DNA of 64,000 nt, taken from positions 3,097,001 to 3,161,000 of the forward strand of contig NZ_CP116967.1 in the NCBI RefSeq assembly GCF_032050975.1, written 5' to 3'. A program made the position numbers and the translations under genes. This document shows, piece after piece, positions 1 to 64,000 of this stretch; positions within the stretch are counted from its first letter, which is position 1, and each line of letters begins with the position of its first letter. Under the pieces are notes generated by a model. That model had not been told where the DNA came from and ran no database searches. It saw only the letters and a list, made by a program, of their open reading frames with translations. The stretch comes from Candidatus Nitrospira allomarina (lineage in GTDB: Bacteria; Nitrospirota; Nitrospiria; Nitrospirales; UBA8639).

Positions 1-1455
1 AATATTCAAACGAATGCCGTCCTCAATGCCTTGGGCACACATTTTGTGGTAAATGGCGAAAAACTCTGGTGCACGAATGGCTCCCTCGCCAGCCTGATAA
101 CACTGGTGGCCCGCGTGCCGGCAAAACGGATATTCTTGGACGGAAAGACCAAATGGGTCCCCGTGCCCGAAGGAATAGGGGCAGAGGCTTCCATCCACAC
201 GGCGTTCATCCTGGACATGGCCAGCCCAGGCGTGAAGATTCAACAGCGATGTCAATTTGAAGGGTGCCGGGGCATTGAAAACGCCCACATGACATTCACC
301 GACGTGCAAATTCCAGTGGAGAATCTCATTGGAGAAATCGGGAAAGGCCTGAAATACGCGTTGACCATCCTGAACGTCGGGCGGGCCATTAGCATTCCCG
401 CGTTGTGTTTGGGGATGGCCAAGCAGGCCTGGCAACCCACGTTGGATCGGGCAAATTCACGCGTCACCTTTCAGCAGCCGCTCAGCCGGCGGCAAACCCA
501 AATGAGGCGCGTAGGACAGATGGCTGCGGATCTTTTTGCCATGGAGGCCCTGTCCTGGCTGGTGTGGCGTATGGCCGATCAACATGCGTATGACATTCGT
601 ATTGAAGCCGCCATTGCCAAAATCGCGTGTTCGGAAAAGGCGATTAATTTTCTCAAAGGTGCGCAAACAATCTTTGGAGGGATGGGATACGAAAAGGCTG
701 ATTCCAAGCGGGTTCGGGGAGAGCCGGCCTTCGGGATTGAACAATTGGTTCGGGATATCGAAATGTACCGTATCGGGGAGGGAGCCACGGATATTCTGCG
801 ACCCTTTGTGGCCCGTGAAGCCCTGAACCCGCATTTGGAGCAAGCCAGGAATTATCTGGACGCAAAAGGCAAAGCCCTTGAACGTATCCGGGAAGGGGTG
901 CATGTCGCCCAATGGTATCTACCCCGATACCTTGATCTGTGGAAACGGAAGCCACTTCCTTCCCGTCTGGAAATCGGTCATCCCAAAATTCGCAAGCACT
1001 TCACATATGTCGAACGGGCAAGCCGCCGTCTGGCCAGAGCCATCTTCTACATTCTGGCGATTCACCAGGAAGGGATTCGTGATGATCAGGGCAGGCAAAA
1101 TAGGATTGAGTCAGTCGGGGAAGATTTGTTGATTATGGCGACCACGGCGTTATGGGCTGAACGGCAGTATAGCCGGGAAGGTGATCCCCGGGTCTGGGAC
1201 TTGTCGGATGAAATATTTCATGCCGCTCGTGAGCGGATTGACCGGATGATTCCGGAAATTATTCATAATGATGATCCCGTCGCCGCAAAGGTCGGAAAGC
1301 GGGCGTTCCTGGGGCAATACCCGTTCCTAAATCACGGCATCATTCAACGGGGACTCACCGATTACCTGTCTCCAGTGCCGGCATCAGTTCGGCCAGAGAA
1401 AGATGCCTATAAGAAGCAACACTCAGAGAAAACCGTTCTCACTCCCCATGCCTGA
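1..1455 (+). CDS. Acyl-CoA dehydrogenase, 5' end outside window
   Basis: FAD-dependent acyl-CoA dehydrogenase that would make a 2,3-enoyl-CoA. The reading frame is open from base 1, so the N-terminus is missing; 484 codons are visible. A GEKLWCTNG-type segment of the middle beta domain is near the start, followed by the C-terminal helical domain with GGMGYEKADSKRVRGEP and then RIGEGATDILR, where the Glu before GATDI matches the catalytic base of the VLCAD/ACAD9 type. A C-terminal extension of about 200 residues after that motif also resembles the VLCAD/ACAD9 group rather than short-chain enzymes. No electron-transfer flavoprotein gene is adjacent. It could supply the oxidation step missing from the catabolic operon downstream, but it lies on the other strand and that link is inference. 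Confidence 0.9.
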   Translation, partial: NIQTNAVLNALGTHFVVNGEKLWCTNGSLASLITLVARVPAKRIFLDGKTKWVPVPEGIGAEASIHTAFILDMASPGVKIQQRCQFEGCRGIENAHMTFTDVQIPVENLIGEIGKGLKYALTILNVGRAISIPALCLGMAKQAWQPTLDRANSRVTFQQPLSRRQTQMRRVGQMAADLFAMEALSWLVWRMADQHAYDIRIEAAIAKIACSEKAINFLKGAQTIFGGMGYEKADSKRVRGEPAFGIEQLVRDIEMYRIGEGATDILRPFVAREALNPHLEQARNYLDAKGKALERIREGVHVAQWYLPRYLDLWKRKPLPSRLEIGHPKIRKHFTYVERASRRLARAIFYILAIHQEGIRDDQGRQNRIESVGEDLLIMATTALWAERQYSREGDPRVWDLSDEIFHAARERIDRMIPEIIHNDDPVAAKVGKRAFLGQYPFLNHGIIQRGLTDYLSPVPASVRPEKDAYKKQHSEKTVLTPHA

Positions 1456-1631
1456 TCGCCTGATAGGTGACCTGCGGCCACGAGCGCTTCGTAATCACGG
1501 TGGGAATGGACTGATCGGGTTCCTTCCTGATGTTTCTTTAAGTAGATCTTAAAGGATTGCTTCCGGTCCCAACGAACCCCAAAAGCATCATGCCATTCAC
1601 AACAGAGATGGAGATTCTTTCTTTCTCCCTG

Positions 1632-1850
1632 GTCCGACGTCTGCCGTTCGGCCCCATGGGAGGATGCGCTTTTTCTTGGCGGGCCGTGTCTGAGCCTGGC
1701 GAGTTAGCCCGCCCTCTGCCCTGCATCTGCCCAATTTGATGAGGCCGAATGGGGCGTCAATGGTTTTGGGCCCTTTTGCCTCCACAACAAAGGAGCCGCC
1801 CTTCGGGACGCACCAAACAATACCTCGCTGCCGGGGCGAAAGCCGGCAAC
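1632..1850 (+). repeat. Dispersed structured repeat, copy A
   Basis: One of four copies of a roughly 190-220 bp element. It begins GTCCGACGTCTGCCG, contains the pair GGCGGGCC ... GCCCGCC, the shared GGGGCGTCAATGGTTTTGGG block, and ends with a hairpin of GCCGG and CCGGC arms around GGCGAAAG. Copies A and B carry an extra segment (GCCCTTCGGGAC and flanks) that C and D lack. The copy is in the same orientation as B and opposite to C and D. No transposase or terminal duplication is seen. Confidence 0.85.
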
Positions 1851-2092
1851 ACAGCACATCACGTGAACACGAGAGTTGGATACACACATGCGATGCATTC
1901 CCCTGCCAGCGGTTTTTTTCTGCCCCTAGATGGATTTCCGATCCACATCGTCAAGCTATAAGGTCAGAACCATAAATTGTGAATAATCTCTCATTTCCTT
2001 AATCATTCGCCAAAAATCCCAATCAAAAGTTTCTTGACATTTTTCCTGCCTTGTTCAAGAATCTTCCGACATTGAGACTGACTTCTTTTGTG

Positions 2093-2124
2093 CACTCATG
2101 GAATTCCTCGGGAATTCCTGAGTG
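2093..2124. promoter_or_regulatory. Near-perfect hairpin
   Basis: CACTCATGGAATTCC (2093-2107) pairs with GGAATTCCTGAGTG (2111-2124) apart from one bulged base, with a 3-base loop. No run of T follows, so it does not look like an intrinsic terminator. It lies 137 bases before the next gene. It could be an RNA leader structure or a dimeric protein site; function unknown. Confidence 0.5.
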
Positions 2125-2260
2125 GGTAAAAGTGCAGGAACAAAGTTATGAAAGAGCATCGATGATGGCATATGGCTCACAACCAGTGATGAAGTGTTTT
2201 TTTGATAGGAATACGCAGATCCGGGCTTGCGCGGATTTACCTAAACCTTATTAATTTTTT

Positions 2261-2779
2261 ATGCGAACTCGCTTACTAGTCATGAATGGCCTCAGAACCG
2301 TAGACCTTTATTGGGTCGAGCACCGGGGCTCCGACGTGTATTGCGGAATAACCAGAGGCCAGGGAAAGCGATCGTACCATGAGTCTGGTCAAATACATGA
2401 TACATTTTCAGGATCGAGAGCAAATGAAGTGCGGCACGTACCATTGAGGGATCTGAAAGGTCAGTTTCACCTGGTTTCTGTGAATATAGGTGATGCAGCA
2501 AAATATGTAGAGTGGGCTAAGGACGCATTCGAATATTCTGGTCGTTCGAGTGATGCCGTGTTGCTGATCGACGCGCGATCTATACCTGCCAATACACAAA
2601 CCAATATAGCCGTGGGCCTTGTGGAACCCAGGAACGGTGAAGCTTTGGCATGGCTATTTTCTCTTTCAGGGGACCTTGGTGGATTATCTTTTTCCACAAC
2701 TCAAGGAATGATCATTTCGTCTGTTCAGCCTTGGGTCTATGCCATCGTGTCATGGTCACAAGAGAAGAAAGAACATTAA
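2261..2779 (+). CDS. Hypothetical protein, 172 aa
   Basis: I do not recognise this protein. It has mixed composition without a signal peptide or membrane segment. Two ATG starts are possible, at 2261 and 2282; neither has a clear Shine-Dalgarno site, so the start is uncertain. It sits on the same strand as the PD-(D/E)XK-like and HNH genes that follow, in the patch between repeat copies A and B, and may belong to the same accessory module. The 80-base gap to the next gene allows co-transcription. That it is a real gene is likely from its length and lack of a better frame, but not certain. Confidence 0.5.
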   Translation: MRTRLLVMNGLRTVDLYWVEHRGSDVYCGITRGQGKRSYHESGQIHDTFSGSRANEVRHVPLRDLKGQFHLVSVNIGDAAKYVEWAKDAFEYSGRSSDAVLLIDARSIPANTQTNIAVGLVEPRNGEALAWLFSLSGDLGGLSFSTTQGMIISSVQPWVYAIVSWSQEKKEH

Positions 2780-2861
2780 CAATGCCACGCAGGCGACCTG
2801 CGAGTTTGCCGCGCTTAATGGTTGGCGTTGTGCTGACAAGTTTGCATAATAGGGACTGCTG

Positions 2862-3731
2862 ATGACGTATTACGCAAAATTCGAGACCGTCTTGCTCAAG
2901 GGGCATGACGAACTCAACGAGCGGTGGGTGCAGGATCGCATCGCTGAAGATCCGGTGATTCTTGGTCTCGGCGATGTCGTGTTGAAGGACAAGGAGCGCA
3001 TCCAACCGCGAGCTGGTCGACTTGATCTCTTGTTGCAGGACGCGGAAGCAAATCACCGCTACGAAGTCGAGGTCCAACTGGGCGGCACGGACGAAAGCCA
3101 CATCATTCGGACCATCGAGTATTGGGACATCGAGCGGAAACGCTACCCACAATACGAACATACCGCGGTGATTGTAGCCGAAATTATAACAGCTCGATTC
3201 CTGAACGTGATTAGCTTGTTCAACGGAATGATCCCGCTTGTGGCAATTCAGATGAATGCACTGAAATTCAACGACAAAATTGGGCTTGTTTTCACCAAGG
3301 TTCTCGACCAAATGACACTTGGCCTTGTCGATGAAGACGAAGAAGTGCAAGAGGCAACGGATCGTGCTTACTGGATCAAGCGTGGTTCGCAGAAAACGGT
3401 GGGGATGTGCGAAGAATTGCTTGAAATTGTCAAGACGCTCGATCCTGCGCTCGAATTGAAATACAACAAGTTCTACATCGGTTTGGCAAAGAACGGGCAA
3501 CCTTGCAACTTTGTTGTTTTTCGCCCCAAGAAAAGTTTTTTGCGGCTTGAGCCCCGCCTGGCGAAATCGGACCTGACGCAAGAACAACTTGAGACTGCTG
3601 GACTTGATGTCATGGATTACGATGATCGGTGGGGCCGTTATCGTATTCGCTTAACTCCCAGCGACCTGAAGAAACAAATCGAGGTGCTGACCCAGGTCTT
3701 AACGCAAGCCTTCAACGGCTCAAACCCCTGA
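2862..3731 (+). CDS. PD-(D/E)XK nuclease-like protein with C-terminal DUF5655-like region
   Basis: 289 residues. The N-terminal half has a PD-(D/E)XK-like core: GRLDLLLQD near residues 51-59 supplies the Asp and RYEVEVQ near 66-72 the E-x-E/Q strand; the usual lysine is not obvious, so activity is uncertain. The C-terminal third, with LVFRPKKSFLRLEPRL-like content and RYRIRLTPSDL, resembles the DUF5655 type of domain found in predicted nuclease-associated proteins. The gene is followed 105 bases later by an HNH nuclease on the same strand. A role in DNA processing or defence is inferred from fold and neighbour only. ATG start chosen; the upstream site is weak. Confidence 0.6.
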   Translation: MTYYAKFETVLLKGHDELNERWVQDRIAEDPVILGLGDVVLKDKERIQPRAGRLDLLLQDAEANHRYEVEVQLGGTDESHIIRTIEYWDIERKRYPQYEHTAVIVAEIITARFLNVISLFNGMIPLVAIQMNALKFNDKIGLVFTKVLDQMTLGLVDEDEEVQEATDRAYWIKRGSQKTVGMCEELLEIVKTLDPALELKYNKFYIGLAKNGQPCNFVVFRPKKSFLRLEPRLAKSDLTQEQLETAGLDVMDYDDRWGRYRIRLTPSDLKKQIEVLTQVLTQAFNGSNP

Positions 3732-3836
3732 AGTCACCAGAACGAGTCCATGCACTGAAGCCGTCGATTTATTCGGTTTCAAATGAAGAGTCCCTTAGCT
3801 GCACCCCAAGGGATCCCCGCGGAGGAGCGAATTGAC

Positions 3837-4070
3837 GTGAACAGATGGAACATCCCTGATTGGCTCGAGCGAGAGGTTATTAAACGAGACCGCTATTGTG
3901 TCTATTGCGGAGTTGAGTTCATAACTACGAACGTATCAAGGCGATTCAGGTCATCTTGGGAGCACATCATCAATAATGCGCGGATACTCACTCGAGGAAA
4001 CATTGCCAGGTGCTGCATCTCATGCAATGCGAGCAAGGGCACCAAGGAGCTAGCCGATTGGCTTGAATGA
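3837..4070 (+). CDS. Small HNH endonuclease
   Basis: About 77 residues. CVYCG supplies the first zinc pair, WEHIINNA the catalytic His and Asn region, and NIARCCISCNASKG the second pair and final HNH segment, followed by ELADWL. This is the compact HNH layout (C-x2-C, H, N, C-x2-C) of restriction-type and homing-type nucleases. I chose GTG 3837 because GGAGGA (3821-3826) sits 10 bases before it; an ATG at 3783 in the same frame would add 18 residues without a ribosome site. It follows the PD-(D/E)XK-like gene, and the two may form a nuclease module. Confidence 0.8.
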   Translation: MNRWNIPDWLEREVIKRDRYCVYCGVEFITTNVSRRFRSSWEHIINNARILTRGNIARCCISCNASKGTKELADWLE

Positions 4071-4657
4071 AAGTACTGTAGTACCCGTGGGAATACGGCG
4101 GAATCCGTCGCAGAAGTGGTGAATGCAGCTCTTGCATGTCGCGCGAGGGGTAAACAAACAGGGACCTAAATTCTTTCCAGCCGACGTCTTAGGTCGTGCG
4201 GCCTTCGAATACAGCTTGACTCAAACATTTTGTTGCATCCATCCGAATCGAACCACCTACTCTTCAACACATTCCCAAGATAACGTGACCCTGCCTGTCC
4301 GCCTAGGTATTTATAGTGTTTCCAAATAATTCCCCAAGGATCACCGTCATGGAATTCCCTGTCGTTTCTATTTTTCCCATTGTCCGACGCCTGCCGTTCG
4401 GCCCCATGGGAGGATGCGCTTTTTCTTGGCGGGCCTTGTCTGAGCCTGGCGAGTTGGCCCGTCCTCTTCCCTGCATCCGCCCAATCCAATGAGGCCGAAA
4501 GGGGCGTCAATGGTTTGGGTCCTTTTGCCTCCACAACAAAGGAGGCGCCCTTCGGGACGCACCAGGCAATACCTCACTCCTGGGCCGAAACCCGGCACTT
4601 TAGTTTTTTCGTTCCTAAAAAAATAGGAAGTTTATTAAAATGACTACATACGCTGGA
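4071..4657. other. Intergenic region with repeat copy B
   Basis: No gene seen. It contains repeat copy B (4382-4597). Next to the convergent 3' end of the dioxygenase gene, TTCCTA and TAGGAA arms around a run of A on the plus strand (T on the minus strand) form a weak terminator-like structure at about 4612-4629. Confidence 0.5.
4382..4597 (+). repeat. Dispersed structured repeat, copy B
   Basis: Same orientation and same long variant as copy A, including the GCGCCCTTCGGGACGC hairpin and the GGCGGGCC ... GGCCCG pair. Identity to A is high over the first 170 bases by eye. It stands between the HNH gene and the 3' end of the indoleamine-dioxygenase gene. Confidence 0.85.
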
Positions 4658-5860
4658 TCACTGAATGATTGTCTTCGTTTCTTCCAGGTGTTTCTTCAGG
4701 TATTCCATAAACGGGGTGCCGCCGGTTCCTACCGAGGTTGGATTAGTGGATTGTTTCTCGCTTTGCTGATGAATATAGCTTGCGGCATAGTCCAGATGTG
4801 TGGCCCGGAATCGTGCCAGAAGTTGTACGCATTCGTGATAGGCCTGCCATAAATCTGGTTTGCTGGATTTGTGGTTCATAATATATCCGGACAGCAGCGG
4901 CCGGCCGGCATGGTCCTGCTGATGTTCCAACTTCTCAAGAAACGCGCGGTGGGCAGGTGGCATGTAGTGACGCATTTCGGTGAGAAACACGGTTAAGGGA
5001 TCTTCCGCGTGCCTGATGCCCAGTGCGGCATCCAGCGCAGGAATAATCGAGCTTTGTGCCCCGGTTTCTCCTCGAAAATATTGTGGAGCTTCTTGGAACT
5101 CCTTCACTCCTTCATACACGAGCCCATTGGGAAGGGTCGGATTATTTTTCCAGCCGTGAATAAACGGCCTCACGCGGTGATAATAGATATAGGGATCACA
5201 CCGCTCGGGCATGCGATCCAGCGTTCCGCACATGCCTTCCATCATTGAAGCCAAAGTCATGAGTTCCTTGGTCACTTCATCTGCATGATCCTGTTCCGCT
5301 GCTTCCTGCGCGCGTAGAATGGCGGCCATGGCCGGGCCCGCTTTTGCCTCAATGTCGACGTGGACGGCCACGAACCACTCTTCATCCAATCCTCCAAGAA
5401 AGTTTTGCAACAGGACAATATTATCGAGTTGGATCGCGTGGTCCGGGTCGAGACGACGCCAGTTGTCCAACGCATAGGAGGCATACGACAAAACCGGAGG
5501 CCGGCCTAACCGACGTGACACTTCACACCAGGGCACGGCCAGGTTGGCCGGGAGATGGTCGAGGGGGTGATCCGGATTTTCCCAAATGTAGCCATGCGCC
5601 GCAAAGGAAAGAATGCGATTGGCGTATCGGTAGGTTTCGACGGTCCATTCGTCTTTCTTGCCGGGGATAAGGTTTTGCATTCTGTTGATGGTGTTCCGGA
5701 GTTGGCGGGCCGCCAGCAACTTGGGCAGTTGCTGCCCGAGCCATTCCAGATCAGGGCAGAGTGAGCAGGAAGAAAGAGGATCCGGGACGGGCAAAAATCC
5801 GCGCTGTTCGGACATTTCAAAATGTGATAACGAACGATATTGAAGCGATGGAGGTTGCAT
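4658..5860 (-). CDS. Indoleamine 2,3-dioxygenase family protein
   Basis: 400-residue heme dioxygenase of the IDO type, expected to open the indole ring of tryptophan (or a related indole) to N-formylkynurenine. Visible family marks: YFRGETGAQSS at 261-271 (Arg263 in the substrate-binding segment), MRHYMPPAHRAFL near 296-308, His355 in RATHLDYAASYI as the likely proximal heme ligand, and GTGGTPFM at 378-385, the C-terminal loop seen in animal IDO as GTGGTDLM. The length matches animal IDO. It is a single gene between inverted repeat copies B and C. No kynureninase or kynurenine formamidase is in the window. The ATG start lacks a strong ribosome site. Confidence 0.87.
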   Translation of the reverse strand: MQPPSLQYRSLSHFEMSEQRGFLPVPDPLSSCSLCPDLEWLGQQLPKLLAARQLRNTINRMQNLIPGKKDEWTVETYRYANRILSFAAHGYIWENPDHPLDHLPANLAVPWCEVSRRLGRPPVLSYASYALDNWRRLDPDHAIQLDNIVLLQNFLGGLDEEWFVAVHVDIEAKAGPAMAAILRAQEAAEQDHADEVTKELMTLASMMEGMCGTLDRMPERCDPYIYYHRVRPFIHGWKNNPTLPNGLVYEGVKEFQEAPQYFRGETGAQSSIIPALDAALGIRHAEDPLTVFLTEMRHYMPPAHRAFLEKLEHQQDHAGRPLLSGYIMNHKSSKPDLWQAYHECVQLLARFRATHLDYAASYIHQQSEKQSTNPTSVGTGGTPFMEYLKKHLEETKTIIQ

Positions 5861-5880
5861 GAGACTTAATTGTTAAGTCG

Positions 5881-6070
5881 CCGAGTTTCGGCCCGGCAGC
5901 CGAGGTCCTTTTGTTTTGGCAAAAGGACCCAAAACCATTGACGCCCCACCTGGCTCATCAGATCGGACGGACGCGACGACTAGGAGGGCGGGCCAACTCG
6001 CTGGGCTCAGACAAGGCCCGCCGATTGATTCCAGCGTCCGCCCAGAGGCCAGGTAGCAGGCGTCCTACCT
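5881..6070 (-). repeat. Dispersed structured repeat, copy C
   Basis: Inverted relative to A and B. It starts with the GCC-rich hairpin (GAGTTTCGGCCCGGC), then TCCTTTTG ... CAAAAGGA as a compact second hairpin, the AAAACCATTGACGCCCC block, and GGCGGGCC ... GGCCCGCC. It is the short variant without the extra segment of A and B. It lies in the 387-base gap between the dioxygenase gene and the MeaB-type gene; the rest of that gap holds nothing I can identify. Confidence 0.82.
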
Positions 6071-6247
6071 CTAAAGGAACCAGGAGCGGGGTAGCCAATA
6101 GAGCAGTCAACCAGGTCATTCCTCTCTCCTGTCTTTCGCCTACCCAAAGAGTTTGAACCTAACGAACGCGTAACCCATTCTCCTACCCACAGAAAAACCA
6201 GAAGAACCCTTTTTAATTTAGATCCCCGCAGCAGGGAATACGCACAT

Positions 6248-7024
6248 TCAACCGGAAACGGGAGCCTCAACTTCAAGGGACTGTTGGTGGCGGGTGATGG
6301 CCTCCACCAACGATGGGATGCCTTCTCCGGTCGTGGCCGTCACCAGCAGCACCTGTGGCACCCATTCCCGCAACGACTGAAGGGTTTCGTGAGCACCCTG
6401 ATGATCCGCCTTGTTAACGACGACGATATGGGCAATCTCAAAAATCCCGGCCTTCATAGCCTGCACGTCATCGCCAAGACCGGGAGCGACGACGTCTACC
6501 ACTGTTTGGGCTATCTGGGCAATTTCACCTTCTTCTTGTCCCATCCCGATGGTTTCAATCAGCACGACATCATACCCGGCGGCGTCGAGCACATGAATGG
6601 CGTCCTGTGTCGCCAGGGCCAGGCCACCCCGGTGTCCTCTCGTGCCCATGCTCCGGATGTAGACACGCTCATCCAACGATTGGTGCTGCATGCGAATTCG
6701 ATCTCCCAGAATGGCGCCGCCGGTTAATGAGCTGCTGATATCCACGGCCAGCACGCCGACCTTTTTCCCTTGTGCCCGGTACGCCGTAATCAATTGGTCG
6801 ATCACGGTACTTTTTCCCGCGCCGGGGTATCCGGTGACCCCGATGGTGCTTGCATGGCCGGGGAAAGGCTCTAGCCCCTCCAGGACCGCTGTTCTTTCCG
6901 GCCCATTCATTTCCAGTAACGTGATGGCGCGGGATATTGCCCGGATGTTTCCCGTTCGGACTTCCTTGAGTAAGGAAGGAATCGTGGGAAATTCATGTAC
7001 GGTCAAGGGGTTCGAACCAGACAT
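6248..7024 (-). CDS. meaB: MeaB/ArgK-type GTPase, mutase chaperone
   Basis: G3E-type P-loop GTPase that protects and reloads B12-dependent acyl-CoA mutases. Walker A GVTGYPGAGKST is at 62-73, the MeaB switch segment ETIGMGQEE at 157-165 and the guanine-specificity motif NKAD at 204-207. At 258 residues it is shorter than typical MeaB (about 310-330): the C-terminal dimerisation arm appears absent. It overlaps the preceding DUF35 gene by 32 bases and is the last gene of the large minus-strand operon, which also holds both mutase subunits, so its client is very probably that mutase. Confidence 0.92.
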   Translation of the reverse strand: MSGSNPLTVHEFPTIPSLLKEVRTGNIRAISRAITLLEMNGPERTAVLEGLEPFPGHASTIGVTGYPGAGKSTVIDQLITAYRAQGKKVGVLAVDISSSLTGGAILGDRIRMQHQSLDERVYIRSMGTRGHRGGLALATQDAIHVLDAAGYDVVLIETIGMGQEEGEIAQIAQTVVDVVAPGLGDDVQAMKAGIFEIAHIVVVNKADHQGAHETLQSLREWVPQVLLVTATTGEGIPSLVEAITRHQQSLEVEAPVSG

Positions 7025-7490
7025 CGGTCACCTTGTAAGTGGGGGTGTCGGAGAATTGTGGACGAATCGGGAGTCCAATGTGAATCTCTTCCGGTGGCAC
7101 GCCTTTGAGCCGGGAGAGAAAAAGCGTATTCACCTGATCAAATTCCACCAACACCAACAGAAAGGGGGTTTCTTTCAGAAAACTCTCCCCGCCGTAATAG
7201 CAGACCGTGAAGGTATGCACGCGTCCGGTTGGTGGAAGTGCTTCCCACGTCGTGGGCGCCCCGCATTCCATGCAATGTGCCCGTGGTGTCGCATACATAT
7301 ACTGGCACCCCGTACATCGCGATCCCAGCAAGCGGCCTTGACTCAAACCCACAAAGAAGGGGGAATCCTGGGCATAACTATGCCGGTAGTCGATTTCGTA
7401 GTGGTCCTGGATGATCAACGGGGCGCCTTCCGGTAGATTCGTCTCCTGGCGTTTCTCCATGGGTTTGCCGGTTGTTTCAGAGTGTTTCAT
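6993..7490 (-). CDS. DUF35 OB-fold protein with rubredoxin-like zinc ribbon
   Basis: 165 residues. An N-terminal helix leads to a zinc ribbon (CTGC ... CMEC) and then an OB-fold rich in beta strands (GRVHTFTVCYYGG, PFLLVLVEFDQVN). Such proteins form complexes with thiolase-superfamily enzymes, either channelling acyl-CoA in archaeal thiolase/HMG-CoA synthase or acting as the partner of Ltp2-type aldolases. The start chosen is ATG 7488-7490, seven bases after the thiolase-like gene; a longer frame to 7565 overlaps that gene. Its 5' neighbour is the cysteine-less thiolase-like protein, so the two are very likely a complex. Confidence 0.85.
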   Translation of the reverse strand: MKHSETTGKPMEKRQETNLPEGAPLIIQDHYEIDYRHSYAQDSPFFVGLSQGRLLGSRCTGCQYMYATPRAHCMECGAPTTWEALPPTGRVHTFTVCYYGGESFLKETPFLLVLVEFDQVNTLFLSRLKGVPPEEIHIGLPIRPQFSDTPTYKVTDVWFEPLDRT

Positions 7491-7497
7491 GGTGTGG

Positions 7498-8781
7498 TTA
7501 TGTCCTCTCCAAGATCGAAACGGTGATATAGGTCCCGGTGCCCGCATGACTATGGATGAGTCCACGTCGGGGATCGCGAAGTTGTAATGCCGGACTGCCT
7601 AAATGCTTCTCGATCGTGCCTTGTAGTTGCCAAAACGCAAAGACGGCCTGCATCAGACCTGTGGCTCCGACCGGATGGCCGCAGGCCAACAGTCCCCCGG
7701 ATGGATTCACGGGGAATCGCCCTTGATCCGGTAACGGCAAGTCATACTCAATCCCCGGCATGAACGGGATACCCTTTTCAATAAAACTGCCGCCTTCCCC
7801 ATATTTACACAACCCCAGGTCTTCATAGGTTTGAATTTCAGAGGAGGTATACGCATCGTGAAGTTCGACAAAGCTTAAATCTTCCAATGGATTCCGGATG
7901 CCGGCCATTTCGTAGGCCAGTTTTGCCGCCATTCGACCACCGCGAAAGGAATGCACCCCGGGGTATTTGAGCCGGGCATAATCGGATTCCTGCTCGTGCG
8001 GAAGCAGCGGAACTTTTCCATGCGGCCGGTCAGCCATGCGCATGGCATCTGACCCTGATCCTATGCCGGTGATGTGCACCGGCCGGTCACAGACCTGTTC
8101 CGCAATGGTTTCGTCAGCCAGAATGCAGACGGCTGCTCCATCGGACATGGTGCAGATATCTTCCATGGTCAATGGGGTGGCTACCATTGGGGATTCCCGA
8201 ACCTGTTTGACGGTGAGACGTTTCGCCTTCTGCGCATAGGGATTGTACAGGGCATTCAGATGATTTTTGACGGAGACCATAGCCATCTGTTCAACCGTGG
8301 TGCCAAATTCATGCATATGGCGATTGACCATCATGGCATAGTACCCGCTGTAAAACCCGCCGACCGGAAAGTCGAAATTCGTATCGGAAGCCAACGCAAT
8401 AAATTCGTTTCCCTTCCAGGTGTTGACCCGGGACATGGTTTCAAATCCATACGCCACACAGCAATGCATTCGTCCGGAGGCGATCGCTTCCCAGGCTGAT
8501 TGAAAACACAGGCCTCCCGTGGCTCCGCCCCCTTCGACCCGTTTTGACGGTTTAGGGCACAGTCCCAGGTAATCGTGTGCCATGCTGGCGGCTTTGAGCT
8601 GTCGGGTGAAATGATCTGAAAAATAGGAGCCGACCCCGCCATCAACCATGTCTTTCGATAAGCCAGGTACGTCCTGGAGGGCGGCGTCATAGGCTTCTTT
8701 GACCATCAGACGGAAATCTTTATCCGGATGGGCTTTGGCGAATTTTGTGATCCCACCACTGATCATATAGACCGGTCTCAT
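7498..8781 (-). CDS. Thiolase-superfamily protein lacking the catalytic cysteines
   Basis: 427 residues with the SCP2/lipid-transfer-protein type of thiolase fold. The usual nucleophile segment VE-x-x-C-A-S-G reads VEGGGATGG at 82-90, so Gly86 stands where Cys is expected; the nearest Cys is 92. GHPVGATG with His369 is kept, but the C-terminal C-x-G motif is replaced by HAGTG. Loss of the cysteines together with an adjacent DUF35 partner is the arrangement known from Ltp2-ChsH2 retro-aldolases acting on CoA thioesters, so a C-C lyase or aldolase role is more likely than Claisen thiolysis. The start overlaps the stop of the B12-binding subunit (TCAT 8778-8781). Confidence 0.85.
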
Positions 8782-9179
8782 CGGGGCAGTCCTTTTACGA
8801 ATTCCACAATGCGTGACATCGAGGTACCGGGAGGGAACAGGGCCCGCACACCGTTTTCCATCAGAGGGCCGACATCATCAGAGGGGATAATGCCTCCACC
8901 GAAGACGACGATATCCTCGGCATCATGCGTTTTTAGTAATTCCAGTACCCGTGGAAACAGAGAGGAATGGGCACCGGAATGAATGCTGAGGCCTATCGCG
9001 TTCACGTCTTCTTGAATGGCGATATTGACGACCTGCTCGGGGGTTTGATGTAACCCGGTATAAATGACCTCCACGCCGGAGTCTCGTAGGGCTCGTGCCA
9101 CCAGTTTCACGCCGCGATCGTGGCCATCCAAACCAACCTTTCCGATCAGGACTCGAATGGGCGTCGTCGCTGTGGTCAT
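8778..9179 (-). CDS. B12-binding small subunit of acyl-CoA mutase
   Basis: 133-residue cobalamin-binding Rossmann domain. DGHDRG at 18-23 is the D-x-H-x-x-G motif whose His20 is the lower axial ligand of cobalt. GLSIHSGAH and [10 protein letters not shown] match the later dimethylbenzimidazole-pocket segments. A free-standing small subunit is the layout of isobutyryl-CoA and 2-hydroxyisobutyryl-CoA mutases. It overlaps the MBL gene by four bases (9176-9179) and the thiolase-like gene by four bases, indicating translational coupling. Its partner is the large subunit at 10177-11844. Confidence 0.93.
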
Positions 9180-10030
9180 GCTGTTCTCGCTTCCTCTGCA
9201 GGTTTCAAGAAGTATTTGCCTTCCGTGTCTTTGTGGACGTACCCCATCTCGATCCGGGGGTCATGTTCAAAAATCAGGAGCCATCCTTCTTCGTAGGCTT
9301 GATCAAGAATCCATCGTTTGGTTTCCAGCGTCTGTAGCGGAAAGAGGTCGTAGCCCATAATGTAGGGGAGCGGCAGGTGAGAGACCGTGGGAATACAATC
9401 ACCTAAAAAGAAGGCCGTGTGTCCTTCGGATTCAATTTTAATGCTTTGGTGGTATTTGGTATGACCGGGGGTAACCACCATCGAGACACCGGGCAGCCAC
9501 TCGGTCGTACCTGTGACAAACTCACACTGGTGATGTTCCAGAATAGGAATGAAATTTTCCTGACGGTAACTGGCCTTGGTCCGTTCATTCGCCTTGATGG
9601 CATCCTCAAATTCTCCGCGTTGCACCAGATAGCGGGCCATCGGAAACGTCGGGATCGTCTGTCCTTTTTCATTACACCGCGTGTTGCCTCCGGCATGATC
9701 GAAATGGAGATGGGTATTGATCACCATATCGATATCCTTCGGGGCAAGGCGGAAGTGGTGTAAGGCATCATGAAGGGAGAAGGATTGATCTACGGCAAAC
9801 ATTCGATGAAATTTTTTGTCCTGTTTTGAGCCCAGTCCCGTATCGACGAGGATGTTCTTCCCATGTGCCTGAATCAGCAGACAGGTCAAGCTGAGCGGGA
9901 TGCGGTGGTGATCGTCGGCGGGACAACATTTCTCCCAGAGCACTCTGGGGACCACCCCGAACATTGCTCCGCCGTCAAGCCGGAACCGGCCGTCTGTCAC
10001 AGGATAAATGTTAAATTGTCCAAGTTTCAC
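9176..10030 (-). CDS. MBL-fold metallo-hydrolase
   Basis: 284 residues. The metal-binding motif [10 protein letters not shown] places His107, His109, Asp111 and His112; later GHTKYH and GDCIP supply further ligands, and the closing His may be in EHDPRI. The family includes thioesterases, lactonases and glyoxalase II. Lying between the two mutase subunits, it may hydrolyse a CoA ester or remove a by-product, but no substrate can be read from the sequence. The gap to the large mutase subunit gene is 146 bases with no clear promoter. Confidence 0.85.
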
Positions 10031-10176
10031 AGGATTGGTCCCTTCTGTTTTGAGTTAAGGGTTTTCCGGCTACAGGAACAAGGATGAGATCTGTATGCCG
10101 GTTTGCTCTGTTACCTCCTTGCGAATTGGGTCCTAAAGGCCAACATGGCTTATGGTCCTCAGGCAGCGACAACAGT

Positions 10177-11844
10177 TCATAACACCACAGGTTCACGATA
10201 GGTTCCAAAGACTTCCTTTAAGGCTCCACACATTTCTCCCAATGTGGCCTTGGCTTTGACCGCGTGCATCAGGTGTGGCAACAGATTTTCGCCGGATTGC
10301 GCGAACCATTGAATTCCATGAAGCGCTTCAGTCACTTTCTTGGGGTCCCGTTTGGCGCGAAACGAACGTAATCGTTCCCGCTGATACTGTTCGACTTCCT
10401 TCCCGATTCGCAGGGTGGGAATGGTGTACTGCTCCGACTCAACGTACTCATTGACCCCGACGATGATGCGTTCTTTCCGGTCGATTTCTTCCTGGTAGTG
10501 CTGGGACGCCTCCAGAATTTCTCGTTGTGGGAACCCCCGTTCGATGGCGGCCAACATGCCACCCATGGCATCCAGCTTGCGAAAGTATTCGCGGGCATCT
10601 TCTTCCATCCGGTTGGTGAGGTGTTCAATAAAGTAGGAACCGGCCAGAGGATCAACCGTGTTGGTGACCCCGCTCTCATGAGCAATGATCTGTTGGATCC
10701 GTAACGCCAGCGTTACGGCCTCCTGAGTGGGCAGAGACAGCGTCTCATCCATGGAATTGGTATGGAGCGATTGCGTGCCGCCGAGCACAGCCGCCAGAGC
10801 CTGAAGGGTTGTGCGCACCACATTGTTCATGGGTTGCTGGGCCATGAGGGAACAGCCTGCTGTCTGGGCATGGCAGCGGAGCTGAAGCGAGCGTGGATTG
10901 TTGGGGTGGTATCGGTCTTTCATTTCCTGCGCCCACACGCGTCGTGCAGCACGAAACTTGGCAATTTCCTCAAAAAAGTCGTTATGCGAATTAAAGAAAA
11001 AGGACAGTTGCGGGGCAAAGGCGTCGATCGGCAATCCTGCCTGAACGGCGGCATCGACATAGGTCAGCCCGTCATACAGGGTAAAGGCCAGTTCCTGCAC
11101 GGCCGTGGATCCTGCTTCCCGAATGTGATACCCGCTGATGCTGATGGGATGCCATTTCGGTACGTATTCACTGCAGTAGCCGATGGTGTCCGTGATCAAT
11201 CGCATGTGGGGAGCAGGCGGAAACAACCATTCTTTTTGTGCGATATATTCTTTGAGAATATCGTTTTGAAGGGTGCCATTGAGCCGATTCAGGGGGATGC
11301 CTTGCCGTTCAGCCAGAGTGAGATACATGGCGAAGATTACCGCGGCCGGGCCATTAATCGTCATGGAAACCGATACCCGATCCAAAGGGATTCCGTTGAA
11401 GAGTGTGGCCATATCTTCCAGTGACGAGACCGCAACTCCACAATAGCCTACCTCCCCAAGAGCCTGCGGATCATCGGAATCCAGCCCCATGAGGGTCGGC
11501 ATATCAAACGCGACGCTAAGACCGGTCTGTCCCTGATCCAGGAGATATTTGAAACGGGCATTGGTGTCATGAGCCGTCCCGAATCCCGCGAATTGGCGCA
11601 TCGTCCATAGCCGACTGCGGTACATCGCCGGATGAATTCCACGTGTGTAGGGAAAGTCTCCAGGAAGCCCGAGGTCACGTTCAGGATCCCAATCTTTGAG
11701 GTCTTCCTGCGTATACCGATCGGCAATCGGCAGTCCGGACAAGGAGGTACACGGCGTCTTTCTGTCCTGAGGATGGGGAGAGGCCGGATGTTCTTCAGCC
11801 GAACACTTCTGATGGCCTACCGGTGAATCGTGAGCAATCTTCAT
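10177..11844 (-). CDS. icmA: B12-dependent acyl-CoA mutase large subunit, isobutyryl-CoA mutase type
   Basis: 555 residues: the substrate-binding TIM barrel of the methylmalonyl-CoA mutase family without a B12 domain. Two positions that set substrate choice can be read: RQFAGFG has Phe85 where methylmalonyl-CoA mutase has Tyr, and KEYIAQKEW has Gln203 where it has Arg. Phe plus Gln is the isobutyryl-CoA mutase pair; 2-hydroxyisobutyryl-CoA mutase has Ile and an Asp in place of the Ala of SVAFDMPT here. The predicted reaction is isobutyryl-CoA to n-butyryl-CoA. ATG 11842-11844 is chosen, with AGGA before it; a frame to 11916 overlaps the upstream gene and lacks a ribosome site. Confidence 0.9.
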
Positions 11845-11867
11845 GGCGTCATATCCTGACAAGGGAA

Positions 11868-12731
11868 TCAAGGGTGATAGCTGTAGAATCCTTTTCCTGA
11901 CTTTCGACCCAACCAACCCGCCTCAACATATTTTCGAAGAAGCGGACACGGGCGAAACTTTTGATCGCCAAATTCTTGATATAAAATTTCGCAAATGTTG
12001 AGCACGGTATCCAAACCGATCCGATCGGCTAACGCCAGCGGCCCTACGGGATGGTTGGTGCCATGAGTCATGGCCTTGTCGATCATGTCCGCAGTGGCAA
12101 TGCCTTCGGCGAACGCAAAGATGGCTTCATTGACCATCGGCATGAGCAGGCGATTGACAATGAAACCTGGAGAATCTTTGGATTCCACCACAACTTTTCC
12201 CATGCGGTCGGCAAATCCGGCAAGAAGAGAGATGGTCTCATCGCTGGTGCGCAACCCTCGAACGAGTTCCACCAATTTCATGACCGGGACCGGATTCATA
12301 AAATGCATGCCGGCTACCTGAGCGTCCCGCCCCGACATGGCCCCTAATTTTGTGATGGATATCGAGGAGGTATTGCTGGCCAGGATCACATCCGGTTTGC
12401 AGATGGCTCCAAGCTGTCGGAACAGCTCGCATTTCATTTCAGAATTTTCGGGTGCGGCTTCCAGGATCAGGTGACGATCAGTCATGTCCCCGAGGGATTG
12501 GGTGGTCCGGATTCGTTTCAAGGCCGCTTCCCCCTCCGAAGCCGGGATGATGCCATCCTGAATTTGTTTGTCGAATCCCTTGTGAATGCGTTCAAGTGCC
12601 GCTTCCAGGGATCCGGTGTGGATATCGTAGAGGAGGACCTCACAGCCTGCGAGCGCAGATACAAACGCAATGCCCGCACCCATTTGACCGGCTCCTACGA
12701 CACCCATGGTTTGTATGGCCTGTGATGGCAT
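11868..12731 (-). CDS. 3-hydroxyacyl-CoA dehydrogenase (3-hydroxybutyryl-CoA type)
   Basis: 287-residue NAD(P)-dependent enzyme of the short PaaH/Hbd type. [13 protein letters not shown] at 10-22 is the Rossmann loop, SNTSSISIT and [15 protein letters not shown] carry the catalytic Ser and His region, and [18 protein letters not shown] the dimer helix. It would oxidise 3-hydroxybutyryl-CoA to acetoacetyl-CoA ahead of the thiolase encoded just upstream. ATG 12729-12731 with GGAGAAG before it is preferred over a TTG 21 bases further up. It is 50 bases after the thiolase gene and 23 bases before the mutase large subunit. Confidence 0.93.
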
Positions 12732-12781
12732 GTTCGCTTCTTCTCCAGTCAAAACAGAAACGTGATCGAGAATACTATGCG

Positions 12782-13972
12782 CTAGGTCATGCGTTCGATC
12801 ACCACAGCCAGGGCTTCGCCTCCACCAATACAGAGACTGGCAAGCCCCAAACGGCCACCTCTGGCTTCCAGTGCGTAAAGCAGTGTGGTCATAATCCGTG
12901 AGCCGGTAGCTCCGATTGGATGGCCAAGCGCCACGGCGCCTCCGTTCACATTGACTTTTGCCGGGTCCAGGCTGAGTTCCCGGTTAATTGCAAGAGACAC
13001 CGAGCTAAAGGCTTCATTGATTTCAAAGAGATCAATCCGCTCGATCGACAGGTTTGTCTGCTTTAGAACTTTTGTGATGGCGTGAACCGGGGCCATGGTA
13101 AACCACTCCGGTGCTAATGCGGCGCCGGCATACCCGATGATTCGTGCCAACGGTTTGATGCCATGGCGTTCGGCCTCTCTTTCTTCCATCAGAACAAGGG
13201 CAGCCGCACCGTCATTGCAAGATGGGGAATTGCCGACTGTCAACACGCCGTCTTCTTTGAACGCCGGCTTCAAGCTGGCAAGTTTTTCAAGATTCACGCG
13301 ATTCGGTTCCTCATCGTCGGTGACGAGAAGGGGCTCGCCTTTTTTTTGAGGCACTTCGACGGAAACAATTTCCTGTTTGAATGCGCCATTCGCGATGGCC
13401 ATGCGGGCCCGGCGGTAGCTTTCAATCGTAAAGTCATCAAGGGCCTGCCGGCTCAGTTGATACTTGGACGCGCAGAGTTCCCCACCCTGACCCATATGGA
13501 AATCGTTATAGACGTCCCAGAGTCCATCCTTAATCAGGCTATCGACCAGTTCCCCATGGCCCAGCCGGTAGCCTTGTCTGGCCCTGGTCAGGAGGTAGGG
13601 GGCGCCGGTCATGCTTTCCATGCCTCCGGCAACCAGAATGCGGGCTTCCCCTAATTTGATGGCTTGAGTGGCCATAATGATGGCCATGAGACTGGATCCG
13701 CAGACCTTGTTGATGGTGGTTGCGCCCACTGAGTCGGGCAGGCCGGCTCCAAGCGCGGCCTGCCGAGCGGGTGCCTGTCCGAGACCGGCAGCCAGCACGC
13801 AACCCATATAGACCTCGTCCACCAACGCCCCTGACAAGTGAACGCGATGTAAGCTTTCCCCAATGGCCAGGCTTCCGAGTTTCGTCGCGGGAACCGGGCT
13901 GAAGACCCCCTGAAAGCTTCCCATGGGAGTGCGGACCGCACTCACAATAACCGCATGTCTAACATCCTTCAT
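12782..13972 (-). CDS. Acetyl-CoA acetyltransferase (thiolase)
   Basis: 396-residue classical thiolase. Cys91 in NKVCGSSL is the acylated nucleophile, His351 in GHPIGATG and Cys381 in CIGGGEA complete the active site. Length and motifs match biosynthetic and degradative acetoacetyl-CoA thiolases. In this operon it would cleave acetoacetyl-CoA to two acetyl-CoA. Its start overlaps the E2 stop by four bases (13969-13972). It is the intact counterpart to the cysteine-less thiolase-like protein encoded 5 kb downstream in the same operon. Confidence 0.95.
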
Positions 13973-15150
13973 GAGGTGACCTCCCAGGACGGTTGTTCCA
14001 GGACAGATTTCACCATGAGCATAAATTGATCTGCCGTGGCTCCATCGATGACCCGATGATCAAAGGCAAGGCTCAAGTAGGCCATGGGGCGGACTTCAAT
14101 TGACTCGTTCACGACCACTGCTCGCCGCTGAACAGCGCCAACTCCAAGAATGGCGATTTGCGGTTGGTTGATGATCGGAGTGCTAAAGAGGCTGCCAGTC
14201 CCTCCATGATTGGTGATGGTGAAGGTTCCTCCTTGGACTTCCTCGGGCTGGAGTTGTTTGCTTCGTGCCCGTTGAGACAGATCAGCGACTTCTTTACCCA
14301 ATTGCCGAAGATCTTTTTGAGCGGCATGTTTGACAACGGGAACCAATAATCCTTCTTCTACGGCGACAGCTATACCGATATGCACGGCATGCCTGAGGAT
14401 CAGACCTTTGGCAGACCAGGAGGAATTGAGAATCGGAAAGGCGTTGATTCCCTGCGTGACCGCTTTGATCACAAAAGGCAGATAGGTCAGGTGCAACTTC
14501 TGTCTAGGGGGTTCGATTGTTGTGAAGTCGGCTTCAAAAAACGTCACCACGTGGGCTGCGGTCTGTCGACTCTTGACCATGCGTTCCGCAATCGTTCGTC
14601 GCATGGAACTTAAGGGAATCACCTCTTCATCAAGGGAAGGGGACACTGATGCGGGTTGTCCCTTTAGCGAATCGCCGGACTCTTTTCCGGGCAGGCCCTG
14701 CTTGTCCAGGTACTCCAGGATGTCCTTTTTGGTAATCCGTCCATTCATGCCGGTTCCGGTGATGCGGCTGAGGTCCACCTGGTGCTTCGCGGCAAGGTCT
14801 CGAACAGCCGGTGAAAGGAGTTCAGGGGATCCTGAGATCGTTGACTGGCCGTGACCGGACGATACCGGTGATTGAATTGTGCTTGTCGGGGAATCACCGT
14901 TTCCGGATTCGGAATGGTAATCGAGTCGCGCGAGAAGAGTGCCCACCGGGACCGTTTCCCCTTCCTGAATCAAAATCTCGGTTAAGGCTCCGGTCGCCGG
15001 TGAAGGAATATCCAATGCGACCTTATCGGTTTCCACCTCTAACAGGGATTCATCTTTTTTCACCTGTGCCCCCAGCGGAACGAGCCATTTCACAATGGTG
15101 CCTTCGGCAATGCTTTCACCTAACTGCGGCATGACGATGTCGGTGGCCAT
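13969..15150 (-). CDS. 2-oxoacid dehydrogenase E2, dihydrolipoamide acyltransferase
   Basis: 393 residues. One lipoyl domain with Lys43 in VETDKVALD, a variable linker, a peripheral-subunit-binding domain around SPAVRDLAAKHQVDL, and a catalytic domain ending with FDHRVIDG (His365, Asp369). It transfers the acyl group from lipoamide to CoA. ATG 15148-15150 with GGGGAG upstream is the start; the frame stays open to 15342, but that stretch overlaps E1 beta and is not E2-like. E3 (lipoamide dehydrogenase) is not in the window and must come from elsewhere. Confidence 0.93.
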   Translation of the reverse strand: MATDIVMPQLGESIAEGTIVKWLVPLGAQVKKDESLLEVETDKVALDIPSPATGALTEILIQEGETVPVGTLLARLDYHSESGNGDSPTSTIQSPVSSGHGQSTISGSPELLSPAVRDLAAKHQVDLSRITGTGMNGRITKKDILEYLDKQGLPGKESGDSLKGQPASVSPSLDEEVIPLSSMRRTIAERMVKSRQTAAHVVTFFEADFTTIEPPRQKLHLTYLPFVIKAVTQGINAFPILNSSWSAKGLILRHAVHIGIAVAVEEGLLVPVVKHAAQKDLRQLGKEVADLSQRARSKQLQPEEVQGGTFTITNHGGTGSLFSTPIINQPQIAILGVGAVQRRAVVVNESIEVRPMAYLSLAFDHRVIDGATADQFMLMVKSVLEQPSWEVTS

Positions 15151-15169
15151 GAATTGCTCCCCTGTGTAA

Positions 15170-16162
15170 TCAATAGGCCGCCAATTGGCGGGCGGCAGTG
15201 ATGACGTCATGAGCGTTCGGAAGAAAAAAGTCTTCCAGCGGGGGACTATAGGGCACGGGAATATCGGGGGCTGCGATCCGCATAATCGGCGCATCAAGCG
15301 CGTTGAAGCATTCTTCAGCCAGAATCGCGGCAATCTCTCCACCGATGCCTCCGGTCTTCGTATCTTCGTGGAGAATAATCACTTTGCCCGTTTTTCGAAC
15401 AGAGTTTTTGACCGTGTCGGTATCAAGGGGGCTCAGGGTACGAAGATCCACGACTTCCATGTCGATCCCCTCCTGATCCAAGGCCTCTGCTGCCTCTAAT
15501 GCCACGTGGACCATGGCTCCATAGGTGATGACGGACATCTCGCTTCCTGTCCGTTTGATCTCCGCTTCTCCGATCGGGACGATATAATCTTTAGCAGGAA
15601 GCATCTCCTTCACGCGCCGATACAGAAATTTATGCTCAAAATAAATGACGGGGTTATGATCACGGATAGCGGCTTTCAACAATCCTTTGGCGTCATAGGC
15701 GGTTGAGGGCGCCACCAGTTTCAACCCGGGGGTATGAAAGAACCAGGCTTCCGGGCACACGGAATGGAACGGCCCTCCATGAGTCCCTCCCCCGAAGGGT
15801 GCGCGAATGACCAGAGGCACCTCTGCTCCCCAGCGATAATGATTCTTGGCGGCCATCTCGGTAATTTGATCGAACGCACAGGAAATGAAATCCGCAAATT
15901 GCATTTCCACCACGGGTCTCATGCCCATCATCGCCGCTCCGATCGCGGCGCCGACCATTCCCGATTCCGCCAGAGGGGTGTCCAGCACTCTCCATTCACC
16001 ATACTTATCTTGGAACCCTTCGGTGACACGAAATGCCCCGCCGTAAGGGCCGATATCCTCTCCCATCAGGAAGACCCGCTCATCCTGGCTCATTTCTTCA
16101 TCAAGGGCTTGCGAGATGGCTTCCAGATAGGTCACTTCATGTGTGATGGCGGATGTGGTCAT
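15170..16162 (-). CDS. 2-oxoacid dehydrogenase E1 beta subunit
   Basis: 330 residues, transketolase-like pyrimidine-binding and C-terminal domains. FLMGEDIGPYGGAFRVTEGF, DTPLAESGMVGAAIGAA and PFGGGTHGGPFHS are standard E1 beta blocks of the branched-chain and pyruvate type. The C-terminal part (ILHEDTKTGGIGGEIAAIL) also fits. It pairs with E1 alpha, whose stop overlaps this start codon by four bases (16159-16162). Confidence 0.94.
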   Translation of the reverse strand: MTTSAITHEVTYLEAISQALDEEMSQDERVFLMGEDIGPYGGAFRVTEGFQDKYGEWRVLDTPLAESGMVGAAIGAAMMGMRPVVEMQFADFISCAFDQITEMAAKNHYRWGAEVPLVIRAPFGGGTHGGPFHSVCPEAWFFHTPGLKLVAPSTAYDAKGLLKAAIRDHNPVIYFEHKFLYRRVKEMLPAKDYIVPIGEAEIKRTGSEMSVITYGAMVHVALEAAEALDQEGIDMEVVDLRTLSPLDTDTVKNSVRKTGKVIILHEDTKTGGIGGEIAAILAEECFNALDAPIMRIAAPDIPVPYSPPLEDFFLPNAHDVITAARQLAAY

Positions 16163-17142
16163 ATCAGTACCTCCACGGGATTAGCCGCAAAGACGCCTTC
16201 CAACGCTTCCGGACCTTCCGGAAGAGGGCTTTGTTCCGCGAACTCCAAAGCGGATTCAATTTCCTTTTCAACCCTCATATGAATTTCCTGGAATTCGGGT
16301 TGACCGGCATACCCCAATTTTTTCAGCCGACGTTCCGCCTGCAGAATGGGGTCTTTCTTCTTCCACTCCTCCAGGAGTTCCCGAGGCACATATTTGGCGG
16401 AATCATGTTCCGAATGCCCGTGCATACGCATGGTTTTGCATTCGATAAAGGTGGGACCCCCTCCGTCCCTTGTACGTTGAAAGGCCCGTTGTGCGGTCAG
16501 ATAGACGGAGGCGACATCGTTTCCGTCCACAATTTCACCGGGGATGGCATAGGCTTTTGCCCGCTCGACGACATCTTTGATGGCCATCTGATGGTGAAGA
16601 GGGGTGGAGTAGGCGTATTGGTTGTTATTGCAAAAGAACACCACCGGCAGCCGGCGAACGGACGCGAAGTTCAACGCTTCATGAAAATCCCCGCGACTGG
16701 TCCCTCCATCTCCTGTATTCGCGGCGACAATACGGGTTTCGCCACGGAGCTTAAACGCCAGAGCCACTCCGGTCGCAACGGGAAGATTGTCAGCCAGATG
16801 ACTGACAAAGGCGATGATGCCACGTTTCAGATCGCCCATATGCACGTTGCCGTCCTTCCCTTTGGTGGGTCCGGTGCGCTTGCCAAGATATTGCGCTAAG
16901 ACCTCACCCGGCGTAATGCCTCTGACTAAAAACGCACCCATATCGCGATGGAAGGGGGCGATAATGTCATCCGCCTGCAGGGCGGAAGCATAGCCCACCG
17001 AAATCGCCTCCATTCCATGGCTGGTGTACGCACCACCGACGATGCGACCTTGCCGGTACAGCGTGGTCACTCGTTCCTCCAACGCTCTGGTGAGTTTAAG
17101 GAAATAATAGAGGTGGAGAAATTCAGATTGTGAAATCTCCAT
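16159..17142 (-). CDS. 2-oxoacid dehydrogenase E1 alpha subunit, branched-chain type
   Basis: 327-residue thiamine-diphosphate subunit. The TPP motif GDGGTSRGDFHEALNF runs 144-159. Segments such as HLADNLPVATGVALAFK, FFCNNNQYAYSTP and HGHSEHD resemble branched-chain 2-oxoacid dehydrogenase more than pyruvate dehydrogenase, though acetoin dehydrogenase cannot be excluded. ATG 17140-17142 is chosen because AAGGAGAG lies directly before it; an ATG eight codons earlier would contain that site. Predicted substrates are the keto acids of valine, leucine or isoleucine. Confidence 0.9.
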   Translation of the reverse strand: MEISQSEFLHLYYFLKLTRALEERVTTLYRQGRIVGGAYTSHGMEAISVGYASALQADDIIAPFHRDMGAFLVRGITPGEVLAQYLGKRTGPTKGKDGNVHMGDLKRGIIAFVSHLADNLPVATGVALAFKLRGETRIVAANTGDGGTSRGDFHEALNFASVRRLPVVFFCNNNQYAYSTPLHHQMAIKDVVERAKAYAIPGEIVDGNDVASVYLTAQRAFQRTRDGGGPTFIECKTMRMHGHSEHDSAKYVPRELLEEWKKKDPILQAERRLKKLGYAGQPEFQEIHMRVEKEIESALEFAEQSPLPEGPEALEGVFAANPVEVLI

Positions 17143-17245
17143 AACACTCTCCTTCTGTCTAGACATGAATAATTATCCTCTTGTTGGTCATTGGGTGTGG
17201 TATGGGTGATCCGTCATGTCCACTACTCATTCAATGGCGGCCTCC

Positions 17246-18967
17246 TCAAGCCGAGCCGCCTTGCAAAGAGCGGAATTGGACGTCCCGGTAGCGTGCCAAT
17301 GTGGGGCTCAACCGGGCCTTTAACTCCAAACGTTTGGGTTTCCCCGTTGTCGTATAGGGTATTTCCTGGCCAAATATGATGACCTTGGGGCACTTGGCAT
17401 AGGGCAACGCCTGGCGACACCATGTGACCATCTCATGTTCCGAAGGTTGCGGCATATGTTCTTTGAGAACGAGGTATCCGGCGATTTCTTCTCCGTAGAA
17501 ACGGTTTTCAAAGGAAACGGTCATACCGAATTTGACGGAAGGGTGCCTTCTGAGTACTTCATCAATTTCCAAGGGTGAAATATTCACACCGCCACGGATG
17601 ATTAATTCTTTCATTCGCCCGGATATGAAAAAGTACGGGCGATCACCCTGATCACGAACGAAAAACCCCTCATCTCCCGACCGAAACCATCCCCACCGGA
17701 AACTTTCCCCATTCGCATCCGGTCGTTTCAAGTAACCCGAACACACCGTTTGTCCGCGGATACAAATTTCCCCCTTTTCCATCTCGCCGACCGGTTGTCC
17801 TTGGGGATTGAGAATCGCCATGTCGTTGTGAGGAATCGGTAGGCCAATGGATGGATAGTCATAGTCCGTGAGCCAGTGCCTGTGTTCCTGTTCGGAAAGG
17901 TTAACGGGGAGAAAACTGGCATAACACGTGGTTTCAGATAGGCCGTATCCATGACGAACCGGAGCATGAAATTGATGCTCGAACCGTGACACCGTGTCCT
18001 TTAAGAGAGGGCCGGCACCACAAATCAATCCACGAAAATGGTCAAGCTGGTATTGCCGGTTATCCCGGGCTCCTTCCAGCAGGAACTCCAGAATGGTAGG
18101 GACCACACTCACGCAGGTAACCCCTTCATCCCGGATTCGGTTCCAAAACGCGGACTGACGAAAACGCCGGTTCAGTACGGATCTGCCCTGTCCATAAAAT
18201 GGTGTGATGAGCGTGACAACGATCCCGTTCACATGATGGATCGGTAGCACACACATGAGGCAATGACCTTTTTCTAATCCGTGCCATCGTGCAATGCCGT
18301 GGGCATCGACGAGAAGATTTTCAATCGTGAGCACAACCCCTTTCGGCGGTCCCGTCGTTCCGGAGGTGTAGACAATTAATGCTTCATCCTTGAGAGCAGC
18401 TTGATCGAGAGATCCGTGGTTGTATGATTGAGCGGGGTGAGGTTGACTCATCATGTCCATGAGCGGTGAGGTTCCATTCCCGAGAGAGACGAGATGCAGG
18501 AGGTGGGGTAGTCGATTCCGGATATCCTGGAGGGCTTCGTATTCGGTTCCCCAACAAAAAACCACACAGGCCTCTGAATGTTCTAGAATATAGAAGCGAC
18601 GGTCTCCAGATTCATTGAGGTCAATCGGCACCACCACGGCTCCCAGGACCCATGCGGCATAATACATCACCACGGTAAAGTCGTGATTAAACAGCAGGGT
18701 GGCAATGCGATCACCTCGTTGGATCCCCAGTTGCTCACGCAGGAAGGTTACGGTCCGATTGACGGCGTTTCCGAATTCCTCATAGGTATAGCTTCGAGCC
18801 ATTCCGGAATCGTCGTAATATGTTAAGTACACGTCTTTCATGAGTGCCGGATCGGCCACCCGCTGCTGAAAAAATTGCGTAAACGAAGAATATGGGAATT
18901 CGAGGAGCGGGTTTCCGTTCCGATGCGCCTCCTGAATATTGTTATTCATGGAAATCGTTTCAATCAT
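17246..18967 (-). CDS. AMP-dependent acyl-CoA synthetase/ligase
   Basis: 573-residue ANL-superfamily enzyme that activates a carboxylic acid to the acyl-CoA with ATP. The P-loop YTSGTTGPPKG is at 200-210, the A5 segment YGLSETTC follows, GEICIRGQTVCSGYLKRP and WFRSGDEGFF are the hinge region, and TTGKPKR near the C-terminus holds the adenylation Lys. The substrate is not evident; in this operon it could feed isobutyrate, another short branched acid or an aromatic acid into CoA metabolism. GAGGG precedes the ATG. It is 84 bases after the diiron-protein gene and 103 bases before E1 alpha. Confidence 0.9.
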   Translation of the reverse strand: MIETISMNNNIQEAHRNGNPLLEFPYSSFTQFFQQRVADPALMKDVYLTYYDDSGMARSYTYEEFGNAVNRTVTFLREQLGIQRGDRIATLLFNHDFTVVMYYAAWVLGAVVVPIDLNESGDRRFYILEHSEACVVFCWGTEYEALQDIRNRLPHLLHLVSLGNGTSPLMDMMSQPHPAQSYNHGSLDQAALKDEALIVYTSGTTGPPKGVVLTIENLLVDAHGIARWHGLEKGHCLMCVLPIHHVNGIVVTLITPFYGQGRSVLNRRFRQSAFWNRIRDEGVTCVSVVPTILEFLLEGARDNRQYQLDHFRGLICGAGPLLKDTVSRFEHQFHAPVRHGYGLSETTCYASFLPVNLSEQEHRHWLTDYDYPSIGLPIPHNDMAILNPQGQPVGEMEKGEICIRGQTVCSGYLKRPDANGESFRWGWFRSGDEGFFVRDQGDRPYFFISGRMKELIIRGGVNISPLEIDEVLRRHPSVKFGMTVSFENRFYGEEIAGYLVLKEHMPQPSEHEMVTWCRQALPYAKCPKVIIFGQEIPYTTTGKPKRLELKARLSPTLARYRDVQFRSLQGGSA

Positions 18968-19051
18968 CCGTTTTACCCTCTAAGGAAATGACTCATTCCC
19001 CTGTGAGCATGAGGCCTCGCGAGCGATAGCCGTTAGCATCCAAGAGTTCCT

Positions 19052-19819
19052 TCATCGCGCATCCCCGAGTGTGACATGCCTGTTCCTGGAATGCGCCCCG
19101 TTGTGGTTGGGGTTTTTCATCGTTCGTTGATGCTCGAGACCCAACCAGAACCCCTCTAAAAAGTTCAGAACCTGTCGGACGCCGTCGTGAAAATCCTGTC
19201 GCTCTTGAGTGGAGAGTGTCCCCTGAGCGGAGCCATGTCCTTCCATGGCTGCAACGGCATGCACCATGGCTTCCTCATGAGTGGATTCAAGTTCACGATG
19301 GAAAGTGAAATACCTCATATCAAGACCAGGAAGTCGCTGACGACGCAAAGACTGTAAGCCGGGAATGAGGTGATCCCACATGGTAATGGCCATGTTTTCC
19401 AGGCCAAAGGAAGCTCCTAAGGCTTGTTCATGAAGTCCGCTGCTGTACAATTCTTCCAGCCCTTCGATATAGGCCCGGGTAGAAGGCATCATCGGTGTAG
19501 TCAGGGCTTGATGAAGATCGATGTCGATGGAACGCAGGAAATGCCGATAGAGTAACTCATGTCTGTTTTCAGGATTTCCCTCCCCTAATTCTGAATACAA
19601 AACCCGTGTCAATTCCTCCGCGACGGATTCGTCCTCGGTGTTGACCAGTTGTGCGACAAGAATTTTTGGAAAGAATCGGGCAAAATTATAAAACTCCACC
19701 GCAAACGCATGGAGTTCTTCATCGGATGCGTCCCCCTTCTTAAACCAATTCAGATAAGAGTTATTGATGGCACCATGGTGAAGTACGAATTCCCGCATCT
19801 CCCGATAAAATCCTGACAT
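19052..19819 (-). CDS. Heme-oxygenase-fold diiron oxidase-like protein
   Basis: 255 residues, all-helical, of the TenA/PqqC/CADD group. A full diiron ligand set is readable: Glu80, His87 (ELGEGNPENRH), Glu141 (FGLEN), His174, Glu178 and His181 (FHRELESTH). The positions and spacing match chlamydial CADD (E81, H88, E142, H174, D178, H181) nearly residue for residue. Known members oxidatively cleave amino acids, fatty acids or their own tyrosine; the substrate here is unknown. AAGGAGG precedes the ATG. It is the first gene of the large catabolic operon, directly before the acyl-CoA ligase. Confidence 0.82.
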   Translation of the reverse strand: MSGFYREMREFVLHHGAINNSYLNWFKKGDASDEELHAFAVEFYNFARFFPKILVAQLVNTEDESVAEELTRVLYSELGEGNPENRHELLYRHFLRSIDIDLHQALTTPMMPSTRAYIEGLEELYSSGLHEQALGASFGLENMAITMWDHLIPGLQSLRRQRLPGLDMRYFTFHRELESTHEEAMVHAVAAMEGHGSAQGTLSTQERQDFHDGVRQVLNFLEGFWLGLEHQRTMKNPNHNGAHSRNRHVTLGDAR

Positions 19820-20138
19820 GGTGGCCTCCTTAGGCTGAACACATAAGTAAGTCCCATTTTCAAGTAATTGTTATCTGTGATTGCCAGTCAAGAATTTGAT
19901 GATAAAATATTATTATCATAATAAAACTTTTATGGACTACAAGCAATGAGGGGGAATGGGAAGGATGTCGCATTGGCCATTTTATTCATTGCTTTATCAA
20001 AAGATTGCAAAAGATTATTTTTTAATGGTAAATTGAAATTAATTTGGTAGCTAAGCCTAATAACGGACCGGAAGATACGGGAAAACATGAACGGTCTGCA
20101 GGAGTCCTTTCGAATTATTGATAGGGAAGGAGAATCCC
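19820..20138. other. Divergent promoter region between the two catabolic operons
   Basis: 319 bases separate the start of the minus-strand operon and the start of the plus-strand operon. The region is AT-rich and contains a 21-base palindrome (19899-19919), listed separately. I see no gene here. It probably holds both promoters. Confidence 0.6.
19899..19919. promoter_or_regulatory. AT-rich palindrome in divergent promoter region
   Basis: ATGATAA (19899-19905) and TTATCAT (19913-19919) are perfect 7-base arms around AATATTA. It lies 80 bases before the diiron-protein start and 220 bases before the HPPD-like gene, a natural place for a shared operator. It has some likeness to Fur-type sites but no better support. 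The regulator is not identifiable here. Confidence 0.4.
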
Positions 20139-20690
20139 ATGGGTGACACGGTTGGAATTGATCACATTACCCTTTGTGTGAATGATCTTCATGCTGCCGA
20201 ATACCTGTTCAATAACATTCTCGGCTTCCGAACGATCTGGTCTGCCGATGATGTGGGATCCGATAGGTCAAGCATGGATACCATTGTGGTTCAAAGGAAC
20301 AATATTCGAGTGGCCCTCATGCAAGGCCGGGATAAAACCGGTAAATCACAGATTACGGAATTTGTCGAACGTTTTGGGCCAGGTATACAGCATGTCGCAT
20401 TGGAAGTAGACGATATCGAAACCGTGTGCCAGGAATGGGAAGCCCATGGCGTGAAGTTCAGCGGGCCCGTGAAGGAAGGTCGGGATGGATTCGGTCCGCT
20501 CCGCCAGCGTTTTACTTATCCACTGTTTCCCGGCAGTGGAATTTTCTTCGAACTGACTCAGCGTAAACAGGGAAAGGAGGAGTCAAAGACTTTTGTGAAG
20601 AGCACAGTCGAGTCCTTATATCAGGATATTGAACGGGATCAAACGCAGGGCGTGGAACAGACTATTATTGATTTTGGGCATATTCCCTAA
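20139..20690 (+). CDS. Single-domain VOC protein resembling the HPPD C-terminal domain
   Basis: 183 residues of the vicinal-oxygen-chelate superfamily. The probable facial triad is His9 (GIDHITL), His85 (GIQHVALE) and Glu138 (IFFELTQR). The stretch SQITEFVERFGPGIQHVALEVDDI and the closing FFELTQR look like the catalytic half of 4-hydroxyphenylpyruvate dioxygenase, which normally has two VOC domains in about 350 residues. So this is either a stand-alone dioxygenase acting as a dimer or a diverged VOC enzyme. ATG 20139 with AGGAGA is chosen over a TTG 21 bases earlier. It leads an operon with homogentisate-dioxygenase-like and FAH-like genes. Confidence 0.8.
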   Translation: MGDTVGIDHITLCVNDLHAAEYLFNNILGFRTIWSADDVGSDRSSMDTIVVQRNNIRVALMQGRDKTGKSQITEFVERFGPGIQHVALEVDDIETVCQEWEAHGVKFSGPVKEGRDGFGPLRQRFTYPLFPGSGIFFELTQRKQGKEESKTFVKSTVESLYQDIERDQTQGVEQTIIDFGHIP

Positions 20691-20733
20691 GCCGCTATGG
20701 CCATGGTGGATTCATGCTGACAGAAAGGACCCC

Positions 20734-21840
20734 ATGTATTTAACACGGAAAGGTCAATCACCCCGGCAAGCGCACGTCAATATTCCAGCAGGGCTGTATG
20801 AAGAGGAACATGGGCGCAAGGGATTTGCCGGGCCGGCTTCCCATCTCTATCGATCGCATCCTCCCACCAACTGGCTTCGGATCGATGGGCCCTGTCGGCC
20901 TCGCGCCTTCCAGTGCAGCGACCTGACCCCTCCAGATTTTTTCACCAGGGAAAGCCGACCGGTGGAAATATTACGAAGTCCGGATGTCCAGGTTTCTATC
21001 TCCCGTCGGAAAGAAACGATGCCGTATTTTTTTCGCAATGCGGATGGCGATGAAGTGCATTTTGTACATAAAGGGCGAGGTCTGCTGGAAACCGATTACG
21101 GCGTGCTGACGTATGAACCCGGAGACTATCTGGTCATTCCCAAAGGGACGACCTACCGTATGGTGGTTGAAGAAGGACCCGGTGTCATGTTGATCATGGA
21201 AACTTCTGAACCTGTCATGCTGCCCGAACGGGGGTTGCTGGGACAGCATGCTCTATTCGATCCCGAGGTCCTTGTGGTCCCCGAACTTTCAGCGCCCGTC
21301 CCCACACAGGGTCAACAGGAATGGGAGCTTCGCATCAAACGTGATGGAACGTATACCAAGGTGTTTTATCCTTTTTCTCCGTTGGATGTAGTCGGGTGGA
21401 AGGGAGAGGTTTGGCCGACGAAACTCAACGTTCGGGATTTTCGGCCGGTGACCAGTCCCCGCTATCACTTACCTCCGAGCGTGCACGCGACCTTCCAGGC
21501 GGGAAGGGTGTGGATTTCGACGTTTGCCCCCAGACCGCTGGAGAGTGAGCCGGGTGCATTGAAAATTCCCTTTTATCATCGGAATACGGATTTTGATGAA
21601 GTCCTGTTTTATCACGAGGGAAATTTCTTCAGCCGGTCGGGCATTCATCCCGGAACCCTGACCTTACATCCTCAGGGCATACATCATGGACCCCATCCAG
21701 GGGCGGTTGAGGCCAGTAAAACACAGACACAGACGAATGAAATTGCGGTGATGGTGGAGTCACGGCAACCCTTCTGCGTGATGCTTGAGGCTGAGGCTGT
21801 TGAATTAAAAAACTATTCCATGAGTTGGAGCACACCATGA
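20734..21840 (+). CDS. Homogentisate 1,2-dioxygenase-like protein
   Basis: 368-residue double cupin iron dioxygenase. FYHRNTDFDEVLFYHEGNF and LHPQGIHHGPHPG carry the likely iron ligands His282, Asp288 or Glu289, and His318; the 36-residue spacing between the two His equals that of human HGO. The N-terminal cupin includes DGDEVHFVHKGRGLLETDYG. It would open the ring of homogentisate or a related gentisate-type substrate to a maleyl compound. ATG 20734 follows AAAGGA; the frame is open further upstream but overlaps the VOC gene. The stop overlaps the next start (ATGA at 21837). Confidence 0.87.
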   Translation: MYLTRKGQSPRQAHVNIPAGLYEEEHGRKGFAGPASHLYRSHPPTNWLRIDGPCRPRAFQCSDLTPPDFFTRESRPVEILRSPDVQVSISRRKETMPYFFRNADGDEVHFVHKGRGLLETDYGVLTYEPGDYLVIPKGTTYRMVVEEGPGVMLIMETSEPVMLPERGLLGQHALFDPEVLVVPELSAPVPTQGQQEWELRIKRDGTYTKVFYPFSPLDVVGWKGEVWPTKLNVRDFRPVTSPRYHLPPSVHATFQAGRVWISTFAPRPLESEPGALKIPFYHRNTDFDEVLFYHEGNFFSRSGIHPGTLTLHPQGIHHGPHPGAVEASKTQTQTNEIAVMVESRQPFCVMLEAEAVELKNYSMSWSTP

Positions 21841-22820
21841 AACTTGTCACCTTCCAGGTTCACACACCAGTCGGAAAATTTGCGCGGGTCGGAGCATTCC
21901 ACCATGAGTCCATTGTGGATCTGAACATGGCATACACGCGGATGCTGGCGGATCAAGGGGAGGCGCAACCCTACAGGCTGGCCACATCGGAAGTCCCGTC
22001 CTCTATGCTGGAGCTCCTTCAGGGGGAAGTGTCGGCGATGAATAGAGCCCGGGAGGCCTTTCATTATATTCGTGACAACGATCATGTGATCCATGGCCCT
22101 GATGATGAAACGATTGTCTATAACAGGGAAGAGGTCTCGTTGCTTGCGCCGATCCCTCATCCCCCTCTTCTTCGTGATTTTATTGCCTTTGAGGCGCACA
22201 TCGCCGCGACTTCCAAAAAACGAGGTCAACCGATACCCCCGGAGTGGTACAAGGCGCCGGTCTATTATAAAGGCAATCCACAGACCATCATCGGGCCCGA
22301 AGACGTTCTGGTGTGGCCGTTACAGACACAAAAACTCGATTATGAGCTGGAGTTGGCCTGCGTCATTGGTCGAAAGGGGAGAGATATTCCGGCGGATAAG
22401 GCGTGGGATTACATTGCCGGCTATACCATCATGAATGATTTTAGTGCCCGGGATATTCAATTCCAGGAAATGGCCTGTCGGCTCGGACCCGCGAAGGGGA
22501 AGGATTTTGCCACGGCGTTGGGACCCTGCCTGGTGACGCCGGAGGAGATTCCAGACCTGAAGCAGGTCGCCATGGTGGCTCGTGTCAACGGAGAAGTCTG
22601 GTCGAAAGGGTCGTTTGGAACCATTTACTGGTCGTTCGCTCAAATGATTGAACATGTGTCCAGGGGAGAAACGGTCTATCCGGGCGAAGTGTTCGGCTCT
22701 GGAACCGTGGGTGGGGGATGTGGATTGGAGATGGATCGGTTTTTACAGCCGGATGATGTCGTGGAGCTGGAAATTCAGCCTATTGGAACATTGAAAACGA
22801 AGATTACCAAGGAGCATTGA
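21837..22820 (+). CDS. Fumarylacetoacetate hydrolase family protein
   Basis: 327 residues. Metal-binding residues of the FAH fold are visible: Glu170 and Glu172 in DYELELACVIG and Asp201 in MNDFSARDIQ, with GPAKGKDFATALGPCLV following. It would hydrolyse the C-C bond of a fumarylpyruvate or fumarylacetoacetate-type product. ATG 21837 shares bases with the upstream TGA, showing coupled translation with the homogentisate-dioxygenase-like gene. Together they make the lower tyrosine pathway plausible. FAH-family members also act on other acylpyruvates, so the exact substrate is open. Confidence 0.88.
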   Translation: MKLVTFQVHTPVGKFARVGAFHHESIVDLNMAYTRMLADQGEAQPYRLATSEVPSSMLELLQGEVSAMNRAREAFHYIRDNDHVIHGPDDETIVYNREEVSLLAPIPHPPLLRDFIAFEAHIAATSKKRGQPIPPEWYKAPVYYKGNPQTIIGPEDVLVWPLQTQKLDYELELACVIGRKGRDIPADKAWDYIAGYTIMNDFSARDIQFQEMACRLGPAKGKDFATALGPCLVTPEEIPDLKQVAMVARVNGEVWSKGSFGTIYWSFAQMIEHVSRGETVYPGEVFGSGTVGGGCGLEMDRFLQPDDVVELEIQPIGTLKTKITKEH

Positions 22821-22822
22821 GC

Positions 22823-23605
22823 ATGAATCTGGTGCTTGAGAAACACAAACGCATATCGGAATTGGTCGATTATCAGCGAAGGCTCTACGCGGATTCAACC
22901 GTCGAAGAACGGCTTCAAGCGATTGTCGGAAAGTCCCCATCCTCTTCCCTGTCGAAACACGAGGTCATTCGGATACTTCGCGATTCAATGGCGGTTCTGT
23001 TTGATACGCATGTAGCCGTCGTGTCGGGCCACCATACCGCGACCTATTTAGGATTTGAGTCCATCGCACGTGATGCGGATCTGCTTTCCCTTATCAGTGC
23101 GGATATGGGCCACTGGGTTTTAGGCCTGAGCCAACACCATCGAATCGACGGACTCCTCGTGCCGGCATCGGATGCACGTTTGTTGGCAGAGGGTATCGCG
23201 ACCAGCATTAGCCCTCAGATGACGATGAGAGTGGTATATGCGCCTTTCAATCAGGATACAGGAAAGATTGGAGTGGAGATTCCCGAAGGCTCGATACAAA
23301 AAGGGGATAATTTTGTGGTGATCAATGACGTGACCGCGCGAGGGAGCTGCGTCAACAAACTCAAAACCATTGTGAACGATCATGGCGGTCATGTCGTAGG
23401 AATGATGGTCTTTGCCCGTCGGGATAGCGGGCAATTTCCTTTGATGGATGACTTGATGTCTCGTTATCCATTTTACTACGGGACGAACGTGACGATGCCT
23501 CAATGGGACATTCAGGACTGCCCGAATTGTCGAGCCGGAGAAGAAATCTTTTCCTGGAAGGAGATGCCGTCCGATCTCAGGGCAAGAGGGGATGATGCTT
23601 GCTGA
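22823..23605 (+). CDS. Phosphoribosyltransferase-like protein
   Basis: 260 residues. VVINDVTARGSC at 165-176 matches the PRPP-binding loop of type I phosphoribosyltransferases, preceded by a helix-rich region and followed by VVGMMVFARRD as the next strand. An orotate-phosphoribosyltransferase-like fold is the best guess. A C-terminal CPNC pair may bind metal. The gene lies two bases after the FAH-like stop and overlaps prpD, so it belongs to the catabolic operon, where no nucleotide step is expected. It could be a regulator, a ribosylating enzyme, or act on an aromatic acid. GGAG precedes the ATG. Confidence 0.7.
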   Translation: MNLVLEKHKRISELVDYQRRLYADSTVEERLQAIVGKSPSSSLSKHEVIRILRDSMAVLFDTHVAVVSGHHTATYLGFESIARDADLLSLISADMGHWVLGLSQHHRIDGLLVPASDARLLAEGIATSISPQMTMRVVYAPFNQDTGKIGVEIPEGSIQKGDNFVVINDVTARGSCVNKLKTIVNDHGGHVVGMMVFARRDSGQFPLMDDLMSRYPFYYGTNVTMPQWDIQDCPNCRAGEEIFSWKEMPSDLRARGDDAC

Positions 23606-24980
23606 CCGCCTGGCCGAGTATGCGGAGTTGTTAACCTTCCAGAACCTTCCTTCGGACGTGATCCATGAGGTGAAGCGACGGGTGTTGGATAGCCTGGCCT
23701 GTGCATATGGTGCCACCACGGCACCCCCATGCAGGATTGCGAGACGCCTGGCGACCCGGGTGATGGTCAAAGACGGCGCAACGGTATGGGGAACCCCCCA
23801 TCGAACCAGTCCGGATCTGGCCGCCTTTGCGAATGGTACGGCGGTGCGGTATCTCGACTGCAACGATACCTACCTCTCCAAGGAGCCGGCTCATCCGTCA
23901 GACAATATTCCGGCCTGTCTGGCGGTGGCCGAAAGTCTTCATGTTCATGGCCGGCAATTCATTCAGTCCATCGTGCTGGCCTATGAGATTCAGTGCCGTC
24001 TTTGTGACGCCGCCGCGCTCCGCCCTCGAGGATGGGATCACGTCACTTATGGAGCGTTTTCTACCGCGGTTGCCACAGCTAGCCTTCTCAAACTTCCTAA
24101 AAAACAGATCGTGCATGCGCTCAATCTGGCGGGAATTACGGCTGGAGCACTGCGTCAGACCAGAGTGGGAGAAGTTTCCCTATGGAAAGCCTGCGCGTTT
24201 GCCAATGCAGGCAGGAATGGAATCTTCGCAGGGTATGCAGCTCGCGAGGGTATGACCGGACCGGAGGCCATGTTTGAAGGGGAAAAGGGATTTATGAAGG
24301 TGATTTCCGGACCATTCTCTTTACCCGAAATGGGAGGACGTCACGGCTCTTCCTATAAAATTCTTGACACCTACATCAAGCCCCATCCGGTGGAATATCA
24401 TGCTCAGTCGGCAGTGGAGGCGGCATTCGCCATTCGGGAACAACTGATTGCTGCGTGTGGGGAATGGCCTGTCCACCGAATCAAAGCCATTATTGTCGGC
24501 AGTGGTGATGTGGCGATCGAAATCATTGGACGGGACCAGGAAAAATGGCATCCTAAAACCCGTGAGACTGCTGATCATAGTCTCCCCTTCTGCGTGGCAG
24601 TCGCTCTGACGGATGGGGAAATATCTCCCCGGTCATTTTCCCCGCGTCGCCTGAACGACACCGTTCTGTTTAATCTCATGCAGAAAATCCGTGTTGAGGA
24701 GGTCAAAGAGTTTTCCGAGGGTTATCCGGATGCCATGGCCAACAGAATTGATGTCACCCTGATGGATGGCAGGACGTTCACGGCTCAGATTGACCATCCC
24801 AAAGGTCATCCACGACGTCCGCTCACCGATCGCGAACTGGAATTGAAGTTTCAGAAGTTGTCTTCACGGAAAATCGGCCGGAAAGATATGACAAAGGTTA
24901 TCCAAACCGTGTGGGAACTGGACCGTCTGAAAAACGTTAATGTCCTGGTATCGGCATTACCAGTTATGGATGGACGATGA
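23592..24980 (+). CDS. prpD: 2-methylcitrate dehydratase (MmgE/PrpD family)
   Basis: 462 residues, full length for the family. RRVLDSLACAYGA at the N-terminus, AVRYLDCNDTYL, HPSDNIPACLAVAE and KPHPVEYHAQSAVEAA are family blocks that form the catalytic pocket. It dehydrates 2-methylcitrate in the methylcitrate cycle. The start overlaps the PRTase-like gene by 14 bases and the stop overlaps the prpB start (ATGA 24977-24980). Confidence 0.92.
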   Translation: MMLADRLAEYAELLTFQNLPSDVIHEVKRRVLDSLACAYGATTAPPCRIARRLATRVMVKDGATVWGTPHRTSPDLAAFANGTAVRYLDCNDTYLSKEPAHPSDNIPACLAVAESLHVHGRQFIQSIVLAYEIQCRLCDAAALRPRGWDHVTYGAFSTAVATASLLKLPKKQIVHALNLAGITAGALRQTRVGEVSLWKACAFANAGRNGIFAGYAAREGMTGPEAMFEGEKGFMKVISGPFSLPEMGGRHGSSYKILDTYIKPHPVEYHAQSAVEAAFAIREQLIAACGEWPVHRIKAIIVGSGDVAIEIIGRDQEKWHPKTRETADHSLPFCVAVALTDGEISPRSFSPRRLNDTVLFNLMQKIRVEEVKEFSEGYPDAMANRIDVTLMDGRTFTAQIDHPKGHPRRPLTDRELELKFQKLSSRKIGRKDMTKVIQTVWELDRLKNVNVLVSALPVMDGR

Positions 24981-25858
24981 GTGGGAAACCAATAACCTCC
25001 CAGAGTAGGGCGCGCCGCTTTCGAACCGAGCTTCAACGGGACACGTTGGCGGTGCCGGGTGTCTTTAATGCGTTTTCGGCTCGATTGGTTGAGGATGCCG
25101 GTTTTCCGGCAGCATACCTGTCAGGAGCGGGTCTGGCGGCTTCCCGGGCACTACCTGATATCGGTCTGTTAACGATGACGGAGGTGGTGACAGAAACCCG
25201 GTACGTGACTCAACGGGTTCAAATTCCGGTCATCGTCGATGCCGATACGGGATTTGGAGAGAGGCACCAGGTGTATCGCACGGTTCAGGAATTAGAATCA
25301 GCCGGAGCGGTGGGAGTCCAATTGGAAGACCAGGTATTGGCAAAACGTTGCGGTCATTTGCCCGGAAAAACCCTGATTTCGTGTGAGGGCATGTGTCAAA
25401 AAATCCAGTCGGCAGTTGAAGCAAAACAGGATCGGGATCTCGTCATCATTGCGAGGACGGATGCCCGGGCTGTGGAAGGTCTGGATGGGGCCATTGAAAG
25501 GGCTCGAGCTTACAGGGCAGCCGGCGCTGATGCGATTTTCCCGGAGGCCCTCCAGTCAGCCAAAGAATTTCAAACGGCAGCTAAAGCCCTGAAATATTCC
25601 GGGAGCATTCTGGTCGCCAATATGACTGAATGGGGACAATCTCCCTATTTGACCGTCAAGGAATTCTCCGGAATGGGATATCACATCGTGCTGTTCCCCA
25701 TGACCGTATTTCGTGTGATGGCAAAGGAAGGCCGAGCAGCTCTCCTGGAATTACAAAAACAGGGAACCCAACAAGCTTTTCTCGATCGCATGCAAACCAG
25801 GCAGGCATTGTACGAGTTGTTGGAATATCAAAAGTATGAACGTGTGCCAACGGAATGA
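24977..25858 (+). CDS. prpB: 2-methylisocitrate lyase
   Basis: 293 residues of the isocitrate-lyase/PEP-mutase superfamily. The signature KRCGHLPGK at 123-131 contains the catalytic Cys125; DADTGFG at 88-94 and QLEDQ at 115-119 bind magnesium. It splits methylisocitrate to succinate and pyruvate. It is tightly coupled to prpD and followed by the citrate-synthase-type gene, giving the three core steps of the methylcitrate cycle in one operon. Confidence 0.94.
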   Translation: MSGKPITSQSRARRFRTELQRDTLAVPGVFNAFSARLVEDAGFPAAYLSGAGLAASRALPDIGLLTMTEVVTETRYVTQRVQIPVIVDADTGFGERHQVYRTVQELESAGAVGVQLEDQVLAKRCGHLPGKTLISCEGMCQKIQSAVEAKQDRDLVIIARTDARAVEGLDGAIERARAYRAAGADAIFPEALQSAKEFQTAAKALKYSGSILVANMTEWGQSPYLTVKEFSGMGYHIVLFPMTVFRVMAKEGRAALLELQKQGTQQAFLDRMQTRQALYELLEYQKYERVPTE

Positions 25859-25964
25859 AAGAGAAACGTTGAATTCTCCGAGCCCTAAGAATGCATTCAC
25901 GGTCTCTTTGGACCGCCTCAGGACAAAATTTTCCAACAGGCCTGTAAAGAAAGGCAGGTGTACC

Positions 25965-27089
25965 ATGGAAACGGCTGTTCATAATCCCGGCCTTGATGGG
26001 GTGGTGGTGGGTGAATCAGCCATCTGCCAAATAGACGAGACGAGGGGAAGTTTACGATATCGAGGATATGCCATTGAAGAGCTGGCCGAGCAGGCGACGT
26101 TTGAAGAAGTGTCATATTTATTACTGCATGGAGATCTGCCGTTATCCCGCGATCTTCAGGAGTGGCAGGCCGAGTTGGCTCATGCCGGGTCCTTACCCCC
26201 GGTCGTCGGGCAATTTCTGTCAACGGTTCCAGCTTCTGCGAATGTCATGGATGTGCTTCGAACCGGGGTGTCGTTTCTCGGGATGATCGACCATGAAGCT
26301 CAGAATATCTCCCATGAGGCCAATCTTCGAAAGGCCGTCCGTTTACTCGCACAAATGCCCCTACTTCTTTCCTGGGCGAGTCGGACTCGATTCGATCGTC
26401 CTTTTTTTCAGGCTCCTGCCACAACGTCGTTTGCCCAAAGCCTCTTGTATCTGTTGACAGGGAATCTTCGGGAAGATCATGCGAAAGAACTGGAGGTTTC
26501 TCTTAATCTCTATGCCGAGCACGAGTTGAACGCTTCAACGTTCGCTGGTCGGGTCACGGCCTCAACCCGGGCTGATCTTTATGGAGCTGTCACGGCGGCT
26601 ATTGCTACGCTCAAAGGCCCCCTTCATGGTGGAGCGAATGAAGCTGTGGCGGAGATGTTCCACGCCATTCAGGACCCGGAAAACGCGCAAGGGTGGGTCC
26701 ATTCAAAATTGTCCGGGAAGGAACGGGTCATGGGGTTTGGCCATCGAGTCTTAAAACACGAGGATCCGCGTTCGGCTATTATCAAACGACGGGCGAAAGC
26801 CTTGAGTCAACATGCGGATGGGACGCGGTGGTACGAAATTGCGGAAATCATTGAACAGACGATGAAGGAAGAAAAGGGGCTCCTCCCGAATCTGGATTTT
26901 TATACGGCAGTGGTCTACCTCTTCATCGGAATTCCAAAAGAAGCCTTCACGCCAATTTTTGTCGCAAGCCGGCTGAGTGGATGGTGTGCCCATATCATCG
27001 AACAACAGGATCACAATCGTCTGATCCGGCCACGAGCCTCCTACATCGGCCCTCCTGCGCGGGAATTTCTCTTTATCGGGGACCGATAA
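25965..27089 (+). CDS. prpC: 2-methylcitrate synthase / citrate synthase
   Basis: 374 residues, type II citrate-synthase fold. LHGGANEA and MGFGHRVLKHEDPR carry the two catalytic His, and LPNLDFYTAVVY the catalytic Asp. It condenses propionyl-CoA (or acetyl-CoA) with oxaloacetate. Position after prpD and prpB supports methylcitrate synthase. ATG 25965 preceded by AGGCAGGTG is chosen; the frame runs back to 25836, overlapping prpB, but that part has no citrate-synthase character. It is the last gene of the plus-strand operon. Confidence 0.92.
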   Translation: METAVHNPGLDGVVVGESAICQIDETRGSLRYRGYAIEELAEQATFEEVSYLLLHGDLPLSRDLQEWQAELAHAGSLPPVVGQFLSTVPASANVMDVLRTGVSFLGMIDHEAQNISHEANLRKAVRLLAQMPLLLSWASRTRFDRPFFQAPATTSFAQSLLYLLTGNLREDHAKELEVSLNLYAEHELNASTFAGRVTASTRADLYGAVTAAIATLKGPLHGGANEAVAEMFHAIQDPENAQGWVHSKLSGKERVMGFGHRVLKHEDPRSAIIKRRAKALSQHADGTRWYEIAEIIEQTMKEEKGLLPNLDFYTAVVYLFIGIPKEAFTPIFVASRLSGWCAHIIEQQDHNRLIRPRASYIGPPAREFLFIGDR

Positions 27090-27146
27090 GAGACAAGAAC
27101 CGCCCCATTACTCTGCTGTCATCAACGGTAAAGCGAAGAAACTGTG

Positions 27147-27177
27147 CTGAGAGGTGTGGCCTCAGGCATTCTTTTTT
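27147..27177 (+). terminator. Possible terminator after prpC
   Basis: A short stem of CTGAG and CTCAG with a GC-rich inner part is followed by CATTCTTTTTT, 58 bases after the prpC stop. The stem is only 5-6 pairs, so this is a weak call. The facing gene at 27269 ends nearby, so the site lies between convergent genes. Confidence 0.35.
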
Positions 27178-27268
27178 GTAAGGGGCTTAGGTCTCAAGAG
27201 GATCCGAATTTCGGGCGAGAGCCCTTCTGCCGCCTTCCGCGCAGCCGGTGTGAGCCGGGAAGAATAAT

Positions 27269-28240
27269 TTAGTCCTTGTCTTCACCGTAAGTCCGAAGAA
27301 ACCGACCAAGTTGTGTTTTGAATTGTCGTTCTCCTTGATATTCAAAGACAAAGCGGGTTTCAAAGAGAGGGCTTGGATTCAGATCCCGTAAATGGTCCGG
27401 TTTCCAGGAAATATTCAACTGGTCAATGACGGTGATAGAGATCGAACCACTGTTGTTCATGCCCAAATTCCTAGAGGCATAGGATCGGGAAAAGATGAGA
27501 ATTTCGTTATCGAATAACGCGGCATTAATCTCCTCTTTAACGCCACGGGTTCGGAATTCTGCAACCAATCGTTGATAAATGAGGGTCGTGGCTAGCTGCT
27601 CGCGAAATCCGTAAAACGCGGCAATCCCCGCGTGTCGTTGATCGTTTAATACCTGAAGGCAGTCTTCGATTTGAGAGGCATCGTTCATCTGCTCTCTGTT
27701 GAAGATAAATACCCGCCGAATTTTGACTCCCCGCTGAACCGCTGCCTGATTTGCCAGTAAATAACTGGGAAAGAGGGGGCCATCCCGTTTCCATATCTGC
27801 CATCGTTCCATCATCGAATCAATGGTGGATTCCACGGTATTCAATAGTTGAATGGCTTCATTCTGAGCAATGGTTCCCTCATAGGACAGCATTTGGGATT
27901 CAAGCTGGCGGAGTTCCTGGCCTATGGCCTCCACTTTTTGCGGAATGTATCTCGGTCGTTCCGGCACATGCATCATGACATCGACGGCTGATAACGCCAT
28001 GGCCCAATGGCTCTTTTCTTCGGGGGCGGCCCGGTCTTTCTGGGCAACGATTAAGAGTTCGACTGGATTTTTTTTGAGAAGATTGGCTATCCGGATGCAA
28101 ACCGTGGCATTCGGTACTTTTTTGCCGCGGCGAAACCAGTTGGCCTCAGGTTGGCTCACTTTGAGTTTTTTTGCCAGGGCGTAATCGTTCGTGATGCCAT
28201 AGGTTTTTTTGATCTGCTCGATAAACTTAGGAAAGTCCAT
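27269..28240 (-). CDS. HTH protein with uncharacterised C-terminal domain
   Basis: 323 residues. The first 65 residues form a lambda-repressor-like helix-turn-helix (YALAKKLKVSQPEANWFRRGKKVPN, with IRIANLLKKNPVELL after it), as in phage-type DNA-binding proteins. A coiled stretch near 100-150 leads to a mixed alpha/beta domain with VQRGVKIRRVFIFNREQ and AALFDNEILIFSRSYASRNLG, which has a faint likeness to phospholipase-D-type sensor domains but no HKD motif. I do not recognise the family. It could regulate the convergent catabolic operon. ATG 28238-28240 follows GGGAG; a longer frame to 28285 lacks a site. Confidence 0.65.
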   Translation of the reverse strand: MDFPKFIEQIKKTYGITNDYALAKKLKVSQPEANWFRRGKKVPNATVCIRIANLLKKNPVELLIVAQKDRAAPEEKSHWAMALSAVDVMMHVPERPRYIPQKVEAIGQELRQLESQMLSYEGTIAQNEAIQLLNTVESTIDSMMERWQIWKRDGPLFPSYLLANQAAVQRGVKIRRVFIFNREQMNDASQIEDCLQVLNDQRHAGIAAFYGFREQLATTLIYQRLVAEFRTRGVKEEINAALFDNEILIFSRSYASRNLGMNNSGSISITVIDQLNISWKPDHLRDLNPSPLFETRFVFEYQGERQFKTQLGRFLRTYGEDKD

Positions 28241-28783
28241 GCTTGGCTCCCAACAAATCAATCCAAATGAATCAGTGGAATACAAAAAAGGATCATTTCC
28301 ACTATTGGAAAAGACACATGCATTCGGTTATGTCCAGAGAGTTGATTCTAGACGAATTCATCCGGAATTTAAAATGCAGGCATCTTGAAAGTTCAAGCCG
28401 GCCTTAAATTGGCTCCGGGCAATCTGGTGATTTTGTGGTGGTGGGGAAGTATCCGTTGGCCAAGGCGAGGGATCAACGGATTATTAAAGGAAAGGGTAAC
28501 CCGGGATGGGTGCTACAAATGAGGTGAAGAGCATACCTTTGTGGTTCTTCTTGGGATGTTGTTCTGTTTCAAGGGATGCTATCTCTGTTCATCCTCCATG
28601 TTTCTTTCTGGCTTCCTTATTCATATGCGCTTTTTTCTTTCCGAAATTGAGCACTGATGGCCGGTCGCTCTCATTGTTGTGATGTGCGGCAATTTCGCTT
28701 AAATTTTGCAGGCGGTTTTTAAGCTTGGTAATGTGTAATGTCGCTCTCAAGAGAATACCCTCAATCGGCAGGAACCGACAATA
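28241..28783. other. Intergenic region, nothing identified
   Basis: 543 bases between the divergent HTH gene and the flavoprotein gene. A minus-strand frame of 80 codons at 28589-28831 overlaps the flavoprotein start and has no ribosome site, so I leave it out. No repeat or clear operator was found. Confidence 0.5.
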
Positions 28784-29515
28784 ATGCAAGAGTTTAATGC
28801 CCGTGTCAGTCGAGTCAAGGATCTGACCCATGATGTCCGTGAGTTGGCACTCACCCTACTCGCCCCGGATGCAATCGACTTTAAGGCGGGGCAGTGGATC
28901 TCTCTGACTGTTTGGAATCCGGGATTGAAACAGCATGTTCAGCGGCAGTATTCAATTGCCTCCCCACCAAGTCAATATCAACAGATCACCCTTCTTTTTA
29001 ACCGGGTACCCGATGGTCCAGGCTCAAACTATTTGTTTGGTCTTCATGAAGGGGATCCCGTAACATTTCAAGGGCCAAATGGATCGTTTTTTCTCCAGGA
29101 GAAATCCGGACGAGACCTCGTCCTTGTAGCCACGGGAACCGGGATTGCGTCATTCCGTTCAATGCTCTCTACCTTTTTGGAGGAACCTGAAGCTGGAATT
29201 TTGACGTTATATTGGGGCTTGCGGAGCCAGCGAGACCTTTACTACCAACATGAATTGGAAGCCCTTGCACGGCGGCATCCGAATTTCAGATTTATCACAA
29301 TCCTGTCCAGGCCAGAAAAGGGTTGGAAAGGTCCCATTGGACGTGTGACAACTTTAGTTGAGAATCACATTGCCTCAGTGAGCAATGTGACTTTTTATCT
29401 CTGCGGAAATGGCGGCATGATACGAGACACGACGGCCATTGTGAGAAAAAAAGGCCTTTGCCCCATTCGCACTGAACAATACTATGATAAAGCCGGGGCC
29501 GGAACAGACGTCTGA
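28784..29515 (+). CDS. Ferredoxin-NADP reductase-type FAD oxidoreductase
   Basis: 243 residues of the FNR superfamily. RQYSIASPP near 55-63 is the FAD-binding motif, VATGTGIASFRSML the nucleotide-binding loop, LYWGLRSQRDLYYQHEL the ribose-side helix and LCGNGGMI the C-terminal motif. No iron-sulfur domain is fused, so it probably passes electrons between NAD(P)H and a separate ferredoxin or oxygenase. AGGAA lies before the ATG. It is monocistronic and convergent with the DUF481 gene. A decayed copy of its last 65 codons is found 2 kb downstream at about 31436-31628. Confidence 0.9.
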   Translation: MQEFNARVSRVKDLTHDVRELALTLLAPDAIDFKAGQWISLTVWNPGLKQHVQRQYSIASPPSQYQQITLLFNRVPDGPGSNYLFGLHEGDPVTFQGPNGSFFLQEKSGRDLVLVATGTGIASFRSMLSTFLEEPEAGILTLYWGLRSQRDLYYQHELEALARRHPNFRFITILSRPEKGWKGPIGRVTTLVENHIASVSNVTFYLCGNGGMIRDTTAIVRKKGLCPIRTEQYYDKAGAGTDV

Positions 29516-29697
29516 ATCTATCCCGACTTTACGAATAAAAAAGGATATGGCAATAATTGTCGAACCAAACAACAAGTGGAGATTTCCGGAAAACTTCTCC
29601 GCCATTTTTGGGAACCCAGGGGCCTATTTCTAAGTGACGGAGAGTTCAGTTGTCGTGCGCGGTGGTTGAGAGAGAAAGGCGGGAAACTAATTGTCAT

Positions 29698-31050
29698 TTA
29701 ACTCGAAAACTCATAGCCCAAGGCCCATATGAATGTTTCATCCGATTTTTTCTTCCCTGGCTCCGGGTCGCTGTTGTACCGGTATTCGAATGCCACCTTC
29801 AGATACAATTTCCCATACACTTTTATTCGGGCTCCCTGCTCGGATGTCCACCGTAGGGCAGTACTTCCTCCAACTCCCAGATCGCGAAATCCTTTTTGAC
29901 GGTGATACACCCGTATTCGATCTGAAATCAGATCATACTCCCAATCCACCCCCCACGCGGCGGTGACGGTTTTGGTTGTTCCGGTCTCTTGAAATTTTTC
30001 GTAAACAAACGCCGGACCGATGGACCCACTTAAACTATGGCTTGGGGTATCAAAAAATTGATACCCGAGTCCCAGGCTGGTCGTACTCCGAAGATCCAAT
30101 CCTTGAAACTTATCATATTCGAGGAATTCGTAACTGTTGGCGAACAACCTTTTGTTGAAAAAATAATCATAGCCTAATGTGCCTCTGGCATTTTTGGCTG
30201 TGTTCTCTCCATCGGCCGAGGCAAAGGCGTACTTACCATTCAAGAGGCCCCGGTGTCGCTCGGTCCAAATGGTATTGTCCGTTGAGGCGTTCACAGCCGT
30301 AGTGTCCGTATTTCCCTTCGTGCGGTTACCTCCCAGGTCGAAATTTCCTTTATAGCGAAGTTCTGGAATATTGATGGTTTTCACACGCGCCGGCGATATG
30401 CCTTCACTTCCGCCTAAGGCGGTCACAGTCGTACGGGAGGTTTTTAGAAAATCATCTCCATCGGAATCTTTTTCTTCCTCAAAGACCTGAATGGAAAGCG
30501 GTGTTCGGGACTGGAGTTGATCCACCTCATCCCACTGAACCGATATATTTCCCGCATATGTAGTTTCGATAGTAAGGGTTTTTTCTTCCATCGAGACGAT
30601 GGTTCCGATCAGATGCATATCATTCTTGAGAGTGATTTCATCTAACTCTTCACTCTCTTCACCCGCCAAGGTATTCTCTTTTGAGCTTTTGATAGCCTTT
30701 ACGGAATTGAGGTTGATAATCGGGGGAGCCGAGTCCTGGTCTTTCAACACCTGAATTGTCCCGGACTCAACCAATTGGATTCGGCCTTCATAGATATCGC
30801 CGTTATCCAGAACCACCGTGACCGGCTCTTCAGTTGTCAATCCCGTCACCTCTTTCCAACGAAGAGGAATTGGATTGTGCATACTCGCCAACGCCCTCAC
30901 CCGAAGGACACCATTCGTCATGCCAAATATCTTGCCTTTGAGGATGGTGCCATCTTTGAGAGAAATCTGACCTGTGACGGCGGCATAAAGAGGACCGCTC
31001 CCACAAATCAGGGTCATACTAAGAAGGACGAAGAAGAGCTTCAATTTCAA
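29698..31050 (-). CDS. DUF481 outer-membrane protein
   Basis: 450 residues. A signal peptide (MKLKLFFVLLSMTLICGSGPLYA) is followed by two short SH3-like repeats with DGTILKGKIFGM and DNGDIYEGRIQL patterns, then a C-terminal beta-barrel of alternating residues typical of DUF481 (YDYFFNKRLFANSYEFLEYDKFQGLDLRS and similar), ending WALGYEFSS with an aromatic-containing C-terminus. DUF481 proteins are outer-membrane barrels of salt-induced type with unknown function. The start is TTG, ten bases after AAGGAG. It is convergent with the flavoprotein gene. Confidence 0.85.
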   Translation of the reverse strand: MKLKLFFVLLSMTLICGSGPLYAAVTGQISLKDGTILKGKIFGMTNGVLRVRALASMHNPIPLRWKEVTGLTTEEPVTVVLDNGDIYEGRIQLVESGTIQVLKDQDSAPPIINLNSVKAIKSSKENTLAGEESEELDEITLKNDMHLIGTIVSMEEKTLTIETTYAGNISVQWDEVDQLQSRTPLSIQVFEEEKDSDGDDFLKTSRTTVTALGGSEGISPARVKTINIPELRYKGNFDLGGNRTKGNTDTTAVNASTDNTIWTERHRGLLNGKYAFASADGENTAKNARGTLGYDYFFNKRLFANSYEFLEYDKFQGLDLRSTTSLGLGYQFFDTPSHSLSGSIGPAFVYEKFQETGTTKTVTAAWGVDWEYDLISDRIRVYHRQKGFRDLGVGGSTALRWTSEQGARIKVYGKLYLKVAFEYRYNSDPEPGKKKSDETFIWALGYEFSS

Positions 31051-31435
31051 TGCAACGATTCTCCTTGATAGAGAAAATAGCCTTGTGCGTGATCAGTTGG
31101 ATGCTTCATCACAAATCACGGACAATCAACAATCATTCCTATTTAAAGCGATTTCGGACAACTTTACGAAACACTGTGTAGAAATTGGGTCTGCAACTGA
31201 AAGATTTGGCGTGAGCGGAAGTTGAGATGGAGCCCACTAACAGTGCACGGTACCCGAAAAGTTTGGGATTATAGCCACAGATTCACAGCAAAGCTACCCC
31301 AATATAGTGACAGACTGAATAAATTGTGTAACTTTCGAAAAAGAGACATTTCACTTCTAATCGAATGTAAAAAAAGGAACAATCCCTGTTGACGACGGGC
31401 AAGGAAAATAGAAGGGGCTCACAACTCTCTCCGTC

Positions 31436-31628
31436 CCCCAAATGGCTGGAAGGGTTCGACCGAAAGGGTGACAACATTAGTGGAGAATCAGTGAGCAAGG
31501 GCACATTTTTTCTTTGCAGAAACGAACGCATGATTCGAAAGGCGGTGGCAATTGTGAGAAAAAAGGGCCTCTGTCCCATCCGCATTGAACAATACTATGA
31601 TGATGTTAGTGCCGTGACGGGCGAGTGA
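31436..31628 (+). pseudogene. Decayed 3' fragment of the FNR-type oxidoreductase gene
   Basis: The translated stretch ends with FFLCRNERMIRKAVAIVRK then KGLCPIRIEQYYDDVSA, a clear match to the C-terminus of the intact gene at 28784-29515 (FYLCGNGGMIRDTTAIVRK, KGLCPIRTEQYYDKAGA). Upstream, the pairs GGTGACAACATTAGTGGAGAAT and GTGTGACAACTTTAGTTGAGAAT also align at the DNA level, with a short deletion near the SVSNV segment. The FAD and nucleotide motifs are missing, and the LCGNGGMI motif is damaged, so this is a partial duplication, not a working gene. Confidence 0.85.
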
Positions 31629-31905
31629 GTCGTGTTAGTCGCTCCCGACACCGGTTATTTGTCTGTTTCGAAATGTACCCAACTCATAATGTTTTGCTGG
31701 ATTGCTATTTTAGCAAGCGCCCCAGTATATCCCGGGAGTAAACGGAGACCGTACCCTAGCCGTCTTGTTTTGCGGATGGTCGGTGGTCCTTGATGAACTT
31801 TCGCTTCAATCAAGTATTCATCTTGTGGTAAACAGGAGAGATTTTTTGGAAGTGAATGCATCGCACGTCTGTCCAGCACTCGTGTCACCGAGATTGTCCT
31901 GTGTT

Positions 31906-32098
31906 GCCGGGTTTCGCCCCGGCAGGCGAGGCCCTTTTGTTCCGGCAAAAGGGCCCAAAACCAGTGACGCCCCGTCCGGCCTTATTGGAGGGGACGGACG
32001 CCAGACAGAGAAGGGCGGACCAACTCGCTCCGCTCAAACAAGGCCCGCCAGATGCTCAGAGCGTCCCTCCCTGTGGCCAGACGGCAGGCGTCGGATAA
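31906..32098 (-). repeat. Dispersed structured repeat, copy D
   Basis: Short variant, same orientation as copy C. Successive hairpins can be read: GCCGGGTTTCGCCCCGGC (31906-31923), then GGCCCTTTTG with CAAAAGGGCC, then CGTCC with GGACG, and GGCGGACC with GGCCCGCC. It ends GCAGGCGTCGGATAAC. It stands alone in a gene-poor stretch 25 kb from the other copies. Confidence 0.85.
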
Positions 32099-32313
32099 CT
32101 CAGTGAGATTTGGTTGAACCACCAGTATCGCCGAGTGCGTTTAAACGGTCCGTTCAGATGCAACTGTGGCTTAGGCCTTCGCTTATATCACTTAGGTTGT
32201 CAGCGAAAGTTTTGAACAGTTTTAACAAACTTTTCACGCCTAATTAATATGCATGGCGCTATGTTTCTTTTAACCGAAGAAACAGCAGATGGGGTTTCAT
32301 CTTTCTTATGAAT

Positions 32314-34071
32314 TTAAAAGTCATCTTTTAAAGGCCCGACTGCTAGCACAAAAAGGGTGGCTTGAATGGGAACGAGGATTCTTGCAAATATGGTGAGGAA
32401 CTCTGACCATTTGGAATCGGGAGTGAAATATAAAGGCGATTTGAACGTTACTACGTTGAAAGTATAAGCCCATAAGACCGTACAGAAACCAAAAATGGAA
32501 ACAGGCTTCCCAGAAGGAATATTATTCATTCCTGCTCCAATCAATAGGCCATTGAATCCCAACAGAAAAACAATTAACCAAATGCTGGCTTGGATAGGTT
32601 TTTGCCCATAGCCGCTGAGTACACCATACAAACCGATAAGTGAAAGGTATTGCCTAATTGACGAGAGTCGTTTTCGTTTGTTTGTCATCTCACCAAAATA
32701 AAAAATACCTGCTTCAGGATAGTTTCTGTGATCCTCGTAACTTTGCCTGATCTGGCGATATGCATTTTCCAATTCTTCAGGTTTTTTATCTGTAGGTTCA
32801 TAAATTCCCTTCCGACTTAACGTCTTCCATAGAAAATTCCCAAAACGGGTCCGACAATCATTCCCATTGCTTCTGGAAAAATCCGTTCCTGGTTTAAATA
32901 GGACAGATGAGGACAATTCCCTCTGACAGAGTTGATTCCAAATCCATTTAAGGGTAGGGCTACCTGTAACGCTCTCTGCCCATTCCACTTCGGCAAAATC
33001 AATACCTCGAACATTCGTTTCAAATAGTTTGCAGCGCGAGAGGTCTGCCTGGGAAAATCGGATAATATCAGGGCGGTAGAATATTGCATTCTTAAAATCA
33101 ACCATTACGCTGTTTGCAAATAACAGTGCGTCTTTTTTTCCTCTAAAAAGAGCCCGCAATTTAAATTGCGCTCCAATAGAAACTTCACTCATAAAGTCAG
33201 TTTCGTCAAAGGATACTTCAGCTTCAAATTTGACCCCATTGAAGTCGGCCTTCTTTTGGAATTTGGTATTATTAAAAGAGGTTTCTTTCATGAATATGGC
33301 CTTGCGGAAGGAAACCTCTCCCTTGAATATGAGATTATCGAAGGAAGTTTCCTGTTGGAACTGTGCTCCATCATAGTTGACTTCTCATGTTTCAGGAGGG
33401 AAATTTTGGGTGTCGATATTTTCTGCATGAAATTTGAGATGGGTAGGAATAAGGAGAATTTTTCCTTTAAAAATAGCATTTTTGAAGGTAACGCCTTTAT
33501 GAAAAATAGTATTTGTAAAGGAAACCTCTTCTTGAAATGTTGCGTTGTCAAAACTAACCATCTCCATGAAATATACGGTGAGAGAAAAATCCTTTCCAAC
33601 AATGACTTCTTTTTGGAAAAAAGCATGATCGAAGGTAATATGAGGCAATGCAGCATCATCGAAAAGAATGCCTTCCTTAAATTTTGCATAGCGAAAAGAA
33701 AGATTTCCCTGGATTCCACATTGCGAGAAAGAAACTTTCTTTTCAAAAATGGCATAATCAAAAATAGAACCCTCAAACCAATCATGGTCAAACCCAACTT
33801 CTCCCTGGAAGGTTGCGTTCCAAAAGGATACGTTTCGATCTAAAGATGCCGTCTCTTTCCATTTGTTCATTGACCAATTTGCTGGGAATATGACTCCAGA
33901 GAGATTAATAACGTTACGCTTTGGAGTTGCCTCCTGTACTTTATCCACTGCTTCTTGAAATTTATGAAAATTCTTTTCAGGATTCGGATCATGTAGGATA
34001 CAAAAGCCATCAGGATAGACTGATTCCAAGGCACATGTAGGGTATTTACAATGAAAATTTTTTTGACCCAT
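32314..34071 (-). pseudogene. Pentapeptide-type membrane protein gene broken by in-frame TGA
   Basis: Two pieces in the same frame, 34071-33385 (228 aa) and 33384-32314, are separated only by TGA at 33387-33385; joined they would give about 585 residues. The first piece starts with a Cys/His cluster (HCKYPTC ... GFCILHDP) and then F-rich repeats of the VSFDNATFQEEVSFTN type. The repeats continue directly after the stop (VNYDGAQFQQETSFDN). The second piece ends with a helical domain and two or three membrane segments. The repeat continuity on both sides shows one original gene. Base composition is AT-rich compared with neighbours, which suggests transfer. A sequencing error could also explain the stop. 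The second half could restart at ATG 33291. Confidence 0.8.
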
Positions 34072-34539
34072 AAGAAGTACCTTTTATACGGATTACTGAA
34101 AACAAACAAAAAAAATCATACCAGGAACGGGGAAACATATCATTCACATTTTTTAAAGATCGCCTGAAATTCGCTCAGAAGAAGATTGTTTTCCGTTCAA
34201 TTAGACCTTTTGGAAATTAAGACGATATGTAAAAATCAATCGGTTTTCTCGTCCCACTTTAACTCTAGGCATATAACAATCCATTCCCAGATGAATTCTT
34301 GAGGTGGGGGACGTTTCCCCCTAGGGAGCATGGGGCCTGGGGACTGGGATCATGAGGCTGAAAGGCTGGCTCGGTAGTTGGACGAGAGTTTAGGCGTTTT
34401 CGTCCCACGTGTTGGCAGGTTTTTGGGAATGATTTCATTTAACTCTATTAACCTGCATCCGATAACACCATATACGTGACTTTGAAATGGTTCTGACGGA
34501 GTTTACAATACTTCAATGATTGAAAGGACAGATCAGGCA
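34072..34539. other. Intergenic region, small hairpins only
   Basis: 468 bases without a gene. GGGGG and CCCCC around ACGTTT (34306-34321) and GGACGA/TCGTCC (34380-34405) could form small stems, but I cannot assign a function. Confidence 0.4.
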
Positions 34540-34959
34540 ATGAAACCGGGCACAAATAAATTTTTGATGAAGAATTATGGCATCATGCTTCTTTTTGTCT
34601 TGTGGGCCATGCCGATCATGTCCGGATGTGCCGTGGCGCTGTTTGGTGCAGGTGCTGGAGCCGGTGTTGCAGGCGCGACCTATGTAATGGGTAAGCTGGA
34701 AGATGAAGTCAATGCTCCTGTCCCAAAGGTTCAGCGGGCTGCCGTGGCCGCTCTGAAATCATTGGAACTTCCTGTCAACAAAGAGCGGGGAGATAAATTG
34801 GCGGCGGAGTTGGAGTCAGAAACGGCAGATCAAAAGAAAATATGGGTCTCGATCACTTCGCTCACTTCCTCCCGGTCAACAATCGTAATTCGGGTGGGAT
34901 TTCTTGGAGATGAAGCCCGCTCCCGACAGATCTTACAAGCCATTCATACGCGGTTGTGA
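34540..34959 (+). CDS. DUF3568 family lipoprotein
   Basis: About 139 residues. A hydrophobic signal segment ends in the lipobox IMSGC, followed by a Gly/Ala-rich stretch (GAGAGAGVAGATYVMGKLE) typical of small DUF3568 lipoproteins. The rest is a compact alpha/beta domain (VQRAAVAALKSLELPV, ELESETADQKKIWVSI, STIVIRVGFLGDE). ATG 34540, twelve bases after AAAGGA, is preferred to ATG 34516. The protein is probably anchored in the outer membrane facing the periplasm; its role is unknown. Confidence 0.8.
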   Translation: MKPGTNKFLMKNYGIMLLFVLWAMPIMSGCAVALFGAGAGAGVAGATYVMGKLEDEVNAPVPKVQRAAVAALKSLELPVNKERGDKLAAELESETADQKKIWVSITSLTSSRSTIVIRVGFLGDEARSRQILQAIHTRL

Positions 34960-35271
34960 TTTTCTCAAACCCACCCCGTTGTCTTCGCAATTGAATGATT
35001 CCCAGCTGTGTTTATTCTTACATTATTTTAAAATGTCCATACGCTTTTTGCCTTCATCATGAAAACGGCTTTAGAGTGAAGAATCAAAGGTAATCCCTGG
35101 CTGCATTCGTGGGGCGAGACGTAAGAAACTTAATATTCAGGCGATTCATTTAAAAAAGGCTGGAAATCTCACTGGCCTATGCCATTTGTGCCCCTCAAAT
35201 TGAAACTTCTTCCCTTTATTTAGGGAATTTTGTAGGGTTAGGTTGAACCTGGAAATTTCAAAACCCCCATT
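34960..35271. other. Intergenic region before the SRAP gene
   Basis: 312 bases. A small dyad AGGTTGAACCT (35240-35250) lies 21 bases before the SRAP start and might be an operator; nothing else is seen. Confidence 0.4.
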
Positions 35272-35943
35272 ATGTGCGGTCGCTTCACACGCAAAGAGAA
35301 TTTCCAGCATTTGGCGGAACAGTTGGGTCTAAAGGTCCTCCCGCCATTGAGCCCACGCTACAACATTGCTCCATCGCAGTTGGTGGCCTGTGTGCGCACA
35401 AATCTTGAATCAGAACAACGAGAATGTACGGAATTGAAGTGGGGACTGGTGCCCTCCTGGGCTAAGGACCCCAGCATCGGAAATAAGTTGATTAATGCCC
35501 GCGGAGAGACTGTGGCGGAGAAGCCGGCTTTCCGCAAAGCATTTAAACAACAACGCTGCCTGGTCTTGGCCGATGGCTTTTACGAATGGAAACAGGACGG
35601 GAACACAAAACAACCCTATTACGTTCGATTTAAAGATCAACGGCTGTTTGCGTTCGCGGGCTTGTGGGAGCGATGGAAGGAAAACGAGGCGGACCCTCTT
35701 GAAACCTGCACAATCATTACGACTGCTCCCAATGCAGTCATGGAATCTATCCATCATCGAATGCCGGTCATTTTAAACTTCAACGATTATGCCGATTGGC
35801 TCGATCCATCTTTGCAAGCTGTTGAGCAATTCAACGCGTTGCTCCGTCCGTTTCCACCTGAGGAGATGGAAGCTTATCCCGTCAGTCAGCTTGTGAATAG
35901 TCCCAGAAATGATCGGCCTGAATGTGTGGCTCCTATTGAATGA
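35272..35943 (+). CDS. yedK: SOS response-associated peptidase (SRAP/YedK family)
   Basis: 223 residues. Cys2 (MCGRF), exposed after Met removal, makes the covalent link to abasic sites in single-stranded DNA. Asn75 (NARGE), Glu105 (GFYEW) and His162 (HHRMPVIL) are the other active-site residues; Asn75 and Glu105 have the same numbers as in E. coli YedK. It protects abasic sites as a DNA-protein crosslink. It is a single gene, far from the DnaE2 cassette. Confidence 0.95.
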   Translation: MCGRFTRKENFQHLAEQLGLKVLPPLSPRYNIAPSQLVACVRTNLESEQRECTELKWGLVPSWAKDPSIGNKLINARGETVAEKPAFRKAFKQQRCLVLADGFYEWKQDGNTKQPYYVRFKDQRLFAFAGLWERWKENEADPLETCTIITTAPNAVMESIHHRMPVILNFNDYADWLDPSLQAVEQFNALLRPFPPEEMEAYPVSQLVNSPRNDRPECVAPIE

Positions 35944-36529
35944 AAGGAAAAACTTGGCCGGCATGCTGCGAGAGCTGGAGCAATGCGCAGATTGGTAGAC
36001 TGCTATTCAGAAAGGAAAACCAGGCCTGAATCCTTGTTAGCCGTGAATTTATCCGTGAAGTTTCCATGTGGAAGTCCATGGGGATATTGTTGGTATCGAG
36101 AGCAAGTCGAATTTAATCAAGGACATCTGAAAATATAACGATTCCATAGTTGGATGGAAATCTATGTCATTATTTGTGTTCTATCGTACCCTCTAAGTTT
36201 CGTATTTCTCATTTTAGTAAGAGAAATGAAAAGAACTATCTAATTTTCGAATAAGGCCTGTCCTGCTCACTTCATTTTTGAAAGGGGACCCACGGCCAAT
36301 CTGTCTGCCTTATCCCCCACCACATAATTTCCTTCCTTTCGGATTTTCTCCCTCATTGCTAGGGGCGTTATTAACAACGACGTTCCCTTTGTAACATCAT
36401 ATTATATTGAAAAATCAAGCAAACAAGGGTTTCTGCCAGTTTGTCTGCGCATTCTGTCGTGATACTTATACCCACAGAAAGAGTTTCACCCCCGGTCAGA
36501 ATAACCCACTTAAGCCAAATGGAGGTTTT
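35944..36529. other. Intergenic region, nothing identified
   Basis: 586 AT-rich bases between the SRAP gene and the heptad-repeat gene. No gene, repeat or clear promoter was found. Confidence 0.5.
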
Positions 36530-37012
36530 ATGAAAATGTACACCTTGAAGACTGTTTTGTCTTTCCCCCTGTTTATGGTGTTTTTCCTTGGTATAGGGGG
36601 GACCTGTGCGTTTGCTCAGGAATCGGAAACTTCAAAAGACTCGGCAGCCTTTTCAGACGTCGGTCCTTCCCTTAAAGAGCTGGGTGAAGCCCAACGGGAC
36701 ATAGATCGATATGAAGAAGCTCAGGACAATTTCAATGAAAATGTGGATCGATTTATGAATGATCGGATGCGGTACAACGAAGCCAGAGCGAAATTTGATC
36801 GAGCCAGATCTCTGTATGAGCAGGAAGAACACCAATTTAATAAAACGTATGAAAAATTTAGCCGAGAGCGGGATCGGTATTTAGAGGCTCGTGATAAATT
36901 TGTGGGTGCCCGAGAGAGATTTCAGGAAGCTCGGGGTACCTTTTTTGGTAGTTCGATCAATGCAGCAAACAAGTCAAATGCCGACCGCATGGAAGGCAAA
37001 CCGGGTCGATAA
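36530..37012 (+). CDS. Exported coiled-coil protein with twelve aromatic heptads
   Basis: 160 residues. A signal peptide ends about residue 29 (CAFAQ). From residue 59 to 142 the chain is twelve consecutive seven-residue units, each with Tyr or Phe at the third position: DRYEEAQ, DNFNENV, DRFMNDR, MRYNEAR, AKFDRAR and so on to GTFFGSS. The other positions are mostly charged. This predicts one long, highly charged helix with an aromatic stripe, in the periplasm. I do not recognise the family. GGAGG lies directly before ATG 36530. The next two genes on the strand are BON-domain lipoproteins, also envelope proteins. Confidence 0.85.
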   Translation: MKMYTLKTVLSFPLFMVFFLGIGGTCAFAQESETSKDSAAFSDVGPSLKELGEAQRDIDRYEEAQDNFNENVDRFMNDRMRYNEARAKFDRARSLYEQEEHQFNKTYEKFSRERDRYLEARDKFVGARERFQEARGTFFGSSINAANKSNADRMEGKPGR

Positions 37013-37140
37013 AACAAAAGCTTGCTCGTCCTCAGGAGAGAACAGAAAAGTTCTCGTGTTAACAACCATTCAATGCAACTTTACTTATACATTTCTTTTT
37101 CTTTCACGAATGTGAATTGCTACAAAAGGGGAAACATTTT

Positions 37141-37452
37141 ATGAAATACTCTCAGGATTTGAGAATGGTCGCCTGTCTGTTCTTCGTTCTGCTGATGGTG
37201 GGCTGCGCGGGCGGACCTCAATCGGAAAGCTTTGGAGAACATATTGACGATAGTGTCATCACGACAAAGGTCAAATCCGCTCTCTTAAGTGATCCGGAAG
37301 TGTCGGGCATGGATATTAATGTGACGACCTTCAAAGGTCGTGTACAATTAAACGGTCTAGTGAATGATGCTCAGCAAATCGAACAGGCTGCGCAATTGGC
37401 CAGGCGAGTGGGTGGGGTCCGGGCAGTCGAGAACAATCTGTCCATCAAATAA
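37141..37452 (+). CDS. BON-domain lipoprotein 1
   Basis: 103 residues. The signal peptide ends in the lipobox MVGC, followed by one BON domain (DDSVITTKVKSALL, VTTFKGRVQLNGLV, VRAVENNLSI). BON domains bind phospholipid or stabilise the envelope, as in OsmY. ATG 37141 is chosen with AGGGGAAA upstream. It is followed 63 bases later by a paralogue, so the two arose by tandem duplication. Confidence 0.9.
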   Translation: MKYSQDLRMVACLFFVLLMVGCAGGPQSESFGEHIDDSVITTKVKSALLSDPEVSGMDINVTTFKGRVQLNGLVNDAQQIEQAAQLARRVGGVRAVENNLSIK

Positions 37453-37515
37453 TGTGACTCTTTTCGCATGGGACACCAGGGATAGCGGAACTTTTTACTG
37501 AGAGGAAACGTCAAT

Positions 37516-37821
37516 ATGCAAAGCGGTTTGCTTATGGTCGGGCTTACTCTCATGATGGGGATTTCCATGGGTTGCGCGAGCACCCACCTCCATGAAAGCA
37601 CGGGAGAGTATGTTGATGATAGCGTTATAACGACCAAAGTAAAGACCGCTCTTCTCCGCTGTCCCATGGTGTCCGGCACTGCAGTCCATGTCGAGACGTT
37701 TAAAAATCGCGTGCAACTTAGTGGCTTTGTTGATGAAATGGAGCAAATAGAACAGGCGATTAAATTATCCAGAGAAATTGAGGGAGTGGGTTTGGTTGAA
37801 AATCGAATGAGTGTAAAATGA
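37516..37821 (+). CDS. BON-domain lipoprotein 2
   Basis: 101 residues. Signal peptide with lipobox MGC, then a BON domain sharing DDSVITTKVK, RVQL-G and QIEQA with its upstream paralogue but diverged elsewhere. GAGAGGAAA precedes the ATG. The last 24 bases before the end of the gene form one arm of a long inverted repeat (see 37780-37853). Confidence 0.9.
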   Translation: MQSGLLMVGLTLMMGISMGCASTHLHESTGEYVDDSVITTKVKTALLRCPMVSGTAVHVETFKNRVQLSGFVDEMEQIEQAIKLSREIEGVGLVENRMSVK

Positions 37822-37853
37822 ATAATAAAATTTTGAACCAAACCCACTCTCTC
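37780..37853. terminator. Long inverted repeat across the end of BON gene 2
   Basis: Bases 37780-37803 and 37830-37853 are 24-base arms with about two mismatches (GTGGGTTTGGTT facing AACCAAACCCAC at the core), enclosing 26 bases that include the stop codon. The stem is strong enough to stop transcription or protect the mRNA end. No immediate T-run follows, so classification as a terminator is tentative. Confidence 0.55.
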
Positions 37854-38021
37854 ATGTTAGGGAGAGATTGGCAACTTTGTTTTTTTGCTCACACTGGAGT
37901 TCCATTTTTCCTAAATAAGAGCAATCAACCTACCAGGGTTTTCCTGCCCCCTCTTAGCCTTCCATTCGCTCTAACGCGACAGATGGCGCCGTACCCATTC
38001 TTCGGCTCACAAATTAAACGC

Positions 38022-38246
38022 CTATTGCCACATCCAGTGATAAGCTGACAGGCTTTCGGGCGGTGCCATACTTTCCAGATAATGAGTAGCAAATATAAAA
38101 AACAATATCCCGAAGATAATTAAAATTATTCGTTCCGTGAATGATTGGGGATTCTTCCGCGATCGGGCTACATCTGCTTGAAATTTATCCCTCCGTTCAA
38201 GGGAAATTTTCCCGCGATCCTCCCGAAAAAAATAGTCCTCATACAT
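38022..38246 (-). CDS. Small single-pass membrane protein
   Basis: 74 residues. A charged N-terminal half (YFFREDRGKISLERRDKFQADVARSRKN) is followed by one membrane helix (ILIIFGILFFIFATHYL) and a short tail. The family is unknown to me. A very good ribosome site, AAAGGAG, lies eight bases before the ATG, which supports it as a real gene. It faces the BON genes convergently. Confidence 0.72.
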   Translation of the reverse strand: MYEDYFFREDRGKISLERRDKFQADVARSRKNPQSFTERIILIIFGILFFIFATHYLESMAPPESLSAYHWMWQ

Positions 38247-38948
38247 AACGAATTTCTCCTTTAAAAAGAGTTGTAATTTCAGGCGAAGCCTTTCGTTGCT
38301 TGATTACAGATCCCATCATTTTTTAAAGTCTCCCGCTCTGTTTGAAGTAAATATACGCAAACATTGTACCCAAATATCGAAAAAGTAGATTCTACTTCTA
38401 TTTGAAAGAGCGATTATTTTATCTCGGAATGTCCGTCCAAGAGGAGATGAAAAATCCATAAAAACCCAATTTTAAAAGAATTTTCATGCTGGTTGCGGGA
38501 AGTCAATAGCCACTTCCTGGATGTACGTTTGGGTTGGGGAAGTGTTCACTATGCTTTCATAATTGATTGAAAACGGGATAAGAACAAAAATGAACAGACC
38601 GCATGTTGCGATATCGCTCATATTGATCGTGATCCTTTTAAAAAAAGAAATTTCACTATGTTAAATGGCCTCTCAACGAAATGTTTTTGAATCAAATACA
38701 TGGCTAGGCCGGAACAAGCATGTCATGCCTTGTTTTATTGGAGAAGCCGCTTGGTGTTGTTAGTGAGATAAATGGAAAGCCAGAACCCACAGGCTCACTC
38801 TTTTCTAACCTTCAAAGACGGAAGGGTTTGAGGGTGGGTACATCACATGAAATACTTAGTCTTATCCTTAGGCGAATGTGGGCACTTTTAAACATGATCC
38901 AACTAGGCAAGAAAGGATTATGATTTTTTAGGGGAATGAACGGTATCT
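38247..38948. other. Intergenic region, nothing identified
   Basis: 702 AT-rich bases. A plus-strand frame of 67 codons at 38720-38923 has no ribosome site or family likeness and is left out. Confidence 0.45.
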
Positions 38949-39956
38949 CTATGGTATGGGAGTGAGAAGAATGATATGGGATTTGCCGTCGTGAGAATTT
39001 CCAATTCCGGCAATCTGGTTGCCATCGTTAATGCAACAGGGGTGAATGGATTTCCAGTCTGCTTTTTGAGCCAGTAACAATTTGAGGTCCAGCATTTTCC
39101 CGTCCCTATAAAGAAAGCCACGGGAACCGCTCATCCCCACGATGTATCCTGATTGATTGATATCCAATGCGGTGCTTTCCTGACCGTCGAGGGTGCCAAG
39201 GTCAAACATTTTCCCATCCGCATAGAGAAAAGCATGGTTTCGATTGGAACCAGCCACGGTGGCACTTCCAACCACCTTGCCAAGGTCGTTGATACTATTT
39301 GCCCTGCTTTCGGTTCCCCCAAGGGTCCCCAAATCTATCATCCGGTCTTGTGTGTACAAGAAGGCATGGGTTTCATCGCGATACGTGCTCGAATAGCCAA
39401 CCACTTGTTCGTGATTATTGATATCTGTGGCCACGCTTTCTTTCCCTCCCAGTGTGCCCAGGTCCGTGAGCCTTCGCCCGCGATAGAGGAAGGCGTGTCG
39501 TTCTGATGGAACGGATGAATTTCTCTCTAAATGGGGAATGAGCGTATACCACCCCACGATGAACGCGGCATTGTTGACGGCAAGAGCCATTCCGGGAGAC
39601 TTGGCAAAGAGTGAAATATCTATAAATTTCCCATCACTGTAAATAAATGCATCACGTCCAATATTTCCCACTACTTGAGACCTGGAATTGATACCCATTA
39701 TCCGACAGCCAACTCCACCACATGCCCCAAGGTCGATGTTTTTTTTTCCGTCGAACCACCAGCCATGGTTTCTCGTCAAACTGAGCGGTGCTGTACCCAC
39801 GATCTGCCCGTCATTGGTCATATCCTCAACCGTGCCGCCAGTCACGAGCACTCCGATATCCCGGATTGCGTAGGTTTCCCCGGCTGTAGCAGGGGTAGTA
39901 AGGGCAATGGAGGCCGTGAGAATAGGCAAAAGAAATCGATCCACCAACCAAGTCAT
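38949..39956 (-). CDS. Exported HAF-repeat protein
   Basis: 335 residues. A signal peptide is followed by repeats of the HAF type: HAFLY-x2-G-x-M-x-DLGTLGG-x-ES-x-A-x2-IN-x3-x-VVG occurs at least three times in full, with degenerate copies on both sides. Such repeats form a beta-propeller-like exported domain of unknown role. Start ATG 39954-39956 gives a standard signal peptide; an ATG nine codons earlier is possible. It stands alone on its strand. Confidence 0.85.
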   Translation of the reverse strand: MTWLVDRFLLPILTASIALTTPATAGETYAIRDIGVLVTGGTVEDMTNDGQIVGTAPLSLTRNHGWWFDGKKNIDLGACGGVGCRIMGINSRSQVVGNIGRDAFIYSDGKFIDISLFAKSPGMALAVNNAAFIVGWYTLIPHLERNSSVPSERHAFLYRGRRLTDLGTLGGKESVATDINNHEQVVGYSSTYRDETHAFLYTQDRMIDLGTLGGTESRANSINDLGKVVGSATVAGSNRNHAFLYADGKMFDLGTLDGQESTALDINQSGYIVGMSGSRGFLYRDGKMLDLKLLLAQKADWKSIHPCCINDGNQIAGIGNSHDGKSHIILLTPIP

Positions 39957-40071
39957 TATTTTTTTATCCCTTTCACTGTCCAATGCCTGGGCTACTGATG
40001 AGTTGACAAATATGTTCGGTTAACCTATCTGGTTCGTTGCTTTTTCAAGTTAATGGGCAACCTCGGCCTGC

Positions 40072-40824
40072 TCATCGTTGGTCCAGTGGCATTGACACGC
40101 TAATCGCTCCGGCTAAATCACCTTCGTGCGCTCCTTCTTTTGGATATCCGGAAATGTCCAATTGCCCGGCTGGTTCCCCATGACACTGCAGACAATCATT
40201 CTCATAATAGATCGGAATGAGGAGGCGGAGGTTGTTATCTCCTCCGGGCACCTCGCTAATCGTCACAGATTGACTTGGTTGGGTCAACAATCGTTGTAAC
40301 ACGGCAGCTTCATAGGGATCCGGGGCATTCTTCGGGTTTCGTGGTTGCAGGGTGGTCTGTTTGAGTCCAATGCCAGACCTACTAGTAAACCGTTCAGAGA
40401 CGCGACTGCCAAATGTGGCGGGAATGAAATTTTTAAACCCGACTCCCGTTTGGTTTATAACCGGCTGTGCTTCAGCGACGATTTCTTTGCTTGAGTTCAA
40501 TAACTCACCTAAGGCTACAATCACGTTTTCTCGCAGATGGGTCAGGGCTGGTTTCGTGAGGTCGACTCCTGTGCGGATACGAAATTCCTCAATCACTTGT
40601 CGTTCAAACACCTCAGGGGTGAATCCTTTGTTGTCTCGATTGGGATCATTGATTAAGTATTGATTCCGGTCAATGACGACCCGACCTGCGCTGAGGAGCA
40701 TAGCAATAAGCCGGGCTTCTTCCTCTGCTTGATAGGCCGACATGTTCATTCCGGCAATCGGATTCGATAAGATGAATAAGCTGAGAATGACACTTGCCAA
40801 TAGTCCTCGTCCATAAAACTGCAT
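40072..40824 (-). CDS. DUF3365 (Tll0287-like) c-type heme protein
   Basis: 250 residues. An N-terminal signal or anchor helix is followed by a PAS-like helical and sheet domain (VIEEFRIRTGVDLTKPALTHLREN, GVGFKNFIPATFGSRVSERF). CLQCHG near residue 213 is a c-type heme site. The Tll0287-like family contains redox or gas sensors in the periplasm. AAAGGGG precedes the ATG. It lies 162 bases downstream of the PII-like gene on the same strand; shared regulation is possible but not shown. Confidence 0.85.
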   Translation of the reverse strand: MQFYGRGLLASVILSLFILSNPIAGMNMSAYQAEEEARLIAMLLSAGRVVIDRNQYLINDPNRDNKGFTPEVFERQVIEEFRIRTGVDLTKPALTHLRENVIVALGELLNSSKEIVAEAQPVINQTGVGFKNFIPATFGSRVSERFTSRSGIGLKQTTLQPRNPKNAPDPYEAAVLQRLLTQPSQSVTISEVPGGDNNLRLLIPIYYENDCLQCHGEPAGQLDISGYPKEGAHEGDLAGAISVSMPLDQR

Positions 40825-40986
40825 GACATTCCCCTTTGTCTTATGCCTGGTAAAATCCAGGGCTTTTTCCGTTTTGCCTTTTGTGCAGGAGGTGCTTGCA
40901 ACAAGTCATGAATAAGTGGTTATTCTCCACCGGAACTCCAGTTCTGGATTCGGCCAGGAAACACCCCTTCGAATGAAACAGGTTGG

Positions 40987-41295
40987 TTAATTCTCGACGA
41001 GGGGCATGAGGACGTCAACCTCATGCCTGAATACTGTAATGGCATAAAGTGGTTCCAATGTTCGTTCGATCTCTTCAAAGATCCTGTGCGCAACTGATTC
41101 AGAAACCACTAGGAGCATCTTGGTTGTCTGGTCACTTTCCAGATTGCCGCTTCGGTGTCCATGTGTGCCGAATCCTGAAGCGACCTCTTCGATCGTATAG
41201 CCCTTCGCTCCCGCCCGTTTCACCAGATCCTTGAGATTCGGTACCAAACCACTTTCGGCAATGATGGTAACCAGAACTGCCTTGACTGCGGGCAT
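40987..41295 (-). CDS. PII-like protein, SbtB type
   Basis: 102-residue PII-like fold. Beta strands AVLVTIIAESG and LLVVSESV and the T-loop region around ASGFGTHGHRSGNLESDQ are visible. The C-terminal Cys pair of cyanobacterial SbtB redox loops is missing. It follows sbtA on the same strand, which is the SbtA-SbtB arrangement, so it probably binds adenyl nucleotides and gates the transporter. GGAGG lies seven bases before the ATG. The gap to sbtA is 535 bases, longer than in most operons. Confidence 0.8.
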   Translation of the reverse strand: MPAVKAVLVTIIAESGLVPNLKDLVKRAGAKGYTIEEVASGFGTHGHRSGNLESDQTTKMLLVVSESVAHRIFEEIERTLEPLYAITVFRHEVDVLMPLVEN

Positions 41296-41830
41296 TTTGT
41301 ACCTCCATGTTTATCAATTCAATTAAAGTCCGATGATCATGGTTGGATATGAAATCTGTCGATTTTTTAAATGTATTTCCCTTGATGAAAATGGAGTGCT
41401 TGATCATATTGTTTTCTTACACGAAATCCGTCTGAATGAGCCATCCACCCTATTCGGGCGGTAGGGGAGCTGTAGAAATTCTCATATGACCCCACTGAAC
41501 ATTTTACGATCATCTGCCAGAGCCCCCCCTGCTTTGCAGGATGGTGAATAGCAATCCGGGGCGAGTTTGAGGTCCCGAGTCAGAAATTGGAGATTGTTAA
41601 AGAAGCCACACAATTGGGTGGGGAATTGCCGAAGCCCTTATCAAATCTAAAATAACTTGTTTCAAATAACCAGAGTTGTTCAGATTATATCTACCCAGTC
41701 TCAACGGAGTACCACCCCGTTCCCGTGGAGTGTGTGAAAACCTCTCCCTGGGATCGATTTGTTACAAGAAATAGACCTAATTCATGTAACAGGTGGTGGC
41801 CGTTTTTACTTTTCCTTAACAATTCCATGG
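41296..41830. other. Gap between sbtA and the PII-like gene
   Basis: 535 bases with no gene. CCTGC/GCAGG (41528-41540) is a small stem. The length suggests a separate promoter for the PII-like gene. Confidence 0.45.
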
Positions 41831-43033
41831 TTAACCAACGGGTATCGCTCTGGTCAGTGCCGTGGCAATCATAATATAAACGGGGATGCCGATCGTCACG
41901 TTATATGAAAACGTCAGACCTAACGAGGCTGCCAATGGCAGGGTCGGACTCGCTTCTGGAATCGCCAGCCGTTGAACCGCCGGAACTGCAATGTATGACG
42001 CTGCCCCACACAACACGGCAAAAAGGGCATAGGTGCCGAGCGTAAAGGGTACTCCGAGGAGCATACTGTAACCATGAGCCACCACGATCCCAACCGTGGC
42101 AAACACGTTTGGAGCGATGAGGCCGAATAGGATGAATGAGAGGCCTGCATGTTTAAGGTCTTTGAGTCGTCTGCTAGCGGTCATTCCCATTTCCAATAAA
42201 AAGAGAGATAAGATGCCGTGGAAGAGGGCAACAAAGAATCTGTCGTCGACTTCTGTGACCTTCACACCTTGGAGCCGGCTGATAAATCCAATCAAGATTC
42301 CCCCGAAGAGCAAATACAGTCCAGGGTTCAGAAAAATCTCGTGTAGCATCTTTCCACTAAAGATCGGTTTTGGTTCCTCGTAGTCGGCCGCGGCTGCCGC
42401 ACCCAGCGACTGGGCCGGCAAAGAATCCGGAATCTGCTCGACATGGTTGCTGTGACTGTCTTCGTCTTCAGTTGTGGGGTCTACGAGTTTGCGGGCGTAA
42501 GGATTGTATCCCGGCTCATCCGGCATATTCCCAAGAGCGTCCAGCCGGCCGGAGGCCCGAAGGCGCGATACGAGGTAAAGGGCCACCAGGCAGCCGGGGA
42601 TTTCCATGACGGCAAGAAGAACCGGCATGTACGCTGCGAAGGCGATATTCGCCGCGGCCAGTACGCCGAGACAGGTGACAAAAGTCCCTGCTGAGTCAGA
42701 GCCATAGTATCCGGCTACGGTTGCAGCATCAATTCGCCGCAAATTTGTTTTTCGAAGGATCATATAGGCGGCGATGCCGATGATCAGGTTTGTGAAAAAA
42801 CCAATTACCATGAATCCAAGAGCATGTTGCAATTCCGCCATTGAGAGAGAAGCCAGTTCTTCGCCTCCGTGCCAACCGATAGCGATCAAAAGATAAATGG
42901 TTAATCCCTTATACAGGACGTGTGGAAATTCAAACGGTACTTTGAGGATGGGGACTAAAAATCCAAGATAGAAAAATAGTAACAACGGTTTGAATAAGTT
43001 ATGGGTAAAGTTGTATATAAATTCTTCAAGCAT
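41831..43033 (-). CDS. sbtA: Sodium-dependent bicarbonate transporter SbtA
   Basis: 400 residues, about ten membrane helices in two inverted halves separated by a hydrophilic loop (PYARKLVDPTTEDEDSHSNHV and on). GYYGSDSAGTFVTCLG in the first half and PEASPTLPLAASLGLTFSYNVTIGIPVY in the second are the conserved substrate and sodium-site segments. It takes up bicarbonate with sodium at the inner membrane. AAAGGAG precedes the ATG. With the PII-like gene downstream and the SulP/carbonic-anhydrase-like pair at 59-62 kb it points to active inorganic-carbon supply in an autotroph. Confidence 0.92.
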   Translation of the reverse strand: MLEEFIYNFTHNLFKPLLLFFYLGFLVPILKVPFEFPHVLYKGLTIYLLIAIGWHGGEELASLSMAELQHALGFMVIGFFTNLIIGIAAYMILRKTNLRRIDAATVAGYYGSDSAGTFVTCLGVLAAANIAFAAYMPVLLAVMEIPGCLVALYLVSRLRASGRLDALGNMPDEPGYNPYARKLVDPTTEDEDSHSNHVEQIPDSLPAQSLGAAAAADYEEPKPIFSGKMLHEIFLNPGLYLLFGGILIGFISRLQGVKVTEVDDRFFVALFHGILSLFLLEMGMTASRRLKDLKHAGLSFILFGLIAPNVFATVGIVVAHGYSMLLGVPFTLGTYALFAVLCGAASYIAVPAVQRLAIPEASPTLPLAASLGLTFSYNVTIGIPVYIMIATALTRAIPVG

Positions 43034-43503
43034 ACATCGCTCCTTTAACTATGAAGTCTGCCTTGCATGTTCACGAATTGGTTGAGATTTCGGATGCTTT
43101 CCCAAACCTTCTGAGAATAAAGGTTTCATTGTTCGGGCATCTAATTTTTGCCCTTCCACGTCTTTTGCAAAATAAGGTCCATGATTATTCATTGAGATGT
43201 CACCACAGAAAAATCTGCCTAACCCCACTAAACATAGGCGTTGGTCCATCGAGATGACTTTTTAATTCTTGGACTTGGAAGTTGACCTCCTCTTACCTGA
43301 GCGAAATCGCAACCCGCGCACTGTTCAAATTCACTAATTTGCAAATAACCTGGGCAGAAATTTTTGATGAGAGATCTACAGCTGAAAGCAGGCTCGTCGA
43401 AATGGACAAACTGGGGAGGAGAATATTCGGCATGAAAAGATTATCCTGGTGCCAAGGCAATAATCTTTTGAGGCACTCGACTCGACTATGGTAATATAAG
43501 TCT
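43034..43503. other. Intergenic region, nothing certain
   Basis: 470 bases. A minus-strand frame starting at ATG 43192 and ending at 43049 (47 codons) has a weak GGTGA site and lies just before sbtA; it may be a small peptide or chance. Confidence 0.35.
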
Positions 43504-44082
43504 ATGCGTTGTTGGATTCTCACCGGAGTACTGATCGTCAGTGGCCTCTTTTCAGGCCTTGAGGTTTGGGGACTGGAATTTACTGCAGATCAGATCCTGA
43601 AGTTCGGGCGGCAGACTCAAAAGGCCAATCTGTACTATCGGGATGACCGGTGGCGGTTGGAACATCAGTCGATGGGTCCGGTCAATGTCACCATTGTGCG
43701 TAAAGACAAGCAGCTCATGTGGCTGCTGCTCTCCCGCGTGAGACACTTCAAGACGCTCCCCTACGATCCTGCTCAGGAGCCAAAATTGAGTGAGCATCTG
43801 GAAGGAGAGATCTCGCGCGAAGAGATCGGCAGGGAGACGCGCGAGGGCCATCCGACGATCCTATATGAGGTGACGGTGAAGCAGGGCGATGAGATCGATG
43901 TCTACTACCAATGGTTTGCCACCGACATTCAGTTCCCGATGCAGTTGACCAGGAAGGACGGAAGCTGGAGTGTCGAGTATCGACATGTGAAGCTGCGGCC
44001 CGTAACCGATTATTTATTTCAACTTCCCGTCAATTTCCAACCGCTGGAAGAGTTTGACCCGCCGAAGAAAAAAGAATCGTAA
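43504..44082 (+). CDS. Exported LolA/DUF4412-like protein
   Basis: 192 residues. A signal peptide (to about VWG) precedes an antiparallel-sheet domain with the pattern ANLYYRDDRWRLEH, VTIVRKDKQLMWLLLS and SWSVEYRHVKLRPVTDYLFQLPVNF. This resembles outer-membrane lipoprotein-sorting or DUF4412 domains that bind hydrophobic groups. The role is unknown. It is a lone gene, convergent with dnaE2; no obvious ribosome site precedes the ATG. Confidence 0.75.
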   Translation: MRCWILTGVLIVSGLFSGLEVWGLEFTADQILKFGRQTQKANLYYRDDRWRLEHQSMGPVNVTIVRKDKQLMWLLLSRVRHFKTLPYDPAQEPKLSEHLEGEISREEIGRETREGHPTILYEVTVKQGDEIDVYYQWFATDIQFPMQLTRKDGSWSVEYRHVKLRPVTDYLFQLPVNFQPLEEFDPPKKKES

Positions 44083-44282
44083 AGGGCCCGTGATGTCGGC
44101 ACCATCCGTTTGAAGGCAAGTTGGCCTCTGCAGGCTGCAATGTCTCCTAACAAATAACCTCTCTATTTGAAGATTGACCCTTCCCCGTTGGCTCAGGGTG
44201 ACAATATGGTGTGGGGTTTCCTGAACCAGGATGTGTCGGCCCATGCTTAAATGGTGAAAGCTATGTTTGGACAGCTTGGGTA

Positions 44283-47200
44283 TTAACCGATCACTCGCAT
44301 ATGCTGCACCGTCAGTGTGGTGGCGGTGAAGTCTTCTTCCACCAATCCCTCCAGAAGAAGCGGCCGATCGTTCGTGAGTAACGGTCCGTATCGTTGGAAT
44401 ATTTCGGGGAACAGCGTGGCATCGTAAAGTGCCGTGGTATCTTCCAGCGTAATAAATTCCATGGGGTTGCCATGTTTCGTCAAGGCGGCTTTTTCCGTGA
44501 TCAGCCAGCCAACCATCATGATTCGACGGCCGATATGCATAGCCATCTCTGTTGCGGGAGTGATGTGCAGGCTTTGCAAATGTCTCGCATAGAGCGTCAA
44601 CGGATGACAACGGAGAGGGAAGCCGAAGAGCTCAATCTCATGCTGGATCAGCCGTTCAATGTCATATTCATCCGGAATCGGAATCAGACGAACGGATGGC
44701 AACAGCGGGGTGGCGTGTTGTGCAACTGATCTGGGTGAGGAGACGCCAAAGGTTGGATGCTCGGCATAGACCCGCCACAGCAGGCCGGGGCGGGTGACCT
44801 CACCGGCAATAGCATCGAAGCAACCTGCCAGAACCAATAAACGCGTCTGCGCCGGTTCGGGGTTGAGCCTGCTCAAAAAATCATGAAACGACTGAAACAG
44901 GCCGTGGCGGGATCGTTCTTCGAGAAGCCGATCAATGAATCCCCGTACGATGCCTTTGATTTGCATGAAGCCCATGCGGATGGTCGTTCCTTCTCCCTCG
45001 TATGCCCATCCACTGGCATTGATGTCCGAGGAGAGCACGGTCAATCCCATCCGGCGGGCTTCTGACAGATAGGCGAAGGTTGAATAAAATCCACCCTGGT
45101 TGCTGATGACGGCGGCCATGAATTCCCCAGGATAATGGGCGCGGAGATAGGCCGACTTAAATGACACCTGCGCATAACTGGCCGAATGCGGTTTGCAAAA
45201 ACTATAGCCGGTAAAACTCATCGTCATTGCCCATGCTCGCTCGATCGTTCGCGCATCCACACCGCGCGCGCGCGCGCCGTCGACAAATTGGCATTGATAA
45301 TCGCGAAGCCGGCGTTGCTTATGTTTTTTGCTGAGGATTTTCCTCAGTTGGTCGCCATCTTCCACGGAAAACCCCGCCAGACCCATGGCCACTTTGGTCA
45401 CGTCTTCCTGATACACCATGATGCCATGGGTTTCCCCGAGCACGTCTTCCACTAACGGATGCAGGGGACGATAGGCGCCTCCATGCGCCCGCCGGACAAA
45501 TTCTTGAATGAACCGGTTTGCGGCGGGACGAATCAATGATGAGACGATGACGAGATACTCAAAGACGTCCGCATGCATGCGCCGATCCGCCGGCATGCCC
45601 GTCCAGAGCTTTTTGAGAAGCAGTCGGGTGGCAGGCGATTCAATATAAAAACAACCGATGGTTTCGCCCCGTTGAATGAGCTGTTGCGTTTTGGGGTCGG
45701 TTAATGGATCCCAGGTGGCATAGTCGATGTGTCGGCCGGTGTGTTCTGCAATTGCCGCAAGGGCATCCCGAATGACGGCTAATGATCGGTTGCCCAGGAG
45801 ATCGATTTTGACCAGGCCGGCATCTTCCGTTTGATCCTTTTCCCATTGAATGACCGGAATACCCTTTGCGGCCACTTCTACCGGGACATAGCGACGGATA
45901 TCGTCAGGAACAATCACGATGCCCCCGCAATGCAGCGACAGATGACGAAACCGTCCCTGAAGTTGAAGAGCGAGTCTGACAATTTCCGGCCATGGCTCGC
46001 GTAAATCGGTGAACGCCTGGGCCCCATCAAGGTGGGAGTCGAGTCTCTTTCTATTGTGTGGTCTCGAAGACGGCGAAGGTGGGAAAGAGCGAAGCTTTCC
46101 ATTTTCTCGAATATTGGGAAGGCGGGGAGTCTGCCGGATCGCAGATTGGCTACATGGGGAGACAGAGAACTCTTGAGCCGGAAGATCGGTGAGCGGGAGA
46201 CGGGTCAACAGTCGACTCACCTGCTGAATTTCCGCCGGAGGCATGCCATAGACTTTGGCGACTTCCCGCACGGCTGCCCGAAGCGCCAGTGTATTCTGAT
46301 TGGCCACCATGCCGGCCTGCCGGCTGCCATAGCGGGCAAAGACAAAATCCACAATGCGGTCCCGCTCATCCCAGGGAAAATCCACGTCGATATCCGGCGG
46401 ATCGTGACGCCCGGGATTTAAAAAACGTTCAAAGAACAGATTGTGCCGGATGGGATCCACATGGGTAATGCCCAGGCAATAGGACACGATGGATGCCGCC
46501 GCCGATCCCCGGCCACAGGTGCGAGGCGCCTGGCGGACAATCTCGTCAACCACCAGAAAATAATGGGCGTAACCTTTATCCCCGATGACGCTCAACTCAC
46601 GTTCGATACGACCACTCACGACCGGTGTCAGTGAGCCGTACCGCCATCGGGCCCCGTCGTAGGTCTTCTCGCGTAGCAGAGTGAAGGCATGGGGATCGGA
46701 GAGCTGGCGAAAACTCGGGAAAATCGTCTCTTTGAACGACCACTCGGTCTGGCAGTGCTGCGCGATCTTCCAGGTGTTGGCTATCGCGTGAGGCACATGG
46801 GGAAACTGTGAAGCCAGTCTCGCAGGTGGCATCAACCAATGATGGGGTGCACAGCAGGCCTCCGGCGGTAATTGAGAGAGGGTGGTATTTAAGTCGATCG
46901 CGCGGAGAATTTGATGGAAGAGGAATTCCTGGGGGGTCACGAAATGCACCCGGTTGGTCGCGACGGGAGGAAGGCGTGTGCGGCGGCTAAAGGCCAGGGC
47001 CTGGTGCATGAGTGCACCAGGCGAGAGCTCTACGTACAGATCGCTAGGGGAGTGACGTTTCCAGGCCGTCAGTGCGGAAAGATCATCAGAGAGAATGATC
47101 AGTCCTTGGCGATGCTCCTGGACCGCGGCGATACAGTCAAAGTCGGCATCGCAATGGCGTTGGGAGAGTAGGCGGCAGAGATTGGTATAGCCAAAAGAAT

Positions 47201-47441
47201 CTTTGATCAGGAGCACGGCGCGGTGCCGGTTGTGGGTCAGTTCGGCTCCCAGGATCGGGCGTAAGCCATGGGCCTGTGCAACTTCGATAAAGCGAATGGC
47301 ACCATACAAGCCGTTCGTATCGGTCAGGGCAAGTGTCTCGGCTCCCTGTCCCTTTGCCGTCTGGCACAAGGTTTCCAGTGAAGCCACTCCTTGCATCGGT
47401 GAGTACTCCGAATGAACGTGTAAATGGACAAAGGCTGACAT
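44283..47441 (-). CDS. dnaE2: Error-prone DNA polymerase DnaE2
   Basis: 1052 residues, a C-family alpha subunit. The PHP domain opens with FVHLHVHSEYSPMQG, the polymerase motif GRGSAAASIVSYCLG and PPDIDVDFPWDER hold the catalytic Asp pair, and an OB domain ends the chain. It performs damage-tolerant synthesis with ImuB. A Ser/Arg/Pro-rich insertion of about 40 residues follows the SVSPCSQS segment. ATG 47439-47441 gives the standard HLHVHS start; a TTG five codons earlier is possible. The 280-base gap to imuB contains phased repeats, so it may also have its own promoter. Confidence 0.95.
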   Translation of the reverse strand: MSAFVHLHVHSEYSPMQGVASLETLCQTAKGQGAETLALTDTNGLYGAIRFIEVAQAHGLRPILGAELTHNRHRAVLLIKDSFGYTNLCRLLSQRHCDADFDCIAAVQEHRQGLIILSDDLSALTAWKRHSPSDLYVELSPGALMHQALAFSRRTRLPPVATNRVHFVTPQEFLFHQILRAIDLNTTLSQLPPEACCAPHHWLMPPARLASQFPHVPHAIANTWKIAQHCQTEWSFKETIFPSFRQLSDPHAFTLLREKTYDGARWRYGSLTPVVSGRIERELSVIGDKGYAHYFLVVDEIVRQAPRTCGRGSAAASIVSYCLGITHVDPIRHNLFFERFLNPGRHDPPDIDVDFPWDERDRIVDFVFARYGSRQAGMVANQNTLALRAAVREVAKVYGMPPAEIQQVSRLLTRLPLTDLPAQEFSVSPCSQSAIRQTPRLPNIRENGKLRSFPPSPSSRPHNRKRLDSHLDGAQAFTDLREPWPEIVRLALQLQGRFRHLSLHCGGIVIVPDDIRRYVPVEVAAKGIPVIQWEKDQTEDAGLVKIDLLGNRSLAVIRDALAAIAEHTGRHIDYATWDPLTDPKTQQLIQRGETIGCFYIESPATRLLLKKLWTGMPADRRMHADVFEYLVIVSSLIRPAANRFIQEFVRRAHGGAYRPLHPLVEDVLGETHGIMVYQEDVTKVAMGLAGFSVEDGDQLRKILSKKHKQRRLRDYQCQFVDGARARGVDARTIERAWAMTMSFTGYSFCKPHSASYAQVSFKSAYLRAHYPGEFMAAVISNQGGFYSTFAYLSEARRMGLTVLSSDINASGWAYEGEGTTIRMGFMQIKGIVRGFIDRLLEERSRHGLFQSFHDFLSRLNPEPAQTRLLVLAGCFDAIAGEVTRPGLLWRVYAEHPTFGVSSPRSVAQHATPLLPSVRLIPIPDEYDIERLIQHEIELFGFPLRCHPLTLYARHLQSLHITPATEMAMHIGRRIMMVGWLITEKAALTKHGNPMEFITLEDTTALYDATLFPEIFQRYGPLLTNDRPLLLEGLVEEDFTATTLTVQHMRVIG

Positions 47442-47483
47442 GAAATAATGCGGCAATAATGGTAAATTGCGTACCCATTTTTA

Positions 47484-47615
47484 ATTAAAGTATCGCTTTA
47501 CTTTACGCCAATGTTGATAACCTGTTGATTAAAGTAATGCCTTATTTTTTCTGCCTGTGCATAACTAAATAATTAAAGTTTTTGGTTAATTTTTATCATT
47601 TTAAAATGCAAAACA
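47484..47615. repeat. Three 44-base repeats before dnaE2
   Basis: ATTAAAGT occurs at 47484, 47528 and 47572, exactly 44 bases apart each time. The first two 44-base units share roughly 26 positions, including a closing TGT-x2-ATAAC block; the third is more diverged. They lie in the AT-rich leader upstream of dnaE2, the first box 43 bases before its start codon. Nearby ATGCAAAA and TTTTGCAT form a further inverted pair. This looks like an array of binding sites. Confidence 0.55.
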
Positions 47616-47721
47616 CCTATTATTCATTGCTTATTTTGCATGTTAAATAAGGCCAAAAAATGAGGGTGCTCATGCCACAGAGGTGGGAGCATCGCTTGAG
47701 AATTTTTCAAGATTCACCTAT

Positions 47722-48927
47722 TCAATCTAAACGAGAGGCCAGGTGTGAGCGTCCCCATTGAATGACTTTCATGCCGAACCGGGTATGCAAACGATCAAGG
47801 GCTAATGCCAATCGATGGGGACGGGGGAGTGCCTGAGGTTCTTCCAGGGCAGGTGATGGGAAGAGCGATAGTTGTTCGGGTGGAGGACGAAAGCTATTAC
47901 TTCGAATGGTCAGTGAGCGCACGCGGACGCGTCGTTGAAAGCACCGACGGAATAAGGTCTGAGCTGATGGAAACATATCAACCTCCCAATGTGTGGGTGT
48001 GGATAAGACAGATGAATGGTGAACCGTGAGCTGATCACTAAAGAGCAGCGTCAGTCTGAGGCGATGACACAGGCGCTGTCGCCGACGTAGATCATGGCAG
48101 AGAGAATCCAGAAGACATGACAGGCCTCCAAGGAGCCGGTCATAGTCAATTGTATCCGGCTCAAAGAGATAGGAATGGGTCAGCGATAACGAGGCCTCAG
48201 GAGCAACGACCGGCAAAAAATCAATCCCCCGTGCCCACTGATAGAGCCGGTGGCCCCATCGACCGCAGACGGTCTCCAAGGCTTCCAAACTCACGTCGCT
48301 CACGTCGCCGATGGTCTGTAGATTCAAATCGATCAAGCGTGTGTGGAGTGCGGACCCTCCAGGACCTTGGAGCCCGGGAAGTATTGAGACGGGTAAAGGC
48401 GATAAAAAGTCCTGTTCGGAGCCTGCCCGGACATCACATAATTGGGGCGGGGTGAGGATGGAGCTGGCCATTTGTGCGACAAGCTTATTGGTCCCGATAC
48501 CGGCGACGGCTTGTAGCCCAAGTCGCGATGTCAGATCGCGCTCTAAACGCATCGTGGTGTCACAGGTTGCGCCAAACAGTCGAGTGGTGCCGGTCAAATC
48601 TAAATAAAAATGGCCAGGCCTAAACGACTCCCAAATGGGTGCGATCGGTATCATGCACGACACGAGAGCATGATGGGCTTGGGCAACGCGAGTAGGGTTG
48701 GGAGGCACGAGTTGAAGCGAGGGACAGCGTCGTCTGGCCCGATCGGCCTGAAGCCCGGGTATGACTCCGGCGTCTTCAGCTTCGGGAGAAACTTCACGGA
48801 TGATGGCACGGGACGCATGGGCAGAAGCCACCGCGACAGGTCTGGTGCGTAAGGAGGGGGCGTCGAGGCGTGCCAGAGCCACTTCGAATCGAGGAATACA
48901 TAAACAGACAATTTGACGGTCCATCAT
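47722..48927 (-). CDS. imuB: ImuB, catalytically dead Y-family polymerase
   Basis: 401 residues. The Y-family fold is recognisable, but the metal-binding acids are gone: the usual D-x-D near the N-terminus reads CLCIPRF, and the S-x-D-E segment reads FRPGHFYLD. QLSLF near residue 363 is a beta-clamp-binding motif. ImuB links DnaE2 to the clamp and lesion. The little-finger part ends with HLASRLD. It lies 7 bases after the LexA-like gene, so both are surely one transcript. No imuA is present; the LexA-like gene takes its place in the cassette. Confidence 0.92.
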   Translation of the reverse strand: MMDRQIVCLCIPRFEVALARLDAPSLRTRPVAVASAHASRAIIREVSPEAEDAGVIPGLQADRARRRCPSLQLVPPNPTRVAQAHHALVSCMIPIAPIWESFRPGHFYLDLTGTTRLFGATCDTTMRLERDLTSRLGLQAVAGIGTNKLVAQMASSILTPPQLCDVRAGSEQDFLSPLPVSILPGLQGPGGSALHTRLIDLNLQTIGDVSDVSLEALETVCGRWGHRLYQWARGIDFLPVVAPEASLSLTHSYLFEPDTIDYDRLLGGLSCLLDSLCHDLRRRQRLCHRLRLTLLFSDQLTVHHSSVLSTPTHWEVDMFPSAQTLFRRCFQRRVRVRSLTIRSNSFRPPPEQLSLFPSPALEEPQALPRPHRLALALDRLHTRFGMKVIQWGRSHLASRLD

Positions 48928-48934
48928 TTTTCAT

Positions 48935-49477
48935 CTAGCCACAATGCCGAATGACCCCGATCACCACTCCTTCAATCACAAATTCATCCTGCGGAGTCAC
49001 CAGAATCGGAGTCATGGTTGCGTTCGCCGGATGCAGTTCTATTTGCCCTTCTTTGTTGTAATATTTCTTAATCGTCGCCTCCCGATTCACCAGCGCGACC
49101 ACGGTTTGTCCATTTCGCGCCATTCGTTGCTTGTGTACAATCACCAGGTCACCCGGCAGGATGCCTTCATCCCGCATCGATTCACCTTTCACTCGTAATG
49201 CGAAATTGTCGCCCGTTCGCAGCATGGAAGGTGGAACCTCCACCAGCTCAGTTTGGGGAATGGGCTCAATCGGGTTGCCGGCCGCGACGATGCCGGCCAT
49301 GGGAATCTGTGTCGGAGAATCCAGTTGGGAGAGGATGGCTTCGACCACTCCAGGAATTCGGCGCATTCCGCATTCATAGCGGGTAATGGTCATACGAGTG
49401 GTGCGGAGACGTTCAGCTAGTTGGGTTTGGGTTAATCCCAGGCGTTGCCGGATCTGTTTGAAGGCTTCAGGCGTCAT
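48935..49477 (-). CDS. LexA-like repressor with XRE-type HTH and S24 peptidase domain
   Basis: 180 residues. Residues 5-55 are a Cro/C1-type helix-turn-helix (LGLTQTQLAERLRTTRMTITRYE), not the winged helix of classical LexA. The S24 domain has the self-cleavage site Ala66-Gly67 (VAAGNP), catalytic Ser100 (GESM) and Lys137 (TIKKY). It should repress its own operon until RecA-stimulated cleavage. A 19-base perfect palindrome overlaps the start codon and there is no Shine-Dalgarno site, so the message may be leaderless and the repressor would block its own start. It heads the imuB-dnaE2 cassette. Confidence 0.9.
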   Translation of the reverse strand: MTPEAFKQIRQRLGLTQTQLAERLRTTRMTITRYECGMRRIPGVVEAILSQLDSPTQIPMAGIVAAGNPIEPIPQTELVEVPPSMLRTGDNFALRVKGESMRDEGILPGDLVIVHKQRMARNGQTVVALVNREATIKKYYNKEGQIELHPANATMTPILVTPQDEFVIEGVVIGVIRHCG

Positions 49478-49494
49478 GTAACCAATGGTTACAT
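49476..49494. promoter_or_regulatory. Palindromic operator over the repressor start codon
   Basis: ATGTAACCAATGGTTACAT is a 19-base palindrome with 8-base arms (ATGTAACC/GGTTACAT) and a 3-base centre. It covers the first bases of the LexA-like gene's start codon. It is the obvious candidate for autorepression. Confidence 0.75.
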
Positions 49495-49854
49495 TATGGT
49501 ATGTGAGGTGTCAAGAGAGGTGGTTGCCACCGACCCACTCATGACTACATCGAGTTAAAATAGTGTAAGTATTTGATTATTAATTGTTTTTTAATAAATC
49601 ACTCTGCCAATAGGGCGAGTCTCTCATGCCATCTAGGGACAGTTTCCTGGGGAATGTCACTCTTAGGGCAGCTCATCGTGCAGGTCAGCACTGTTTCCTG
49701 TTCAGGAACCAAGAAGTGATCAGGGTCCACCCTAGAAAAAGGCGCACATATTCATGCCGGCGCATCCTGCATGGTCGCGCATCGCTACGGAGGAATGTTG
49801 CTGCCGGGATGGCTCAACGCATTCGATGATCAAAAGAAAGAAGAGGAGAATCTG
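49495..49854. other. Divergent region between the repressor and terC
   Basis: 360 bases. I looked for a manganese riboswitch of the yybP-ykoY type, common before terC, and could not find its conserved blocks. The frame open before terC from 49771 is not TerC-like. Confidence 0.45.
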
Positions 49855-50598
49855 ATGTTTGAATGGCTGACAAGTCCTGAAGCATGGATCGCATTAGGCA
49901 CGTTAACCGCGTTAGAAATTGTCCTGGGGATCGATAACATTATCTTCATCTCCATCCTTGTCGGACGTCTTCCCGAGAATCAGCGGGGGTTTGCCAGAAG
50001 AGCAGGGCTTGGTCTCGCCATGGTGGCACGCCTGGCATTGCTGTTTTCGATTTCATGGGTCATGGGGTTAACCGAACCCTTGGTGACGGTGTTCACCCAC
50101 GCGATTTCAGGGCGCGATATTATTCTGGTCGGCGGTGGACTGTTTCTCATGGCGAAAGCCACGCATGAAATTCATAACAGCCTGGAAGGGCTGGAAGAAG
50201 AGAGGGGTCACACGATTGTGGCTGCCAGTTTGGGAATGGTTCTTGTCCAGATTGCGGTTTTGGATATTGTGTTTTCACTGGATTCGGTGATCACGGCGGT
50301 CGGTCTGGTGGATCAGGTTTCTCTCATGGCGATCGCCATCATCCTGGCCGTCCTCGTAATGCTGATGGCCGCAAAAGCGATTGGAGATTTTGTCGATGAG
50401 CATCCGACCATCAAAGTTCTTGCCCTCTCCTTTCTTATTCTGGTGGGTGTGACCCTGATGGTGGAGGGGTTCGAGGTGCATGTCCCGAAGGGCTATATTT
50501 ATTTTGCGATGGCGTTTTCCGTCACGGTGGAAATGCTCAATATTCGCATGCGGAAAAAACGGGCCCCGGTCAAACTGTACAAGACGATTTCCGAATAG
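49855..50598 (+). CDS. TerC family membrane protein
   Basis: 247 residues, seven or more membrane helices. LEIVLGIDNIIFISIL and AVLDIVFSLDSVITAVG are the paired acidic TerC motifs that probably bind metal. Members export manganese or aid metallation of exoproteins; tellurite resistance is a historic name. The start is ATG 49855 with GAGGAG before it. It stands alone, divergent from the LexA-like gene. Confidence 0.9.
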   Translation: MFEWLTSPEAWIALGTLTALEIVLGIDNIIFISILVGRLPENQRGFARRAGLGLAMVARLALLFSISWVMGLTEPLVTVFTHAISGRDIILVGGGLFLMAKATHEIHNSLEGLEEERGHTIVAASLGMVLVQIAVLDIVFSLDSVITAVGLVDQVSLMAIAIILAVLVMLMAAKAIGDFVDEHPTIKVLALSFLILVGVTLMVEGFEVHVPKGYIYFAMAFSVTVEMLNIRMRKKRAPVKLYKTISE

Positions 50599-50717
50599 CC
50601 GGAAATACGCGGACGCCACAGGACGCGTGGGAAGTCCTTCGCGGAAGAGGGAAGAGGAGATGATTTCGGCCACCCGTCTGTGTGGGGGAGGTCCCTGATA
50701 ATGTGGTGCAAGATGCG

Positions 50718-51284
50718 CTAATGCGGATATTGGTGTTCGCGGCAAATCAATTGAATGTCTTGCACACTTAACGGTTCTCGTGTCAAACCGCAGACATACC
50801 CGTTCTTCTCATGATCCTCATTGAAACGACAGGTGTGGCAGGCACCGAAGGCTTTTCGTCCATTGACCTGCTGCATTCCTCGCAGGATTGAGCGCAATGC
50901 AGAAGTCAGTTCAGCGATTTTTATTGAATCCGTCCTCGCCAGTGCCGGTTCCAGGCTTCTGGTGAGAAGGGCCTTTTTTATGAGATTGCTCCCTTTGGCG
51001 GTCGGCGCAAGGCGTACGATTCGTTTGTCCTCATTATCCGCCTGCTTCCGCAGGAATCCCTTCTGCTCTAAGACCTTGAGCGATTGTGAGACGGTTCCCT
51101 TCGTGAGACCCAGATACTCCGCCACGGCTTGCGGCGTATTTGAATAGCGATTGCATTGCGTCAGATACGTCAGCGCTTCCATCTGCACGGGTTGTAATCC
51201 GTAACGCAGGCCAAACGCCCGTGCCTCCATCCGTTGCAGGTTGCACAATCGTTCTAAGACATCATTGGCTTCTTGTGCGCTCAT
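50718..51284 (-). CDS. MarR-type regulator with four-cysteine C-terminal tail
   Basis: 188 residues. A MarR winged helix (SNTPQAVAEYLGLTKGTVSQSLKVLEQKGFLRKQADNEDKR) is followed by a dimerisation helix and a tail with Cys149, Cys152, Cys165 and Cys181, spaced C-x2-C-x12-C-x15-C. The tail is suited to an iron-sulfur cluster or zinc and would make this a redox or nitric-oxide sensor. A perfect palindrome lies nine bases upstream of its start, and a second site near the divergent promoter, so it probably represses both directions. No Shine-Dalgarno is seen. Confidence 0.85.
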   Translation of the reverse strand: MSAQEANDVLERLCNLQRMEARAFGLRYGLQPVQMEALTYLTQCNRYSNTPQAVAEYLGLTKGTVSQSLKVLEQKGFLRKQADNEDKRIVRLAPTAKGSNLIKKALLTRSLEPALARTDSIKIAELTSALRSILRGMQQVNGRKAFGACHTCRFNEDHEKNGYVCGLTREPLSVQDIQLICREHQYPH

Positions 51285-51292
51285 AGGTCAAT

Positions 51293-51309
51293 TGTATCGT
51301 CTCGATACA
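51293..51309. promoter_or_regulatory. MarR operator 1
   Basis: TGTATCGTCTCGATACA is a perfect 7-base inverted repeat with a TCT centre, just upstream of the MarR start and just before the -35 box of the divergent promoter. Confidence 0.7.
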
Positions 51310-51312
51310 GAT

Positions 51313-51341
51313 TTGACAAATGCGGATATTGCTGCTAAATT
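51313..51341 (+). promoter_or_regulatory. Sigma-70-type promoter for the thioredoxin-fold gene
   Basis: TTGACA (51313-51318) and TAAATT (51336-51341) are 17 bases apart. The promoter is bracketed by the two MarR-type sites, which fits repression. Confidence 0.65.
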
Positions 51342-51347
51342 CCATTT

Positions 51348-51364
51348 AGTTTCGACTCAATACT
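51348..51364. promoter_or_regulatory. MarR operator 2, degenerate
   Basis: AGTTTCGACTCAATACT agrees with operator 1 at 12 of 17 positions. It lies at or just after the expected transcription start of the divergent promoter. Confidence 0.5.
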
Positions 51365-51393
51365 AATTACAATCTTTCAAAAGGAGGCAGTGT

Positions 51394-51636
51394 ATGAAGA
51401 AGGCCGTGTTTTATCATGCAGGGTGCCCGGTCTGTGTTTCTGCGGAAACCATGGTGACTCAGGCCATCGATCGTCAGCAATACGATTTGGAAATCGTCCA
51501 TTTTGCACAAACACCAGGTCGGGTGGTTGAGGCTGAAACGGCAGGTGTGAAGTCTGTTCCTGCCCTGGTGTTAGAGGGGCAGGTATTTCACGTGAATTTT
51601 GGTGCATCCATGGACGATGTGAAAGCCAGTATTTAA
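51394..51636 (+). CDS. Small thioredoxin-fold protein (glutaredoxin-like)
   Basis: 80 residues. CPVC at 11-14 is the redox motif, VKSVPALVLEG the cis-Pro loop. It resembles short glutaredoxin/thioredoxin-like proteins. AAGGAGG precedes the ATG. It is the first gene under the divergent promoter controlled by the Cys-rich MarR protein, followed by a truncated hemoglobin gene; a role in thiol or nitrosative stress is inferred from this. Confidence 0.87.
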   Translation: MKKAVFYHAGCPVCVSAETMVTQAIDRQQYDLEIVHFAQTPGRVVEAETAGVKSVPALVLEGQVFHVNFGASMDDVKASI

Positions 51637-51725
51637 GGCGAAAGACTTTATGTACGGGAGTAAGACGGGTAGCTAGGGATAGCCTGAACGCCGACTCCCG
51701 GTTATCAACGAAAGGAGTAAATCGT

Positions 51726-52184
51726 ATGCGTGCATGGGTGAGGAATGTGTGTCTCGGGCTCGCTCTAGGGTTGTCCATGAGTGGGGCGGCCTGTTCAACG
51801 GTTGAACCCCCGGCGGGAAAGGCGAGTGCATCGTTGTACGACCGGTTAGGGGGAAAGCCGGCTATCACGGCGGTCATCGATGAATTTGTGGGCAATGTTG
51901 CTAACGATGCCCGTATTAATAGTCGCTTTGCCACTACCGATATTCCGAAACTGAAGGGACATCTGGTGGATCAAGTCTGTGAAGCGACTGGTGGGCCCTG
52001 CACCTATACGGGCAGGGACATGAAGTCGACGCATGCGGGAATGCGGATTACCAATGCCGACTTTACGGCTATGGTTGAGGACCTGGTCACGGCACTCAAT
52101 ACATTCAAGGTTCCGAAACCGGAACAGGATGAATTACTTGGGCTGCTCGGTTCCATGAAATCTGATATTGTCGAAATTCCATAA
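51726..52184 (+). CDS. Group 1 truncated hemoglobin lipoprotein
   Basis: 152 residues. A signal peptide ends in the lipobox SGAAC (Cys23), unusual for a globin, and is followed by the truncated hemoglobin fold: LYDRLGGKPAITAVIDEFV, GGPCTYTGRDMKSTHAGMRIT with His103 as the proximal heme ligand. Anchoring in the periplasmic envelope points to oxygen or nitric-oxide chemistry outside the cytoplasm. GAAAGGAG precedes the ATG. It is 89 bases after the thioredoxin-fold gene and probably in its transcript. Confidence 0.9.
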   Translation: MRAWVRNVCLGLALGLSMSGAACSTVEPPAGKASASLYDRLGGKPAITAVIDEFVGNVANDARINSRFATTDIPKLKGHLVDQVCEATGGPCTYTGRDMKSTHAGMRITNADFTAMVEDLVTALNTFKVPKPEQDELLGLLGSMKSDIVEIP

Positions 52185-52215
52185 TACTGCCTGGAATATT
52201 TGGTTCTGTAAAAGT

Positions 52216-52245
52216 CTTGGGGGGATGAGGTCTCATCCTCCCAAG
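52216..52245 (+). terminator. Strong hairpin between globin and MOSC genes
   Basis: CTTGGGGGGATG pairs with CATCCTCCCAAG (one G-T pair) around a short loop. It is 31 bases after the globin stop. Only a weak T-rich stretch follows, so it may be a terminator or an RNA-processing stem. Confidence 0.5.
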
Positions 52246-52363
52246 TACCCTGGATCTTTCTTAATAGAGCACGCCGGCGGAGTCTTGCTTCAGAGTCAGC
52301 TATTCCTGAGAATGGCTGCTTGGCCGTCCCGGGAGATCACTATTCAAAAAAGGAGAGTGAGAA

Positions 52364-53233
52364 GTGACAAACGGTTTGCAATCCGAAATGGGAGTTATTC
52401 AGTCGTTGTGGCGCTATCCAGTCAAGTCGATGAGAGGTGAGGCCTTGTCCCTTGCTCAGGTTACTGATCATGGACTTGTCGGAGATCGTGCCTATGCCAT
52501 CCTGGATCGTGCCGATGGCAAAGTGGCCACAGCCAAAAATCCCAAAAAATGGCCCAATATGTTTGCCTTTCAGGCAACATTCCTGGAGCCGTCTGGAGAT
52601 AAAGAATCCGGATCTCGCATCCGCATCACGCTGCCTGACGGCACAATGGTTACCAGTGAGCAACAGGATCTGCCTCAGGTCCTTTCCAAAGCTCTGAACC
52701 GTAAGGTCACTCTGGCGCTCATCGAGGGTGGGAAGGTGACCGGCGTCCAATCACCCATGCCTGAAACCTGGATTGCGCAGTCTGAGGAATACTGGCCTGA
52801 CATGGATGGTCGGGAGAAACGGGATACCGTGACGGATTTCTCTCTTCCGACCGGCACGTTTTTCGATGCCGCAATGGTACACCTTTTGTCCACCGGCACG
52901 CTTAATCAGCTTCGTGAAGCGTATCCGGAAGGGCGTTTTGAGGTGCCGCGGTTTCGGCCGAACATTGTTGTGGACACTGGAGTTGATAAGCAAGGCTTTA
53001 TCGAACAGGGGTGGATTGGTCAGACGCTAGGCATTGGGGAAAACGTGCGATTGAAGATTGCCGGCTCATGTGGTCGGTGTGTCATGACCACGCTCGCGCA
53101 GGGAGAACTTCCAAAGGACCCCGGGATTTTACGCACGGCGGTCCAACACAATCTTGGCAATGTCGGGGTCTATGCTTCAGTCATGCAGGGCGGCGCAATT
53201 CGAATCGGGGATGGTATACGTTTGGAAAAATGA
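52364..53233 (+). CDS. MOSC domain protein
   Basis: 289 residues. An N-terminal beta-barrel domain (IQSLWRYPVKSMRGE, DHGLVGDRAYAILD) is followed by the MOSC domain with RFRPNIVVDTG and GSCGRCVMTTL, where the Cys pair may bind the molybdenum cofactor or sulfur. Members include nitrate- or N-hydroxyl-reducing mARC-like proteins. The start is GTG, with GGAGAG seven bases upstream. The hairpin at 52216 separates it from the globin gene, so it may be transcribed on its own. Confidence 0.88.
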   Translation: MTNGLQSEMGVIQSLWRYPVKSMRGEALSLAQVTDHGLVGDRAYAILDRADGKVATAKNPKKWPNMFAFQATFLEPSGDKESGSRIRITLPDGTMVTSEQQDLPQVLSKALNRKVTLALIEGGKVTGVQSPMPETWIAQSEEYWPDMDGREKRDTVTDFSLPTGTFFDAAMVHLLSTGTLNQLREAYPEGRFEVPRFRPNIVVDTGVDKQGFIEQGWIGQTLGIGENVRLKIAGSCGRCVMTTLAQGELPKDPGILRTAVQHNLGNVGVYASVMQGGAIRIGDGIRLEK

Positions 53234-53510
53234 ATACTTTGTGGACTTTTGTCTACCTATGGCGGTGTGAAAGAGCACCAACGCCGTTGAATTCGTGTTA
53301 GGTGTATCAGGGGAGCTGGAAATTTCCCGGTTGACTCTGCAACGGTTGACGAAGTCCGAGCTTATTCAGGGGTGACCGCAAAGGTTCTTGAGCCGGCCAT
53401 GTCAACGGGTTCAAATGTATCTTGGGAGTTGGTATTGGTCTTTTTTCCTCTCACTTAACCCGCTTGTGGGTATCCGTGGTTTTTTGAGTTTTTCAGCATG
53501 CATCCGTAAG

Positions 53511-54101
53511 ATGCGTGTGAAAATGACGTTTTCTCTTATCACCGATTCTAAGAAAAAACTTCTTTACATCATTGCGTTCTTTCTCCTGCTGTATGTGATA
53601 GTTACACTGACCGGCCTGCGATCTCATCTATCGCCTGATGTCATTCAGTCACTATTTTTTGCGTATCCGGTTTGGGGTCTTGTGCTGTTTTGTCTGGCCT
53701 TCAGCTTCGGCAATCTGCTGTATGTGCCAGGATGGATCTTTTTAGTCGGGGCCGTCTTTGCGTTGGGGAAAGAATGGGGTGGGGTTGCGACTTTGTTGGC
53801 CGCGATGCGTTCTTCGACGATCAGTTTTCTCCTGATTCGTGCGGTTGGTGGAACGGCGCTTCGCAGCTTCAATCATCGGTGGGCCGACAGGGTTTTTGCC
53901 CATCTGGATGAGCGTCCAATTCTGTCGGTGGCGTTCTTGCGTCTGCTGTTCCAGACCTTGCCCGCTCTAAATTATGCCCTGGCCCTAGCGGACATTCGCT
54001 TTCGCGATTATCTGGTTGGAACTGCTGTAGGGTTGCCCCTTCCTATTTTTCTGTATTGTTATTTTTTTGAACTGATTTTTCAGCATCTTCTGAATAGGTA
54101 A
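53511..54101 (+). CDS. TVP38/TMEM64 (DedA-like) membrane protein
   Basis: About 196 residues, five or six membrane helices. GNLLYVPGWIFLVGAVFALGKEWGG and RLLFQTLPALNYALALADIRFRDYLVGTAVGLPL are the conserved re-entrant segments of the SNARE-associated/VTT domain. Members act as lipid scramblases or transporters. The start is uncertain: ATG 53511 or 53523; the frame is open back to 53388 without a ribosome site. Confidence 0.8.
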   Translation: MRVKMTFSLITDSKKKLLYIIAFFLLLYVIVTLTGLRSHLSPDVIQSLFFAYPVWGLVLFCLAFSFGNLLYVPGWIFLVGAVFALGKEWGGVATLLAAMRSSTISFLLIRAVGGTALRSFNHRWADRVFAHLDERPILSVAFLRLLFQTLPALNYALALADIRFRDYLVGTAVGLPLPIFLYCYFFELIFQHLLNR

Positions 54102-54282
54102 GCGGACATCGACATGTGTGGAATGTAGGTAAAGAGGAAAAAATGCTTAGACAAAGGCTTGTAATGGCATGCTCACATGGGATGGACGCATGGATTTCGC
54201 AATTATTATGGTGGTTAGTAAGGAAGCTATCAACGAACCTTTGTCTGACCCTGTATTTTTCTCCCACATCTGATTCACAAAG

Positions 54283-55221
54283 ATGATTACGGAATTTATC
54301 GTGACGGAGGGTGAAGCCCGCAAGCGCCTTGATCAATTTTTGGTCAACCGTGAGCGGGACATATCCCGTTCACGGTTACAGCGGTTGATTGAGTTGGGAC
54401 GGATCCGTGTCAATGACAGGATGGTCAAGCCGAGTCATACCATTAAACCAGGCGATCACATTACGATGGATGTTCCCCAGCCGGGACCACTCCTGGTCGA
54501 CGGGAAGGCTATGACATTGGAAATCCTTTACGAGGATGAAGACCTCCTGGTGTTGAACAAGCCTGCGGGTGTGGTAGTGCATCCCGCGGCAGGGAACTGG
54601 GAGGGCACCGTGATCAATGCGCTGTTGGCCCATATTCCCAACCATGCTGATTCAGAAATATTCAATGGGAAAAGGGCGCTACCACGGCTGGTTCATCGAC
54701 TGGATAAGGACACCTCTGGAGTGATGGTGGTTGCCAAAACCGATCATGCCCATCGTACTCTGGCGACACAGTTTGAAAAACACTCGATCAATCGGATCTA
54801 TGAGGCATACGTCTTGGGCAGACCTGGCCATGAACAGGGAATGATTGAGTTGCCCATCGGTCGGGATCGGGGAGAACCGAAAAAGGTTTCATCCAACACC
54901 GCGCAACCGCAACGAGCGGTCACGGAGTATCGGGTGGAACAGGTATTTGGTGAACTGGCTTCACAGGTCGTGTTGTTTCCACGCACAGGGCGAACACATC
55001 AGCTTCGAGTTCATCTGGCGTCTTTAGGGTGCCCCATTTTGGGGGATGAGAGGTATGGCGGTCAGAAAGTATGCCGGATTATGGAGATCGACATTCCACG
55101 GGTGATGCTCCATGCAGGCACACTAGGATTCCAACATCCCGTATCCGGAAAGTTTCAGGAATATTCCGTAGGCTTTCCGTTGGACATGCAAGAGATGTGT
55201 CAGGCGTTCCTCAACAAATAA
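54283..55221 (+). CDS. rluD: RluA/RluD-family 23S rRNA pseudouridine synthase
   Basis: 312 residues. An S4 RNA-binding domain occupies the first 60 residues (ARKRLDQFLVNRERDISRSRLQRLIELGRIRVNDR), followed by the synthase domain with HRLDKDTSGVMVVAK, whose Asp is the nucleophile, and GRTHQLRVHLASLGCPILGDERYG. It converts uridines to pseudouridine, most likely in 23S rRNA. No strong Shine-Dalgarno is seen before the ATG. The symbol rluD rests on family likeness and length. Confidence 0.93.
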   Translation: MITEFIVTEGEARKRLDQFLVNRERDISRSRLQRLIELGRIRVNDRMVKPSHTIKPGDHITMDVPQPGPLLVDGKAMTLEILYEDEDLLVLNKPAGVVVHPAAGNWEGTVINALLAHIPNHADSEIFNGKRALPRLVHRLDKDTSGVMVVAKTDHAHRTLATQFEKHSINRIYEAYVLGRPGHEQGMIELPIGRDRGEPKKVSSNTAQPQRAVTEYRVEQVFGELASQVVLFPRTGRTHQLRVHLASLGCPILGDERYGGQKVCRIMEIDIPRVMLHAGTLGFQHPVSGKFQEYSVGFPLDMQEMCQAFLNK

Positions 55222-55412
55222 TAGTGAATGGACATATCTTTGTTCATCTCCTGAATATTTCATTAATCCTCGTCAAGTTTTTTCTCATCTGACCGTTACA
55301 ATCGAGAAAGAGCCCTGAAGGGAGTTTCACCTGACGTGAGCTTCTGGGTTGGGACAGGTTGGGCGGCTAGGGATTACTGTAATCAATACATATTGAGAAA
55401 GAATGAATCAGA

Positions 55413-55808
55413 ATGTGGCGTAAGATCCTCGTACTGTTGGTGGTGGTGATGGTCGGGTATGTGTCCAATGTGTTTAGCCAAGGGGCCTGTCTTGAGAATG
55501 CGACGCTCTGGTATTCCCACGTGATGATGTCGAGTCAGCCGTTTTTTGTGAAACTGGAACGGGGGCAGGATCATGTTCGTCGAGCTTTGGATGCGGTCGA
55601 TGCCTCCTATACCGTGTTGCGTTCCGATTCGGATCAACAAGCCTATCCACGAGTTGTCATTACCACCAGCTTCTGGTTTCCCTTCATTGTTTCTGAACAT
55701 TTTCATACCGAAGGTGATGCTGCAAGTCGGGTTGTTTTCACTGCTCACTATCTGGGGTTGTTTGGTTTGGCCCTATCGATAGGCGATTCGGTTGAGATTG
55801 CCGCATAA
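55413..55808 (+). CDS. Hypothetical exported protein, 131 aa
   Basis: A hydrophobic N-terminal segment (ILVLLVVVMVGYVSNVFSQG) looks like a signal peptide or anchor. The rest is a small mixed domain with no motif I recognise. No clear ribosome site precedes the ATG. The frame is open against few alternatives in this stretch, and it is probably a real but uncharacterised envelope gene. Confidence 0.5.
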   Translation: MWRKILVLLVVVMVGYVSNVFSQGACLENATLWYSHVMMSSQPFFVKLERGQDHVRRALDAVDASYTVLRSDSDQQAYPRVVITTSFWFPFIVSEHFHTEGDAASRVVFTAHYLGLFGLALSIGDSVEIAA

Positions 55809-55890
55809 ATCCTGTGTGGGTATGGACAGGCATTTCCCATTCACTGAAGTTTTAAAAAGCAGGAGCTTGCAATTTCAATGAAAATAGGGA

Positions 55891-57045
55891 TCACGCTTGG
55901 CGGACAGATTTGGCTTTCTGTTGGATTGTAAGAATAATGAATTCAGCTGGTTTGAGGGGAGCGAACCCGATCATGATGTTGACGCTCCCGGCATTCTGGT
56001 CAGCGGATGAAATGGTATCCGGTCCACATTTGACAAAGTAGGCCTCCTGGGCTTTTTGTCCTTGGAAGGCCCCCTGCCGAAAGAGGGATTGGAGAAACAC
56101 ATCAATCGTTTGACGAATGTGAGCCCAAAGGGTTTGGTCGTTCGGTTCATCTACTACCCACCCTAATCCCTGTTGTATGCTTGATTCCAGAAACAAGGCC
56201 AGACGCCGGACGGAAAGATACTGCCACTCTCTGTTGGATGAAAGGGTTCGTGCACCCCAGGCGACAACCTGTGACGGAGAGGTTTGTCGAATTGGATTGA
56301 TCCCCGATTGAGTGAGTTGTCCCATTTCCGGTTGCGTCAGTGTCTGCTCGATACCCTGAACGCCATGAAGGATGGCCTCCGTTCCTGCGGGGGCTTTCCA
56401 TACTCCTCGTTGTTGATCGGTCCTGGCTAATACCCCAGCCATGGCTCCGCTGGCGGGGATGTGCAGGGGTGCCTTCTTAAGGGACGGATGGACTTGGACA
56501 CGTGGAACGTACATGGCCACATTTGGATGGTGAATTCCTGATTGCTGATTTAACCAGGTGGTCAGAGCCCTGACCGTTTGTCGGGGGGCATCGCGTTGAG
56601 GGACATCCAGGACATACATCGCACGGTGCTTGGCAACAAGAGCAATCGCTGCGTGCATGACTTTGATCGCATGGGTATCCGGGAGTTGTTCGGTTTGAGG
56701 AATGAACAAAATATTGAAATCCCCTACGCGGTTGAGGAGAGAAAGGCCTTCCAGAAAGGGAGACGCGGCTTTGATCTGTCTTGTTCCAATGCGTACCACC
56801 CAAATGGCTTTTCCTTCATTGTCAAAAAATTGTTTGATGCAAAGGGAGAAAAGGGCCTCTGTTTCAAGTCCCCCATATTTTTTTTCAAATGCTTCCCATG
56901 TCCGGACCTGTTGTGGAGACGTCATCGACCCCTTGGGAAATGAGCCGATGATGGCCGCAGTTGAGGTGGAGGCCGATTTAATTGCGGGAGGGAGAAGCGA
57001 CGGTTTGTGGATAGATGCGCCAGGAGTCGAGTGAAATTTTTTCAT
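55891..57045 (-). CDS. Contractile tail sheath-like protein
   Basis: 384 residues. STAAIIGSFPKGSMTSPQQVRTWEAFEKKYGGL near residues 32-64 matches the N-terminal sheath pattern of phage and contractile injection systems, and the end, CGPDTISSADQNAGSVNIMIGFAPLKPAEFIILTI, matches the C-terminal sheath domain. These two regions form the handshake interactions of the assembled sheath. No tube, baseplate, spike or ATPase gene is in the window, so it is isolated, either a remnant or recruited for another use. It lies 66 bases after a membrane-protein gene on the same strand. Confidence 0.8.
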   Translation of the reverse strand: MKKFHSTPGASIHKPSLLPPAIKSASTSTAAIIGSFPKGSMTSPQQVRTWEAFEKKYGGLETEALFSLCIKQFFDNEGKAIWVVRIGTRQIKAASPFLEGLSLLNRVGDFNILFIPQTEQLPDTHAIKVMHAAIALVAKHRAMYVLDVPQRDAPRQTVRALTTWLNQQSGIHHPNVAMYVPRVQVHPSLKKAPLHIPASGAMAGVLARTDQQRGVWKAPAGTEAILHGVQGIEQTLTQPEMGQLTQSGINPIRQTSPSQVVAWGARTLSSNREWQYLSVRRLALFLESSIQQGLGWVVDEPNDQTLWAHIRQTIDVFLQSLFRQGAFQGQKAQEAYFVKCGPDTISSADQNAGSVNIMIGFAPLKPAEFIILTIQQKAKSVRQA

Positions 57046-57110
57046 AAGAAATTGTTTTATTTCTTTCTGTGTAGCGTAGTTTCAGGAGGAATAGCCTAAT
57101 ACAACCTTCA

Positions 57111-58232
57111 TTAGCTTGCTAGGGTTTCCGCATACGTCTCTACTCGACGGAACGGATTTTCCAGAAAAAAGGCTGCGACCGTCAGACATTCCATCCCGAA
57201 CGGCAAATAGCCGGCATAACCGAGGATCGGCATTTCCCCCATCGGGAGTGCGTGGACGTAGGGAATTGAATATTCCCAATGGACCAGGCTGTGGGCATTC
57301 CACATTTCCCAAAAGCCTCCACAGACCAGGGCTGCCAAAGCGGAAAGAACCACAGGACTCCAGTTTCCTTTGGCTAGTGGGGACAGAAGGGTTGGAACCC
57401 TCCGTATTATTTGTATGCCTACCATGATCAGGAGTGGACTCACCCAGAGAAGAGAGTACAGCAGTGTGGGCCAAATCCCAATCATCAGAAGCCCGAAACA
57501 ACCAAGGCTAAACATCAGCCAGCCGTTGTGCGATTCATTGACTGAAGAGATGGCCCGCCAGTTTTCAAATGGTGCTCTTATCCAAGAAAAGGAAGACAGG
57601 TATTCATAGGTACCCAGAACGGCGGGGAGAACCGTCGAAAATGAAAGAGTGAACCAGGAATAGGTCAGAAGCGGTTGAGTTGGTACCAGACCGACATAGT
57701 GCCAGTTCTGTACATACTGATTAAGATATTCAAACGTCCACCAGAAGCCTGCGCTGAGGAGAAAGAGTTTGAAAAGAAAAGCGGGCTGATGGGTGATCAT
57801 GCACCTGCCGGTTCGAGAAAAGCATAAGGCGTTGATGACCGCGATGTAGCCAAGCCAGAGCAGGGGGAACGTATAGGGCTGCCATTCCTGGAACCAGGAA
57901 AAACGTGTCCACGCGAGGATTGAAGCGAAAGTCGTCCATCCTACGGCCATCCACCCCCACCAGGGAAACTCTTTGGCAGAGGTGGATTTGCACGGGCTGT
58001 GGGACCGGGTTTTCCGGTATCGCCAAAGAAACGGGGCAACCGTTGCGGAGATGAGCAGGGCCAGGAGTCCGAAGATCGGCCAGGACAGAGAGGGGTCTCC
58101 TGACTGTAGGGGAATGGCTAATAGAGTCAAATCGTGGGGAAGAGCCTGGCCGGATAAGGCAATACCCAGAGGAGGCAGCCCAAGAAGCAAAAAAATAAGA
58201 ATGCTACCGTTGATTACCTTTGTGGAAGACAT
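57111..58232 (-). CDS. Multi-pass membrane protein, unknown family
   Basis: About 373 residues with roughly ten hydrophobic helices and many Trp residues (GFWWTFEYLNQYVQNWHYVG, GGFWEMWNAHSLVHWEYSIPYVH). I do not recognise the family. Conserved-looking His and Trp in loops could bind a cofactor. ATG 58230-58232 is chosen; a GTG 15 codons earlier is possible and neither has a good ribosome site. It precedes the tail-sheath-like gene on the same strand. Confidence 0.7.
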   Translation of the reverse strand: MSSTKVINGSILIFLLLGLPPLGIALSGQALPHDLTLLAIPLQSGDPSLSWPIFGLLALLISATVAPFLWRYRKTRSHSPCKSTSAKEFPWWGWMAVGWTTFASILAWTRFSWFQEWQPYTFPLLWLGYIAVINALCFSRTGRCMITHQPAFLFKLFLLSAGFWWTFEYLNQYVQNWHYVGLVPTQPLLTYSWFTLSFSTVLPAVLGTYEYLSSFSWIRAPFENWRAISSVNESHNGWLMFSLGCFGLLMIGIWPTLLYSLLWVSPLLIMVGIQIIRRVPTLLSPLAKGNWSPVVLSALAALVCGGFWEMWNAHSLVHWEYSIPYVHALPMGEMPILGYAGYLPFGMECLTVAAFFLENPFRRVETYAETLAS

Positions 58233-58380
58233 GGGAATGAAATAAAACGAATATCCACGGGTAGAGATTGGAAGCACACATAAAGCCTTGGTTCAGCTTA
58301 AACCAGTCCGGCCTCCTGAGCCAACGGTAAAGAATCCGGGTCAAGTTGGAATAGTCTTGGTGAGACCCGGGTGAATTCTT

Positions 58381-58692
58381 TTACCGTCTTTCCAGCCCGC
58401 ACTTCCAGCATGCGGTGAATTCTTTTTGATGCAATTCCCCGCATCCGGAGCAGGTCCATTTCGTTGTTTCAAGAGGTTTGGCGCGCTCCCAGTCTTTGAT
58501 TAGAGTGTTGGCCCGGTCAAAATCCTCGTCCTTCAGCACCCACAATTCCGGGAAAACTTCAACAAACGGCACTTCCCCTCCCAACATCGCTGAGCGTTGA
58601 TTTTTAATCGTGGACGGTATCTGGGCCTGATCCAACAGTTCCTTTCGGGATTCCACGTCGATGAGGCTTTGGGAAACGTACAGTTTTTTCAT
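58381..58692 (-). CDS. DUF2007 protein with C-terminal zinc ribbon
   Basis: 103 residues. The N-terminal part (KKLYVSQSLIDVESRKELLDQAQIPSTIKN, ELWVLKDEDFDRANTLI) is the ferredoxin-like putative signal-transducer domain of DUF2007, and the tail WTCSGCGELHQKEFTACWKCG is a zinc ribbon with two C-x2-C pairs. Function is unknown, possibly PII-like signalling. GAGG lies seven bases before the ATG. Confidence 0.83.
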   Translation of the reverse strand: MKKLYVSQSLIDVESRKELLDQAQIPSTIKNQRSAMLGGEVPFVEVFPELWVLKDEDFDRANTLIKDWERAKPLETTKWTCSGCGELHQKEFTACWKCGLERR

Positions 58693-58979
58693 GGTTTACC
58701 TCTGCGGTGGTGTATGTGAGCCAATATTCAAGTGAGGATACCGTATTGGGCACACCAACATGTTGGTCTCATCAGAGCGACGCAAAAGCGCTCACTCAAA
58801 TATCAGTGAGGCTATCACTAACATACCATGTCACTGTGGAGTCTCGGGGCGTGTCAGGAAAAAATTTTTTCTAGAGCAAAGACCCCTAAACAAGCGTGGA
58901 GTTTCGCTTCTGTTTCAGGGTACCGGGCATTGATTATGGCTGTTGCAGAAGCGAAGTATGGTGAAGGGGATCGTCAGAT

Positions 58980-60089
58980 TCATATCCGAGCATCAATCAT
59001 CTCCATCACCCGTGATTGCCAGGCGAGGACGGCTGTGCGTACGTGCATCTTCTCGGCCAGTTTCGGAAATTCGGTGCGGATGACCTCGGCAGCGAATCCG
59101 GAAAGGAACGCGCTCTTGAGTTCGGCGCAGGCGCGGTCAACGCCGATTTCATGGTAAGGCGACTTGGCAAGTAACAGGAAGCCATCATTTGGGATACGGC
59201 CGCTTTGCATGTTGGCCTCAATGATGCCGGCGGCTTTTCTAATAGGATCGGCGAGGTCCGGGCTGTAGGGTCCGATGATGAGCGCCAGATTTGAGGTGTG
59301 CAGCCAATCAAACCCCCGTCCGACGCAAATAATCCATTCGCGATGCTCAATGTTGAGTGTGCGGTTGGCCTGTTTGATGCCAGCGACATGGGTGATGTTG
59401 TCCCGTACCAGGGGCAACAGGTCCTGCTGGATCTGTTGAGGCATATCCGGATACAGCTCTTCCAGTAAGGCGGGCAAGCAGTCCTGATCGGAAACGGACA
59501 CAGATGAGAGGTCCAGGGTTTTCCCGTTCGTACTGTGGAACACCAGAGCGTCTTCATCGGTTTCAAATCCACACACGATCGGATACACCGTGTCGTGAGC
59601 CGTGCCGAAGACTGCCTCCATCTGTTGTTTAATACCCAGACTATAAGTGCGTGCGGCGACGGTGTCATAGTTAAATCCGGCACATCCGCGATGGGGATTG
59701 CCCTTTGAATAATGGTAGGTAATGAGCGCCAGGGTGCGGCGGCCCTGTCTGACCATGTTTTGCACATGCTCTGTCACGACTTCGCCGAGGTGCGGCCACC
59801 CCAGGTTAAATCGTCCACCGAGATTGCGGAAGGGGAAAATGATTCCGCGTGGAGTGTTGGTGGCGACGGGAATATTGATTCGCCCATCCATGCACATGAA
59901 TGCGGCGATCGCGGTCGGATGTTGGGCGAGGTATCGGCTGCGGGCGAGCCATGCCTCGGGACTTTGGAATTCCTGGGAGTGCCGCCGAGAATGGCCTACT
60001 AGCCAGTCGATGCGTTGCCCGATGGTCAAGTCGTGAATGTCCACCTCTTCCTGGTTCGGTGGTATCTGAGTCAAAATCTTGGTTTTCAT
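58980..60089 (-). CDS. Divergent beta-carbonic-anhydrase-like protein
   Basis: 369 residues. CMDGR at 66-70 (Cys66, Asp68, Arg70) and HRGC at 133-136 (His133, Cys136) reproduce the C-x-D-x-R and H-x2-C zinc motifs of beta-carbonic anhydrases, with a spacing of 67 residues against about 56 in E. coli Can. RNLGGRF after the first motif fits too. The protein is much longer than typical enzymes, with a large C-terminal part (EDALVFHSTNGKTL, EHREWIICVGRGFDWLH). It is directly downstream of the SulP gene. The start is ATG 60087-60089 after AAGGATAAGG; an ATG 11 codons earlier is possible. Hydration of carbon dioxide is inferred, not certain. Confidence 0.78.
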   Translation of the reverse strand: MKTKILTQIPPNQEEVDIHDLTIGQRIDWLVGHSRRHSQEFQSPEAWLARSRYLAQHPTAIAAFMCMDGRINIPVATNTPRGIIFPFRNLGGRFNLGWPHLGEVVTEHVQNMVRQGRRTLALITYHYSKGNPHRGCAGFNYDTVAARTYSLGIKQQMEAVFGTAHDTVYPIVCGFETDEDALVFHSTNGKTLDLSSVSVSDQDCLPALLEELYPDMPQQIQQDLLPLVRDNITHVAGIKQANRTLNIEHREWIICVGRGFDWLHTSNLALIIGPYSPDLADPIRKAAGIIEANMQSGRIPNDGFLLLAKSPYHEIGVDRACAELKSAFLSGFAAEVIRTEFPKLAEKMHVRTAVLAWQSRVMEMIDARI

Positions 60090-60128
60090 TGCCTTATCCT
60101 TTATGGGGTTTTGGATAGCCATCGGTCA

Positions 60129-61910
60129 TTACGCGAATGCCATGAGACTTCGTGGAGGATTCACGCGGTAAGCCAACACGTGGTCCGAAAATGAGCGAAA
60201 GTGATCCATCCCGACGATGGAGCAGGTATTGCCCGCCTCAATACATTGGTCCTGGAAATGATATAAATACTCCATCGAAGTGTGGTCGATAATCCTTCCT
60301 GCCAAAATGATCAAAAAGTCGGCTTTGGAGTTTGAAGGAACGACGAGCGTTTCGTGGAGCACCTTGTCGAGTTTCATCAGGTTCATGCAGGTGACCGAAG
60401 ACAGGTATATTTTATACGGGTTTTTCATCTCTTCGACAGTGCCTCGTATCGCGTCGGTGGCAACGGTCATGATGCTGTACCGTTCACGAGAGCCGCGGCC
60501 GTCTCCAATTCGGATAACCGGATTGCTGAACAATTCTACGAGTGCAGCCGATAGTAGGCTGGTCGACCGTTTGAGGAAAGAGTTTTTGGCCTGAGTTTCC
60601 TTGGCCGAGTTCCGTATAAGGTCACCACAGAGCACGATGATCTTCGTCAGCATGCCAAGCGCGACGCCTTCTAACAGGTCCGAGGTGTATAGGGTGACCA
60701 CGACGGTGACCACAGCGATCAACAGTTGTTCCTTGCCGATTGCGAAGATCTTCCAAAAGACCTTTGGCGCACATAGTTGCCATCCAATCCAGATGAGCAA
60801 AGCTGCCAGAACGGTAAGCGGAATGAAATTGATAAGCTTTGTCCCGAACCACAAAATAAGCGCGAGGCAGCAGGCATAATAAAAGTTGGCCCAGAGGGTT
60901 CTTCCTCCGGCCATGATATTGGTTGTGCTTTTCACTCCGCCGGGGATGATCGTCAGACCGCCAGCCAAGCTTGAGAGGATGTTGGAGATGCCCATGGCCC
61001 GCAGGGTCACGTTGGGATCTGATTTTCTATGAAAGGGATCAATCTTATCGACCGCAGCGATTGTGGCCAGCGACTCGGTACCATCGATAAGGGTGAGCGT
61101 GATAATCGTGATCACGAACGCCATCCATAAATCCTGATTTTGCCAGGCCTCAGAAAAATGAGGAAAGTGAATGCCATGTTGGAAAATATCCAGAGGGACA
61201 TGGACCAGATATTCTTGCGGGAGTTGCAGGAACCAACTGGCGATGCCGCCTAGACTGGTGAGAAGGAGAGGAGCCGGGATGAGCCTGGCCCACCGTTCTT
61301 TTCGACTGGAAAGAGAAAAGAGCAAGGCCAAGGAGAGACCGCCGACGAGAAAGATCTCCAGATTCATCTCATGGATATCGTGAGGAATTGCGAGAATAGC
61401 CTCTGGAATGGATTTGACGGGCGGCAACTGGTCTCCCAGGAGTTGCGGAATTTGTTTGATGATAATCAGCATGCCGATGGCACTCAACATGCCTTCGACT
61501 ACCGAGATGGGAAAGTAAAGGGCGAATCTCCCTGCACGAAAGAGACTCAACAAAAACTGCACCACACCGGTCAGACAAATCGCCACCAGTAAGAGCGGAT
61601 ATCCCACAGTTAAGTCTCCATGGCCGAGAGTAATCATTCCGGCCAACAGTGCTGGGGCAAGACCGGCAGCCGGTCCGCTGATCGTCACATAGGCTCCACC
61701 AAGGAAGGGAAAGATGACTCCGGCGATAATGGCGGAAATCACACCGGTAATGGGCGGTGCGCCCGATGCGACCGCGATTCCCAGCGAGAGTGGGAGCCCG
61801 ATGAGTGCGACTTGTAGGCCAGCCATGAGATCGTAGCGCCAATGTTTTAGCCCTCGCACCCCGTTCTGGGGTTTTTCCATGGAAGGGGCTACTGAATGCT
61901 GGGACAGCAT
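60129..61910 (-). CDS. SulP family anion transporter
   Basis: 593 residues. Fourteen hydrophobic helices with GLPLSLGIAVASGAPPITGVISAIIAG and YVTISGPAAGLAPALLAG, the conserved SulP entry, followed by a C-terminal STAS-like domain (LIILAGRIIDHTSMEYLYHF). SulP members move bicarbonate or sulfate. With a beta-carbonic-anhydrase-like gene 39 bases downstream on the same strand, bicarbonate is the likelier substrate. The frame starts at ATG 61908-61910; ATG at codon 11 is an alternative. Confidence 0.9.
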   Translation of the reverse strand: MLSQHSVAPSMEKPQNGVRGLKHWRYDLMAGLQVALIGLPLSLGIAVASGAPPITGVISAIIAGVIFPFLGGAYVTISGPAAGLAPALLAGMITLGHGDLTVGYPLLLVAICLTGVVQFLLSLFRAGRFALYFPISVVEGMLSAIGMLIIIKQIPQLLGDQLPPVKSIPEAILAIPHDIHEMNLEIFLVGGLSLALLFSLSSRKERWARLIPAPLLLTSLGGIASWFLQLPQEYLVHVPLDIFQHGIHFPHFSEAWQNQDLWMAFVITIITLTLIDGTESLATIAAVDKIDPFHRKSDPNVTLRAMGISNILSSLAGGLTIIPGGVKSTTNIMAGGRTLWANFYYACCLALILWFGTKLINFIPLTVLAALLIWIGWQLCAPKVFWKIFAIGKEQLLIAVVTVVVTLYTSDLLEGVALGMLTKIIVLCGDLIRNSAKETQAKNSFLKRSTSLLSAALVELFSNPVIRIGDGRGSRERYSIMTVATDAIRGTVEEMKNPYKIYLSSVTCMNLMKLDKVLHETLVVPSNSKADFLIILAGRIIDHTSMEYLYHFQDQCIEAGNTCSIVGMDHFRSFSDHVLAYRVNPPRSLMAFA

Positions 61911-62570
61911 GTACTTTTCCTTTTGCCTTTCTGGTTGTCGTCTTCGAGTGAAGCGGCAACAGTGTTTCTCGCTGATAGAGGTGGGGGTGGGAAAACGCCA
62001 ACATCATTCCCTTGCGTGTTTGGTGTACAAGGATTCTGGGCCTTACTCGCCCGAACTAGTAGGGTAACCGGATATTAATTGCATAACTGATACCTCAGAA
62101 GACGACAGGGTGTTTGGAACCGGCACAGAAGCCAGGGATGATATTTGTCCAACAGCATTGGAGTTCCCTGAATATAGGAACAAAGAGAAAAAGTTCATTT
62201 CTCAGTTCTGGGTAGGCCATGAGCGGTTTTGCATCGCGCGTTTAGTGCGAATTCGCTCCAAGCGGTAGCGCTGACAGGAATCAAGATAAGATGGTGGACT
62301 GTGAACTCTAAACGGGTATGCCTGCGTGTTTCATAAGATGGTCAAATCCATGGTTGCCGGTTTTTAGCCACGACAATGATATTTTTGTGCCATGGACTGG
62401 TACCTCAGGGCCAGTCACTTCACTGGTTTTTTTAATGCGGGTCAACTTCATTGGGAGGCAGACTTATATCCTTGCGATTGCCCCATAAAGGTGACCAATT
62501 AGTGAATGGGTAGGCAGGATGTGGATGATCAATATGATACTCATTTTTTCGGTGTTTGGCCGGGAATTTT
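61911..62570. other. Intergenic region, nothing identified
   Basis: 660 bases upstream of the SulP gene and downstream of the next membrane-protein gene. I see no gene, repeat or clear promoter. Confidence 0.45.
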
Positions 62571-63398
62571 TTAGGACTCCGAGTAGAAAAATAATTGCAC
62601 GCCGATAGTAATGACCAGGAGAGCCCAGAGGATTTTGAATGCAAATTTGACGCGGGCGTTGGTCTGCAACGCGACATGAGATCGTGGTATGAACTCGCCG
62701 GCAAACCAGGCTAGACCACCTGCCAAGGCCAATGTGCCCATGATGTTATGGTGAGTCTGAATGTCGTGGCCGCCTGGGTGGAGGCCATGCATGTGGCGAA
62801 ACAACATAAGCCCACCGACCAGTGCAAAACCCGGCAGAAGCGACCGCCAGAACACGTGAGAAAATTTCCCAGCCCGAAGGAACCCTTCCACCAGGCCGAC
62901 AGCCAGGGCCAGGATGCCGAATATTTTGTGTTGCAGCATTTCAGGATCCTTGCCGGATAAGGTGTCGGCTAATGTCCATGAGCCAATGGGCCATGCCAAA
63001 TGATCGCTCCAGATCAATAGGAAGATTCCTGATCCTATTAGTGAACCCGGCAAGAGCCAACGAACCCACATGAATGCCTGCCAGCCCATTACTCTTTGCC
63101 ATTCACTGAAACCCATCAGAATGACACCGACTCCAACAAACGCATGGTTGAATTCGCTATAGGCAATCCCTTCCGGGGAGCCTTCCCACTGTCCAACCTG
63201 CGGAGCAGCGTCCTGATGGTGGACGGTGTGATTGTGGTGAGTTTCTTCCTTCGAAATGTTGCGTGGTTCGGCCCAGGCGGAAGGTAGCCCAAGGTGCAAC
63301 TCGTGGTTTATTGGTTCCCATAGGCCTAAAATAAGGAGTAACCCGAAAAAAACCCGATAGAGCCAGATAAACAGGACAGTAGAAGGCATGATGCTCAC
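62571..63398 (-). CDS. Histidine-rich multi-pass membrane protein
   Basis: 275 residues. An N-terminal hydrophobic helix is followed by a His-rich segment (EETHHNHTVHHQDAAPQ) and six or so membrane helices with further His (RHMHGLHPGGHDIQTHHNIMG). Copper or another metal may be bound. Its overall form recalls CopD-like or cytochrome-like membrane proteins, but I do not recognise it. No strong ribosome site precedes the ATG. Confidence 0.7.
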   Translation of the reverse strand: MSIMPSTVLFIWLYRVFFGLLLILGLWEPINHELHLGLPSAWAEPRNISKEETHHNHTVHHQDAAPQVGQWEGSPEGIAYSEFNHAFVGVGVILMGFSEWQRVMGWQAFMWVRWLLPGSLIGSGIFLLIWSDHLAWPIGSWTLADTLSGKDPEMLQHKIFGILALAVGLVEGFLRAGKFSHVFWRSLLPGFALVGGLMLFRHMHGLHPGGHDIQTHHNIMGTLALAGGLAWFAGEFIPRSHVALQTNARVKFAFKILWALLVITIGVQLFFYSES

Positions 63399-63594
63399 GT
63401 TTCCCTCACTGAAGATTTCCTTTGGTTATGGTATTGCCAATGTAGGGGGGTTGAAGAATGATCTCATGCTGCAAATTGAACATAAGATTCGAGCATTTCG
63501 CTAAATTTGAATATGTCTGATCATATCGCTTATTCAGTGTATGGACGTGTACTGTCTGATAGTGTGCGGTGGTTTTAACCTGGGAAGAAGCATT

Positions 63595-64000
63595 CTACTG
63601 TGGTGCCCTTCGATCCATCCGTTCTGCATGGGAGAAAGTGACCAATTCCTTTTCTTGTAGGCTTTGCTGAACCAGCTTGGGAATGTCTAGGGCTTGCTCG
63701 ACTTTGAGGATATGGGGTAGCTGGCATCGTGTTTGTGGATGTTTTGGGACAAAGAGCGTGCAGCAGTCTTGGTCCGGTTCGATGGAGGTCTCGAACGATC
63801 CCAGCGCTTGAGCTTGTTGCGTGATTTCCAACTTATCCATCCCGATGAGCGGACGAAGGATGGGAAGTGACGTGGCTTCGTTAATGACAGAAATATTTTC
63901 CGGCGTTTGGGACGCCACTTGACCCAGGCTGTCTCCGGTCGTGAGGGCCCATGCCTCCTCCTGCTCGGCAATTTTTGCAGCGATGCGGAGCATCAAGCGA
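63595..64000 (-). CDS. thiI: ThiI-type tRNA 4-thiouridine synthase, C-terminal fragment
   Basis: The frame runs off the right edge, so only the last 135 codons or so are present. RIAAKIAEQEEAWALTTGDSLGQVASQTPENISVI is the PP-loop-domain end of ThiI, and DQDCCTLFVPKHPQTR follows, with its Cys pair including the conserved catalytic Cys region. ThiI makes 4-thiouridine in tRNA and supports thiamine synthesis. No rhodanese domain is present at the C-terminus. The start lies outside the window. Confidence 0.85.
   Translation of the reverse strand, partial: RLMLRIAAKIAEQEEAWALTTGDSLGQVASQTPENISVINEATSLPILRPLIGMDKLEITQQAQALGSFETSIEPDQDCCTLFVPKHPQTRCQLPHILKVEQALDIPKLVQQSLQEKELVTFSHAERMDRRAPQ

Follow-up and report, generated by a model that had tools for sequence, protein, structure and literature searches.

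The closest functional precedent for the regulator described here is ArnR of Corynebacterium glutamicum, a winged helix-turn-helix (wHTH) protein with a [4Fe-4S] cluster that represses hmp and is freed from DNA upon nitrosylation (PMC12343034). Both proteins combine a MarR/ArsR-type wHTH with a C-terminal cysteine region, and while ArnR represses the gene for an NO-consuming globin, hmp, in connection with nitrite metabolism, our marR faces a globin gene (PMC12343034). Yet ArnR has three conserved cysteines (179, 193, and 223) in a larger TRAPPC3-like C-terminal domain where ours has four in a short tail, and it is almost confined to Actinobacteria, whereas the present family is found in other phyla and with other targets (PMC12343034). 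NsrR offers a working analogy as an Fe-S, NO-sensing repressor of NO detoxification, but as an Rrf2 protein it belongs to a different family. Similarly, the MarR-family repressors MepR, OhrR, MftR, and FabT share with our regulator its fold and a divergent, autoregulated layout, but PDB matches to it align over the MarR domain and NCBIfam equivalogs all score far below cutoff.

The target genes have a parallel of their own in the Chlamydomonas NR/NOFNIR (ARC)/THB1 NO cycle, which, like our locus, brings together a mARC-type MOSC molybdoenzyme and a truncated hemoglobin around nitrite and NO; that cycle, however, is eukaryotic and driven by nitrate reductase, with neither operon nor regulator in common (PMC7412212). 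Our literature searches found no paper linking a MarR protein to P460 or cytochrome c'-beta, or to thioredoxin, globin, and nitrite oxidizers, and the Cys4-tailed MarR family appears to be undescribed so far. Here, we propose that the regulator acts as a dedicated, local autorepressor and that NO or related species release it via a metal center in its tail, probably an Fe-S cluster, a reading to which we give an even chance of being right.

A divergent regulator and a three-gene target operon

The locus lies in a 64,000-nucleotide stretch (here, the window) of the Candidatus Nitrospira allomarina genome, which is a single contig of 4.55 Mb. Between positions 50718 and 53233, marR (50718 to 51284, minus strand), encoding a 188-amino-acid (aa) MarR-fold regulator, is divergent from three plus-strand genes. 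These encode an 80-aa thioredoxin-fold protein with a CPVC motif (trx3, 51394 to 51636; Pfam Thioredoxin_3), a 152-aa group 1 truncated hemoglobin (51726 to 52184), and a 289-aa MOSC protein (52364 to 53233). Orthologous loci in the genus and family retain all four genes while the outer flanking genes vary, which argues that MOSC belongs to the unit. An earlier note on this DNA had already marked out the unit, which its recurrence with other flanks places far from chance; the span given there reached the end of the MOSC gene, although its title left MOSC unnamed. A stable hairpin in the globin/MOSC gap (52215 to 52246, plus strand; CTTGGGGGGATGAG..CTCATCCTCCCAAG) is conserved in the genus and could be an attenuator, although its U-tract is weak or delayed and not clean here. 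Since this hairpin precedes MOSC, cotranscription of that gene is not assured.

Two relatives depart from this layout. In one (L034, G005:C12), an insertion separates marR from trx by about 1.1 kb, with operators on each side; trx has a full operator pair and a -35 element of its own. In another (L031, G006:C243), a second marR copy has a degraded-looking operator 2, and intact trx3, globin, and MOSC genes are absent next to it.

An invariant four-cysteine tail

The regulator matches Pfam MarR_2 (PF12802; E value, 3.8e-13; 49.8 bits against a cutoff of 27), and the Foldseek matches listed for its AlphaFold2 model (pLDDT 90) are MarR-fold proteins, placing it in the MarR wHTH superfamily. Matches in the PDB span about 140 columns, the MarR domain. 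All NCBIfam equivalogs score far below cutoff, and no Rrf2 domain was among the Pfam hits to an E value of 0.01, setting it apart from NsrR and IscR; Rrf2 proteins are present elsewhere in the same genome. A tail of ~40 aa has the spacing C149-x2-C152-x12-C165-x15-C181, an x2-x12-x15 pattern different from that in the published description of ArnR.

To collect relatives, GTDB genomes were scanned with N-terminal motifs alone, so that the tail cysteines were not selected for; of at least 523 relatives, 80 were kept, 79 of them with upstream DNA. All four tail cysteines, which the earlier note had singled out, are conserved without exception (69 of 69 sequences), even where identity falls to 44%. 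Such conservation would be equally consistent with an Fe-S cluster, a zinc site, or a thiol switch. Other Nitrospirota genomes encode more distant MarR proteins whose tails (CxxC...C...DC.E[HY]) resemble this one (L180 to L183, in G287, G256, G223, and G297); judging by eye, genes for rubrerythrin-like and Fe-S (CCG-type) proteins lie near the one in G256 and an Fe-S protein gene near that in G297.

Alternatively, the tail may be a Zn(Cys)4 site with a structural role, and sensing may take place elsewhere, through a small-molecule ligand of the MarR pocket or through the near-invariant Cys44. The C-x2-C-x12-C-x15-C spacing and the beta hairpins of the predicted model are compatible with a zinc knuckle, and Cys44 is found in 62 of 69 sequences, although one retrieval motif contained it. 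ArnR, on the other hand, uses its C-terminal Cys region as the sensor (PMC12343034), and the targets include NO-related heme proteins, leaving a structural zinc site an unlikely but still serious contender.

Target proteins in the window and across phyla

In the window, the nearest PDB entry to Trx3 is 2k8s (E value, 4.5e-30), whose protein we take to be NE0084, a name that was not mentioned in the literature searched. The globin (Bac_globin; E value, 3e-17) is closest in the PDB to Mycobacterium tuberculosis HbN and has the TrHb1 fold, with its proximal His aligned to that of HbN. The earlier note described a membrane-anchored truncated hemoglobin, and the signal sequence, the lipobox, and an N-terminal Cys retained in the orthologs agree in predicting a lipoprotein. 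At position B10, however, Val is aligned to Tyr33 of HbN, which makes efficient NO dioxygenation by this globin unsure. The MOSC protein has the MOSC_N and MOSC domains (PF03476 and PF03473) and, in its orthologs also, a CxRCxMTT motif that aligns to mARC1, as expected of the mARC/YcbX group. Enzymes of the mARC type reduce nitrite and N-hydroxylated compounds (PMC5372681).

Across relatives, marR and its operator pair occur in at least five phyla (Nitrospirota, Nitrospinota, Proteobacteria, Acidobacteria, and Myxococcota), and the divergent operons draw on a small set of genes. Among the 76 loci for which 400 bp or more of upstream DNA was available, these operons encode Trx3 (32 loci), an exported protein of ~248 aa (U248; 27), a P460-fold protein (22), a redoxin (12), MOSC (12), globin (10), and DUF2024 (8). 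Trx3, the P460-fold protein, or U248 is present in 66 of the 76 and never in the other orientation. U248 has no Pfam match, and a structure search with its low-confidence model (pLDDT 67) found no fold match. It recurs as a divergent target in Gammaproteobacteria and Acidobacteria, and the protein at L105:3915-4655 and its relatives share HPDFDDTPL.DE, which is invariant, and a conserved motif, HxHWVVL.

The P460-fold targets match PF16694 (E value, 1e-32), with 6hih as the nearest PDB entry (E value, 3e-53), and carry the Phe61/Gly82 signature, recognized by pattern in 14 of the 17 proteins tested and by visual inspection in the remaining 3. They have Phe in place of the Lys and lack a distal carboxylate, which identifies them as cytochromes c'-beta, a type of NO-binding heme protein. 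Detoxification of hydroxylamine by cytochrome P460, suggested by these 160-aa CxxCH neighbors, was discarded because this signature and the closest structures indicate c'-beta; characterized c'-beta proteins do not oxidize hydroxylamine (PMC11928373). Another P460-fold protein is encoded in the Ca. Nitrospira allomarina genome (L173, G000:C1:923733-924125), adjoined, by eye, by a YHS-type protein.

The presence of cytochrome c'-beta, the truncated globin, and MOSC among the targets suggests a role for NO or other reactive nitrogen species; redoxin and Trx3, however, fit peroxide or thiol stress as well. Under a thiol/peroxide switch, the tail cysteines would form disulfides or persulfides with H2O2, hypochlorite, or reactive sulfur, and the targets would be thiol and peroxide enzymes. 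Trx3 (32/76) and redoxin (12/76) are indeed frequent targets, many hosts are sulfur oxidizers, one of the distant Cys-tail MarR genes, in another Nitrospirota genome, has (by eye) a rubrerythrin-like gene nearby, and peroxidase-like activity is known for c'-beta (PMC11928373). Against this, no catalase, Ohr, or sulfur oxidation gene was seen in the divergent operons, and globin, MOSC, and c'-beta suit NO better, so that we consider such a switch improbable. The earlier proposal of a nitrosative or redox stress switch, which overlooked MOSC, is supported by c'-beta opposite marR and the operators in other phyla and by the truncated hemoglobin and mARC-like MOSC here.

Paired operators in register with two promoters

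As expected for the MarR superfamily, a palindromic operator lies in the promoter region of marR itself. Operator 1 (TGTATCGTCTCGATACA, 51293 to 51309) has arms matching at 7/7 positions around a 3-bp center and sits just 5' of the trx -35 element; operator 2 (AGTTTCGACTCAATACT, 51348 to 51364) matches operator 1 at 12/17 positions, has 5/7 matching arms, and covers the predicted trx start site. Between them, TTGACA (51313 to 51318) and a -10 TAAATT (51336 to 51341, plus strand) with a 17-bp spacer form the predicted trx promoter. These elements are exactly as the earlier note gave them, but it overlooked a second predicted promoter beneath operator 1, that of marR (TTGTCA-N17-TACAAT, minus strand; -10 at 51291 to 51296), whose 17-bp spacer operator 1 fills. 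TTGACAA (51313 to 51319) is nearly its own reverse complement and can thus serve as the -35 element for both divergent promoters. The marR start codon lies 6 nt past the -10 hexamer, here and, as ATG or GTG at exactly this distance, in 54 of 72 relatives, so we predict a leaderless transcript, a feature that the earlier note also passed over.

By itself, the 12/17 match of operator 2 would be weak. Support for the pair comes from relatives, which show very little variation in operator 1 and often carry a second site that is near perfect and more palindromic than that of the window, e.g., TGTATCGATTCGATACT in G031. Two GTATCGNNTCGATAC-like sites 47 to 60 bp apart (15-mer starts; mode, 55) are present in 72 of 79 relatives, compared with both sites at the expected distance in 0.35% of dinucleotide shuffles. 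Measured from the operator 1 15-mer, TTGAC[AG] starts exactly 4 bp past site 1 in 68 relatives, in 64/72 as TTGACAA, and the trx promoter keeps its 17-bp spacer in 58/72.

Relative to the trx start, site 1 lies at about -47, roughly where a class II activator would bind, but with operator 2 over the start site, operator 1 within the marR promoter, and a perfect trx -35 element, we think it very improbable that the protein activates trx while its cofactor is intact.

A small, local regulon

In 11 relatives, nearly all exact operator sites are at the marR locus. The Ca. Nitrospira allomarina genome has two other exact matches, one in a gene of a corrinoid biosynthesis cluster and one in a methyltransferase-like gene; as both lie within genes, a wider regulon in this genome was dropped. 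Several Methylococcaceae that lack the target genes also lack the operator pair. Judged by exact matches, then, this seems to be a local, dedicated switch.

The version found in nitrite oxidizers

In the loci that we examined, MOSC and globin are confined to one clade (97/96 support), which comprises Nitrospirota and three Nitrospinaceae; the latter carry MOSC but no globin. From their lineages, the Nitrospirota and Nitrospinaceae hosts are expected to be nitrite oxidizers. A tree with Nitrospirota alone as one clade was rejected (p-AU 0.035), a modest test on what are largely metagenome-assembled genomes. As Nitrospirota are not monophyletic in this respect, the tree hints at transfer of the marR version between the two phyla. 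The marR products of the Nitrospinaceae trx3-MOSC loci (L081 to L083) are 74 to 77% identical to that of the window, as close as that of L080, from the window's genus.

DISCUSSION

Comparison of relatives shows, at the level of sequence, a recurring unit, its operators and their register, a conserved Cys4 tail, and a small local regulon. For repression, cofactor, signal, and enzyme roles, we infer the following scheme. MarR dimers would bind the two ~17-bp palindromes about 55 bp, or five turns, apart, the dimer at operator 1 blocking marR and that at operator 2 blocking trx. Both promoters would be shut because operator 1 fills the marR spacer and operator 2 covers the start of trx3-globin-MOSC. 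The Cys4 tail would carry a metal center, for which an iron-sulfur cluster is the most likely identity; damage to this center by NO or a related reactive nitrogen species would cause the dimer to leave the DNA and the operon to be expressed. Outside the cytoplasm, the truncated hemoglobin could then oxidize or trap NO, with the MOSC protein possibly reducing N-oxygenated compounds or nitrite and Trx3 supplying or repairing thiols.

More tentatively, with the balance tipped somewhat against it, the family as a whole may be a cross-phylum sensor of NO or reactive nitrogen species with a fixed design of two operators, a shared -35 element, and a leaderless regulator gene, of which the nitrite-oxidizer phyla exchanged a version running an NO cycle of truncated hemoglobin and mARC-like MOSC, a bacterial parallel to the algal ARC/THB1 system.

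The base-level promoter register makes this locus well suited to studies of a switch that combines two operators with a shared -35 element, and the regulator, operators, and target set can be assayed in cultured Shewanella, Marinobacter, Neptunomonas, Pseudoalteromonas, and Corallococcus. If the proposal is correct, it would give cytochrome c'-beta and the uncharacterized ~248-aa exported protein a stress context. For nitrite oxidizers, which face high nitrite and NO, the regulator would be a candidate sensor of nitrosative stress.
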